A stretch of 64,000 bases of DNA from Thunnus maccoyii. Lineage: Eukaryota > Chordata > Actinopteri > Scombriformes > Scombridae. Of this stretch, positions 1-64,000 are shown piece by piece. Where the stretch lies: the NCBI RefSeq assembly GCF_910596095.1, contig NC_056539.1, positions 27,116,501 through 27,180,500 of the forward strand, read 5' to 3'. The translations under genes were made by a program, and so were the position numbers. Below the pieces are notes generated by a model. It saw only the letters and a program-made list of their open reading frames with translations. It was not told the origin of the DNA and ran no database searches. Position 1 is the stretch's first letter; the number at the start of each line of letters is the position of its first letter.

Positions 1-83
1 GTAGCAATAATTATAAAATGTATTTGGTTTAAAAGCCTGAATTCTCCTTTAACCTTCTGTTTGCTGCTTCCCATGGTGCTTAG

Positions 84-3000
84 CGGTGGGAGGGTTCTTC
101 CAGCAAAGCTGCGTACCGGGCGCCAACCAGCCCGGTTTCCCGAGCAACCTGTGCGCTTTGTGTAAGGGAGACGGCACAGGGCAGAACAAATGTGAGAAAG
201 GAAAAGACCAGTATGATGGATACGACGGTGCCTTCAGGTACTAAAAATTGCTTGATACGTTGCTTGAGCTTAACACACTTTATTTGAATGTAACACACTG
301 CATCTTTGTCCATTCAGGTGTCTAGCAGAGGGAACTGGGGAAGTGGCTTTCATCAAACACACCACTGTCTTCACAAACACTGATGGTAAAACAAGTAACT
401 CCAGGATACAGAATATTCTCCTTTTAAAAGTCGCTTCTCAGTCAACCACCTCTCTAACCACCTCTCTTTGTGTCTTTATTCAGGTAACTCGACTGACCCG
501 TGGGCACAGAATCTCCTGTCCAAAGATTTCCAGCTGCTCTGTGCCCAGGACAGCAGGGCCGAGGTCACGGACTACCTAAACTGTAACCTGGCCAGAGTCC
601 CTTCCCATGCTGTGATGGTGCGGCCAGACACCAACATCTACATTGTCTATGGACTCCTGGACAGCGCACAGGTACTGAATATGCATATGTACAGTATGCA
701 TGTGTCATTTTAAAGTGGAGAGTCAGAGGAATTCGGGAATGTGTGTAACATAAAAGTGATTTAGTATTCTTCCTAAAGTTAGGAAACTTGCAAGAGATAG
801 ATTTTTAAAAAGAAGTCAAAGTGGAAGCAACAGAAGCAGAGATGTCTTGACTTTTGAACTTTCTATGACTCAACTCAGTGGTGAAGTTCATTAGGCCCTA
901 ATTGCCTGGTGAATGTCTTGCAAACTGAACACATCCAGAAGGTGCAAGCCAGCAAAGTAAACTGGCTTAAGATAAATAATGCTTCATATTCTTACAGTTT
1001 TTTGTCTTTTTTTTTTGTCAAATTGATCATCATGTTTCAAGATTCTTCTTGGTGGTGCATTCAAGGATTCTCCGACATCTGAGAAGTGATGATAAAATTC
1101 AAAAGACAAACAATCAATGTTGTAAATTTGATTTTTGATTTTTTTTGTGTGTTGCTCAGGTGTTGCTCTGTTTAGCAGTGTATTACAAAGCCAAAACATG
1201 TGCTCTCAAGTATCCACTGGTATTCAGTCAGTAAGTGAAAAAATAGGGCTACTAATCACAACAAAATAAATTGAGAAAGCAAAAATAGATAAATAAAAAC
1301 ATAAAAAAGATCATCCCAAATGTAGATTGTAGCCTAATTTCAAGCTGCATTAAGGTACTTAATTAAGGATTTTCAAATTCTATGACACTTAGAGAGATTG
1401 TGTTTTAAAACGTATTGAATCTTCCAGACACACTTTAGTGGTTAGGACATTAGTTTCCCTCCAGTGTGTTTTTTTTCTGTAATGAGGGAAAAAGAAAGAG
1501 TTTCTTAGTGTTTGAAAAGTTTACTGTTGCGTCAGATGAGCCGAGGACGATTAGTAAAGAATCTGATTCTAGATAAGCAGTAATGATTTTAGAAATAATG
1601 TCAAAAATGCCGGACCAAAAGTTTAGAATTTTAAAACAAATGAAAAAAAATACAGCTTAAAGTTTCTTCTAAGGACCACATCTTAGTAGATATATAAACA
1701 AATCAAGAAATCAATGTCCCAAACAAAATGTAACCTGAATCTTAAGTGAGTGATGTAGTTTCTAATAATAATAAAATTGCTGTTGAGTTTTTGAAAAGGA
1801 TCCCGGTCGAGGCAACAAAGCTACATGTTGATAACTTAACTTTGACCAAAACAAATAAATAGATAAAGTAGACAAAAAGTTCAATGTGATGGATTAACAA
1901 TCTCTCAGATAAGTCTCATGTGTCTTCAAGTTCATGTTATAGTGAGATGAATCAGTGGCTAAACTAGGATATAGGAAATCAACTCTTGTAAACATGGATT
2001 GAACCTTTAATCAACATGATGTTTTGGTCTTTATTAACCTTCTTTGTCTCCTTCACTGTTTCTCTGCAGACATATTTTGGCAGTGACACTGGTAGTGGTT
2101 TCAAGATGTTCGACTCACAGGCCTACAGCGGCAAAGATCTCATCTTCAAAGACTCCACCGTTCGCCTGGTGAGTGTCGCTGACAAAAAGACCTACGAGGA
2201 GTGGTTGGGCCCGGGCTACCTGGACGCACTGGTCAACATGGACTGCAACTCATCGAGTGCAGGTAAAAACACACCACATTTCTTTAATCGTTCTTTACAT
2301 CCGTTTCATTTCAGCTGATGGCTGTGTGAAATGTGTCTTTTACCACTCAGGCAGTGCTGAAATAAAGAGAATCTTATTATAATTGGTTGAAAAACTCATC
2401 AAATTCTGGTTAAATATGAAGCATAAACACTCATAAATCTCTTAAACAAATACACCAACGTTACAGAGGTTCTTAGATAGACATGACACTGTGAAACTGC
2501 TCTGGTGGGACGCTCAACACTGTCTAATATTCAGTAGGGCTGTACTTCAGCACATGGGGATGTTTAAGCTCACCGTGTATACAGTACAATCAGTAACAAT
2601 TATGTCACCTTGTGATTAAAGCTGTCCCTTATTTCAATAAGTCTAATTCTAAAAAATGAGAGTAAACTGTGGTGATGTGTTTTTTTTCCATCATTGTTTC
2701 ATTAAAATCCAGCCAGAGGTGTTTAAGATATCATATATGATATTGTGGAAGAAAGGATGAGCCCCTGGATTTATCAGTGTGATTTTGAAAATGCTGGAGA
2801 TTAATGTTTTCCCTAAATTTAATCCAAAACAACTCGGCTACATTTTGAAATTATGAGTGAAGATAGATGAAGGAAAGAAGGAAGATTGATCCATTAATAA
2901 GATACACAATACAATAAGCTGTCAATTTCCACTTACTAAAAGCCAGTGCATGCTTCAAAGTTGTTTTTTTTATGTACAGTCTCCTTTAATATTTTAAAAT

Positions 3001-3085
3001 TTCTTTCCCTCTTCCAGTGATGTCCTCTGCATGGCTGCTTCTGGTGGCGCTGCTCAGCTCCATGCTGACCAACCTCTGGATGTAA
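84..3085 (+). CDS. meltf: Melanotransferrin, C-terminal exons (partial gene)
   Basis: Membrane-anchored transferrin-family iron-binding protein (p97); the window holds the end of its C-lobe. Five coding exons join in frame with GT-AG borders: 84-237, 318-385, 484-671, 2070-2262 and 3018-3085. Intron phases are 2, 1, 0 and 1. Recognisable family stretches are [14 protein letters not shown] with [16 protein letters not shown] (exon 84-237), [12 protein letters not shown] (318-385), [18 protein letters not shown] (484-671) and GFKMFDS with [14 protein letters not shown] (2070-2262). The last exon encodes a hydrophobic tail ([13 protein letters not shown]) that ends at TAA 3083-3085, as expected for a GPI-attachment signal. 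The upstream exons lie outside the window; the first exon here needs one base from the previous exon. A strong GT donor inside the fourth exon (2169) is probably not used, because the reading frame continues with conserved sequence. Assignment to melanotransferrin rather than serum transferrin rests on the GPI tail and overall resemblance. Confidence 0.93.
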
Positions 3086-3537
3086 AGACAATATGCGTCC
3101 AGCCTCTTCCCCTCTTCTCCTTTCCTCCTTCCTTTCTTCTTTTTCTCTTTTCCTTAACTCTCACCTCTCTATAGCCCATACCCACCCCACCCCCCCTTCC
3201 CTCCTTTCTCTCCTCTACCCTTTTTATTTCTCTTTTTTTCATACCGGAGTCTTCAGACTTTGAACCTCTTGACTGCTGTTCAGTCAAATCACTCTCCAAA
3301 CTCCGTCCCTGATTACATGTTTTATCTTATCTTACGATTACATCATATTCACCATATGTTATTTTATTATATTTGAGACGATGGCATGTTGGAACTGCCT
3401 TTGGATTTTAATGGTGGTAATGTTGAAGCAAATGAAGCACACTTACTGGTGCGGCAGAGAAGAGAGTTAGCTGCCAGATGACTTGCAGCCAGTGTGAATA
3501 TGACACGACGAGGTGCCGCTGCCACTTTGTTTACCGA

Positions 3538-3573
3538 AGGTGAGCTGCCATACCAGTGCGTATGCTACCACCT
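3538..3573 (+). promoter_or_regulatory. Iron-responsive element 1 (IRE hairpin)
   Basis: Canonical IRE geometry on the sense strand of meltf: bulged C at 3548, perfect 5-bp upper stem CATAC (3549-3553) with GTATG (3560-3564), and hexaloop CAGTGC (3554-3559). Below the bulge, G3547 pairs with C3565; after a small internal loop AGGTG (3538-3542) pairs with CACCT (3569-3573). In known IREs, IRP1/IRP2 bind this loop and bulge when iron is low; in a 3' UTR this protects the mRNA. Confidence 0.85.
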
Positions 3574-4044
3574 GTTACTTTGCTCTAGTGGGAAGCTCCT
3601 CTCTGTCTCTCCGAAGCTGGTTTTAACAGGAACAGACAATTTGATTTTTAACCTCACATGACTCACAGATGATGTTGTAGCTGCTGGTTTACCACAGGAA
3701 ACCTGATCTAATTAGGCCTCCCAGTAAAATCCTGAAATTCTTTGTGGTAAAAACAGCAGTAACATGAGGTGGAATTATTTTTAAACTCTCACCAATTAAA
3801 ATAAATATAGTTAGTCAGCCCACACATTCGAAACCACAGAAGAAAATTACAACCTGCACTTTATTTGTTTTTACTTTCCCAAACATACCAAAAATTAAGA
3901 CCGTAACTGACCCCAGATCAGCTACAGACATTTAAAAGGCGTCATGTGAACGTAAAAGTCAGATTTCTGTTCTGCTCTGCTGCCACTTGCTCTGTGAATA
4001 CTACTAACGAGCATGGCCTTTTCTCGGCCATGTTCTGACTCTAA

Positions 4045-4075
4045 GCTGATGCCATATCAGTGAATATGCACTAGT
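4045..4075 (+). promoter_or_regulatory. Iron-responsive element 2 (IRE hairpin)
   Basis: Bulged C at 4052, 5-bp upper stem CATAT (4053-4057) with ATATG (4064-4068), hexaloop CAGTGA (4058-4063). The lower stem CTGATG (4046-4051) pairs with CACTAG (4069-4074), with one G-U wobble and one A-C mismatch. It is the best-formed of the three and lies just upstream of the first poly(A) signal. Confidence 0.87.
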
Positions 4076-4182
4076 GTTTCCCTCCACACAGAGCTGTGCC
4101 GAGGTCGGTGTGATGATGAGTGACTGTGTGTCCGTAGGTTGTTTGCTTCATGTGTTTTATTCAAACACTTTAAAATCAAGGA

Positions 4183-4188
4183 AATAAA
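4183..4188 (+). terminator. Poly(A) signal, meltf short form
   Basis: AATAAA about 1.1 kb after the meltf stop, followed by a T- and G-rich stretch. A second AATAAA at 4964-4969 could end a longer mRNA. Confidence 0.5.
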
Positions 4189-4779
4189 TTATTTCATTCA
4201 TCTGGTTTCTCATCTGCGCTCGCTTGCAGCTGCACATTCAAATCTTTTTTTTTTAATCTTTTGCTGTATAATATTTTAGCATTTCTCTTGTTAATGTAAT
4301 CTGATTGACTGCTTCAGCGTTCTTCCCAGTTATCGGCCATTTTTTCAGACTTTTTTAGCATTTCATTTGGACACAGTCGGAGCGAGACAAACTGACTCGT
4401 TGGTCAAGTTCAGAGAAAACATGGAGAAAACATCCTGTGGTTTGTGTTGGAGAGTGAATGAGTTTTTTGTTTGTCTGGATGGTTTATTTCAAACTGGAAT
4501 TTATGTCAATTGAAGAAAAACAAGTTTTGAAAAACTGCTTTCACTTTATCGTCTTCAGCTTTTTTGCTTGTGTTTGACTTACAGAAAGAAAATTGACAGG
4601 AAATACAGTTAAAAGACAATAATTGTTTATTCTCGACTGTTTCCGCGTCATATCCTCCGAATGAACTAACCAGCTCTTGTCATATCTGCTGTACTTCCTG
4701 ATGCTTGATGCTGTTTCCTGTTTTAAAATGTTGATCGGATGTGTATTTTCCTATTGTCAGAGATTTATTTTTATATGAA

Positions 4780-4813
4780 GTTCAGGTGCCATATCAGTGT
4801 ATATGTACTGACT
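4780..4813 (+). promoter_or_regulatory. Iron-responsive element 3 (IRE hairpin)
   Basis: Bulged C at 4789, 5-bp upper stem CATAT (4790-4794) with ATATG (4801-4805), hexaloop CAGTGT (4795-4800). Lower stem: TG (4787-4788) with TA (4806-4807), one G bulged at 4786, then TCAG (4782-4785) with CTGA (4808-4811). It lies beyond the first poly(A) signal, so only a long transcript would include it. Confidence 0.82.
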
Positions 4814-4963
4814 CATGCTGTCAGAAACAAATGCATTCTCTTCCTCCTAATAGAGATGTATATTTATGTGAAATTATGGGACATTGAACTAACATTTAAC
4901 TCTGCACTAGTACTTCTACATAAAGCTGCTGACTTGAGCTGTTTTCTGTGCTTGTTCAAATTA

Positions 4964-4969
4964 AATAAA
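4964..4969 (+). terminator. Poly(A) signal, meltf long form
   Basis: AATAAA followed by TGTAAGTG and a TG-rich stretch (about 4985-5000). If used, all three IREs are included in the mRNA. Confidence 0.45.
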
Positions 4970-5164
4970 TGTAAGTGCCACAAGTGTGTGAGAGTGATGA
5001 ATGTTACTCATTTCTGAAGATGTTGCAAACTGTGCTCTCTCCTCTGCTCATGTTATTGTCTTAAAATAGGTGAATTTTGGCTTCATTTCACAGACAAATG
5101 TTTTATTTTGGCAGAAATCAGATCTCCTCTTACACCTTTCTATACATGAAATTTGGTTTGTCCA

Positions 5165-5370
5165 TTTATTTCCCCAGAAAACAGTGAAAAATTCCCATCA
5201 CAAGTTCCCAGAGCACAAGGTGATGCCTTCAAATGTCTTGTTTTGTCTAACCAACAGTTCAAAACCCACAGACATTCAATTATCTATAACTTTGAGACAT
5301 GAAATCTGCAGCCAAAACCATCAAATTCTCGCTTTAAAAACGACTTTAACAATAAAAATGATGAGCAGAG
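5165..5370 (+). repeat. AACGATTAATCG-type fish MITE, copy 1 (partial)
   Basis: Same family as seven other copies in the window. Marker strings in this copy: CAGTGAAAAATTCCCATCAC, CCCAGAGCACAAGGTGATG, TTGTTTTGTCTAACCAACAG. The ends are lost. A non-autonomous DNA-transposon origin is inferred from the shared core and the occurrence in both orientations. Confidence 0.65.
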
Positions 5371-6429
5371 TAGTTGTTGAATATTTTTTATAGGTTTAGG
5401 TTTATTGACAACACATCAGACTTTGTCAGGGATACAACTATTAAGTCATGGACTTATTTCCATCATGGAAAAAAAACAGGTGCTCGTAGTCTGACATGAA
5501 GAAATATTACAACATAAGCACAAACCATTGATTAAATGTTTTCAGGGTGTACTCAAGATAACTTTCTGCCAAATCAATTATAAATAGATTAATTAACTAA
5601 TTGTTGAACCTCTACTGTAAGTGACAGCACTATATTGGGTCAATGAGATATGAAGATATAGATATGAAGCCAGTCTTTGCACATGCTTCACTGGTGTGCA
5701 TATATCTTCTACAAACTGTATCATTCTGCATCCGCTTTCACCAAATCTCCCAGGGAGTGGTGTGGTGGAAATATTTGTGTTCCACGGGTCATTCTCTGGT
5801 CATTTTCTGGTATATATCTCTGTTTATTGGGGTTGGCCGGGATATGCAGCTGTCTTGATAAGGCTGGCTGTCTCTGATGGGAACCAAGGTCAGGTGGAGA
5901 TAGATATGCTGTGCTTTGTGCAGATGGTCAGACTGGTCTCAAGGTAGCAAGTAATCTGTGTACAGACTACGTGACTTCAGTTAACTTTAATCAGCATAGT
6001 GTGTGGCTTATAGTTCAATGACCAACAGAGGCATAGATGTGTGAAGCATAACCTTACTTGGCAGTAGTAAGGGTAAGGATTTGTTGAAGGGTTTAAACAC
6101 TCTTGTCTGGAAGTAGACAGCAGAATTGAGTGGCACTGCACAGTGTTTCACTTGTTCTGTAATTCTGTTCTCCTCGATCGAGCTTCAATAAATGTTCCTG
6201 CGTAAGACATCATGGTCTCCTGACAAGTTCTTCACTTTGGGTTAACCAGCTGACAAGCAGTAAAAGTCCTCTTATCTTTATTCTAATTAAGCTGTTAATC
6301 CTTTTCTGGGTTTCATATATCTCTCGTTATCCTACTGGAGTTGTGAAAACGAAGGGACTATGGTTTACAACTCGGAAGCAGTGAACTGTGAACTTGTGAC
6401 TCTGCTGTGGCAGCAGAGGACAAACTGCA

Positions 6430-6605
6430 GATTTGACACTATAGACATAGAAAACTATAAGATCATCATATTTGAAAAGCTGGAACCAGCAACTATTTGG
6501 CATTTTTGCTTAAAAGAATGACTAAAACAATTATTTGATTGTCAGACAAGTTGCTGATTAATTTTCTGTAGATCCACTAATCAAATCATGGTTGCAGCTC
6601 TAAAG
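6430..6605 (+). repeat. AACGATTAATCG-type fish MITE, copy 2 (right half)
   Basis: Shares AAGCTGGAACCAG, TTTGGCATTTTTGCTT and the terminal GGTTGCAGCTCTAAA with the other copies; only the right half is present. Confidence 0.6.
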
Positions 6606-7007
6606 AATATTCTGCTTTGAACAAGTAGCCTATTTATGTCTGATATGGTTTCCCCCCAAAAGTCAAAATAACTAGTTAAACACACCTTTTCCCCTCACTG
6701 AACAATCCAGAATCTGTGAATAAGAAAATATTATGTCAAAAGTACCAGAGACATGATGTCTGCCTCTTCACCAAAAATCTAAATCTTATCTTATCCCCTT
6801 CATCAGATGAATGTCACGTTTCCAACTCTGCACATACTGTCAATCACTCTGCAACGTCAAACACTTTTTTGAGTGGAGGGGGACTTTAAAGTGCATCTTT
6901 TAGGTTAACCAGATGGAATAACAGAACTGGAACACAAATCATTTCTTGAAGATATAATATAAGTTCACAGCTCTCAAGTGACACAGTTTGTATCATAAAT
7001 TATAATC

Positions 7008-7013
7008 TTTATT
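7008..7013 (-). terminator. Poly(A) signal of ncbp2as2
   Basis: TTTATT on the plus strand, i.e. AATAAA on the minus strand, about 715 bases downstream of the ncbp2as2 stop. It would give a 3' UTR of about 0.7 kb covering 7000-7726. Confidence 0.5.
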
Positions 7014-7726
7014 TATACAGTCACAGAATAACAGTGAATTCATTCTCTCTATACACCAGTTATTTCTTTGTACACTTTAGGCCAATAAAATGATTCACAC
7101 TGACAGCTTTACTCCTGTTCAGATCCACAAAAACTTTATGGCAGGATTGGTGTATTGGTTTGGTTGGTGGAAAGAGAAATACCACTTTTTTCAGTACATG
7201 TCTAGTTGAATTGTCTGTTATTAATTCCGTCTTCTGACTAATCCCTGGTACAAAAGTACACTTTGGTAGTTCAACTTCAACCAACTTCTGAGAAGTGCAC
7301 TTGACCATTTTACACCTTTCCAAGCTGCCGCTGCAGTTTTGACTTTTCCCCACACTTTTCTCTACAAGGAATTTTACAATTCACAATTTCACGTTTTCTG
7401 AGAAATGTGGGAATCCTGGATGTACTTAGCTAAACTTTCCTACTTATCATAAATTACTAGCCACTGGCTGCAGGTCAGGGGTGACATGAACTGATCGTTT
7501 CCAACATGAAGCCAGTTATTCAAGACAGTTGTAGTTAACCACCACACAGACAGTTGTCATGCATTGCTGAGGGGTATTTATACATGATGTCTCCTTCAGT
7601 TTGTCCAGCTGGCAGTCTGGTGAGGTTACAAAAACATGAAAGGTCAGTGAGTCCATTATCGGACATTGTGGTTGTCAACAATAGCTTCCCAGTCTCTATA
7701 ACATCCTACAGCCAGTCTGACCGTCT

Positions 7727-8032
7727 TTATTTCTTGATCTGTCTGGACCCATCCTTCCAGCCCTCCTTCACCTCATTCACAAACGTCTTTTGGACCCTCT
7801 TGAGCCGGTTGCCCACCTCTCCCAGGTCACCGGGGACTCGTCCAGCCTCCTCCCGGACCTGCCGCAGCGTCTGCGACTGCATGACCCGCTTCGAGGCGTC
7901 CTGGCCGGCTAGCTGAGCCTTGGTGAGGGCGTAGGCTGTGATCTGAGCAGCCCTGCGGATCGGACGAGACTCTGCCAACTTCTCAACGACTTGGAGTCTG
8001 TTCAGAAGGGTAAATAACATGCGAGCGAGCAT
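7727..8032 (-). CDS. ncbp2as2: NCBP2AS2-like small protein (101 aa)
   Basis: Small conserved vertebrate protein encoded next to NCBP2; its molecular role is poorly defined. The single coding exon runs from ATG at 8032 to TAA at 7727-7729. The N-terminus is hydrophobic (MLARMLFTLL), followed by the family signature VEKLAESRPIRRAAQITAYAL and AQLAGQDASKR (residues 15-49), then a basic/acidic helical tail ending in lysines. Length matches the human protein (about 99 residues). A 5'-UTR intron is likely: a consensus donor (GTAAGT, minus strand, at 8242) and an acceptor (TTATTTCAG, at 8124) define a 119-base intron. A second Met at codon 5 is an alternative start. The convergent upstream neighbour is meltf; the next gene, fkbp2, is divergent. 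Confidence 0.85.
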   Translation of the reverse strand: MLARMLFTLLNRLQVVEKLAESRPIRRAAQITAYALTKAQLAGQDASKRVMQSQTLRQVREEAGRVPGDLGEVGNRLKRVQKTFVNEVKEGWKDGSRQIKK

Positions 8033-8123
8033 TTTTTCAAGTGTTTCCTCAGAGATCGGTGTCCTAGCTGATACGTTAGCTTAGCCAGCTAACTCGCCGT
8101 CCAACTCTCGAGATAGTTTAGCC

Positions 8124-8242
8124 CTGAAATAACACCAACGTTCACCGTTAGTTGTGGATATATATACATCGATGACATACTGTTATGTTAGTTGTATTTG
8201 TGGTGTGAATTTTGATAAGTATCACTAAGAAAGGTGACTTAC
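8124..8242 (-). other. Probable 5'-UTR intron of ncbp2as2
   Basis: On the minus strand, CTGAA is followed by GTAAGT (donor G at 8242) and a T-rich TGTTATTTCAG ends at 8124. The coding exon would then begin at 8123. Splice-site quality is good on both sides; use is inferred. Confidence 0.55.
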
Positions 8243-8513
8243 TTCAGCTGCTCCAGGTGACCGCTAGCTCTCAGGGGGTGACATAACAAACTGTGGAGAG
8301 AGCTGGAAGTTAGCTTCAGGTTGGAGGAGAATGATCCACACTTTTCTTGGTCTGAATCATTGCTGAATGGGGAAAAACTGTGAAAATTTACTTTTTAAGT
8401 AAGTTTTCACAGAATTGGCAGGTTGTTTGAAAAGTCTCCAGAGTCTCTAATCTGCATTGTTTTTTAGTCATGATGTGTTTGGATCATTAGTGGAAGAAGT
8501 AAGTTATTCAGAT

Positions 8514-8765
8514 CCTTTAAAGGACCAGTGTGTAGGATTTAGTGGCATCTAGTGGTGAGGTTGCAGATTGCAACCAACTGAAAACCCTTCCCCCTCCCCT
8601 TCAAGAGTGTAGATGAACTATGGTGGTCGCGACACTTGTGAAAAACATAAGAAAAACGAAAGAACTCTAGAGTTCTGGGCTACTGAAGAAACATAGCAGT
8701 GCTACATGGCAGGCTCCGTGGAAGAGGACCATGGAGATATTATAAAAAGCTGCATACCGGACTAA
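8514..8765. repeat. Fish MITE, AAAGGACCAGTGTGTAGG family
   Basis: Starts with AAAGGACCAGTGTGTAGGA and continues with GGCATCTAGTGGTGAGGTTG, GTTCTGGGCTACTG and GGCTCCGTGGAAGAGGACC, a sequence recalled as very common in fish intergenic DNA. The right end is replaced by an A-rich run (8769-8785) and another repeat. Confidence 0.6.
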
Positions 8766-8769
8766 AAAT

Positions 8770-9050
8770 GGCAAAAAAAAAAAAAGTTTCTAGCTTCTAG
8801 GATTGCTTCCATGTTGTGTGGCCCACTGAATATGCGCAGTGGTGTTTCCCCTACTGGCCCTGCCCGCAAGTTCCTGCTTGGCCATTAGACTTTGACATTG
8901 TGATGATGTCACAAATTTTTAAATCGCTTTTCTTGGCTCAAGGAAAGTTTTACAAATATAAAACCTCTATGGATCAGAAATTCATAATAGAAAGAGTCAT
9001 AATTGACCTTGTTTGCAGGTTGAAAAATGCTGAAGTTTCCCTTTAATACT
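8770..9050 (+). repeat. Interspersed repeat X, forward copy
   Basis: Homologous, in opposite orientation, to 29340-29570. Shared strings include CCCACTGAATATGCGCAGT (CCCACTGAATATGCACAGT in the other copy), TAGACTTT.ACATTG.GATGA.GTCAC, GAAAGTTTTACAAATATAAA and ATTCATAATA.AAAGAGT. It ends in CCCTTTAA. The family is not named. Confidence 0.7.
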
Positions 9051-9139
9051 GAAGCATCAGTGTTAGAGCAGCATGTTACTGTTGTAGCTGCTGGAGGTGG
9101 AGCTAGTTTCAACTACTTTGTATACAGTTAACTAGTTTA

Positions 9140-9240
9140 GTCCAGTGGTTCCCAACATAGGGGTCGGGCTCCTCCAAAGGGTCACCAGATAAATCTGAGG
9201 GGTCGCTCCCAACCTATTTAATTTTATTCATTTAATTTTT
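9140..9240 (+). mobile_element. hAT-like element end (left terminal fragment)
   Basis: CCAGTGGTTCCCAACATAGG followed by GGGTCGGGCTCCTCCAAAGG and a ...CACCAGATAAAT... stretch is the typical left end of a common fish hAT-derived repeat. No matching inverted right end is visible within 500 bases, so it appears truncated. Confidence 0.55.
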
Positions 9241-9860
9241 AGTTTTTTGTGTGTTTTATTTATTCATTTATTTATTTTATATTTACTTGTTTGTTGTATT
9301 TGTGTCAGGTTACTGCTGCTTGGATTATTTTTTGTATGTTTTATAGAGATGCAATGCCTGTTTTGTTTATTTAACAGCCAGTTGACTGTCTCAGAGTTAG
9401 CTAGACATGTAAATTTCATTAGCAGTCCCTGTCAGGCAAATTTACAAAACAATCAAATGTATCAAACATTACATCATACCAAACTAAAAGCACTATTTAT
9501 TTAAAGCATTACATCATACAAAAAAATAAAATAAAACAATCTCTGAGTAGTACCTATGTGGTTAATGGTCACATTAGACCATGTTGGTGTTGAAATGTCC
9601 GTGGATTAATTATAAAAAATAATTAAATAAAAGTTTCACTATTTAAATTGGTGTAGAAAATATCGAATCTGAAACCAACTTCAGCATCGTCAGAGACTCT
9701 TCCCCGGAAGTTTTTAATGGTGACACCAGCCGGTGAAGTTTCCTACGTATATCCGCTCTCTGCAACACACTCAGCGGCTCTTTTCCCTGATTCATCACTC
9801 ACAAAGCTTCTCCAAACCTCAAACCCTTTAACACCTGAAAATCGTGCGGGGACTGCGGCC

Positions 9861-10277
9861 ATGCGGGTGTTGCTGTTGTTCGCGGTGACGCTGCTCTCTC
9901 TGAGCCCGGCGGCGGTCAACGGAGCCGAGAAGAAGAAGCTGCAGATCGGCATCAAGAAGCGAGTGGACAACTGCCCCATCAAGTCACGGAAAGGAGACGT
10001 GCTGAACATGCACTACACGGGCAAACTGGAAGACGGCACGGAGTTTGACAGCAGCATCCCCCGCGACAGGCCCTTCACTTTCACCCTGGGAACCGGCCAG
10101 GTGATCAAAGGCTGGGACCAGGGCCTGCTGGGAATGTGCGAAGGGGAGAAGAGGAAGCTGGTCATTCCCTCCGAGCTGGGCTACGGAGACCGGGGAGCTC
10201 CGCCTAAGATCCCCGGAGGAGCCACGCTCATCTTCGAAGTGGAGCTGCTCAGCATCGAGAGGAGATCCGACCTTTGA
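9861..10277 (+). CDS. fkbp2: FKBP2 (FKBP13), ER peptidyl-prolyl isomerase, intronless CDS
   Basis: Catalyses proline cis-trans isomerisation in the ER lumen and binds FK506-type macrolides. The 138-aa protein has a signal peptide (about 1-21, [12 protein letters not shown]...VNG), then one FKBP domain. Visible pocket residues: Y52 in MHYTG, D63 in EFDSS, W85 in KGWDQGLLG and Y108 in LGYGDRG. C38 (DNCPIK) and C93 (GMCEGEK) match the disulfide pair of FKBP13. The C-terminus RRSDL resembles a weak KDEL-type retrieval signal (RTEL in human). The ATG at 9861 is chosen because it has a good context (GCGGCCATGC) and opens the signal peptide; an upstream in-frame ATG (9717) has poor context. The whole CDS is one exon, unlike mammalian FKBP2, which is split. 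A donor at 10291 and acceptor at 12058 suggest a 3'-UTR intron. Confidence 0.93.
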
Positions 10278-10328
10278 TGTAGCAGAGATGGTAAAGAAAG
10301 CCTGCTTTAAACATAAGTTGTAGAACTG

Positions 10329-10570
10329 AAACGATTAGTCGATTCATCGAAAGAAAAATAATCGGCAACGATTTTAATCGTTCAAGCAGGAAACGCCAAA
10401 ATCCTCTGGGTCCAGCTGTTCACGTGTGAGCATTTTCTGCTTTTCTTTATCTTTTATCATTATAAACTGAATATCTTTGGGTTTTGGACTGTTGGTCAGA
10501 CAAAACAAGATATATGTAGATGCTATTTTGGGCTCTGGGAAGTTAATGGACAGTTTTTCCATTAATTTTG
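10329..10570 (-). repeat. AACGATTAATCG-type fish MITE, copy 3
   Basis: Begins GAAACGATTAGTCGATTCAT and contains AAACTGAATATCTTTGGG and TTTTGGACTGTTGGTC, the reverse of copies 1 and 2. Confidence 0.7.
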
Positions 10571-10574
10571 TCAT

Positions 10575-10815
10575 CTAATTATCAGTTGATTAGAAAAGAA
10601 AAATAACTGGCAGTGATTTTAATAACTGATGCATCGTGTCAGTGATTTTTCAAGCAAAAAACACCAAAAATTCTCTGGTTCCAACTTTGCAGATGTGAGG
10701 ATTTTCTGCTTATATCTGCTTTAAAAAAACTGAATATCTTTTGGTTTTGGACTGTTGGTCGGACAAAACGAGTTATTTTATTTTGGGCTCTGGAAAAATG
10801 TATGAAGAGTCTCTT
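10575..10815 (-). repeat. AACGATTAATCG-type fish MITE, copy 4 (adjacent to copy 3)
   Basis: Directly follows copy 3 in the same orientation and repeats ATTCTCTGGTTCCAACTTTG, GTGAGGATTTTCTGCTT, TGAATATCTTTTGG and TTTTGGACTGTTGGTC, making a head-to-tail pair. Confidence 0.65.
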
Positions 10816-12058
10816 TATGTAAGTATATGAAACAGAACAATGTCACAGAGTGTCATCGATGCGAAGCAACATATATTCTTGCATATCGAAAATGTTACGA
10901 CCCATCCCTTATATTTCACTGAACACTAAGTTTTTTTGATCAGCACTGTTTCTCTCAAATAATGTAATAGTCTCTCTAACCTGAAGGCAAATACATTTTT
11001 TAAACTAATTTCTTCCAGTCCAGGCTTCCTGATTTCATTTTTGTTTCTCGTTCTCGAGAGTATTTCTGGCAGTGAAACATTACATGCTCCACTGATTCCT
11101 CTATTTGACATTACTCACATTTCCTGAGGGATGTTTGTTTCACACATCACACTACTAACCTACTGGATTCTTGATTGGTCAACAGTGTGCGCTGTTATTC
11201 TCTGATGCGCGCGAGGGGAGGGGGATTCGCTGTGTGCCAGAGAATGATATGACGATGATTTAAAGAAAATGATTGAAACATGTGATTGAAACATGCCCCG
11301 ATCAGGCAAATGAGTTGCCAGATTTACTAGCTGACGTGGCATTTTACCTGCCCTGGGCGATCGGGTGAGCCTTATTGTTGAACCATGCCTGCCAGATGTT
11401 GTTCCATCAAATTCTATATATTTAATGTACAATTCTATAAAACAGATCAGTGGAGTAAACAATCTGTTGACTGTTTGTGTCAGTACTATATGACGTTAAT
11501 ATGGAGCACAATATAGCTTTGGTAGAAATAAACTTTCAGTGCTGTCAGGTTCATCTAAGGTTAGACTAGACTTGATTTTTGCTTATATATAATTCTAAGA
11601 ACTTAGCGAGGATAAGAAAATTAATACTAAAATATTTAATACTAAAAGGCCATTTTTACTGACTTTCACCATCAAATATGTATATTTCTTTTATCTTAAA
11701 TGCTAAAAGGCAACAGTCTGTCTACCTGTGACATTATAATTGTGATGTTCACTCACAGTCAGAGAACAACTGCATCTCCTGCAAGAGAAATCTCCACATG
11801 ATCAGGCATAACAGAGGGCTGAAGGAGGATAATACATCTACCACTTATATATATATATCATGTATGCCTACTAAAATAGTAGAATCCCTATCGAACTTGA
11901 GTTCTGACACCCAAAACAACATGCTTCACAGTCACCGTCAGAGACAATTACCTACTCGTTCAGTATTCATACCTACAAGGATAAAATGAGCTTTATATGT
12001 TATTTTTTTGAATGACGTGAATGTGAAGTGTTAATTACTGGTATCATTTTCCTTTCAG

Positions 12059-12500
12059 TTTCCAGGAGTCACTGCAGGAATGAGATCATCTGACCTCTGA
12101 TGAAGACTACATGGCAGATCTGGGAGTAGAGTTGTCACCCCCCCCTCTGGCAGAGCCACTGCCCTCCTTTTACTGGCTTTGCTTAATATGCTCTGATTTA
12201 TTGGATTGAAGTTATTGATACAAGAACTGACAATATGTCCTTGTTAAACATTAGTAGAATTAACAGTCTGCAGCTAAAGCCCAGTATCTTGTCGAAGGTT
12301 TAAGCCCTGCTGTTTCATCTCATTTATGTTTTCATTTTCTGTGATTTATAAGCGGGTACATTCATATCGGTTCTTACATTTTGCAAAATAATTATGGTTG
12401 TTAATGTTGTCAGCAGTTAAGACAGGTGATAGATTAGGATAATTTTCTTTTTCACGTCAAATTTTTTGAATTGTGATAATAAAATTTAGACCTTACAGGA
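12059..12500 (+). other. Probable 3'-UTR exon of fkbp2 with poly(A) signal
   Basis: Follows a good acceptor and ends with AATAAAA at 12478-12483, then a GT-rich stretch (TCTGAAGTGTTTTTATTG). No open frame of note. Assigned to fkbp2 only by position and strand. Confidence 0.4.
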
Positions 12501-13735
12501 CCATTTTCAGTCTGAAGTGTTTTTATTGAACAAGAAAATACCCAAGTTTTTACACCTTTCTTTGGTTTTACATTTGTATGTGTTTTTAATATTACTTCTC
12601 CAGTAGGCTTGTAGCTGGGTTGTGCAGTCTATAAAGGATGATGTTAACACTTCATCTTCATCTGTAAAGTCCATTTAAATACCTAAAAAATCTGGTAAAT
12701 ACACCCTATAAATGCACCGTAGTGTTTAATCATGAAGGTTTCTCAACTTACAAACTTGCAGGCTTTTAAAAGTCAAGTTCGTGACAAAGGCCGAAGGAAA
12801 CACCAACAATCAATGTATTTGAAAGTGTTTTGGCACACGTCCTGGAGCAGAGTGATGTTCAAGTTTATTTTAAAAAGTTCAAACACAAACTCTCAGAACA
12901 AACAAGTCAAACAAGAGTAGCAGTCTATCAGTTGCACAACATTACAGCAGCCAATAGCTCGGCACCACATCTTACAGTTTAACTTCCTGCTTCAGTAGTC
13001 ATGTGACTATGGTCCACTTTACAAATGCTAAGTTTATAGAATTAGATTTAGTGGTACATGTATTGAGTACAGTTCTAAGCAAAGACAAGGCAGATGGTAA
13101 TAAAAAAAAAAGTATATAGTAAAATATTTATTTTGATGAATCAACAATATCAGTTTCTTTGTTTTAAAGGTCAAAGAATTTTACATTTGGTGTATCATCA
13201 ACATAGTTCATACATTTAAAATTACTCGTTAAGGTCACTTTTGTTGTCTCCCTCTGGAGAAATTTGTCTCGGATAACGGGAATTGCTGCAACAACATCAC
13301 AACAGACACTGGCCTAACATAAGAAATCACCAGCAAATTAGTACAAAAATCTTTAACTCTATTAAAAAACTGCCATTCCAAGGCAAAACAACTCAAGTAT
13401 ACACACCGTAGTAAATAAATAACAATTACTGTCTGTCCTCCATGAGCTCTCTGTTAAGTTTAACTGATATTAAATGCTATATTAGATTATGGGTGTGTAA
13501 GTGTGTATTAGAGATATGACTAAAAGAGTTTTATGGGTAAAGTAAGGTTTAAATCTGAGCTCTGCTGACACCATTTCTCAAGTGTTTTTGATTTGTTATG
13601 GCATGCTTTTGTATTTGCTCTAAATACCATATTTTACACCAATTTAAAATGTTTTTAATTCGATATGAATCAAACAATCACTATCATCATTATTAGAAAT
13701 CTCTATAGCTCCAAAGTGCATATAAACTGAATATA
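12500..13735. other. Intergenic DNA without recognised features
   Basis: AT-rich, no convincing exon, RNA gene or named repeat seen. Confidence 0.5.
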
Positions 13736-13737
13736 AC

Positions 13738-14207
13738 ATGTTACCAACAGGGAGTTGGGAGACAATACAAAATAGAGTGGGTACTGAGAGAAGTAGGGGA
13801 GGACATAGAAAAGAGGAGGGAACCAGACTAGGAAAAGGACACAGTAACCTGAACAGAATCCACATTATAGGGAGGCATCCAACTGGACTTTGTGAGCGTT
13901 GTCAGGTACCAGAAACATTAGAGCATGTACTTGTTAACTGCAGGAAATATACATCAGAGAGAAAGGACATGATTTAGGGAATGAGGAGATCAGGGCTGAC
14001 AGGAGCAGGTCTGGAGGGCATACTGGAGTGTGGTGAGAGAGGGCAGGGCAGGAAGTGTCTGTTTAGCTTTCTTAGGAAAAAAGGATTAATCGGAAAAATC
14101 TGACAAACCGGACACTGTAGGATTTGACTGACTCCGGAGGATGGCAGTAATGCAACACTAAGGATGCAAGCTGCCGTTAAACCCCAAAGAAGAAGACGAA
14201 GAAGAAC
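13738..14207 (+). mobile_element. I/Nimb-like LINE, 3'-end fragment
   Basis: Encodes the end of a LINE ORF2: GHSNLNRIHIIGRHPTGLCE then a CCHC knuckle (C-x2-C-x8-H-x4-C) in CERCQVPETLEHVLVNCRKY. A stop follows, then a 3' UTR with GCCGTTAAACCCCAAAGAAG and a GAA-rich tail at about 14189-14207. The tail and C-terminal knuckle fit the I clade (Nimb) of fish LINEs. Strongly 5'-truncated; inserted 150 bases upstream of ncbp2 exon 1. Confidence 0.75.
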
Positions 14208-14359
14208 GGCGTTGGAAGCCACTCAGCTGGCTGAATATCCAGTTGTTGCACCCGGAGTCATTCAAAGGACGGACTTACGAACCGGAAGCAACGTCATGCT
14301 TTAGCTGAAACGCTAAATAATTGAATAGTTGGAGACCGCGTATCCACCATTTCTTCACA

Positions 14360-17300
14360 ATGTCTGTTAAATTAAATGCCCTGAATAGTGATTCTCACAT
14401 TGATATTAGTCAATATAGAGACCAACATTTTAAGGTAAGTCAGAAAAACACCTCTGATGAACACATTACTGAATGTTTTGAACGTCAACATAACGGTTTG
14501 TGTCGTTAGCTTACAGTTAGCAGCCGTTCACTAACAGCAGCGGGCAGCTCAGTGCACGCTGCGACTGGGTCTGTGTGTTTACTCAGACTTTTAAAAACGT
14601 TTTCTTAAACTTCGTACAAAGGTGAGGTGAAAGCTATATGGCAATTTAACGTAAGTAGCTTAGGGTTAGCTATTACGTTACTTCAAATATCTTTTAAGCC
14701 AACTTTGGTGCTGAGTAATGATATTTAAATTACAGGTTTTCGAGCCTGATTCGGAAGTAAAAGGTGTAACGTTAGATATCGTTATAACAACAATATAAAA
14801 CTAGCGCTGCAACGATTAATCGGTTATTTGCTGACTATTGCATCAATCAATCTAATTAGATAATAGATTAATCATTTTGAGTCACTTTTAAAAGAAAAAA
14901 ATGTCCAAATTCTCTGGTTCCAGCTTCTTAAATGTGAATATTTTCTGGTTCTTTCAGTCTTCTATGACAGTAAACTGAATATCTTTGGGGTTTTGGACAA
15001 AACAGACAGATCCCCCTCAAATGTGCTTTTAACGGAAGTGATGGGGGCCAAAATCCTCAGTTTAAAAGTTTATCTGAAGCTTATATGAGGCTTCAGCAGT
15101 CTGAGTTAGTCGTATCAAGTGGATATCTGCCACATTTACAGTCTTTTTAGCATCAAATTCCTTCTTTGTGTTTCCTCAGTGTTTCCCTGTTGAGCTACGG
15201 TGGAAGTATAGTAACAAAAAGAGGGACTTTGGCACTAAAAAGACTGTAATGTGGAAAGATGTCTACTTCATTTGACTAATTTGGATGACTGAAGGTTCAT
15301 ATTAGCTTCAGATAAACTTTTAAATACTTTTTTGCACAGAAGGAGAACTGTGGATTTTGTCCCCCATCACTTACATTGTAAGTGTATTATGAAGGGATCT
15401 GTAAAAACAGGAGGAATAATTATGGCAAGAAAAATCTGTTTCAGTGTTCATTTGGGCTCCTGACTGTTGTTTTAAGACAGACCTGGAAACTTGACCCTGT
15501 CCTTTTGAGGTACAGAATACAAAATATGATTATATGAGTCAACAGACTCTTCCTGTGTCAACACGACAATGAACCTGTGCTCAAAGCCAGGTCCATAAAG
15601 AATGTTTTTCCCAGTTTAGTGTGGAAGTTCTTGACTAGTCTGTTCAGACCTCAACCTCGTCTGACCTCATTAATGACCTTGTTGCAAGATGAGAGCAAAT
15701 GTTCTCAGCCAGGTTTCAAAATCTTGTTGAAACTCTTTATAGAGGAGTGAAGGCTGTTTCAGCAGCAGATTAATGCCCAGATGGTTTTGGAACGACATGT
15801 ACAGCTTTCACATACAAATGAAATGTTATGTCTGCTTACTTTTAGTCGGCTTTCTATCTACTTCTTTTTAGACAAAACTTGGTCTTTGTTTCATTCTTTG
15901 TGGAGCCAAAAATGTAAATAAATCCAATTTTATCATTTTAAAATCAGCTCATCCTAAGATAATAGTTGTTGCAGCAGCTGCAGAGATAATCTGCCTGCTG
16001 CTATAAACTGAAGCTCTGGCTTGTGTCCTTACTGAGTGAAGAACATACTGATATTAATGATGATGTTTGTGTTTTCAGGGTAACCGCTATGAACAGGAGA
16101 AGCTGCTAAAGGGTAGCCACACTCTGTATGTGGGAAACCTCTCCTTCTACACCACTGAGGAGCAGGTAGGATACATCGCTGTTATTTTCTGACCACACCA
16201 TTAGTTATCACCCTGCACTGACTTCTTTGGAAATCGATTTCATACCATTCATATTCTTTTTATAAGATTTCAAGAAAGTATCTGGTTCTTGGACACTAAA
16301 AGATTTGTTGCTTCTTTAGTCTTTCACCCTTTTTGGCCAAGGGCTGCTGCCTGAAAGTTGCTGAGTCGATGCATCTGTCATTAAACCTGACTTGCATTTC
16401 TTCGGTCGAACCGCTGCCTTTTTTTAGCCATGTCATTATGCACAGAGTAATGCAGCGTGACAGCATGACAGTCTGTAAACATTTACAGATTCTTGTCTCT
16501 AAATGACCTAAATAGCCGACATGACTGTGACGGAAACAGAGAAGGATGGACAGAGCAATTGTTTCCTGCTCCGAGCTCTCAGCTCCGGTGTTAAATGCAG
16601 CAAAACTCCTGTTTAAACAGACACACCAGCGTCTCCACCGTCTCCCCTCCTGTCCAGTGTGATCCAGTCTTCAGCTGACAGCGCTGTCAGCAGCTGGCAG
16701 GAGAGACGCTCTGTGGTGCGCTTAGATTTTATAACTGAACTAATACCAGCACGCACACTCTTTATTTCTCTGACTGTGTGGAAATGTGACGTTTTCACAT
16801 CACAGATGATGAACAACAGCATAAATAAACACAAGTCTTACAGGTAAACTGAGACTATGTAGGCTGTTATATCAGGGGGCACTTGATTGTACTGTAACTA
16901 CGGTAACTGGGCGGAGACATGAATAATAATTCTCATAGGAGGCTGTATTGAAGAAACAAACAGAAAGTAATAATGTAAAGTGTCGACAGTGAAAATCGTG
17001 AGTTGGGGACAGCCCTATTCTGGCTTATTACTTTTTCAGTGCCCTTTTTCAGTGCCCCAGATACATTGAAATGATGATATTTTTCAAACTTATTGTGTCA
17101 AAAGTATTGCCAGAATATTCTATTCTATAATACTCATATATTTCGTACAAGCTCTTACACAATTCTCACTTGTTTGTGTGTGTTGGTTTTTCTTTTTGTT
17201 TGTTTCTGATGTGCAGGTACATGAGTTGTTTTCCAAAAGCGGAGACGTCAAGCGCATCATCATCGGCCTGGATAAAGTGAAGAAGACGGCTTGTGGATTC

Positions 17301-19351
17301 TGCTTCGTAGAGTATCCTTTTAAACATGAAAAAATATCTTTGTTTTAATAATACTTGCATTCACATACAGCAAACACACTTTGAAACTAAGTCAGCTGCC
17401 TGTCTGGTTACCGACACAGACGTCACAAGCTCATGTTATACCATTATAGCACTGAGTGTGCACATCGTGCGAGTTTAAGAGTCTGCTGCAGACCTTAACC
17501 CCTCCTGTTCCAGATACTACACACGTGCGGACGCGGAACACGCCATGCGCTTCATTAACGGTACTCGGCTGGACGACAGGATCATCAGGACAGACTGGGA
17601 CACCGGCTTCAAGGAGGGACGGCAGTTCGGTCGCGGCAAGTCTGGAGGACAGGTAAGAAATCTGACAATCATGTGTTGTGAATACTTGTGTGAATGTTTG
17701 TTTGTGTGGATGCTGGCAGGTTGTAAAAAAATCACATGTAAGGGTCAGACTTGTTGACTTTTGTTGATAATTGGATCTCAGCTGGATGGACATGATGCAG
17801 TTTGCTGGATCATTTATTTTAAGCTTGAACAGTTTAAAGGAACTATATTGATTGTCTACAAGAAGCTCCCCAACTTGAATTGATCTTAAGAAGTTTAATA
17901 AATGTCACAAATATATTGTTTTTTGCTGTCGTGCTTGGATTCAGTTTTGACGCTGAATGCTTATTGTGGCATAAATATCTGATTTCATTTGAACAGATTG
18001 CACATCAGCAGCTTCAACCCCAAAAATGCATGTGTGGACCTTTTTCAAAAAAAAATCCATATCCTGTTAATCTCTAGTTTATATTAAAACCAACACAGAC
18101 GAGTCGCACTGTGAAATATAGAATGAGATATACAAGATGCAATGTGTGGGGTCTGTAATAAGAGTCTCCATTAAAATGGGTGATAATTAACTAGTGATTT
18201 TAGTAGTTTAATAATAGTAAACTTTATTTGACACCCAGCTGTTGCTGTGGTGTAGGATGAGGGTGTAGGATTGAGGGTATATACATCAAAAACCTTCCCA
18301 TGCAGTCGTGTCATTACACGGGGTTCGGGGGTCTACTCCCTACCACTTTTGTGTCTCCTTCATATTGAAAAAAGTTGGATTTTCTGCAGTACAGCATTTT
18401 GGAAAACAATAAAACTTAGAGCGCACTATGGCATTTGAAAAATGGCCTATACTGAAATGGCCTTCAAAAAATCAATACACTATATCATGACATTTTAAGT
18501 CAACCGTATGATATTTAGAAAGTGATATAACTTCCAAAATAAATTATGCATGATTAAGTGTGGCCTTTGAAGGGACAGTATTACTATAGTATGGCATTTG
18601 AAGAATGAAACCGTATGTTAACAAATACAAAATGCATAATCATGTCCAATTTTCTTGCGGCCGTTCACAGCGTGCTACGTGGAAGTGTAAATAAGAGTCA
18701 AACACTGGACCTAACACTGGTTTATTGTGGGAAAATATTCTGACAAGTTTGCTTCCCTCCGTTATGTAACTTTTCTGATAAAACCAAAATGACCGTGATA
18801 ATGACACGTTCTGAGCGTTGATGTTTATACCTGACCTTTAGGATGAATGTATGTCACAGAGTAATTAAAGCTCAAAGGTCCACTTACTAGCTTTCAGAGC
18901 TTTCAACAACATTTAACAGTGACACCTGAAGATGCTGATATGTGGTGAAGTAACTCATCTGAGATTATTTTGTTATCATACAAAAAGATATAAATTGTGA
19001 AACATTAAAAGTAAAAAGCAATAAATGAGAGCTATTAATAGAACTATTAATTTTTTTAAACTGCAAAAAAAAAAGAGAGACTTAGGTGAAGTTTCTTGGT
19101 AAAAGATTTTGCAACCGAAGCCATTACCGTTACTTAAATGGTTTAAAAATGGGTAATTAATGGATTAGTTCTCTTTTTTCCCTCTATGTTTGAGTATAAT
19201 CTTTCCTGTGTTTGTTCTTTTGCCCTCTGGTTGTGTTTCTGTCTCCATGTAGGTGAGAGATGAGTACAGGCAGGACTACGACCCAGCCAGAGGCGGCTAC
19301 GGTAAACTGGCTCAGCAGCATCGATCCACAGAGGCGCGCAACAGCTTTTAG
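14360..19351 (+). CDS. ncbp2: Nuclear cap-binding protein subunit 2 (CBP20)
   Basis: Binds the m7G cap of nuclear RNAs as a heterodimer with NCBP1, acting in splicing, 3' processing, export and pioneer translation. Five exons join in frame to 164 aa (human 156): 14360-14434, 16079-16165, 17217-17311, 17514-17652 and 19253-19351. The single RRM has RNP2 LYVGNL (41-46) and RNP1-like ACGFCFVEY (79-87). Cap-stacking tyrosines correspond to Y19 ([10 protein letters not shown]) and Y42 (LYVGNL); RTDWDTGF (111-118) and [18 protein letters not shown] supply the remaining cap contacts. The C-tail is short and basic/glycine-rich. ATG 14360 follows TTCACA and starts the conserved MSVKLNAL. The intron between exons 3 and 4 is U12-type. 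A poly(A) signal follows at 19870. Confidence 0.96.
14805..15000 (-). repeat. AACGATTAATCG-type fish MITE, copy 5
   Basis: GCTGCAACGATTAATCGGTT at the left, then TTCTCTGGTTCCAGCTTCTT and AAACTGAATATCTTTGGGG. Confidence 0.7.
15008..15400. mobile_element. Hairpin MITE with ~150-bp inverted arms
   Basis: Outer arms: AGATCCCCCTC...AAGTGATGGGGGCCAAAATC on the left and GATTTTGTCCCCCATCACTT...GAAGGGATCT on the right. Inner arms: AAAAGTTTATCTGAAGC and its reverse GCTTCAGATAAACTTTT, plus TTTACAGTCTTTTTAG and CTAAAAAGACTGTAA. Together the arms cover most of the element, so single strands would fold on themselves. Confidence 0.75.
15545..15870 (+). pseudogene. Tc1/mariner-like transposase relic 1
   Basis: AACACGACAATGAACCTGTG and CCAGGTCCATAAAGAATG, followed by GTGTGGAAGTTCTTGACT and AATGCCCAGATGGTTTTGG, match the 3' half of a Tc1-type element. 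No open frame survives. Homologous to the relic at about 24375-24690. Confidence 0.6.
17312..17513 (+). other. U12-type (minor spliceosome) intron in ncbp2
   Basis: Donor GTATCCTTTT at 17312 matches the U12 consensus GTATCCTTT. The branch region ACCTTAAC (17492-17499) lies about 15 bases before the acceptor CAG (17511-17513), the short spacing typical of U12 introns. Removing it restores GA|A for Glu86 and the conserved [11 protein letters not shown]. Length 202 bases. Confidence 0.88.
17653..19252 (+). other. ncbp2 intron 4
   Basis: Donor GTAAGAA, acceptor CCATGTAG. AT-rich. Around 18420-18620 there is a repeated GGCATTTGAA motif ('ATGGCATTTGAAAAATGGCC' and variants) that looks like an old repeat; nothing else recognised. 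Confidence 0.7.
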
Positions 19352-19869
19352 ACCGAACGCCACCGCAGCAGTCAGTCTGGACTACACAGAGCTCGAGCCT
19401 CACCTCCCCCTCCCCCCCCGGATCAGATTAATGCTCCAACAGTGCCACAACATACAACCACAGATTGTCACCATTAAACAATCTACAGCTGGTCTGCATG
19501 GACCACTGGACCCTGCGTATTAGCAGCTATTATTTATTTCCTTTGGGGGGCTTGTTTTCTTTTCTGACTGCCTCTGTGACTTCCAGACTTACTATCACAG
19601 GCTAAACCACAAAGTTACTGTGATATTTAGTGATGGTTTCATCATCCTGTATATAGAAACATCAAAAATTTCCCTACAGGCTAAAAAAAGTCTCTGATCG
19701 CGTGTAGTGTTTGATATATTGTACAAAGACGACTCGTCAAAATGATCTTGGTGAGTCTGTGTGTCAGGTTCCAATAATAGTCTGCTGGAGTAACAGAAAG
19801 GAAGCATGATGTGATCTTCCCCATTTCCATGAATGAAACTTTGTGTCCTGAATTGTGTTTACTTTTTTA

Positions 19870-19875
19870 AATAAA
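19870..19875 (+). terminator. Poly(A) signal of ncbp2
   Basis: AATAAA about 520 bases after the ncbp2 stop, followed by a T-rich and GT-containing stretch; gives a 3' UTR of about 0.55 kb. Confidence 0.65.
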
Positions 19876-20716
19876 GCCGTTTTTTTGACAAGTGTTTATT
19901 TTCTCTTAATGATGATGATGATGATGTCTGGTAATCCAAAGGTCTTTACTTTCTTTTGTGGATATCATTTGACTCTTTACTACAGTTTTCTTTATCATGA
20001 ATGTAGCAAAATTAGTTATTTTACCTCTATGTTTTGTTTCTGTGCATATAGCAAATGAAACAAAAAGTGTAAGATAGTAGCTTAAACACTGACACATCAT
20101 CTTTTTAAGTTATTAAAACAAGGTTGAAGGGAGAAGCAAGAATGAATCAAAACAGTAAAGTCATGCAGGCTATAAAATAAAAACGAGCTGAGATTAACTT
20201 TATGACAGTTGACAGTATGTCATTCTGAGCGACTCCTTTCACATTTAATCCATTGCTAATATAAAGATATTAATTACAGCAGCTTTAATGATAAAGTTGG
20301 ACACTAAATCAGTTGAAATCTCTTTAATAGATTTGTATCCTGACATCCAGGTCTTTCCTGGCTTCATGCAGACAGTTTAATACTCTGAGGCTGCAACAGT
20401 CTTCTCTTCCCAAAGGATCATTTTGTCTGCAGAAAAATCTCCTTTCACTGATCAATCAAACACATCATGTCTATCCTAATCTAAGCAAGTGCTGAGGCCA
20501 CAGTTTATCTGCTTATTCCAGAAGACTAATGATTTATATAAGCGAGAGGTTATTTCCAGGTTTAGTAGTAAACTGTGACCTACAGATGCAAGCAGACACA
20601 TTTCATTTACTACCAGCATTATTAACATGCTAATAGTCGCATCTTTGGCTCATAGTGATCATTCTTATAAAAGTCCTGCAGCTTTACACACATGCTATCA
20701 AAGATCTTTAATGTCA

Positions 20717-20788
20717 GGGCTTGTCCGGGATTTGAACCCGGGACCTCTCGCACCCAAAGCGAGAATCATACCCCTAGACCAACAAGCC
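20717..20788 (-). tRNA. trnP-UGG: tRNA-Pro (anticodon UGG)
   Basis: The minus strand reads as a complete 72-base cloverleaf. Acceptor stem GGCTTGT/ACAAGCC with discriminator C; D arm GGTCTAGGGGTATGATTC including the A box; anticodon stem CTCGC/GCGAG with loop TTTGGGT, anticodon TGG; T arm CCCGGGTTCAAATCCCGG including the B box. No intron. The first TTTT run on the minus strand is about 45 bases beyond the 3' end (20669-20672), later than usual. No second tRNA or SINE tail is seen nearby, so a real gene is more likely than a SINE head. Confidence 0.93.
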
Positions 20789-21139
20789 CTTGTTTGATTA
20801 CTCCCTGTAATGGAGAACGAATTTGCAGGCTTGCATAACAGTTTTGCAATGGATTAAAATAGGACCTGTTTACCTTCTAAAGCCTGTACCTACCTCACGC
20901 CATGAAGGTTTTAGACAGGTGTTAAACACATTAAAACTATGCAGGTTCACACTCAATCAGCTACTATGAAGTCTGTTGTGTTTTATTTATGCACCAAAGC
21001 CCAATTATCTGCAGGTTTTCTTACCAAAAAAACACAACAGCAACTCATAGCACAGGTATGTCTGATCAGGTGAGGAAAACAGTTCAATCTGCTGCTGTGG
21101 AGTTAAGTCAGGCTGAAATCCTGCAGACTTTTGACATGT

Positions 21140-21770
21140 CTCTTAAAGGAATATTAGGAGGAAACAGCTAGCCGTGGCACTGTGTAAAGTAAAAGAAAAA
21201 TCTAAAACTCACTCATCAATATGTTTCTTATTTGTTTATTCAGACAAACACAATTATGTAAAAACAATCATTTGTGGTTTTATAAGGAGTTCTGAGCTGG
21301 AACAGTAACAGTAACTCCCTCAAAAAACTCAAATTGTCAATTTTTACATTTCTGTTTGTGTACAAGTTAAACAAATAGATACAACATGTAATTTAGTGAG
21401 TTTAAGAGATGCTGATAGGTGGAGTTTTGAACTTTGGAGAGAGCAAAGCTAGCTCTTCCTCCCTGTTTCCAGCATCTATGCTATGCTAAACTGATCACCT
21501 CCTAGATCCAGCCATGAGGGTGGTATTGATGACAGTATTTTCCAAAATGTTGAACTCTCCTTTAAAGGACTAGTTCTCTATTCTGGGTAATACACTTTCT
21601 TGCTGAGAGTTAGATACCAAGATGGATGTCACTCTCACTCTCTCTGCCACATTTGTGTGGTAAATTAAAGGGGAAACAGAAAACTCTGTCCAAAGGTAAC
21701 AAACCATCACCTCTAAAACTCACTAATTAACAGATTAAACAAACAACAAATAATATGTTAATTAGGGTTC
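21140..21770. mobile_element. Hairpin MITE plus adjoining second copy
   Basis: Left arm CTAAAACTCACTCATCAATA...CTTATTTGTTTA resembles the reverse complement of the stretch at about 21365-21480 (TTAAACAAATAG...TTTAGTGAGTTTAAGAG...CCTCCCTGTTTCCAGC). A second piece starts at 21565 (AAAGGACTAGTTCTCTATTC, GAGAGTTAGATACCAAGATG, GTCCAAAGGTAACAAACCAT, CTCACTAATTAACAG), the usual start of this fish family. Confidence 0.6.
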
Positions 21771-22489
21771 TGGGTGTGTGCCTGCCCTCTTAATGTAACT
21801 TTGTTATCTGCCAAACTTATCATGTCATAGCCAAGTAGTTTCCCTGTTCTTCATAAAGCATTATGGCTACACTGGTGATCATCCTGCTGAGCAGTTGGTC
21901 AGGACTCAGCTGCTAAACAATCCCCATTCTGCCTGTAATAAAGAACATGGTATCATGACTGTCAGCTGGTCTCTTATCTCAAAGTGAGCTGTTATAATGA
22001 AGCAGTTGATTTTTTTTTTTGCATTATATCCACACCACTAATTATTGCCATCAGCTACACTTTATTCTTAATCGCATCCTCTTAAGCAGGTTTTGAAAAT
22101 GAACACAAGATGGCAGAAGAGGAAGTGGAGTTCCTTATTTGGGAGAGAAAGATGTTATAGTGGAGCAGCACTCACACACTTTTAATGTATGTAGGTTCAA
22201 GGTTCTTAATATGATCAGAGAAGAGCCACTATTTCCATTTGACACATGTTTGGACCTTTATTAGCAGTGTAAGAATAAACACAAAACTAAGACATGACAG
22301 ATATTTCAGAATGTATTAAATTCAGTGCAAAGACATTGATTTTGTTTTAAACAGGATGTTATTTCACATGATGTAAAAGTGTGTATTGTAACAATGATGT
22401 TTTCATACCACTGAATTGTCAATGTTTAGGTCAGTTTGGTCAAATTTGCATTTGTACTATCAATAGACTAACAGAGTAGCACGACTTAC

Positions 22490-22800
22490 TACTGTTTTAC
22501 TTTTAGTTACCATTTATGCTTTTATTTCAACTGTTTACCCATACATTTAGCTATCTTTTTCAATAATTTATCCATTATGTTTAGCTATTTCAACTTATCC
22601 ATTACTTTAGCCATCTTATAATTATCCAGTAAGATACTTTTAGCATCTATTTCATTCATTTATCTGCTTTTAACATTACTTTTACCAAACTTTAACCCGT
22701 TTTGACCCATGTATACATTGTTTTTAGCTTTAGCTATACACCTTCAATCCATTACTTTTAGCTGACTATTTAGCTTGCTTGCTAACTAGTTTTCATGCAC
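22490..22800 (+). repeat. Degenerate tandem repeat, TTTAGC/CCATTA units
   Basis: Irregular recurrence of 'TTTAGCTATC', 'TATCCATTA(C/T)TTTAGC' and 'TTTTAGC' over about 300 bases, with variable spacing of roughly 20-40 bases. Old, strongly diverged array. Confidence 0.45.
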
Positions 22801-24374
22801 TCAGTTGCAACACATACTGTTACAGCTGACTCAATATGTGGATATATTTTTTCAATCAAATCACATTTTTTTCAACTGAGCTACTCCACAATCTTTCCAC
22901 ACACATCCTGGCAACTACAGCGAAGTACCATTGTTTGGAAATCACTGCTCAGTCAATGAGTGTTGCACAGACTGAGGTGGACACCACCACTGTTTCAGCT
23001 CCTTTTTATTACACAGGTGGATCTTCTAACAGAAGGAGCATGTTGCCTCAACGGCTGGATGGACTGTAAAAGGATTTCATTCTGTCCTCGATACCATAAA
23101 GCACCTGGTAATGACCCATAAGAGATATGAATCCAAATGATGTGTATTTGCCATTTATGTGCGAGCTGAGGAATTAATCTGTTTCTGTACTTCTGAAGTG
23201 AAAGAGTTGAAGATCACTAAGGCCCCAAATACACCCCACACGATACGATTCTCGCAGCTTTTAAACATTAGCTGTTATTATAGTCAAGCTCAAAAAGTCA
23301 AGTTCAAATGGGGTCAAGTGAGAATTAGACAATGCCAAGGCCAGAGTCAGAATTAATGAGGTGTTATGCTGATGAGAAGGCTGTTTGGAAAAAGAGAAAG
23401 AAATATCTTGAAATCCCCCCACTTTGTCTCACAGAGAAACTCATTATAAAGGCAGCCTGTCATTGGCTGGTTACAGATAATGCCGTTAGATAATGATCCA
23501 CCGTTTCAATGAAGAACAACAGCTCTTAACACCAGCCTTCAGCACAAGAATATCTTCAATTTGGTCATTAATTCATGATAAAAGGGGGTATGGATAAGCA
23601 AACACACTAGCATGAACTCACTCATTCAACTTTAAAGATACCCCTGATGATTTTCTATATTTTTCTTATTGTCATCAAATCGCACATGCAGATCCAAACC
23701 GAGAATGAACTGATCTATTTACAAGTATGGTGTGTATATAAAGCCTGATACATCTCATTCCTCTGTGGCATAGACCTCCATTGTTGTCCCAAAACTATTA
23801 AAAACACATCAGTGAGCCACACTGATGCACATGTAATATAATAATCGGCTTCAAAGACTAATAACAGCGATCATGTTTTCAGTCTCTGAAGAGTAGTTCT
23901 GTGTAAGGCAGAAAACCAGTGAGCATGTCTGTTTACAGTGCTCAGTTAGCTTGTTGTGCTACATATCACAACATCTCAACTTTGTACTACATTGTAAATT
24001 TCTTAAAAAACTTAAGTACACAGTCAAGTTGTAAGTAGGAACAATTAATTGTTGGTTTGGCTCTGACAATAAGAAAATAACAAAATAAGAAAAAAATACA
24101 GAAAATCGCCAGTTTTATCCTTGTTGGTGTATAAACAGGTCATGAATGACAATCAGTAAAATACAGCTGTAATAATATAAAATATGTCTTCAAAGAAGAA
24201 TTTATGACTGTTGGCAAATACTGTACATTAATAAAAACTTACCAATGTCCTCAAATCAGCGTACGATTATATTATAATGTGTTGTAAGACATTTTTTAAA
24301 ATGTTTCTATAAAGCTTAGAAATGCTAAGTAGTGACTTAAAGTTACAGATAGTTAGACAACAGCGTTATTGCAA

Positions 24375-24690
24375 CTTTATGGCAACAGTTTCAGGTTCAA
24401 TATGACAATGTCCCTATGCACAAAGAAATGGTTTCCCCAGTTTGGATGTGGAAGAACTTGACTGAGCAGTGGCCTCAACACCATTCAACACATTTCGGAA
24501 CGCCAACTGTGAGCCAGACCTTATTGGCCAACATCTGTGTCCGACTTCACTATCGCTCTTGTGGCTGAATGGGACCGAAACTTGTTGAAAACCTGTTGCT
24601 GTTGATGCATCATGAGATCTTTAACAATTGGGTGTAATGTTCAGGTGTCCACAGGCATTTTACTTTTTGGCCTTATAGTGTACATAATTT
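24375..24690 (+). pseudogene. Tc1/mariner-like transposase relic 2
   Basis: GTGGAAGAACTTGACTG, CGGAACGCCAACTGTGAGCC, CTCTTGTGGCTGAATGGGAC, CAGGTGTCCACAGGCATTTT and TTTTGGCCTTATAGTGTACA match the end of a Tc1-type transposase and its flank, including the usual terminal TATAGTGTA. The frame is broken. Confidence 0.7.
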
Positions 24691-24941
24691 AGTTTCAAGA
24701 TTTGATATCAGATATTGTGTAAGTTTCGTCCACAACTTTAGTCACATCTAAACGACATAAATGCTCTTGTGATTGTGCAGGATTATAGTGAGTGGATAAA
24801 ATAGACAACATTGGAGAGGATGTTATGGTTTTGATTTTTTTTTTAAATACTGTTTTTACTGGTGTGTGCAGTATGCATTTAATCATCATTCACATTATGA
24901 AATGTCACCAGCTTTCATTTAAAATTTATTACAAAAGCATT

Positions 24942-24959
24942 CCCCCCCCCCCCCCCCCC
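24942..24959 (+). repeat. Poly-C run (18 C)
   Basis: Uninterrupted homopolymer; length may be a sequencing or assembly artefact. Confidence 0.85.
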
Positions 24960-27900
24960 AGAGAGGAGACAATGAGATGATTGTCTGAGATGCTTTCTGA
25001 CCAAATCAGTTCATAAATTAATTCCACAATCAGAAAAAAAAATATTGAATGCAAAATTAGTCTTTGGGGAAATATAAATTAGCATGAAAGAACGAGCTAC
25101 TGAAAGCTGGAGAGAAGATGTTACATTATCGCTCGATCAGGAACTGTAGAAGCTCATTTCAATCACAAATGGAAAAAAAAATAGATGAAAGTTTAGCAAA
25201 CATAAATATTCATGGTAAATTAAATTTGTGACATATTATGACAAGATGATGAGTTTATGATGATTTACCACCTCATAATTTAGATTTATATTTTGGCATT
25301 TTTAACATTTTATCTTATTTTTCTTATTTTTCTGGGAGAAATGAGCTTCCATATGGAATAGATGAATCTGGTAGGAGACAGAAACATATTAGAGGAGAAA
25401 GACATGTTCAGTGTAATTAAAGCAATAGAGTAAGACATACTCATGCATCTAAAACAACAGGAGGCCGTTATACATTTCAAACAAAGTCACTGATGTACAA
25501 ATTCTTCTACCACCATTCAAGGAGAAACATTAACCTCCTCATTATTTTATTTACTCCAGGAGAATATCAGCAGGTGGCATTTCAAATAGTCCAGTGACTA
25601 AACATGCAGATTTCCTGTTACTGAGGGGAATCTAATTACAGCCAAGTAATTCACTCACTCTAATTTGGAAACAGAGTGACGCTGAAGAGCTGCAGTGAGC
25701 CCATAAAGAAGCTAAATTAGCAAATGGTTGCTTGACATTTTGTGGCCATAGGGGAAGTATTTGTGAGAAATGAGGTGCTTTATTTATCCGGTGGCGTGCT
25801 TTACGCTCAGACTTAATGTGAGCATTAGTGTTGGACTGAGCGGTGTTGTGTGGTAAGGCTGAAGAGGAGTCACCAAAAAGGATTTGACAGGTGTTCAGTG
25901 TCAGGGCTTAAAAAGCCTGTCCATGGCAGATGCTGTTGTACAGTGTTTCATCATCTGCCGTTTCATTAAATCTGTTTCATCTGTCATCTGATACACCATG
26001 AAGAGGTGATGCAGGGAACATAAAAATTTCATGTCAGTGAAAATAATGGAAGGACACTATAAAATCAACGTAAGGGAACTATCTTACATGCTTTTATTTG
26101 GTTCTCAAGGAAATTTGAAACAGGTGGCCTTTGAATGGACAAATGTCCTATTTCATTATTTCCACTAGCTATGTTTATTCTCCGTCTGTCTCTCGGTAGG
26201 TTACTGCGGCAGTCTGCTCAGATCATTCTCCCATCCATCAGCAGGTGACTGACTAAGATGAAAAAGGTATCCGCTGTAACAGACAGGTGATGTTTGGATA
26301 AAAAAGCACAGATGGGAGCGTGAGTAAGAGAGGAGACGGGGCAGGGAAGGAAAAGAAACAACATTTCTGAGGAAAAAAAACCTCATTTGACTAGGTTAAT
26401 GTAGCCTGAGGCAGTTTGAAATGCCTGTAGAGCAACCGAACAGCAAGAAGTTATGTTATTACTGAGATTTGCAGGGAAATTACATTATTAGAAATGACTA
26501 ATTATCAAAAATGCACAGAATTAATTTCCTCACAATTCCCTTACCATTAATTATTAAACATGAGTTGATTAGACTTAAAAAGTCCCTCTGCTCCCTTAAA
26601 ATTGTGAGTTGACTGAGCTAAACTTGAATAATTTGTTCATACCCTGCTCATGAGATTTGTTTTTAATCATAGTTTAGCTAAACATGTATTAAACGACACA
26701 GAGTAACTTTCCATCATGTATGTTTTCTTCAACCTACAAGGCAGAAAGAGTTTTAACCTCAAACCATGCATGCTGGGAGGTCTGCTAATGTGCTAATTGT
26801 GTTTCTTTAAAACTTAATTTGATTAGTTGAGTGAACGCTCTACAGTTTTCATTCAAATGATCATTTCAAGTCAGAAGACTTTAAGTAAGAAGAACTGAGT
26901 CTGAGAATAAAAACTAGAAATTTTAAACCTGCAATGGCTGATTTTTGGGGCAACTTGTCAACTAAATGACATATCATCAGCTTTCAAGTTGATATGTTGA
27001 ACTTTTTAGCAAACAGTTGCTCATTTCCACATCCAGCAGACAACTAAACAATGACTGAAACTCACTGTAAAGCTCTGTAAAGCCTGCAGAGTCACTGATC
27101 ACTATGAGCCATGCCCGACATATTACACATTGTCATTTCATGCATTGTTATAATAAAAATAGAATTTACAGCCACTTAAAGTTGAATTATATTGAAGTTA
27201 ATGAAAATGATTTATTTACATTAGGTTATTGTCTGATGATGTCATGTTAAATGGTGCATCAGTTTGGAACGATCTTCTTTCAGTCTGTCTCTATGAATTT
27301 TGGGCAGCTGATAACCTCATCAGCGTTATGGTTTATTAGTGTCATCATGAAAACAAACAAGGATTCTGCACACTGCTAAATATCCAGAAAAAGCTCCTTC
27401 TGTTGCTCTGCTCACCACAGTGTGAGAAGAGCAACAACCACAAAGTCCTTAATTGAAACCAACACGCCCAGCGATAAAGAGAGGCTAAGAGCTCCCCTTG
27501 CCACCATGGTCGGGTAGATTGATGATGATACTTTTCCTTCATCGACACTGAAGGTATGCCAGTGAGTGTAAATCAGAATAATGCAGAATTGTTTAATATG
27601 AGCATAATTCATATTAAAGGCTGTCTGTTTGGACAGCAGCTCTATCACTCCACTTACTTTCTATGTTTTGCTCTGGCTGAAAGACCCTGTCCGTCATCGC
27701 TCCCGGACTGGTGACGGTCGCAGGTCGTTACAGCTCGGAGGCCTCTTGGAGGGAAAGCGTGGCCCTAATATCACGCTCCACAACACTCTCAACACCACAC
27801 AGCTTTCTGAAGAGCTTCACCTCATCCTCGCTGCTCAAACAGCAGCGCAGTACATGTGTTCCTCTTGCTCACTCACTAAAGATCAGTGTCAACCGAGTGA

Positions 27901-28560
27901 AACACTTACTGGAGTGAAATTTGAACAGTCTTATACATTTGAAGCCTGTGCTTTCAATAGCTACAAGTCCAGGTTTGCTAGAAACAGACTCGCTGTTCAG
28001 CTTGAGCTCCAGTGTTTTTCCTCTGATACCTTGGTGTCGTTAAACACGCTTCTCTAAGTGAAATCTATGTGCTGAAACAACTGTCACGCTTGAGCTGCTC
28101 TTACTTGAACCACATAGCACCTGGTCCCTTCAGCAATCATGTTAAGGCTAATTGAACACAGTTATAATTATAGGAGAATTTTTCAGTCTGTTTCAATTTA
28201 ACACAGTCCATTTCCTGCCTCTGATCAATCCGCATTCTTCGTCCCGGCGGTGCCGACAACCGTCTCTGAAAACCAAAAGCATACAGTAGCTCGCAGATTC
28301 AAAAAAGGAGGCAAACGCTGCTTCATGACCCCTCTAGCTCTCTCTCCCTTGCCTGAGTAAACACCAACAAACCATCCATCACCTTAAAAATAGAGAGATC
28401 ACTGGAATATAGAAATCTTTTCTCTCGGCAGAAATGGGACTTTATAGTAAATCTCAATTGGGATCCTTTGGAGGGCAGGGGGATGGTGCAGTATGTCAAG
28501 GTGGACTCAATTTCAGTTACACTCCTTTCTCCTTATAACTGAGGAAAACATTTAATGCTC
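24960..28560. other. Unique AT-rich intergenic DNA
   Basis: No gene or recognised repeat. Two stretches (about 25540-25760 and 26440-26640) are repeat-free and rich in TAATTA-type homeodomain core motifs (TCTAATTACAGC, CAAGTAATTCAC, GACTAATTATC, CATTAATTATTAAAC). They are candidates for conserved non-coding elements. Confidence 0.4.
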
Positions 28561-28747
28561 CAACATTCACTGTTCTTTATGATTAAAGGGTCAGTTCAAC
28601 CAAATTACATTTTTGTTCACATAATTCAAGTGGTAAATATATGGATACTGTACTTCATCTGCTGGTTTTGAAATGTACATTTTTGAGAATGTGGCCCCAA
28701 CCCTAAAACAATGGAGTGTTTTTGGATTTATAGTGGAAACGTCTAAG

Positions 28748-29203
28748 ACCATGTCCACACTAAGCCTTCAGTCTAGACTAAAATGGCATTTTTCTCCCTC
28801 GAAAACTGAGCGTCTCCAAAACGGCCTCAAGAGTGTGTAAATCTGAAAACACCAGCTTGGTGGAGCTTTGTAGAAATGCTGACATGGCGGAGACAGAACA
28901 GATGGTAGGGCAGCATTTCATTGGAAGAGGAAGAAGAAGAAACACAATGGCGGATGGTCGAGTGTTGTTTTCTTTATTGTCTACTTTGGTAGCTTGTTCA
29001 GAGTTAAACGTAGCTATCTACCACCTTTCTCTCACTGAAATTGTTGTAATCTGCTTGCAATAAACAAAAAGCCAGCAAACGAAAATAGTATATTGTTTCT
29101 TCTTTGCTGGTTTTTGTGACTGGCATGCTCATCTGTCCTCCACACATGTCCAGTAGGAGGAGAATTACCTGTTTTGGCGTTTTAATGTGGACGGAGCATA
29201 GAT
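28748..29203. mobile_element. Non-autonomous DNA transposon (GACCATGTCCACAC ends)
   Basis: Left end GACCATGTCCACACTAAGCC and right end TTTTAATGTGGACGGAGCAT are imperfect inverted repeats around GTCCACA/TGTGGAC. Internal GAAAACTGAGCGTCTCCAAA belongs to a repeat recalled from many fish genomes. Confidence 0.55.
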
Positions 29204-29339
29204 ATAGAATAAGACCTGGATACGTGCCACCGCTCAGCCTTGCTGCCAAATTTGCCCAGTGGTCACTCGTGGTATTGCAGCAAAAAAAGCATTTTCCCCA
29301 TAAACCACCATTATAAAAGAGACGCCTGTAAAAGTGTTG

Positions 29340-29570
29340 ACAGGACACCTTCAACTGCAAATAGGGTCAATTATTACTCTTTGTATTATGAATTTTTAAT
29401 CCATGAAGGTTTTATATTTGTAAAACTTTCATCAAGCCTAGAAAAGCGAAGTCTGTGACGTCATCCCAATGTAAAGTCTATGGACCCGAGCGAGAGAAAC
29501 ACTACTGTGCATATTCAGTGGGCGGCACTCTGGGAAGTAAAACCTGGAAACTAAAACTTTTTTGGCTCAT
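29340..29570 (-). repeat. Interspersed repeat X, reverse copy
   Basis: Reverse complement of the unit at 8770-9050; shared strings TATTATGAATTTTTAATCCA, TTTATATTTGTAAAACTTTC, GTCTATGG and GTGCATATTCAGTGGGC. Together the copies define a unit of about 230-280 bases. Confidence 0.7.
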
Positions 29571-30984
29571 ACATCAAGTGAATTTTAGAAATTAGCTAGT
29601 TTAATGTAGACATAGTCTTAGCTGCGGGCCTCTGAGTGAGCGTTAACTGACATCAAAAAGCCGGCGCTGCTAGGAGATGTCAACTTTCTTGGTATGCTGA
29701 CCAGAGCATGTAGCTCTGTATAGCCAAATACAAGATGTTTTTTCCCCCCTTTTTCAAAAAGCTCACATAGCATTAGTTATGTACTGTTAGGCTGTTTGTG
29801 CCTTTACAACATTCAACTTTTGGAGGCCGCATTGTGTGGTTGAGTTCATATTCCGCTTGGAAAGTGGTGGAGGCATTGGAGCACTGGACATTTGATAAAA
29901 CACTAAAAACAACCTATGCTTAAGGTTTTGTGAAAAGCAAACTCTTATGGTTTGTTCATTTTAAAGTTGCAGTTTCATTACTTTTGGAGCACCGAAAAAA
30001 TCATTTGTAACAGAAAACCTTGCTGCTTCTCTTTTGGTTTATTTCTTTTAACATTATTTGACTCAAGGTAATTACAACACATACCCCGGACATATCCCTC
30101 ATTCTTTAATATCAGCTGAAGTCTCATTGAGACAACAAGCACCTCAACTAGTCAAATTTGTTTTATACAAACCTTGAACCAACTTAAACTCAAGCAAAGA
30201 GATAAATATAAATAATGTCGTCATCTACATGTGGTTACAAAAGTGTCATCTAACTCTCAACCCCTGACCCTGACAAGTGAGATTCATTACTTATATTTAA
30301 AAATACACTTTTGTCACCCTAAATCACAAAGTGGGTCTGAGTTAACACCAGAACCTCTTCATCATCTTCACCCTGACTTTTTATCTATTTGCTCCCCAAA
30401 CTTCTGCTCAACAGCGGGAAAGATTAGATGAGACTGGAGCTGTTGGTGGGATGCTGACCAGCAGTAGCAGCCTCTCTGTGGTCGTGGGACCTCCTTATCG
30501 TCCCCTCAGGTTTGCCAGTGATGTTCAGCCCAGGCTGCGGCTGACAAATGAGCAGAGTCCTGCAGCGCCAATGTCATGTGGGTTCATGTCAAACCCTGTC
30601 AGCCTCCATCTGCTCGGGATGCGAGACCTATATTTATCCTCCCTTGACATGTCTGTCTGGGCATCTGTCTTTCTGTCAGCTTGTGTGGGTGTGTTTGTGT
30701 ATCCACCTGAATTTCTGACTATCTTCATGCATCTTGCTGAGAATATACTGTACCACCTTACATAACACTCTTGCTCTGAGGGGTGAGAGCCAGCTTCATA
30801 TTGCAAATTAAACTTAAATAAATATACTAGTAACAGCTTACATATTGGTTTGCTGCAAGTAGATACAAATCCAGCAAACTGGATTATATATAGCAAGTTG
30901 GGGAGACAGACTATAGGTAGATAGACTTCTAAAAATGCATATCATTTGGGGTTTTATTTAAAAGTGGTGCCCATAATCTGTGTG

Positions 30985-31380
30985 TATATATAGCTCCTGA
31001 TTTACTAAAGGCGTTTTCAAACCTGTCTTGGTTAGTCCAGGTGAATCAAACTGTGGTTTGTTTCCCTCCTTGATCTGAAAACAGCAATCATACTCAGGTG
31101 TGGACCAAAACAACCGCACCGAGACCCTTTGAGGAAGTGGTCTCTGTCCAGTCCCAAACCAACTCTGGAGCGGTTTGTTTGCTGTGGGAATGTGATTCGA
31201 CCTCAGTCCAACCCAACCAGTTGGCGTACTCTGCAAGTTTGAGCTAAACGGCTCCTGTGTGCTTGGCATACTGGGATGCGGATGAGTGAAATCAACAGAC
31301 TGGCTGCGAGAGTGATTGTGTGATTGTGTGTTGTTCCAGGTAGCTGATTGGTTCCAGCCTGAAAACTAGAGGTTTTTAAA
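30985..31380. mobile_element. DNA-transposon-like repeat (GGACCAAAACAACCGCACCG)
   Basis: TTGGTTAGTCCAGGTGAATC, GGACCAAAACAACCGCACCG, AAACCAACTCTGGAGCGGTT and TGTGGGAATGTGATTCGACC follow the layout of a common non-autonomous fish DNA element. No open frame. Confidence 0.5.
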
Positions 31381-31769
31381 GGCCTCTGGATCTGTGGGGC
31401 TTGGTAGCAATTTTGTTTAATCACTGTTCTCCTTTTTTTCTAAGCTAGAAGTTTTAGGTAAGAGATGTGTTGGGGTTTTTTTTACTTTTGTTTTGAATAA
31501 GTTCTTTTAGGTTGATTAATTTAGTTCCATTTGTCTGTTGTTTTGTCCTTAAACAACTGTGTGAAATAAACAAAATTGCTGTAATTCTCGTTACTGGTGG
31601 GTTCTTGGGAGCTGGGAAGAAGGGAGTCTCATTTTCACATTTCCCCAGGGTTTCCCTTAGGCCAGGTTGTAACATGAATTGCATGCTTACATTTGCTAAT
31701 TAACACTAAACAGAAAGTGCAGCTGAGGCTGGAAATGTCATTAGTTTGCAGGTATTTGGTCACGAACCA

Positions 31770-32690
31770 AAGAACCGGATAAATTTAAATTTTAACCTGA
31801 TGATGACTCTAGATGGAAGGTCAAGGGATCACCAAAGTTAATACAATTCATCCAGAGGGGGACATGAATGTCTGTACCAAGAGATTAGTGCTGTCAAAAT
31901 TAACACTCTCAAAATATTTAATGCATTAAAAATAATTAATGCAATTAACACATTACTGTCTTTCAGAGACTGTAGAGGGCTCAGTTTTAGAGCTAGAGTG
32001 AGATACTGGTGCTATATAAAACTAGACAACTTAAGGCATCCATTGGTACCAACTATGTCATGGTAGCTAGTCGGTAAGGGGGCTTCATAATGCTCCAAAG
32101 TTAGGCTACATTTTGGCAAGGGAAAAGGGCTCCCTTTGAACTCTCTCTCTCTGTCTTCCAATTACAATCTTTCCTTGTACTTTTTTCATATTTGCATGGA
32201 CTATTGTAGACCTTTGTTGAAATTAAACTGGCACACATGGGACACATTTATTGTTGTAAATTATCATTTATATTTCTAAGCTGATATCTTAATTTGTTGG
32301 CCTTGATAGTTTTAAAATTCAATTGGCACTTTAAAGGCCTGGGTTTTGTTAATATTTCTGTCAGTGCATATAAGAAATATGCCTTTCAAGCTGACAGTCA
32401 AAGGCCTTGATGGTTTTATTAGAAATCTGTTGTTAACAGAGAATCTCAGTTCAGAGTTAAAAAGACACTATTCAACAATAGTATTTGAATTCACTTCTTT
32501 GGTGTTGATTCTACATTAATTCAGTTTACATTTTAATGTCCATCATTACAAGCTTAAGAAGAAAGTAAGCAATTAATCACAGCAAATTGTGCGATTAATT
32601 AGTTCATTTTTTTTAAATTGATTGACAGTTATTTCAGTGAGGACCGACATTGCCATCCCTCAAGCCACACTGGTAGCACGACTAAAAAAA
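31770..32690 (+). repeat. Old fish repeat split by a hAT-like insertion
   Basis: Left part about 31770-31884 (TAACCTGATGATGACTCTAG, GGTCAAGGGATCACCAAAGT, GACATGAATGTCTGTACCAA) and right part about 32637-32690 (ATTTCAGTGAGGACCGACAT, TGCCATCCCTCAAGCC). In the usual form these two parts nearly adjoin; here the element at 31886-32628 lies between. A short related copy is at 58215-58310. Confidence 0.55.
31886..32628. mobile_element. hAT-like non-autonomous element with CTGTCAA ends
   Basis: Begins TAGTGCTGTCAAAATTAACA and ends AAATTGATTGACAG; the terminal TTGACAG is the reverse of CTGTCAA. Subterminal AATTAATGCAATTAA is mirrored by GCAATTAATCAC and GTGCGATTAATTAG. About 740 bases, no open frame. 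Target duplication not resolved. Confidence 0.6.
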
Positions 32691-33289
32691 TTCATTACTT
32701 AAACTAACAAACTTAGACATATAAAGGCAGGTAATTTGTCTATTTAACAAATCTCTGATTGGAAACACCATGATGCCAACAGTTAATTACTGATGATTTG
32801 TGAGACGTACAATTGTTCTTCTGTCCCTTTAACGATCAGTGTAACTCAAGCAGAGCTGCTGCTTTCCAGCCACACGGAGGATAGACGCTGATGAATTTCC
32901 TTTAAACAATCCTTTAATTAAGTAGGTGAAATGAATAAAAAAAGAGTGAAAGCCAGGAATGTGACAGTTACTGTGAGGATATTATCTTACTGTGGTTAAA
33001 TGGATGTTATGCCTCTCTGATTGCATAGAAACAGCCTGCATACAGTTATTACAGTAGTATAACACAGGCACTTAAATATGGAATTAATACCAGCTTAACG
33101 GAAAGAAAACTGGTGTTTGTAGTAATCCCTGAAGGGGCTTAAAGTCATATCAGCGCCATTAACCGTCTCTGGAGGGGGAGAGTGAAACATTCAGATTCAA
33201 CTGTCCAGCTGATACAAAACACCACTCACTTTACGTTGAGGGTAATTGAAGAGCTGCTTATTATCGCTGGGATTTTTGCACAAACAGCT

Positions 33290-33325
33290 GTTTTGTGTGT
33301 GTGTGTGTGTGTGCGCGTGTGCGGT
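33290..33325 (+). repeat. (TG)n microsatellite
   Basis: TTTTG followed by GT repeats and a GCGCGTGTGCG end. Similar (TG)n tracts lie at 35293-35328, 39760-39793 and 54202-54215. Confidence 0.9.
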
Positions 33326-33914
33326 TATCAGACCATGAGTGTTTGTAATGATATTAACAGAGATGATGATCTCACGCATGCAGAGTCGTGCTGTCAGGTC
33401 ATGAATCAACCCAACAATGTTTCTGTCTGTCAGCCACAGGAGGCTTATGGCCTCATCCAAAATAATGAGTTTTACTTTAAAATGATTAATTATAATAGAT
33501 AATAATAAGATAATGATGATAATAATAATAGATAAGCCAATAATGAATGAAGCTGAGGAGAAGATCAGGAGAAGCCCTGGAAGATGAACAAATAGGATTA
33601 AGAGAGGTGTTGTTTGTAAACCTGTAATATTAGACACATGAGCCAGAGGAAACATGAATACTGATATCACTTTTATAGACCGTTGTTTTCTGTTTTCGTG
33701 TCTGACCTTGCTTTATAAATCCAGTCTCATAAGTAACAGCTTGAGGCTGTGTTTGTTTTCATTACAAGGGTGACTGGGCAGAGACGTGAAGCAGCTCTCC
33801 GCCTGCTGACTAAACCTTCACAGCCGTTCTGGCCAAAATGTTATACAATTTCCCAGAAGTTTACACCTGGATTACTGGACATCAATAAAATAATGATAAT
33901 AAATAATAACTGAC

Positions 33915-34030
33915 TGCCCATAGGTGTGCATGTATATCTCCTCCTTCCACCCAGTGCATGCTGGGATAGGCCTCCAACTCCATGTGACCCTGGACAGGAG
34001 TAAGTAGTTTTGGAAAATGGATGAATAATA
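33915..34030 (+). repeat. Short fish repeat with GCTGGGATAGGC core
   Basis: GTGCATGCTGGGATAGGC, CCATGTGACCCTGGACAGGA and GAAAATGGATGAATAA follow the layout of a very common short fish repeat ending in a GGATGGATG-like tail. Confidence 0.6.
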
Positions 34031-35292
34031 CAACTAAGGCATGTTGAAGTTCTTCCAAGAGCTTGCAGCAATTGAGACACTGAATATTTTTTTTCCAGCC
34101 AAATGGCCTGCCAAAATCCCAGAGAATCCAGCAGCAGATGCTATGTATCGAAAGTTAGAGGAAGAGTGCATTGATCACTTTGCTGGCTCTGTTTGGTTTA
34201 TGAAATAAATAGAAGCACACAGAAAAAAAAATGGTGCTCAGGAGAGTGACTCAGGAGCAGCTGCAAAGCCAAATGATTGATTTCATTTAGCAGCAAATTA
34301 AACCATCATATCAGGAATAGTGGCTGGATAGGTCCACACTGAAATCTCAAATTATTCCCATCAGCTGACACTGCCAGTTGATTTGCTGTAGTAGAATGTG
34401 AGCAAACTGGAAAAAATTGACAAATGTTGATTATAAGATGTTATCTTCACTTTTAGATAATTTTATTTGTACGAGGAAGCTTCACCTTTACCTTTTCAGC
34501 CCGAGTTACATACAATTACACCTGGGAGCAGTCCAGCGCAACCACACGCTCTCACTATTTGCCCCTGAGCAAGTCCAATTATGATGATAGGCACGGTCAC
34601 CATTATAAGCTGATATGAAATTTCATCATCTCATATCAGCTGAACCCGACCATAAAAGACACCGGGGTGAAATAACCTCCATTTTCTATCAATATTCAGA
34701 CAGTGAATCAACTGACACGTAACTGCTGAAAATTCCTGAGTTAAATGTGCTGTGTTCAAATGTTCAGCCATGAATATTACATTCTCGCTAACTCCATATC
34801 AAATATGTTCCGAAATTCAGAGTGAAAAACGAAATGTAAATGAGCCCGCTAAAACTATACGCTCTCAAACTAGAGATAAGAGACATAATTGAAATTGATG
34901 CAAACTGTATGCTTCAGCAAAAATTCCTTGTCTCTCCAGATTTTTAAACCCAAAACCTGCATGAATGTGTCATCCCCCACCCCCCACCCGCCTGAAATCA
35001 CCAACCCCACCCATCTTTTCCTCTTTCATAACACTCATGATGAACAGCATGGTGACATGTACTCCATTAAAAAGTTACCTCTTGTTGCCTGATTCACAAA
35101 AAAGAGCATCTTTCTACTCTTCTCCTCTGTTGAAGGGATGTTATCAGGCGAGGCCCAGTGGGGGAGCTGACATTACTGGACTGGACGCACTGGTGTGAAA
35201 TCTAATGGTAACTTTGACTGGATTAATGTTAGAGAGCAGCGTATTGTGCTGTTGAAGGAATCCTGTGTGTGTTTGTGTGTGCACATCTCTCA

Positions 35293-35328
35293 GTGTGTGT
35301 GTGCGTGTGTGTGTGTGTGTGTGTGTGA
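35293..35328 (+). repeat. (TG)n microsatellite
   Basis: GTGTGTGTG GCGTG-interrupted TG tract. Confidence 0.9.
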
Positions 35329-36299
35329 TTGCACAGGGGAGTTTAAATGTGTGTGCATGCATCTGTTTACATATTAATGTCCAAAAAAAGATTTCAATAT
35401 CAAAGTGAAGCGGATGTCTGGATAAATGAGGCAATTATTTTCACAGACTGCCGAGGCTCATTTGCACAATATGCTAACTAGAGCTAACGGCAGGTAAGAC
35501 AGGAATGGATTCTAACAGTCGATCCTTATTCCTGCTGCTGACATCGATTTGGAGACAAAGAACATATTCAAACTTTATTGAGAAATCAAAGAAATTAAGT
35601 GTACTCAATTTGGAAAAAATGTCTTTCTACAAGAGCACTTAAAATTAAAGCTGCACTATTTAGAATTTTTTTTTATCAAATTCCCACAGCTCTAAGAAGT
35701 GTCTTTCAGCTCACTGTTTTGGTTTTAATGTCTGTAACTTTACTGTTTTGGTTCACTCTCACTGCTCTCATCAGTTTAGTTTTCTGGACGTAGTCAGCTG
35801 CTATCCGCGAAAAAGCTTTAGTAGTGCACCACCTGCCCAACACCAAACAGCAGACAGACAAAATTAGTGAACATAGTGGAGTATTTAGCAGCTAAAGACC
35901 CAGATATTTCCCTCAGGAGTTTGTCGAGAACAAAACGGAGCTACAAAGAGGTTGAATATTGGATTTACATCTGTCAGGTGGCTCCTAGTGAATGCTAACG
36001 TTGCTCCATATCTGCTAGATGTGTAAATAGGCAACTGTTTTCTAGCACGTTCACCGCAAATATTTTATAAGGTGACAATAGGGTAGTGTTTTGTTTCAGT
36101 CAGAGACAAACATGTCAAGGAATGACCATTTATAACAAATGGTTATACTATACCAGGATTCTGGTTAGAGAGTTAATGTGCTAACGTGAACTTTAAATCT
36201 TAGTTAAAATCTTAGTTAAAATATGAAATACCACATCAGGAGGAGGTGAAGGTGGTGGAGGTTTAAGTTATGACCCACACCTTCAACTTCTTTCAAAGC

Positions 36300-36500
36300 A
36301 CTCTCCCTTTACGATTCTCTTTTCTTTCACTTTTTTACTTTATTTTCATCGTTCTTGTGTTTTATGATTTTTATAGTTTTTATTTGCTTTTTATTGTTTG
36401 CATCCCTGTAAAGCACTTTGTTACTTTGTGACAAGTGTGCTATGCAAATAAAGTTTTATTTAATTATTTATTTATTTGTTTATTTATTGTTATGAAGATC
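36300..36500 (+). mobile_element. LINE 3'-tail relic (L2-like)
   Basis: CCCTGTAAAGCACTTTGTTAC and GTGTGCTATGCAAATAAAG, followed by TTTATT repeats (about 36455-36490), is the usual end of fish L2-type LINEs; compare the end of the large element at about 50500-50590. Confidence 0.6.
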
Positions 36501-39500
36501 TGAATAAAGCTTCTTGAATCTTTGTCAGTTCCAGGACTGCTGCTCTGCTGCCTACCTGACCTCTGACCTTTCTGTGCAGAAACAGGAAGAGTTTCTATAA
36601 CGTGAATCAAGAAATTACCAACAACTCGATTCAGCCTCCTTCATTAAACAAGATAAACATTTCCACACATTAAATGGGAAACAGAACGTCTCCTTGTTAA
36701 ACACAGGAATCCATTAAACATTCAACAACTATCGCAAGAGAAATATGTCTTTTTACAGTCAGCTGTATCATGATATTACCTCTCTGCCGTCTTGTATTTT
36801 TCACTGGGACTTATTACCAAGCCAGGAAGCCTTCACTTCTTTACCTTTTTTTTATTGAGGTTTGACTCTCTCCCTCCAGAGCAGCTCTGCCTCTGAGAAC
36901 GTAAGCATGACTAAAACTCCAATCTGCAGAACAAAAACCCGTACAAATGTGCTAATTCAGACGTGATCACAGATCTGATATGAGTACCGGCACCACTTAT
37001 TGTCTCTACACCTTCAGATCAAGCTGCAGCCTGCTTCCTCCTGTCACCAGGGCTAATCTCTGCACTCAGTTCGCCCAAAGGAGAGTGAACCAGCTGAGCT
37101 TACAGAGAGCGGACTGTTTTAAAATTGGTCTAACACTTTTCTGGACATGAAATGCTTTTTTTTTTTATTGCAAATGACTGATTTTCCTGTAACTGCACTG
37201 GTTTGTATTCCTTCAAACTATTTAAAAATCAGTTTCCTTTAACATTTTGAGTTTAATTTTTAATTAAAAGCTGCATTTGAAACAGGGGAAACAATAAGTA
37301 TAACAGTAAGAAAAAAAAATGTTTGTATTCATAGTAGAATGGGAGATATTTTCATGGTAACATTTAAAAGATGAGGGAACAAGTCAGCCGGCTGAGATGA
37401 GAAGATGCAATTGCACAATGTGCGAGAAATTACTTTCCTCACACCTCCGCTGCAGAATGGTTTCACATTCTGTGCAATTGTAAGGCAATTTCAACAGATC
37501 TTTCAGATACGGCAACAAATAATCAAGAGGACAAATAGCATCAATCCAATTTTCAATTTCGCTTTTCACAGGAGGAGGAGGTTGATGAGGGCGACATTAT
37601 GTTCCCCTCTATGACACAATGTCGTATTGAAGGAGAGTTTGTCTGCATTTTCCGAGGTGTTTTCTCCGCCTCACAAGTGTTTTATAGGCAGAGGAAGAGC
37701 AAAGTCCTTGAGGGACCAACGTTGGTAAGTGAAGACGGATAAAAACAGATCGAGACAGACAGGCGGAGAGAGATGAGGAGAGAGCATTAACGACTAATTA
37801 ACCCCGAAGCCCTGTACGATTTCCTCTGTCAATGTTTTATTTTTATTTATTGTATGTTTACACTCATCACAGACTGTTTATGATTCACGCTGCAACTACT
37901 TTTCCATTTCAGGACTTTTTCAAATTTAAGTTATTGTGCAATTTCTTGGTCTTCAGCAATAATCAAGCCTCTAACGATGAGGATACGTCATCACGCGATA
38001 AAAATGTTTGATAGGAAGCTGAAAAGATCAAACCACTGCCATGTTCTCAAGAAGCTAAATGCTGATAAAAAAGCAGTGTAGCAGCAGCTGAGAGTCTTTC
38101 TTTCCTTGCTGCAGGGATGTAGAAGTGCACTTCAAGGTACATCCCGACATCACTGTTACGTGTGATTACAGGTGAAACAGACTTGACATTTTTAACCAGG
38201 GGCAGAGGGCAGTGAATAACTTCTTCTCTAGGTTTTGATCATATCATCTAATTTCTTAATATACTTGTGTCAACTTCTACCACCAGACTCATATGAGACT
38301 TGGGGATCAAAGGCCAGAACCTGCGACAGGCCTGGAGGCTGCTTCAGAGGCAGCAGGAAGGTGGTGTCGGGATGCTTGCGAGGCCTTGAAATAACTTACC
38401 AACAGGTTAGGAAGACACAGTAGGGGTTGACTCTAGGACACCAGAATTTGCTATCGAATCCTCCAGAGATGTTGTGGGCTAATCAACAAAACGTCAGGGA
38501 AGGAGTGTGTCCACCTGAAAACTTTTTTTGTGTCATCCATCCACCACAATCCAGCCACAACGGATAATAAGATCTCATCCTGTGTTTATTGAACATGATC
38601 AGATCGATGCTGACACAATTCATTCCTGTCACCAGACAGAAAGATTTTGCAAAACCCTGAATTATATTCCCTGTAATCGATCTTCTCGTTTCATTATTGG
38701 CAAAAAAGTGAGTAATCGTACTTCCCAAATTTAATTTCCTTTTGTTGTTAAGGCGTGGAAAAGACTGTGTTAACGTTAAATAAAGTCTGAGTTGTGTAAA
38801 GGTTAGGAAACATTTATGGTTATGGTTGAAAAAAAGGAAGCTTTAACTGTTGGTTTGTGACAGGAAGTGAAAAGTATGAACATAATTCGCAGGGATACTG
38901 GTCAGACATAACCAGGCTCCTAAGGTGCTTAAATTGAAACCTTCAGGTTTTCTGGCTCAGTGCCTTTTAAGGTGTCCTTTTGTAAAATCTCCTTTGGACA
39001 GACATCTTGCTCTATTTGGGGGATCGATATGTGGAACTCCTTAACCACAGCACTCTGAATGGATCATAAAACCTTTCACACAGGGATCACGCATGTTGTC
39101 AAGGATGATCAGGTGTCTTTCTTCAAGTTTTTATAGTATTTTTATAGATTTTTTCATTTTTGCTTCTTGTTGTTTTGTATGTTTCCTATTGAGGGTGTTT
39201 CTAGGTTAATAAGCTGCCATGTTTTATTACTTAGATTATTTAGAGCCTTATTTAGATGTTCTTTGTAGGATTACTCATCTGTTTTTACCCTACTATTACC
39301 CTATTACAGAAAATAAACCCTTATCATACCATGGTATTGTTATTACCAAGATATTATAAGGTTATGTCATGGTATTAACCCTATATTCTGTTGTTCCAAA
39401 GAGATTACCCCCTTATCAGTTTGTTATTACTGAGTTGGAATAGAAAGTGTTACCAGTGTGGTGCTTTCTATGCGGCACCGGTGAACTCATGAACTCTTCC

Positions 39501-39755
39501 CCTTAACAATGAACATTAAAGTGAAGAACTACTAATAAACTGCTCTTGCAGTGCACCTACGGAGTGAAATAAGAATTTCTGGAAGGCAATGAATTCAGTA
39601 GATATTCATCAGTTTTGTATTTTTGGAATATATCTACTGTGGTTGTGCACATCTTCCTCCTTTTCTGTTTTTAGACAGCAAATATTGCCTTTACATAGTC
39701 CACTGATTCCTTTATGTGCTGTCAGTTGGTAAGGCACTGAGAGGTAATAGTCGTA

Positions 39756-39759
<4 letters not shown>

Positions 39760-39793
<34 letters not shown>
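39760..39793 (+). repeat. (TG)17 microsatellite
   Basis: Uninterrupted TG dinucleotide tract. Confidence 0.95.
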
Positions 39794-39797
<4 letters not shown>

Positions 39798-42292
39798 CCC
39801 TGTCCCTCCTCTACTGTATGTTGATATTACCTGCTGTCTCACATCGCAGTGCTTCTTCTCATCTATCACCTCTCTGCTGTCCCTCCTTTACTGCATATGA
39901 ACACGTGCCGCCTCTCATTTCTGCTGCCAGTTATCATTCCTTACCGTGCATGCTTTGTTGAATATGATCATACAGCAGCTTCATCAGCGTTGGCAGTACA
40001 CTGTATCAGTGGGGAAATGAAGCGGGTGGTGTGCGGCTCATTCTTGCTCAGCGCTGAAGTCTTGTTAGTGTTCATTTCAGGGGGTACAGTAGAGCAGGTA
40101 CACGGAGCCATGCAGAGTGGATTTACGCCAAAATAAGCCTCTTTGCACCTGTAGGTTCATACATATGCAAATTTTATGTAAATTTCTTTACTTTGCCCAC
40201 ATTATGCTATTTTATTTAGGTGAGCTGAGACTGCACTTATTTCACTATTGCTTCAAAACATAAACTCTCCCCTCCCTCATTACTTTAACACATACACCAC
40301 TTCAAAGGTAGTGGTCATTCAGAGGAGCAACTATTACTGCTGTTAGTTGGGTCCTCTTGTGTTTAATACACAAAACCATATTGAGACACTCCTCACCAAA
40401 AAAACAACAGCATGACTCAATTGCTAAAAGTTTATATTAAAAAAGAAAAAAAAGCTTTTTCTACCATTTCTTTCCCAATCTGTAACCCATTATTAAACTG
40501 AACCTAACCTCAACCATAGAGGTGTCAGAAAACACTTAAATTAGTAATTTTGGTTTTAAGACACAGGCAAATGACCTGTTTTGTGGTTTTCCTACCAATG
40601 GAAGTGCCAGATCAGAAAACTTGCAGGTATAAATACTTGTTAAGGTGAAGGTATGCTCAAAAAGATTCATACATGTCGTCCCACAAAAGTGTTTATGGGC
40701 TCACATGTGCCTGGCAGTTAGAATATTTATCATATATATATATATGTGTGTCTGTATATACTGTGACACTGGCTTTGAAGCAGCTATTATAAAGTTGCAG
40801 TTTTTTATTGGGGCCTGTGATCCAGGATGTGATATGTTGGTGAAAAACACATCATATCTGAGTCGTTACACAAGAATGATATTAATTTCTTTATTACTGT
40901 GCCCACCTCTGAAAAGACCCTCATCAAAGAGAGATTGTGCTAGCAGCCAGCAACACATGACCTTCATGAGAAACAGCGCGCAGTTGAGAGCAAGGATCAA
41001 AGGTTGTGTGGGTGAACACTAGCGAGGCTAAGCTACTGCCGCTCCCACAGATTCATAGTGAACAACAAAAGCTCCACTGCTCTTTCTCTCCGGCTTGAAG
41101 GTCAGCGGTATATTTGGCTTTGTGTTTCCGGAGGTATCTGTGAATGACTGACATTTGTGGGTGTTTGTCTAAAGTTGACTATGTCTCTTTGTAACCCTGG
41201 AAGACAAATGCAGAACTAATTGATTATGGACATCTCATGTTGAATTTAAGGTTCTCTTGTGTTCGAGTTCTCTCTGTGAATATATGTAGAAAACAACATG
41301 AATAATTATAAAAGTGTTTTTAGTACTTTGTGCCAAACAACATAATTTGCATTTCACCTCTGTCTACCACATCAAATGACTGATTAGGTGTGTCAGACTA
41401 GAATATTCATCGATCTGAGGATTGACTCTGTGTGTGCGCTGAGAGGCGACAGTTTCTTCAGTTGTCAAAAATAGTCTTTATTTGGCTGAAGTGCATTGTA
41501 GCTGCGAGATCTGCAGGTCACATCCAGCCTGTGCTCTCTGAGTCCTTCGATCAGCTTTCTCATCTCTCTTTACTATGAATTTTCTATGAAGGCAGAAAAA
41601 TTGGAGGAATAATATTTAAAAATGTACTTCCCTAGAAATGATGCAGCCAAGATTCTCTCCAGTAAAGATGTTATTTGTGGGGAAAATCTGATTTTAAAAG
41701 TGAATTTCAGGAAGGAAAAGGAGGAACTACAGTGCATGCACTGCTGACCTCTCATTGAGATGAATATCTATTCAGTCTGCTTTTCAATACAGACTCTTTG
41801 CTTAGCAAAGATCATTAATGTCTAATGAATGATTTTTGTTTTTAGGACCTTGGTACTAAACTTTAGCAAAAATGAATGTCTGAGAGGTCTGTTTGTTCTG
41901 TGTCATGGCTTTTATTACGGCTCTTTTTAAGGCATTATTTTATTAATGCCCTTCAAGTATATCAGAATTAAATCAAATTTAGATACAAATATATTTGCAT
42001 GCACACAAGTGACCACAGCTTTTCAAACAAATATCAAACAAAACTGATTGTACAAACAAAACGATGATTGATGATGAGCTCCAAAAGGCCGAACGTGTTT
42101 TACTTATTGTTACTTCACTTGGATGTTTGACTTTCATCATGAAGAACATGTTTGTGCAGAGTTTACCACTGGAAGAGGGGAAGTTTCTCTGTGTTTCTCT
42201 CCTTAAATGTGGGTTTAAGACATGCACATACAAGTGTGATTTTGTGACATCACAACTAGTATGGAAATCAATTATGTGTGTGATTTGGAAAC

Positions 42293-42545
42293 TAGGGCTA
42301 CAACTAAGGAACATTTGTTATTACTGATTAATTGAATTAACGTTTTGTCTATAAAAGGTCAGAAAATATTGAAAAATGCCTCCAATAATTTCGGATCAAC
42401 AGTCCAAAATCCAGAGATTTAGTTTACTATCATGCATGATACATAAATGCTTCAAATCCTCACATTTGAGAAGCTGCAACCAGAAAATGTTTGGCATTTT
42501 TCCTTAAAAATGAGTAAAACGATTATTGAAAATAGCTGTCAATTA
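42293..42545 (+). repeat. AACGATTAATCG-type fish MITE, copy 6
   Basis: AGGGCTACAACTAAGGAAC at the left, GGTCAGAAAATATTGAAAAA, CAACAGTCCAAAATCCAGAG, CACATTTGAGAAGCTGCAAC and GAGTAAAACGATTATTGAAA; nearly full length. Confidence 0.75.
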
Positions 42546-42579
42546 TGGACTTTTCAGACAGAGCCATGTTGCATCCAAC

Positions 42580-42705
42580 AGTCTCGCATATTCAAAGTTT
42601 ATGTTTTCAATGACAGAGGAGGTATAGATGTAATTTTTAACTAAGTTATTTAACTTTTTTTGTGGAAAAACCTTATAGAGCGGAAATTATTATGCAAAGC
42701 AGGTG
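42580..42705 (+). repeat. Repeat Y, copy 1
   Basis: Aligns with 62138-62265: GCATATTCA, GAGGAGGTATAGATGTAATTTT, then TTTTTTTGTGGAAAAACC and ATTATTATGCAAAGCAG against GAGAAGGAGTAGATGTCATTTT, TTTTTTTGCGAAAAAACC and ATTATTTCTCCAAGCAG. Confidence 0.55.
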
Positions 42706-42994
42706 TCATGTCTGGAGGGGATCTTGACTCCAGTGTCAGTGGTGATCCTCATGAGGCATCACAGCTACCAGTTAAAATAATATATATTTTCAGACGCAAA
42801 TTATCTGGTGCGCGGCCACCATATCTGTTCAAACTGTTTCATCTGATGCCTCAAAGAAAAGCTGGATATAAGAGTTTATCCGCGGCATCTCTGGTCCCAT
42901 GCAGGGAAGAATTACAACTTCGCAACAGCAGTCAGCCACATGCTCTCACTGTGCTGTAATAAAACTAAATCAGTGTAGGAACTCCGTGCGTCTC

Positions 42995-43460
42995 CAGGAT
43001 CTCAGTGAGGGGGGCGGTGCGCTGGACTCGGACCTGCGACAGTCTAGTAAAAGCCCTCCCTCCTGTTTTACTTGCTCCTTCTCCTCTCTCCATCACTTGA
43101 CGGAGGGCAGGCGGCGTGAGAGCATCCTCCTCCTCCCCACCGGGTACCGGCCGGCCCCTCCACACTGTGGCAGCAGGGCTACTGCAGCGCAGCGCAGCGC
43201 ACCGGAGCGGAGCTGGAGGAGAGGAGAGGAAAGCAGCAAACAGGAGAGGCGAGGAGAAGAGGAGGAGGAGGACGGACTGTCTGTCCTCCGACAGGCGGGA
43301 TTATACTCTGCAGCATCCTGTCGCTTCAACATGCCTCTGGGGAGTAAAAGACTCGCTGGGATTACTGCGCTGATCGCCTCGCTGCTGCTCGGCTCCTGTG
43401 GGACAGGTGCAGAAGGTGAGCGGCTCCGTGCGCTTCCGGCGCTGCCTGGGGAAGGAGCGC
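42995..43460 (+). promoter_or_regulatory. GC-rich, CpG-rich promoter/first-exon region
   Basis: Marked jump in G+C and CpG compared with the AT-rich flanks (CCGGGTACCGGCCGGCCCC, GCAGCGCAGCGCAGCGCACC). A purine-rich 5'-UTR stretch (about 43210-43275) precedes the ATG. No clear TATA box. Transcription start not determinable from sequence alone. Confidence 0.6.
43331..43415 (+). CDS. First coding exon with signal peptide, gene unidentified
   Basis: ATG at 43331 (context TTCAACATGC) opens 28 codons, starting MPLGSKRLAG and then a hydrophobic core ITALIASLLLGSCG, ending TGAE, before a good donor (GAAG|GTGAGC, phase 1, GT at 43416). This is the layout of the first exon of a secreted or type I membrane protein: signal peptide, phase-1 intron, CpG-rich leader. 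No acceptor that continues it can be assigned in the remaining 20 kb, so intron 1 probably extends past the window. Some Eph-receptor genes have a similar first exon (short signal peptide ending in E before a phase-1 intron), but nothing here proves that. The frame stays open upstream to an ATG at 42899; that longer start is unlikely because it lies in leader and repeat sequence. Confidence 0.6.
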
Positions 43461-43729
43461 AGGCTGTTGTACAGAGTTGTTTTGTTGAAAGGGACCCCCA
43501 TGGTTATTATTGCATTAAGATAACACTCAGCTGTATGGGATAACAATGGGGGGCATATTGCGTGCTTGGCTGGATGAAGACACGAACAGTATGGCTGTTG
43601 ATGAAACTATTTTAAGTGTCTATATAGTGATGTATCAGCTCTTTACAAAGAAAAAAGAATAAAATACAAGCATTCATTAAAGGTATAGGCTAATAAATAA
43701 CTCTATTTACTGTTTTTAAATAAGTAACA

Positions 43730-44000
43730 CTATCAATTAATCTGCCTAATATTTTCTCGATTAATTGATTAATGTTTTAGTCTATGAAGTCCAAAGTGAT
43801 GCCTTCAAATGCTCTGCTTTGTCCTATAAACAGACAAATATTCGTCAACAATTATATAAAAAAGAAAAGCAGCAAATCCTTGTAGGATTACTCATCTTCC
43901 CATTAGAGAAGCTGGAAACAGAGAATATTTGGTAACGTTGCTAAAAAATCACTTAATTGATTATCAAATAGTGCAGATTGACTGATTGTTTCAGCTCAAG
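43730..44000 (+). repeat. AACGATTAATCG-type fish MITE, copy 7
   Basis: TCTCGATTAATTGATTAATG, AAAGTGATGCCTTCAAATGC, AGAGAAGCTGGAAACAGAGA and TAATTGATTATCAAATAG. Lies about 315 bases inside the presumed intron 1. Confidence 0.65.
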
Positions 44001-44304
44001 CCTTTTCCTAATAATTTATTTGTAAGAGCTCTTATTTTTTACAGAATAAAAGAAGGAAGTTAAGACAGTAGCTTCAAGCTAATTTTAATCTGTTCTGGAA
44101 CTTGTTTCTGCATTTTTGGGAAGAAGTAGCCCAGATCACGTTGTTTATGCCGTGAATTTAGTGAATTAAACAGTTGGCACTGCAGGGGCTTGTTGTTGAA
44201 AGGGAACACACATCCTCTGAGGGATTTTTGGCTGTCAAGTTTTAAGAGATAGTGAATCCCACAAGTTGTGTTCTTATTTTAGCTATTGGTGTTTGATGTG
44301 TTCT

Positions 44305-44328
44305 CATGAGAGAGAGAGAGAGAGGGAG
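44305..44328 (+). repeat. (GA)n microsatellite
   Basis: GAGAGAGAGAGAGAGAGGG tract. A second (GA)n tract is at 59828-59848. Confidence 0.85.
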
Positions 44329-46072
44329 GGAGACTGTGGTCTATCCATGGAGATGTGGGAGAGCTGCACAGGAGGATGCTGCTGCTGCTGATGCTTCTTG
44401 GTGTTTTGGCTCCAGTTTTACATTCAGATAAGGTTTAAGAAAATATCCTAAGAAGTGACTTCTTGGGTAAAGGGAAGATTTAGAAAGTGAAGTCACTGAA
44501 AAAGTTGCTTGATAAATAGTTGTGTGACAGAACCGATTTTAAGGAATAAGAGAATTTACCTCACAACAAGAAGTGTCGTAGTCCCTTGGAGCGAGATCAG
44601 CCTTTTACGTGACACCACTGTAGGCAGACTGATAAAAAAACATCACTAATAAGCCTGATGGATCAGAAAGTTTTCACACGTATATTGTTAATCAGCACAA
44701 AGAGATCTGAGTTGTGAAATCGATGGTTGAACGGAAAGATGGATGGATAATGGAGGAGAGAGAGGAGGGATGTACGCATTGATAGGCATTGTGGCTTCTC
44801 AACTGTATTGATTGTTTGGAGAGACAACGGCTGTTAAAAAAAAAAAAAAAAGGAGTATTGATAGTATTGACTGACATTGACCCAAATTCAGATAAATACA
44901 TTATCTGTTTTGGCTCAGACACAACAATTTCCTCAGTGCATGGAGCCCGAGAGCAAGAGACAAATCACAAAACCTGCAATTTTACTGTATCAATTCCTTG
45001 TCCTTTATGTTTCACATCAGGTGTGTATCAGTTAGAGCCTTTATCATCCACTTAAAGACCTGTTTTCTGCCCAGATTATGCTTCCTAAGCAATGAAAATG
45101 TTTCAGCTCAGTGAGGAACTATCATATCCTTCATCATCTTTTGTACATGAAGGACAAGAGATCTCTGTCACTGTCACACTCATCATCTTTAGTGATTCTG
45201 TCTTTCTCTCTTTGATATATGTCTCTCTCTCTCTCAAGCACACACATAGTTATACTTAGACTTCTGATCCAGTCACACAGGCTTCTCAGTGCAAACCTTA
45301 TGGGTATACAAAGTACATTTCTTTTTGCTGTTATCCAACAGCAGTTTGCATCTTCCAAGGTATTTTTTAGTGATTGCACGTGTGTTTACTGTTTGCCTGG
45401 GATGAGAACATCTTTGCCTGAGGCGAAACCAAAGTTTAAATCCAGTATTTCCACAAACTGTGCCCAGCTTTTCAGAAATAGAACTACAAACATGTACAAA
45501 ACAAACATGTTCTTATCTAGGGATTGCTGCGAGATAACAGCTAGAAAAAAACATTTGTGTTTAGGTTTACCATTAGGCTTTCGTTGAGAAGCATATGTGA
45601 CTGAGCCGAGGTCACATATGGGGCTACCCTAAACCTAACTTTAACCTAAGCCTAAAGTACACAGATAAACACAGACAAACATGTTTCCATCACTTAGGAA
45701 GACATTGCATGGATTTACATTAATTTCCTGGAGACTAATACTAATCTAGTCATAACCGTGGTTCCAGTTAGCCATGACCACACCATTTACCACACCATTT
45801 CTTACATTGACTTTTATGTTTTAGTTTAACCCTCCGTGGTTTTTAAGAGCTTTATTTGTGGTTTTTAGGTTGTTTTTAAACAATCTTCTACTTTTAGAAC
45901 TTCTACGCACTTTATGCTAATTTCATTGCTTGATCACTGGACTACCTCGACTCCTGCTAAGCCTAACTAGGTTTGTTTTTAGCCTGGGGCTAGGCTAGGG
46001 GGTCAGTTTTAGTGAGGATTTTAACCAGGCTTGTTGTAACCAGGTGGCTAAATCCTGGTCCTGACAACAACT

Positions 46073-47190
46073 ATGGCTGTGTGTGTGGATTGCCATCCTA
46101 CCTTTGCACATTTGGAGATAGACGCTACACGACTGAAGGCTGAACTCAGGGAGAGGGACTCTAAGGGCCTCTCTCCCACGGGGGAGGATGTGCGGCTCCA
46201 CCTTGGAGCAAAACCTAAGACCCAAGTTTGCTCAACTCCATCCATCTCAGAGCCAGGTTAAAAGCAGTAAGCTCAGCCGGTGTAAATACTGTCTCCAGCC
46301 ACTCTTATGGGAGGTAACTCAGCTTGGGAATCAATTTCAAGTTCTGGAAATTCTGACCTCTCCACCATCTCTGGTACATCCTGTTCCAGCTGGCTGTCCT
46401 CCCTCCTCATCGGCTGCTCCCCCTGACCTGCCAGCAAATGGATTTGACATCCTGGGCAAGAAAGACTTCCCTCCACTGACTGGTCCGTTGCATCCAGGAG
46501 CAGAGCGCTCCCCATCAGCTACTGCTTACCACCCCAGATCCCAAAAGGAAACCTCATTCTCATGCCGTAGGTTGCTGAAGTGTCCAGACACTCTGCCAAC
46601 TCTGAACCGGCCAATGGTAGCATCCACCTGGTGCAGTGTCCTCTGCATTGGTTAGGAATCCTCATCCACTAGTGCATGATAGTTGAGGGTGCTATTCTAC
46701 TTGACCTGCTCCACAGCCTACTGTGATTGTGGGTGATTCCATTATCAGGGACATCAGGTCCAGCAGGGAAAAAACCTTTCCAGGTGCCAAGGTAAATGAC
46801 ATTCTGGCAGAACTTCCTAGTTTGCTGTGTCAGTATATCTATATATGTCAGTTAAGTTTAATATCCTAAAACTCAGTGAGAAGGAAGTTTTTATCTCCAG
46901 CCCACTCCCCATTTTCGGCCATGGCAGTGGGCATTTTAGAAGACTTTTGCAGCTTCACACCTGGCTTCAGTCGCAGTGGTGCCGTTTACAATTTGGTTTT
47001 ATTGGCAATTTTAATCTGTTCTGGGAACACGCTTCTATTTTTAAGCGTGATGGACTCCATCCAAATCAAGCAGGTTCACAAATGTCCTCTGCAAATGTGT
47101 TTTATTCCATCCTCTCCGACTCCCATGTCTGTGCTATGGACAACAACATTCAGCATCCGCACTTGTGCGGACAGCCCCGTCACTAACTGA
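46073..47190 (+). pseudogene. LINE ORF1 remnant with SGNH esterase domain
   Basis: Pieces in different frames: MAVCVDCHPTFAHLEIDAT at 46073; a middle section with FDILGKKDFPPLTG; the GDS nucleophile block at 46732-46740; LLQLHTWLQSQ and FIGNFNLFW; and the Asp/His block DGLHPN at 47049-47066, then SANVFYSIL. Esterase-bearing ORF1s are known in the CR1/L2 group. At least two frameshifts separate the blocks. Confidence 0.75.
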
Positions 47191-47906
47191 CATCCACAGG
47201 GGCCCAGTGCTCTCAGTTTTGGTTCTGCTGTAAACTACACTTATTGCAGTGCGCTTGGCCTATCCAGTTTTAGGCCTATTGAATGTATTATTGAGACCCA
47301 CGGACCTGCACATCAGCATGACCCTACCCAACCTAGGGACCTTTTTTATATACTTGTTTCAGCTGATAGTGGGTTTCATGCTCCCTGTGTTAATAGCCAT
47401 GTTTTTAACACGTGTATTTCAAATGGTTTTACAAAACCATTGAAGCCCCTGCAAATCATAGAAACACATGTAACTTAGTTATTTTAAATCCAACTCCTAC
47501 TTTTGGCCACTTTACTTAATATAAGGTCCCTCTCCAACATATCTTTTATTTGCCAGGATTTTATCATCTTTAACAAAATTGACTTTTTATGATACCAGAA
47601 ACCTGGCTTAATGTCCCTGATAGATTTCTCACCCCCCAATGTCTCCTTTTTCAACTGTCTCAGGTTATCTGGTAAAGGAGGTCAACTTGAATTTGTTAGC
47701 TTCAAGTGCTCACTCATCTCCTTGGGTGACTTTTCATCTTTTGAGTCATCGTGTTTCACTATTGTGAAGTTTCATATAGACAGGCAGGCAGTGAGAGACA
47801 GACAACTTTATGATTGTTGCCATAGAGACAGCGCTAAAGTAAACAATCTTACATTGATGTTATGACAAGGAACAAGGTCGCTTGGGCACGGCCTGAATAA
47901 CTGAGA

Positions 47907-47940
47907 GTGGTTCAACCCTTTTCCTTCAGGGTTGAACCAC
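47907..47940. repeat. Perfect 13-bp stem hairpin inside the LINE
   Basis: GTGGTTCAACCCT (47907-47919) and AGGGTTGAACCAC (47928-47940) are exact reverse complements with an 8-base pyrimidine-rich loop. Confidence 0.9.
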
Positions 47941-48199
47941 TTGCTGTGGTATCTCAATGGGTCTACACCATCAAATCGTAACTGCTATCTCCTTGGTCGA
48001 TCAAGTTTGTGTTTGTCAATAGAACTTTTTGCATAAGACATCCATATCTCCAAGAGTTTCTAAATTGACAAGCTCAAGAATTCTATAACTATTAGAGGGA
48101 ACCTTAAAACTCTGTGCCTTTTAATCTGCAGCCCCCTTAAATCTGTGTCTGGCTCTCTTGAACAGTTCTCTGAACTCCTTTCTATTGTAATGTAATATG

Positions 48200-50282
48200 A
48201 TAGAGTTCTGATTGTGGGAGATTTTAACATACACATTTGCTGTCCTGATAATCCTTTTCAAACATTGTTGAATCTTTTAATTTAAGTGGAATTGTCACAG
48301 GGCCCACTCACAACAGGGACCACACCCTTGATCTTGTCCTTAAACATAGTGTTTCAGAGCAGAAACACTATGTGCAGAAGTGGAAAACCTCTAAACTAAC
48401 CATGCACCTTGACATTTTAACAAATTCTATGAGAAATTTTAATACAGAGGTTAAAATGCCAGAGCACTGTATTTTTCAGACCTAATTGAAAAGAACTGAC
48501 ACAACTCCAGGGTTTTGTTCAGTGTAATTAACCATGCCACAGAGGCTCCTCCAAGTGTCAGTATGGACTCCTCCCCTGAGAAATGTGAAGAATTTTTAAC
48601 CTTCTTTGTCAACAAAGTCTCTAGCATGAGAATGCACATTCCCCCTCCTGCAAAGGACTCAACAATTTCTTTTAAAGCTACTGCCTTCTTTGAGTCCTTT
48701 GATACTCAATATCTATTGACACTCTCAGTGAGGTGATTAATAATATGAAGCCCTCTTTGTGTGCTCACGACATCCTGCCTGTGAAATTTCTAAAAGAAGT
48801 ATATGGATCAGTCACCCCCTATATTCTCTCCATAATTAACATGTCAGTATTGTCTGGTTATGTCCCTGCTTATTTTAAGAATGCAATTGTTCAACGCCTT
48901 CTGAAAAAAACCCTCTTTAGACCCTAACTCCCTGGATAATTTCAGACCAATTTCCAAACTTCTCTTTCTTTCTGAGGTTCTAGAAAAAGCTGTTGCTGAA
49001 AAATTGATTGCTTTTTTAAACAGAAACAGACTCTAAGACATTTCAGTCGGGGTTTAGGGCAAACCACATTACAGAAGCTGCACCCTTTAATGTGATGAAT
49101 GATCTGCTGGTTTCTGCTGATGCTGGAAAGTCTTCAGTTTAGTTCTGTTAGATCTAAGTGCATTGGACTCTGTTGATCATTCTATTTTATTGGAACATCT
49201 CAAACACTGGGTTGGCATCTCTGGTTCAGTTTTAAAGTGGTTTTATTCTTATTTACAAGATAGATCTTTCAATGTAGCCATTGGAAAGTCACAGTCATCC
49301 TCTGTGAAGATGACCTGCGAGGTACCGCAGGGGTCTGTCCTGGGACCACTCTTGTTCTCTCTCTCCATGTTACCCCTGGGGCATGTCATCCGTTGGCATA
49401 ATGTGAGCTTCCATTTCTATGCAGATGACACTCAGTTGTACCTCTCTTTTAACCCAAATGATTTTTGGCAAATTAATACACTCAACGACTGTCCTTGACC
49501 TCAAATGCTGGATGGCCCAAAATTTCCTGCAGCTAAATATTTATAAGACTGAGGTAATTATTATTGGCCCTGGCACAGTTAATGCTTATACTTCAAAACA
49601 TCAGGGCTCTCTGTCCCACAGTACAGCCCAAAACTGCAAAAATCTTGGTGTCATCTTTGCTAATCACCGTAGGCCTTAGCCTGAACAAGCCTGAACAGGC
49701 ATGTTAACACAGTTGTCCAGTCTTGTTTTTTCGCCCCTCAGGAGACTCGCCAAGATTAGTTCAATATTATCCAGTAGAAATCTAGAGACTGTCATACATG
49801 CTTTTATTTACTCTTGTTTAGACTATTATATATAATGCATATTATATGTAACTCAATCTACACATGTCTGAGCCAACAGAGTCTACATAGATTACTGCTT
49901 GTCCAAAATGCAGCAGATAGACTCGTCACCAAAGCCAAAAAAGAGACATTACTGCTATTTTAGCTTCTCTTTCTCTCTTCATAATTTTTAGAATTGATTG
50001 TAAGAAATTACTGATAACTTTTAAGGCCCGCTTCAGACTCATACTTGTGTACATCTCAGATCATATGTGCCTGGTCACAACCTGAGGTCCTCAGCCAAGG
50101 CTCTGCTAGCCATTCCACAATCTTGGCTGAGGCCCAAGGGTCACTGGGCCTTTTCTGTTAGGGTCCCCACTCTCTGGAATAACTTCCCTGAGAAGATCAC
50201 ACTGGCGAGCTCCTTATCCTCTTTTAAATCCCTTAAAAACATATTTCTATCTAAGTGTGCTTTTACAGGGCTTGTGGTCTGA
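48200..50282 (+). pseudogene. LINE ORF2 remnant (endonuclease end plus reverse transcriptase)
   Basis: Endonuclease end (GDFNIH, DHTLDLVL), then RT palm blocks (NFRPISKL, VPQGSVLGPL, YADD) and the C-terminal stretch FSVRVPTLWNNFPEKI / FKSLKNIFLS. Stops and frame changes at about 48925, 49035, 49500 and 49678 break the frame. Confidence 0.8.
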
Positions 50283-50624
50283 ATTAACTTTCATCTTTTA
50301 AGTCACTTCTTAAAGCCTAAGTCATTCTCTTAATTCTTATTTTATTGATTATTTTAATTATTTTATATTCTTTTATTTTTCTTATTTTACTCTTCTTCAT
50401 ATGTAGCTCCTTTTGCTTCTATATTTTCTTCCCAATGTTGTACAACCTTTAACTGTTAAATGTTAAAATTATTTTTACCTTTGTTTCTCTACCATTTTAT
50501 GCTGTTTTGTAGAACTTTGTGACTTTGTTTTGAGAGGTGCTATAAGTAAAGTTTATTATCATTATTATTATTACTATTATTATTATTATTAAAATTAGAT
50601 GTTTTGTATTGGGGGACCATTGTT

Positions 50625-50780
50625 GGGCAAGTTACTTGAAAATTGTTATCAATTGCTGATTACACATTACTCATTGTAGAAGTAATTACATTACTCATTA
50701 CTCAGCAGCAAAAGTAACACGTTCCATTAGTAATTACTTTACTTTCATTACTCAGCTGCCAGCCCCGTCAAAATTGCTTT
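50625..50780. repeat. hAT-like fish repeat (TTGTTGGGCAAGTTACTT)
   Basis: CATTGTTGGGCAAGTTACTT, then TAATTACATTACTCATTACT and AGTAACACGTTCCATTAGTA; characteristic left end of a common fish hAT-derived family. Right end not found. Confidence 0.55.
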
Positions 50781-50844
50781 TAAACAACTCAAAATCTTCC
50801 ACACCCACACTTTGCATCTTTTTTATTTACCACATGTAGAAGTA

Positions 50845-51150
50845 GAAAATGATCAACGGAAAATTAATTGGCAGCTATTTTGATAATCGATTAATCATTT
50901 CAGTAATTTTTGAAGCCAAACGTCAAAAACTCACCAGTTGAATCAATGAATGACTGAATTTTAAAAAAACACATACAACCCTGCGCTGCAGTCATTACAT
51001 AAACTAAAAATCACAGAGGATGAAAACACAATAAAGCCTGAGGGCTTATTTCCATTGTAGTCCTCCAGGTTCCAGGTTTTCAAATGTGATATGCTTTGTT
51101 GTGACTTTACATGATTGTAAACTGAGTCTCTTTTGGTTTTGGACTGCAAG
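50845..51150 (-). repeat. AACGATTAATCG-type fish MITE, copy 8
   Basis: TGATAATCGATTAATCATTT, AAACGTCAAAAACTC and TTTTGGTTTTGGACTG in reverse orientation; diverged and interrupted in the middle. Confidence 0.6.
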
Positions 51151-51383
51151 AGGCGACTTGTCAACAAACCATCCTTATATATCATCGTCATAGCCACCAT
51201 CTTCATTAACTTCATCACTAATAATGTCACTGTTAAAACATTCAGCACCTTCTTCCTCCCACATACACTGTCCGTCTTTGTTTTTCTTCATTTTGCAATA
51301 ACCATCGGTTGCACTTTACCACCAGCAGTGTACAGGTAGACACATTACATAAAACACAATTTTGTCTTCATGTTGAACTTCAA

Positions 51384-52023
51384 CCTTAATCCTACCGACT
51401 GGGGTGCCTGCAGACCCCAGAGGTATACTTTTTGTCATACCTCACAAGTGCGTTATTCTGTCATTCCAATTTTTCATGACTTGTATATCATTGTGTTCTG
51501 TTTCTGTTTTAATCAGTGCTTTTTAAAAATACTATTATATGTATTATACTAAAATATGTATTGGGGTCCTGGGGGACCCCAGTCAAAAGCATCCAATTCC
51601 GCTTATGAAGTTTAAATAGATGGAAGTATTTATTGAGTTCATGTTTGCCGTGGGTGAAGTATCACATTCTATCGGGGGGGGGGGGGGGGGGGGGTAGGGG
51701 CACTCTGTCAGTCATTTTGAAGGCTTTGTGGAAAGATTGTACTTGGAATAAAAGCTGCAATTTGTATCAAAGAAAAGTATATATTTTTATTTTACACAAT
51801 ATGCAAATTAACCGTAACTTTCCTAAAATAATAATAATCTGCTTTTGTTTTGTTTTGTTTGTTTTTCAGACTGCATTATTCAGATAACTAGTAATGTTTT
51901 GAGAAGAAATAAGTTAACATTTTGCTATGATGGTTGTTTCTTACAGTAATGTATTCTTGGGGTCCCCAGGGACCCCAGTCGGTAGTCCTTATATGTTAAA
52001 TATGTTGGTAGGATGAGGGTTAA
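51384..52023. mobile_element. piggyBac-like MITE with TTAA end
   Basis: Left end CCTTAATCCTACCGACTGGG and right end CCCAGTCGGTAGTCC...TTGGTAGGATGAGGGTTAA are inverted. The right end abuts TTAA (52020-52023), the piggyBac target. GGGGTCC/GGACCCC stems recur at about 51563-51583 and 51958-51977. A 21-G run (51674-51694) lies inside. No transposase. Confidence 0.6.
51674..51694 (+). repeat. Poly-G run (21 G)
   Basis: Uninterrupted homopolymer inside the piggyBac-like element; G4-forming in principle, and length prone to sequencing error. Confidence 0.85.
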
Positions 52024-52024
52024 G

Positions 52025-55000
52025 GTGCTGTTATTTTCTCAGAGTGCTGGAAATTCATTTCCTCCAATCTAGAGCTAGACCGAGAATAAGCTGGTAAAAA
52101 AAAATATGCTGGGAGAGGAGTTGATTTAAATTTGGGCCTAGCTCCCTGTTTCATATGCGAACAGTCCTGTCTCATCAGAATTTATTACTTTTCAATGAGG
52201 TGGTGGTTTGCCCTGAGAGAACATAAACCTCTGAATAAAATCAATTTGGTGTGAATGTGTGAGACATTTTCTCTGGAAACTCTGCTGTCCTTTATGCTTC
52301 ATGACAGCACAGTCTTAGAGATCCACACACGAAAAGAGCAAAGTAGTGGAGAATAAATCACCCTTACTTTTCTTCTTTAGTATCATTTATGAAAATGTGT
52401 TTAGTATAAGTGGAGTCATGAAGAGGCTCTGATTAAGTCAAGGTTACATAAGGGTGGCAGTGGCTGGTGGTGTGTGCCTGGAGCTGCCAGTCATAATTCT
52501 AGATTTATTAATCCAGGGACAAGTAGTTAAGCGATAAAAGTGACACAGAACTGCAGTCCATCCATCTGCCTTTGTGACCTGTGGGATTTTGTATTTGCCC
52601 AAGGCCGGCTCCCCAGTGGATGTCTGCCTCCCCAAAAACAGAGCCATTCATCAAATCGCCCTGTCATTATATCAGATGACTTGTTATCGGTCCAAGAATC
52701 AGCCACATTCTGCTGAGGTCACTATTCACTGTCACTCTCTGAAACAGGAGGAAAGTAGGAACTGTGGTCATCAGCTATTAAGAAAAATATTATGTGTATT
52801 ACTTAAAGAGAACATAGCATGCACATTTCTATATTATGACTCTGACTCAACTGGAATATCTTTGCATAATTTGCAATTTAAATAACTCCTTATAATCTTA
52901 TACTGGGCATTTATGCAGCCCCTCAGTTCAGGCTCTGTCTGAAACAGCATAGGCTGTTTTTGCTCCTGCCCCCTTCCCAATAAGCCCACTCTGTTCTGGT
53001 TGGCAAGTTTCAGGAAGCTTCTACTGGTTTCGGAGGCTAAACTAACAGTAGTAGTCAGATTTTACATCTTTTTTTTTGTTCTTTACTTGAAGAATGAACT
53101 TCTAAAATACATCTGTAAATTTTGAGAAGAAATCTAATCCAAAATATGCAAGTGGACAATGCGAACAGCCTGTGGAACAACCTTAGCAACAAAGGCTATG
53201 GAACGGATGGCCATTTGTGGGCACGATCTGACGTCAGTTTGATGGGGAAGTAGAGGTAACTTTGCAAAAGAAGCGTTTAGAGCAGGCTGAAGCCCTGGCT
53301 TTTGACTTACAGGGAGCATTTTTACATACGTTCACCTTAAATTTTGGAACATTGACCACGTTTAGCATAAGCATTCAACAGTTAACAGTATAGAAATGAC
53401 AGAAAATGAGAAAAAAGGATGCTATGTCTACTTTAATGTAACACAATAACCCAATCTATATCCAGTTCCTAAAAACAATACCACAATTTTTCTAAACTAA
53501 GAAAAAGTATATTTGGAAATTATATGTTTTATGTTTCCAGCATGTTTAGTCTCAAACAATAACAACACTGCATAAAAAAATCAGTCCTCTCATTCATTCC
53601 AATGCTAAAGCTGTATTTGCACAGCTGCAGTACCAGTGTAGATGGATTTGGCAAAAAGAATGCAGGTTGATCCAGCAAAAAAGTTAAACCTGGCTCAAGT
53701 TTAGCTAGGACACAATACAGTGTAATCTGGCAAGGCAATTCATTGCCCAACCAAATACGTGCAAGCAGACATTCCTAGTAGATTTTCTATTGTTTACCTC
53801 ATAATCGTCATTAAAGATAATTCCCGTCATGATAACTATGCAGTGATAAACCTTGAAACTTATGTATTTGTTGTTCAAACTAGAGTTCCTGGTTTGTATT
53901 TCATCATCTTACTGGTACTCAAAGTATCATACTACTAATGCAGCCCTCTGCTTTTTTGTAATGCAGGGCTGTTTTCAGTCTGACTGCCCAGTAAGTGGGT
54001 AGTTTAAAAATACTGAAAAGAAGGGAGCAGCGAGAGGAGTGAAGGTAGAGAAGAAATGAGGAGTGTACAAAAGAAAGAGAAGTGGAGGAGTTTAGTTTAG
54101 TGCCCTGTGTGGACATCCATTGTAGTCACCCCTCGTCTTTAAGCCATGCAGTGACGGTCCCAACTCCTTCTCTCATTTCACCCATCAGTGGGTTTTTCTT
54201 TTGTGTGTGTGTGTGATGTCAGATTCATTCGCCTGACTCTCCTCATCTCACCTTCACACAGCTGCAGCTCTGTGCTGCACAGCAACACAAGTCTCAGCAA
54301 TATAAAGTTCTGTTCGTTTGAAAAATTTTACTGTACTGCCAGGAGGGTGAAATTACTGTAACAGAGATTTTTCAATGCAATTACCTTTTCTTTGAAGAAA
54401 ACCCTGCTGCGGTAACACAGGTTAAGTGGTTTCTCAGAAGATACCGTCAAGACAGTTATCATAATCTGTGAAACAGCATGAAACATATAAAATCTATGAC
54501 TATGATGGCAATAATTTTAAGTCTTTTCACAAAAATGTTAAAATTGAATCCAATGTTAAAGGAAACATTGTATCAGGTATTATAATAATGAGGTTGACAT
54601 TAACGGTATGATCTAATTTCTGCTTTGTTTGTATGAATAAACCAATAACAAACCAAAATAGCAGAATATTTTCTAATACTTGAATTTTAATGGATGTCAT
54701 GTGCCTGCAATAGACAGTTACAGCTTGTCAGTTTTCTCTAAAATGCTAAAAACATCAGTCAGCTTGCAACACACAGTCAATTGATTATTTACTGCTGTTT
54801 TGCTTTTTGCAACTGACACCACAAGCACTACAAGATATATTAGGCAAAAATGGTCACTTCTGAAAACTGGCCAGTTAACTAGAAAACTTTCAACTTTGCT
54901 CTCAAGTCTTCTAAAAATCACATTATAAGACTGTACATGTAAAGATGAACATTATCTTGTGTAATGGAAACATTTTCAGTTTGAGATACATGGTTGCCAT
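52025..55000. other. No gene recognised
   Basis: Unique AT-rich DNA with a short (GT)7 at about 54202-54215; presumed intronic or intergenic. Confidence 0.45.
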
Positions 55001-55004
55001 GTAG

Positions 55005-55985
55005 TTTTACATTTATTCATTGACGCTTTCATCCAAAGCGACGTACAAATGAGGTGCAGTAGATCAAGTAGAAGCCATTGAGAGTAAGTACTTCAACACC
55101 ATCCACGTTCCATCTGACACAAGGCTTGCAGGTGTATGAAGTAATATAAGTGCCTTGCAGATTACTTTTTTTTTGAGCGAGTGAGCTAAAGAAGGATTGA
55201 GAGATAGACAAAGAGCATATAAAGTCAGTAAGTACACTTACTGAGAGAGGTAGGTCTTCAAGTGATCTTTGAAGACAGAAAGGGATTCTGCTGACCGAAT
55301 GCGTTCCACCACTGAGGGATCATACAGGGAGAGAGTTTCGATTGAGATTTCTTGCCTTGTAGTGAGAGTAAGACTAGTTGTCGTTCTTTTGCAGATTGTA
55401 TAAAACGAGAAGGCGCATAAAGCTAGATGAAGGAGTTCAGATAGGTGGGTGCTATGCTATGAGCTACTCTGAAAGCGAGCATTAGTGACTTTAACTTCAT
55501 GCGAGCAGCAACAGGGAGCCAGTGGAGAGTGATGAAAAGTGGAGTGACATGAGCTGATTTTTGCTGGTTTGAGACCAGATGTGATGCTGCATAATGGGCC
55601 ATTCGCAGAGGTTTTACTGTGCATGGCGGCAGCCCTGCCAGAAGGACATTACAGTAGTCAAGGCAAGAGGTTACCACTGCCTGTACAAGGAGATGAGAAG
55701 CACTGATCCTTCTGATGCTATATAGTGTGAAGCAACATGCTCAGTCAAAGTTAGTTGGTCATCAATCACAACGCCCAGATTTCTAGCAGACTTTGTTGGA
55801 GAGAGCGAGGCTAAACTGAGCTGGATACCAATGTTGTGCTGAACAGAAGGACTGGCTGGGATCACCAAGAGTTCAGTCTTAGAGGGACTGAGCTGAGGCA
55901 TACTGAGATCCGTGCTGAGACAGTCGAGTCATCTGGTGGGAAGGACAGATAGAGTAGGATATCATCAGCATAGCAGATGAGAAAA
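55005..55985 (-). mobile_element. L2-like LINE, 3' fragment, reverse orientation
   Basis: On the minus strand: CYADDILLY (YADD at 55961-55972), then LSPSKTELLVIPAS, ARNLGVVIDDQLTL, LDYCNVLLAGLPP, HVTPLFITLHWLPVAAR and APTYLNSFI, the usual order of an L2-type RT end. The 3' end (55010-55050 on plus) carries GACGCTTTCATCCAAAGCGACG, a terminal motif common to fish LINE/SINE tails. Two frames and a 5' truncation show it is dead. Confidence 0.8.
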
Positions 55986-55999
55986 AAAGAGGAAAAAAC

Positions 56000-58900
56000 A
56001 TGTGAACAGATAATCGAATCAAGGAAAATGGTGTTTATTGGTGATGCATAGTTTTAACACATTTATACTTCTTAGGATTCTTACAATAAATCCATCTCAA
56101 AATTTTAAGGTTACTCACAAATTCACTCAACCAGATGAATGGTTTCTGTAGCTGCAGATAAATATTCTAATATATCTATTTTATTCTGTGACAACAACAC
56201 ACAAATTGTGCAATCCAAACAAATGTAATCCAAGGGCTTTATAACTAACAAAGACACAACCTCCTCCCTTCATTAACTGCTGATTAAAGCTTTTTAAATT
56301 TTACTATTAGATCACAATGTTAGGAGGTGGTTACTTTACCAAAAATGACCTTCACATTTAACAATAGTATTGTATATTTTAACAATACCAACAGCAAACA
56401 TAAGTACAATTCGAGCAAACAAACTTATAGCAATCATCTTCATATAGAATGATTAATAATTAAATATTTGAAGGGTTCATCACTGTTAATAATAAATGTC
56501 TATTAGAGCATTATTGAAGGATGGAGTAGGACATTAGGCTCTTTGCAATTTTTGATTTGCAGGTATTTACATTTCCATAAGAGCTCAATTACAGTCCATA
56601 ACAGGATGTTTATCCCACGTACTGCCAATAACAATGTCTTTAAGTAGCCCAGGGTTTAAATCATGCAAAACTTCCTTGTCTTTCAGAAAATAGGGGAATG
56701 TTTTGCTTGATTGGTTAAAAATCCTTTAGAAATATCAGTTCCTCTGCACCCGTAGGGAATAGTGCTAGAGGCAAAGGAGAATGGAAAAACGGCATAATCA
56801 CTCTTTTTTAACAAAGTGACTTAATGTCTTCTCAATGAGGATGTCTGCAAAGAAAACTATGCCATTCAATTTTTTTGTCCCTATTTTGAAATGCAAATAT
56901 GATCCATTAATGATATGCTCATCAAATACTCCACACATCTCCTCCCGGGTTCATTAGCGGAAGTGATGAAGCCTGCAGCAGTTCTCCCAAATCTGCATAA
57001 GACTGACATATTTCATTGTGAATGATTCTGAATTTGTCCTCTCATTACTAATCTGTTTGCATTTATTTTTGTGTTGCTTGTTTCAGCACTCGGCATGTGA
57101 TGAGGGTTAAACCTCACAGACTTTAGATGAATGTTTTAATTGCAGTGCAGTTTTTTTTGGTTTGTTTTTTAATCATTTAATTCTGCTGATTAGGTCTGCC
57201 TCCCATGGAGCCAGATATTAATGTAGTTAGCATGGAAGAAATTACAGCATTGTTTTCATACCATTTCACTGAAAGAAAGTAGTTAATCGTGTTGCAGAGA
57301 ACAGTTTATCTAGTGCTGTACTACTTATGCATGTAATGTAATTTTCTAACTAGGGAGGTCTTAGATGGAGAGAGTCAGCAGAATCACTGGCCTGACTGCT
57401 GTGTCACTAACTGATGAAGGGCTGGAAATGAGGAATAGATATTTCTCCCATTGTTAGCAGTCAGCCCAGCAGCAGAGTGTCGCAGTTAAGCCGTCAGACT
57501 GTCAGACTCCAGTCGGCAGCCAAAGCAGACACAGGATTCACATGAGTCTCAGCCAAACTGCTTTACCAGGCAAACGATTAAGCTTCACGTCCAAGTCTTA
57601 CACAGCCAGAAATAGTGATGATTATAGATGACTTGACAAAATACTTTTAGGTGATACTTCACAACTTTGGGAGAAAGAAGAGCAATAGAAAGTCATAAAC
57701 AGGGAATAATTACCAGTTATCAGTCACAGCTCACTTGTGAATATAATTTTGTCTGTATTTACAGAGGGAATCTAACACTTTATGTAGCACTTATTAAGAA
57801 ACATGACTAAGAATTTACAGCCATGCTAGAGTCCCTGTGAGATTGTAATGCTCATTGTAAAGAAACAACACTGTTAAAAGTTGAGGTCTAAAGTTTGTTT
57901 TTGATCCTCAGCAGCCGGGGTGAACTAAATGTACTGAAGTGTAGGTGAGATGGTAAGACAGTAGTGCCAGGATAAAGGTCTTTGGAAATCTTTATCAGAA
58001 AGGTTTATCATGTTGTGAGCACAAAAGTGTTAGCATAAAGGTCAACACTGAGATTTATGATATCATATGTAGTATAAGTTAAGTAAAGATGTTAAAAATT
58101 GATCCAGTCTTTATTTGTTCTGAGCATTTAGACATTACCTATTCATAACATGTATGTTACTGGTTGTTATTTCTGTACAGTGTAAAAATCATCATGTTTT
58201 AATCAATGTAAAGTAGCACTAAACAAAAGGTACTGGACAAATTTTGACCTGGTGATGTCACTAGATGAACAGTCAGGGGACTGTCAACTGACATTGCCAT
58301 CTCTAGCAATATCATCTCCTAGAAATTCCTGTCATATATTACTAAACTGTGACAGCAAATATGTTTTGAGGGAAACATAATGACACTCAAATTATGTTTT
58401 CTGTCAACATAACGAGAACATTTTGTTAATTAATGTATATGGCAAGCTGCATAAATGTTGATACTGAACATACTGTATGTAAAATGTTTAGTGACAATGT
58501 ATTTTATTTTTTCTCACCAAAATATCTGATCTTGCAGTTAAATATCTCATAGTGACTATAGGCGTTATTAAACTTTTTTTATGGTTATGTTTAGCCACTG
58601 ATAGCACTTAGTTAACCGTGTCTACACAGCATGTAAGCAGAGCAGCAACAGCAGCTAGTGTGCCGTCTGTGTGTCTACACAGGATACTGATTAAAACAGA
58701 AGTGTATCTTTTTCATCAGAGGTGCATGATAGGGATGATTGAAAAACATGGCTGAAACATTTTCTGTGGCGACATTGTACGCCTGTCATACAACCCAACT
58801 GCCTCCAATTTTAGTGTGGTACATAAATGTAGTGCTTCATTCACTAAAAATAGTTGCCTGTGAACATAATCCAGGCAGAAATATGTTAATTAGCCCAACT

Positions 58901-59880
58901 ATAAAACAATTTTGTAGTTTAGAAATGCAATTTCTAGGGGAGCCACACCACTTTAGCAATATAGCAGTATAGCCCACTCAATAATCAGGATTTTTTTTTG
59001 ACATTGCTCCAATGACATGCTCAGTGAGACAGACTGACACACAGAGAAATTATGACCTGACATACAGTGCAAAATGACAATGTGAAATCATACATGTGAC
59101 ATGTGCCAACACTGTAGTCTGCAGGAGACAAATTTATGTCCACCATTCGGGCTGAGACCTTTCACTGCTCAACACCTGCTGTCAGTCCAACCTTGAGTAG
59201 GAAGATGCTGAATGTGGACTTTGACATTTGTAAGTTTCTGTCCTCCACTTTTCTCTAGTCATGTCCTTCACCCTGTTCCTTGTGATACACCTGGGACCAG
59301 ACAGTTGCTTGTTTGAGTGTGGGTGGATTTTCATGTTTTGAAAATCCTTTTAGTTTAAGTGTCTGTCAGCATCTCAAAAACCTAGGGAGTACAGGTTTGA
59401 GATTTGCAATGAAAAGGGCAAACAATAACTAAAAATAGACTGTTATTGTTTATATCCATTATTATGAAATCACCAGAAGCAATGTGGGGTATATTTGCAA
59501 GTTCAAGTAATACATTTGAGATTGAATTTCAGTGTTAGACATGATTTATTTTTGTGTTTCTGCTAAGTTGGAAAAGTTGCTAAATGTTGGCAGAGGCTTG
59601 TGCTCTCCAAGCACCTTTTAGTTTCCAGTATTGTTTCTGCAGTCAAACAGTCTCATAGCGTATAATAAACCTCCGTCTACTGGCTTTGGTAAAGGGTGAG
59701 AAGTTTGTAAAGACACAAACAAACAGACAAAAAACAAGTACAGCTGTTTTTCACTTGACGATTGTTGTTAGTGCTCTGGAGCACAAACAAGTACTGCAGG
59801 GCCTCATTATCCTGCTCATTCTGAGGAAGAGAGAGAGAGAGAGAGAGACAGGCTGATCATCGAGTCGACTCTTGATTGTC
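56000..59880. other. Unique AT-rich DNA, possible regulatory stretches
   Basis: No gene or large repeat. About 56830-57150 is repeat-free, with an octamer-like ATGCAAAT (56891-56898), TCATTAGCGGAAG and TAATTG-type motifs; a candidate conserved non-coding element. A short old-repeat piece lies at 58215-58310. Confidence 0.35.
59828..59848 (+). repeat. (GA)n microsatellite
   Basis: About ten uninterrupted GA units. Confidence 0.9.
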
Positions 59881-60063
59881 TGGGACACTTAAACTGCTCT
59901 TTTACCTTTTGTTTGAAATGATGGATGATACTCACCGGTATTCGGCATCTCTGGCTCTATGGTAGTTTCTCTGGGCACTAAGTTATTCACTAAAATGGTA
60001 AAGTGGATGATATATTGCAGATGGATAGATGGGCTTTCTGTCTCTGTGTTGGTGTCTTTGTCC

Positions 60064-60093
60064 TGTACCTGTAAGCAATGGCTTACAGGTACA
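60064..60093. repeat. Perfect 13-bp stem hairpin
   Basis: TGTACCTGTAAGC (60064-60076) and GCTTACAGGTACA (60081-60093) are exact reverse complements with the 4-base loop AATG. Confidence 0.92.
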
Positions 60094-61556
60094 TTAGCAA
60101 CGTCGTGGAAGCTGGTAGTTAACAATGTCATACAGACTAAAAGTGTAGTAAAAGGATGCAGCGAGTAAATATGATAGCTGCTTTTATGAAGTGTGTATAT
60201 AGATATTGATGCGTTTTACCCCGACAGAACGAAGCTAATTTTCGCCTTGCGTTATTTTGTCTTGCAAACAGCGAATGTACTAAAATTAATTTCGCATTCT
60301 GTCTGAACACGCAGCTTCTATAGAAAACTGAAGTGAAACCTCAACTTCTGGGTTCTGTTCCATTCTAATCAAAAATTCTAATTATAAAATGGATAGTTGA
60401 AATCTTGCACTCTGATTGGTAGATAGCTGTGGTATAATGAGTGTGTACTATGGCTATGACGTTTAATGTCCTTTTACAGTTCTATTTTTAATTATCCCTC
60501 CATGGCTACCTTTAAAACGTTGCCTGCAATCTGTAAGCAAGCGGGGACGACACAGAGCTCCACCAACCACGGTCTCTGCAGTACCATGGTGCAAAAGCTT
60601 TCGGATGCGGGCCTTGAAGCATGAAAGATAACGTCCATAAGCGGGCACAAATGTGAGAGATCTCTCCAGAACTATTGGCAACTGGAGCTCAGTGTCCAAA
60701 GACAGTGGAGCAGCATCCTCGCCACACCAAGCCATGCATCTCCTAACAACATTAGTTGACCTAACATTATTACAAACGCTTTGCAAATGGACCCCAGTGG
60801 CATTAGACAGTTTTTCCATGGGTGTACAATTAAAGGGAACATTAAAATTAATGTGAATAAATAAATTCTGGTTAGATCGCTGACTAGCTTGAATTTTAGT
60901 TTAGCAGTTTGCTAACATTGCATAGCGACCAATGGCAGCCAGGAACTACTTTTTTGTAAATGACTCTTGTAATGTAATTGTTATTTAATTAAACTGTCTT
61001 CATTAGATTGTGTCTATAATTTATATATGGTAATATTTTGTAACCATTTTATTAAAGCAATATCTCACTCCTGGTAGTGGTGTAGTGTGATTCTATCACA
61101 TTGAAGGGGGTACAACACCCATTAGCTGTGATATAAAAACAATATATATATTGCAGTAGAGTTCCCCTTTGCTGTCAGTCAAGGATTTAATAATGAAACT
61201 GTTCATTTCTTTCAGCTCCATTTTAGAAATGTCTTGTAGTTTCCTGAAATCATGTCTGACAAAGCTCCGGTCAGCAGCTACGAGTTCAGCAGCCTTTTAC
61301 TTTCATTTTCCTCAAAGCTGCCTGTATTTGTGCTCTATTTTCTCACAGTCACTTTGAAAAACCCTCACCAAGTTTTCAAGTTTTTAACCTTGTTAACATG
61401 CCCATGTGGTGTTTTTCATATGCAACAAGATATACCAGGAGCAAAATAAACAGTCAACACCATGACTAAGAATTTCCACTTTGAAACTGCAGTGTACCAA
61501 GGGCAGTCTCAAAACATCACAAATCTAAGGAACTGATCATTTATAATTATAGATAA

Positions 61557-62130
61557 TTATATGCAGAATCTACTTCCTCTGGTTTTTCCTGACAGCTGAT
61601 TCTGATCTGCAAGGAAGAGGAGCAACTTGTCAAGTTGAAAAGCCGAGTCTGGCACATTGCTGTTTAGCAAAGTTTCCGTCAGGAGAAAAACACAACAGTT
61701 GCTCATCTCCCGATGAACGCTCAGTCTCAGACAGATCAGATCCATTTTGTTATCCAGCGACCAAACGTTGACCAGAAAGAGCGATGGAATTGCTGGACTG
61801 GTCACGTTAGCTTTTAGCTTAGCTAACACACCACCCCACTTACTCCTCTTCTGCTTCTGTGCGAACTACTTGCTCTCACCTCTGAGCTGTTGTAGTCTGC
61901 TAAACCAGTCCACTGCCTCAGGGCATTATGTCCCCAGGAGCTGCAGTCGGTGGAAGTGAGGTGGGTGAGTTGTTGATAATGTTCAGAAGTGCAGTTGGGT
62001 TGTGCCTTCTTGGCCTAGTTGCACTGGTCATGTTATCTGCACACTTACTCATGTGGAGTGAGTAAGTGTCCCTAACACTCTGTACACCATAACCGAGAGC
62101 CAGAGAAGCCGCTGCACTATTGTGCGCAGC
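61557..62130 (-). pseudogene. LINE ORF2 endonuclease start, reverse fragment
   Basis: Minus strand encodes NVTSPAIPSLFLVNVWSLDNK, REMSNCCVFLLTETLLN and VPDSAFQLDK, the opening of a LINE AP endonuclease; the TE(T/S)W block reads TETLL, a changed aromatic. Upstream (higher coordinates to about 62130) continues as leader or ORF1-end sequence. The RT part is missing, so this is an internal remnant rather than an ordinary 5'-truncated copy. Confidence 0.65.
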
Positions 62131-62137
62131 CATGAAT

Positions 62138-62265
62138 ATATTTGCATATTCATAGATTTTGGAATTTTTAATGAGGGAGAAGGAGTAGATGTCATTTTAC
62201 GGCTTATAAAGCGGTAATTATACTTTTTTTGCGAAAAAACCATATCAGACCCACATTATTTCTCC
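62138..62265 (+). repeat. Repeat Y, copy 2
   Basis: Aligns with 42580-42705 in the same orientation (see that entry). Adjoins the LINE fragment, so it may be the leader of that LINE. Confidence 0.55.
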
Positions 62266-62269
62266 AAGC

Positions 62270-64000
62270 AGAGTATCTTTAAACTCTTAATACATGTGTG
62301 GAGAGAATCTTTAAATGTCACAACTCCTCCGAAAGCCTCAGCCTCGCCCTTTCAAACACCGTTTTCTATCCAGCTTCTATCTGTCTTCTATCCAGCTTTT
62401 CTTGCCAGGGCCATGCTCTCACAGCACATTATCCGCTGAGCTTTTACAGTGCTCATTTCACCTCTCTACACTAATTCCACTATACTTTGCAGACAGTGCT
62501 CCACTATTATCCGCAGCTTGCTCTGTGTCTGTGTGTCAGCTTCAGGCCTCGCTGGATGGAGATGATGCAACAGCAGCACAATGAATGGAGTTAGGCTCCA
62601 CTATCTATACAAGTTTATTTAGTCTTTATTTTGTTTGTGGTCATCCCTTCAAATTAGAAGTTCTTTACTGTAATTGACCATTCGCTTAACCCCCTACCAC
62701 AAATAAAATTGTTTGATGATAACTTAGCAATCATAGTTAGGCACATCAGACCTGTCAAGCTTGTTGACAAGTGTGCGTTGGGCTGTAGCAAGAGAAATAT
62801 TTGGCATTTAAAGAGTTTGGAGGGTGGTGTCTTTTTTGTAAGAGTAAAAGCATAAGGAATGGGTTACACAGTGTGTTTATCTGCTCTAATGTAAAATGCA
62901 ACCAAGCATTACCTCCAAGGCCAAGGAGCACATCATTAACTACATTTGTTTGTGGAGTAACAGGTTGTGTTTACGAAGTGATGAAGGAAATGTAAATGTT
63001 CTCTGTACTGCTCTTTTTTGGATTCAAGGAAGCTTAGGCTCTAGCGACTCTAACATTATGTTCACCAAACACATTACTCATTATCCTTCCCTCTTGTAAT
63101 GTTTAAAGAGAAATATACAGTTGTTGAATATGAACAATAAACCAAACTATTACCATAGTCTGCCACATTTTCCTGTATCATACTTAATAATGCTAGGGCT
63201 GACATGGCTCTACATTGTAATACGAGAACAATGCTGTTTATTTATTTACGTGTCTTTTAAGTCTTATGGGTGGTCACTCTTGGATTTTCAAGTTGAATAC
63301 AAAAGTGGCGAAATGTGCTCTTTTCTCTTGGGTTTTTTGTTATGAAGGAGTTCCTGAGCGTCAGCAGAACATGGCTCCTTAAAACCATGAATCCTTGAGG
63401 TCTGACTGGCTTGATTTCTGTATTTATTCTTATTTTATATGTGAATTTACTAACACATAAAAAAAAGGAAATTAGAGTCCAGTCTTTCAGTTTCCCAACT
63501 TTGCACATGTACCAATTAACAAACATCAGAGGTGAGCAGAGGAGGTGTGAACAAGAGGTGATAATTCAGCAGAGAAAATATTCTCTAAACTTCTTATCCT
63601 GAAGAAATACTCTTGGAATCTGTATAAAATGCTGAGAGATATAAAAAGCCAAGAGTTTCCTGTAGAGTCCATCTGTCTGAATGTGTAGTAAATGACCTGA
63701 GCATGAGTGGAAATGCACAGACAAACTCTGAAGTGCCTGCAGAGGAGTTAGATTAGAGAATGCTTGGGTAGATATGACAGACTATTCAAAACTGTCAAAA
63801 GCCGGTGGTTTATAGTTTCAGGTAATGAAAATCCTTCTGTGCTTGAAATGAAGTACAATAATGTTGACAAAGTAATCTCAGCTGAAGCCAGAGTAGGGAG
63901 ACAGGACTGGGCACTTCTGAATGGAGTGTGAATAATTTGAACTGGCTCTCTTCTCAGTGGTGGAGAACAATGTCCATTAACAGAGAGGTTTTATATTAAA
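62270..64000. other. No gene recognised
   Basis: AT-rich DNA. Short open frames lack domains, codon structure or splice context; presumed intronic or intergenic. Confidence 0.45.

Follow-up and report, generated by a model that had tools for sequence, protein, structure and literature searches.

Three putative iron-responsive elements in the predicted 3' UTR of melanotransferrin in Thunnus maccoyii

What melanotransferrin contributes to iron uptake is a long-standing controversy, in which the lack of an iron-responsive element (IRE) in its mRNA has served as an argument against an iron-regulated transporter. The available excerpts of PMC13213057 report iron uptake by GPI-anchored melanotransferrin (2026), describe the mammalian gene (MELTF/MFI2) as lacking an IRE, and recount that the human protein has been doubted as an iron transporter for want of one. 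Three IRE-like hairpins are seen downstream of the orthologous gene (meltf) in a 64,000-nucleotide stretch of Thunnus maccoyii DNA (the window, C7:27116501-27180500), and raise the question of whether melanotransferrin mRNA in this lineage is under iron control of the type known for transferrin receptor 1 (TfR1), as a first-pass annotation of the window had proposed.

The first ~3 kb of the window contain, on the plus strand, the final exons of a gene of the transferrin family. C-lobe exons are located at 62..237 (recognised by its reading frame, with a donor at 238 and only the 3' border assigned), at 318..385 (an open frame with AG/GT borders, matched to melanotransferrin by phmmer), and at 484..671, where reading frame, Pfam and phmmer agree, as they do for the exon at 2070..2262 in which the C-lobe ends. 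The coding part of the last exon (3018..3085) encodes a hydrophobic, GPI-signal-like tail, which is probably a GPI signal, and ends with the termination codon TAA at 3083-3085. The joined exons give 230 amino acids that match Pfam Transferrin (PF00405, E 3.7e-57), and the best PDB match by phmmer is 6xr0, melanotransferrin, at 471 bits, followed by lactoferrin at 286 bits. By this similarity the gene upstream of the hairpins is melanotransferrin, mammalian MELTF/MFI2 being its closest solved protein by sequence, and the placement of the hairpins downstream of meltf in the first-pass annotation is upheld, since all three lie between this stop codon and an AATAAA at 4964. A second meltf gene was sought in the genome and none was seen; seven of the 11 matches are exons of the same locus and four are weak (28.8 to 35.8 bits).

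The N-lobe of the same gene, encoded upstream of the window (C7:27109540-27113600), apparently retains only two of the four iron-ligand motifs, having SMASS in place of the C-lobe TLDGG and PSRGI in place of PSHAV, whereas all four are found in the C-lobe; the motif positions used for this reading are those that we take to be the ligand positions. In human melanotransferrin, iron is bound by the N-lobe.

The hairpins are positioned 453 to 1728 nt 3' of the meltf stop codon, on its sense strand and upstream of the AATAAA at 4964-4969, which overlaps an ATTAAA at 4960 and is followed by a GT-rich stretch. This organization suggests that the meltf transcript extends to about 4990, with a putative 3' UTR at 3086..4990. 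Two other possible poly(A) signals, both AATAAA, are present within it; use of that at 3800..3805 would remove the second and third hairpins, and use of that at 4183..4188 would remove the third, such that shorter meltf mRNAs with one or two hairpins could be formed. These internal signals would also fit a meltf mRNA that ends sooner, with the hairpins forming part of another transcript, either antisense or an independent RNA. However, the IRE sense agrees with that of meltf, the first hairpin precedes every AATAAA of the region, and the AATAAA at 4964 with its GT-rich downstream sequence directly follows the third, and we regard a separate transcript as highly improbable.

The three hairpins, spaced by 504 and 737 nt, are referred to as IRE 1 (3538..3573), IRE 2 (4045..4075) and IRE 3 (4782..4813), all on the plus strand. 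In the core, which extends from the bulged C8 to N24 (3548-3564, 4052-4068 and 4789-4805), IRE 1 has the stem CATAC/GTATG and the loop CAGTGC, and IREs 2 and 3 share the stem CATAT/ATATG with loops CAGTGA and CAGTGT, respectively. Three sense-strand hairpins with a bulged C, a 5-bp stem and a CAGTGN loop had been noted at first pass, and they prove to be the sole such sites in 64 kb on both strands; just three of the 42 C-N5-CAGTG sites in the window, both strands included, have five of five Watson-Crick upper-stem pairs, and the runner-up has three of five. Dinucleotide shuffles of the window (n=300) contain a mean of 0.057 sites with C8, a 5-bp stem and CAGTGN, and one such site arose when the 1916 nt at 3085-5000 were shuffled 3000 times. 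If sites are independent, the expected number of such triplets spanning no more than 1.27 kb is about 1e-4 in a genome of 782 Mb, a figure that is generous because the cores are nearly identical and an old duplication is possible.

The cores differ with pairing retained, as had also been claimed. N13-N20 is C-G in IRE 1 and T-A in IREs 2 and 3, which constitutes one compensatory stem change, and N19 is C, A and U in IREs 1, 2 and 3, and never G. The lower stems pair in the predicted folds, yet not clearly above shuffled flanks (Fisher p 0.09-0.16 at three flank lengths); against flanks drawn randomly from the UTR, the corresponding values are p 0.003-0.01.

A different account of the near identity is that the sites are duplicates of one short UTR sequence, IRE-like by descent or by chance and with no present function. 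All three fit the pattern TGCCATAYCAGTGNRTATG, which was derived from them and to which one further window site comes within 3 mismatches, and sites 1 and 3 agree in their left flanks at 12/20 and 18/40 positions, above the null expectations of 5.3 (sd 2.1) and 10.6 (sd 2.9). However, the remaining flank comparisons among the three sites deviate from the null by about 1.3 sd at most, what has changed between sites is the compensatory N13-N20 pair and the free base N19, the shared core spans the part that IRPs contact, and the 1351-nt segment 3500-4850 has itself as its sole genome match at the sensitivity of the search. Functionless duplicates are accordingly an explanation to which we give little weight. 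A transposon origin of the UTR segment was also considered and is unsupported, given the single genome match at this sensitivity. The hairpins could be either old duplicates eroded to the part that matters or of separate origins; with either origin the part retained would be what IRPs read, and the differences observed are limited to one compensatory pair and the free loop base N19.

The pattern GCCATANCAGTGNNTATG has two genome occurrences outside meltf, one on C15 with a perfect stem and one on C5 with one stem mismatch. The former (C15:8559291; L006 8793) is on the sense strand of an apparent intron of a dpy19-family gene. Its core is perfect and shares all 19 nt with that of meltf IRE 2, its lower stem is good, and it scores 19.7 bits with the four-IRE model described below. 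The presence of this 19-nt core in an apparent intron means that the core alone is no proof of function. The cluster, unlike the core, is unique to meltf in the genome for this pattern.

Whether the hairpins qualify as IREs was judged by the five features of Volz 2021 (PMC8466369, in the portions available). The C14-G18 cross-loop pair is implied by the sequence of all three, A15 G16 U17 is present in three of three, and the five-base-pair upper helix is Watson-Crick at 5/5 positions in each. The bulged C8 is found at 3548, 4052 and 4789, and the N7-N25 pair beneath it is G-C, G-C and G-U (G-T in the DNA), respectively. U or C at N19 is seen in two of the three (C in IRE 1 and U in IRE 3); IRE 2 has A, which occurs at a frequency of 0.16 among 38 classic IREs in the same excerpts. 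The location is that of a UTR on the sense strand, after the meltf stop codon and ahead of the AATAAA at 4964, taking the predicted transcript end. By the motif table in the available part of the SIREs 3.0 paper (PMC12230718), all three are SIREs motif 1 with N7-N25 paired.

We also constructed a covariance model (R2) from four published human IREs, those of ferritin H, ferroportin, aconitase 2 and ALAS2, as printed in Table 3 of PMC12845348; two of the six IREs printed there were left out, that of DMT1 (extra bulge, and misaligned) and that of TfR1 (stem printed with six pairs). In the 64-kb window IREs 3, 2 and 1 rank 1st, 4th and 5th, with 20.1 bits (E 0.016), 16.0 bits (E 0.19) and 15.4 bits (E 0.26). 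The matches ranked 2nd and 3rd (16.7 and 16.3 bits) are without an IRE motif, and the R2 model alone therefore singles out only IRE 3; a non-IRE site elsewhere (in L008) scores 15.2 bits. When applied to the same genome, the model gives 26.2 to 16.6 bits for ten TfR1 CAGTG IREs, and 25.5 and 23.2 bits for two ferritin-type IREs, such that IRE 3 is inside the TfR1 score range and IREs 1 and 2 are just under its lowest value.

The suggestion made at first pass that the hairpins be run through IRE predictors has a divided outcome: the SIREs motif fits all three, whereas the Rfam models IRE_I and IRE_II report none of them in the window or in the genome, where the 82 and 87 best candidates, respectively, were scored. 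We did not count this silence as a refutation because the genome searches score best candidates only, although the two models do report ferritin-type and TfR1 IREs. Among the 82 candidates scored, IRE_I has four matches, two of them above cut-off and both with the ferritin core; the reading frame that follows the IRE_I match in L011 is one that we recognise as ferritin-like. IRE_II has 37 matches among its 87 candidates, 33 of them above cut-off; they fall into three blocks on C12, a group of sites on C21 and a pair of arrays on C18.

Folding gives a graded result. In a constrained fold, which differs from the SIREs procedure, the IRE-form energies of IREs 1 to 3 are -11.5, -5.8 and -8.9 kcal/mol, all inside the range of -2.8 to -11.7 given for gold-standard IREs in the accessible part of the SIREs 3.0 paper (PMC12230718). 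With 16-nt flanks, and an energy model that omits the C14-G18 pair, the IRE-fold probabilities are 0.19, 0.08 and 0.37; those of the controls are 0.19-0.99 for ten TfR1 sites (nine of ten at 0.64 or above) and 0.92 for two ferritin-type sites. Allowing 2 kcal/mol for the cross-loop motif raises the values for IREs 1 to 3 to 0.85, 0.68 and 0.94, the contribution of this motif being quoted as 1-3 kcal/mol (PMC8466369, excerpt). In a 100-nt context the probabilities are 0.10, 0.01 and 0.00, and values below 0.05 are also obtained for six of the ten TfR1 sites; folding in long context was consequently dropped as a discriminator. In our judgement the three hairpins are very likely to be IRP-binding elements.

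What would such elements do? In TfR1 and DMT1, IRP binding to an IRE in the 3' UTR stabilises the mRNA in low iron (PMC7160331, PMC12230718; both in part). A plausible mechanism is that in low iron both IRP1 and IRP2 would bind the three meltf IREs and shield the mRNA from decay, such that meltf, probably a GPI-anchored iron-binding surface protein, would increase alongside TfR1, and that in high iron the IRPs would release and meltf mRNA would drop. Several IREs within one 3' UTR of an mRNA for iron uptake are typical of this control; the three hairpins appear to provide them, the uptake role being taken from the literature, and suggest TfR1-like control of meltf. The whole chain, in which the hairpins are genuine IREs of the meltf 3' UTR and IRPs stabilise meltf mRNA in low iron, is in our view probably correct as read from the DNA.

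The closest parallel is the 3' cluster of TfR1 (TFRC), which likewise has several C8/CAGUGN hairpins past the coding region of an iron-acquisition gene. It differs in that meltf has three elements with CATAY/RTATG stems, where TfR1 stems are of the TTATCGG../CCATAA type; the predicted folds of meltf are less dominant, the R2 scores of two of the three are lower, and the sites are unreported by Rfam IRE_II, which does report those of TfR1. TfR1 mRNA also carries additional instability determinants. DMT1 (SLC11A2) is another iron uptake gene with a 3' UTR IRE, of which it has one. In the DMT1 element the 3' strand of the upper stem bears an extra bulge (PMC8466369, in the part available), which is missing from the meltf elements. 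The 5' IREs of ferritin, ALAS2, ferroportin and ACO2 have the same hairpin core, and the meltf sites are picked up by R2, which derives from these four; UGC is found immediately ahead of the upper stem in the meltf elements, a further likeness to ferritin. These IREs are, however, located 5' and act by translational block (that of ACO2 spanning the start codon), whereas the meltf elements are 3'.

The differences from TfR1 bear on whether the meltf elements, if bound by IRPs, would control stability at all. They could bind IRPs without TfR1-like stability control, the effect being weak, tissue-specific through alternative poly(A) use, or mainly one of IRP titration, and several observations point this way: the elements stand further apart than on C12, with four TfR1 IREs packed into about 400 nt (8742672 to 8743070), the two upstream AATAAA would drop one or two IREs, the folds are less dominant than those of TfR1 and ferritin type, and a scan of the meltf UTR for a constitutive-decay hairpin of the UUCYRYGAA type, which we take to be the consensus of the constitutive-decay element (CDE), found none. 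But wide spacing occurs also in the TfR1 copy on C21, where a gap of about 1.06 kb separates two IREs, and three intact elements are hard to account for without selection. Binding without stability control is thus an unlikely reading, though one to be taken somewhat more seriously than that of functionless duplicates, and stabilisation by IRPs in low iron is the one that we favour.

Other components of the system appear to be present in the same genome. A 41-aa fragment on C22 is nearest IRP1 (69.5 bits, versus 59.6 for IRP2) and a 43-aa fragment on C5 is nearest IRP2 (66.9 bits, versus 62.4 for IRP1), and IRP1- and IRP2-like sequence is thus represented, at the length of these fragments; there are two further aconitase loci, and the one tested is mitochondrial aconitase. 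TfR1 IREs number four in each of the three C12 blocks and six on C21, and TfR1 identity was tested on C12 for one block of the three (91.7 bits) and on C21 (29.3 bits, a weak match). The three blocks (C12:8742649-8776272) contain near-identical TfR1-type IRE clusters, and it looks from their arrangement as though TfR1 is tandemly triplicated on C12, the coding part having been tested in one block.

In fish, the available parts of the literature touch on meltf regulation in several places. In zebrafish embryos treated with selenium, meltf and tfr1b go up together at 24 hpf and down together at 96 hpf, which gives weak support for joint control because the ferritin-like fthl27 also rose (PMC9100823, in part), and in the zebrafish gut meltf is among the iron-transport genes raised by the microbiome (PMC11906160, in part). 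Hin et al. 2021 compiled sets of zebrafish genes predicted to contain IREs, as cited in the available portions of PMC8146209 and PMC8807579. An open-access full-text search, partial in coverage, found no IRE described in fish melanotransferrin, and the gene list of Hin et al. 2021 may contain meltf. The meltf elements would be an addition to the IRE family and not a new kind of system. If real, three canonical IREs in the fish orthologue would mean that evolution treats melanotransferrin as part of the iron-starvation response in at least one vertebrate lineage. We propose only tentatively, and with somewhat more doubt than confidence, that ray-finned fish melanotransferrin is a second TfR1-like IRP effector with a multi-IRE 3' UTR, that the mammalian gene lost this control, that multi-IRE 3' UTRs in this fish extend past TfR1 to meltf and possibly to an Ig-receptor gene, and that 3' IRE clusters have thus been gained and rewired in evolution.

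Among the other IRE-like sequences in the genome, we note a 21.3-copy tandem array of a 56-bp unit with TfR1-like IREs on the minus strand of C18 (L049 1475-2662). It contains 13 CAGTG sites with five pairs when G-T is counted, seven of which are Watson-Crick throughout, and starts about 95 nt past the stop codon of an exon on the same strand that encodes a V-set Ig domain and a hydrophobic segment. Against a location in a 3' UTR, the array itself contains one poly(A)-like hexamer, and the next 900 nt contain none. If located in a 3' UTR this would be, to our knowledge, the largest IRE array, and it could act as an IRP sponge or put an immune-type receptor under a very strong iron switch; a literature search on IRE arrays in Ig genes found no paper. 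A second array of the 56-bp unit, with 8.1 copies (C18, minus strand; L050 1298-1753), follows a paralogous Ig exon about 21 kb away; six of its eight counted loops are CAGCG, one is CAGGG and one is CAGTG, and it seemingly represents decayed IREs beside the more intact 21.3-copy array.

Two reading frames are found downstream of meltf in the window. A single-exon ORF on the plus strand (9657-10277) encodes an FKBP-type isomerase (Pfam FKBP_C) with what looks by eye to be a signal-peptide-like start, and is perhaps an FKBP2 retrocopy. A small ORF on the minus strand (7727-8080; SRPIRRAAQITAYALTKAQLAGQDA) has no Pfam match, and resembles NCBP2AS2, a neighbour of MELTF in human.
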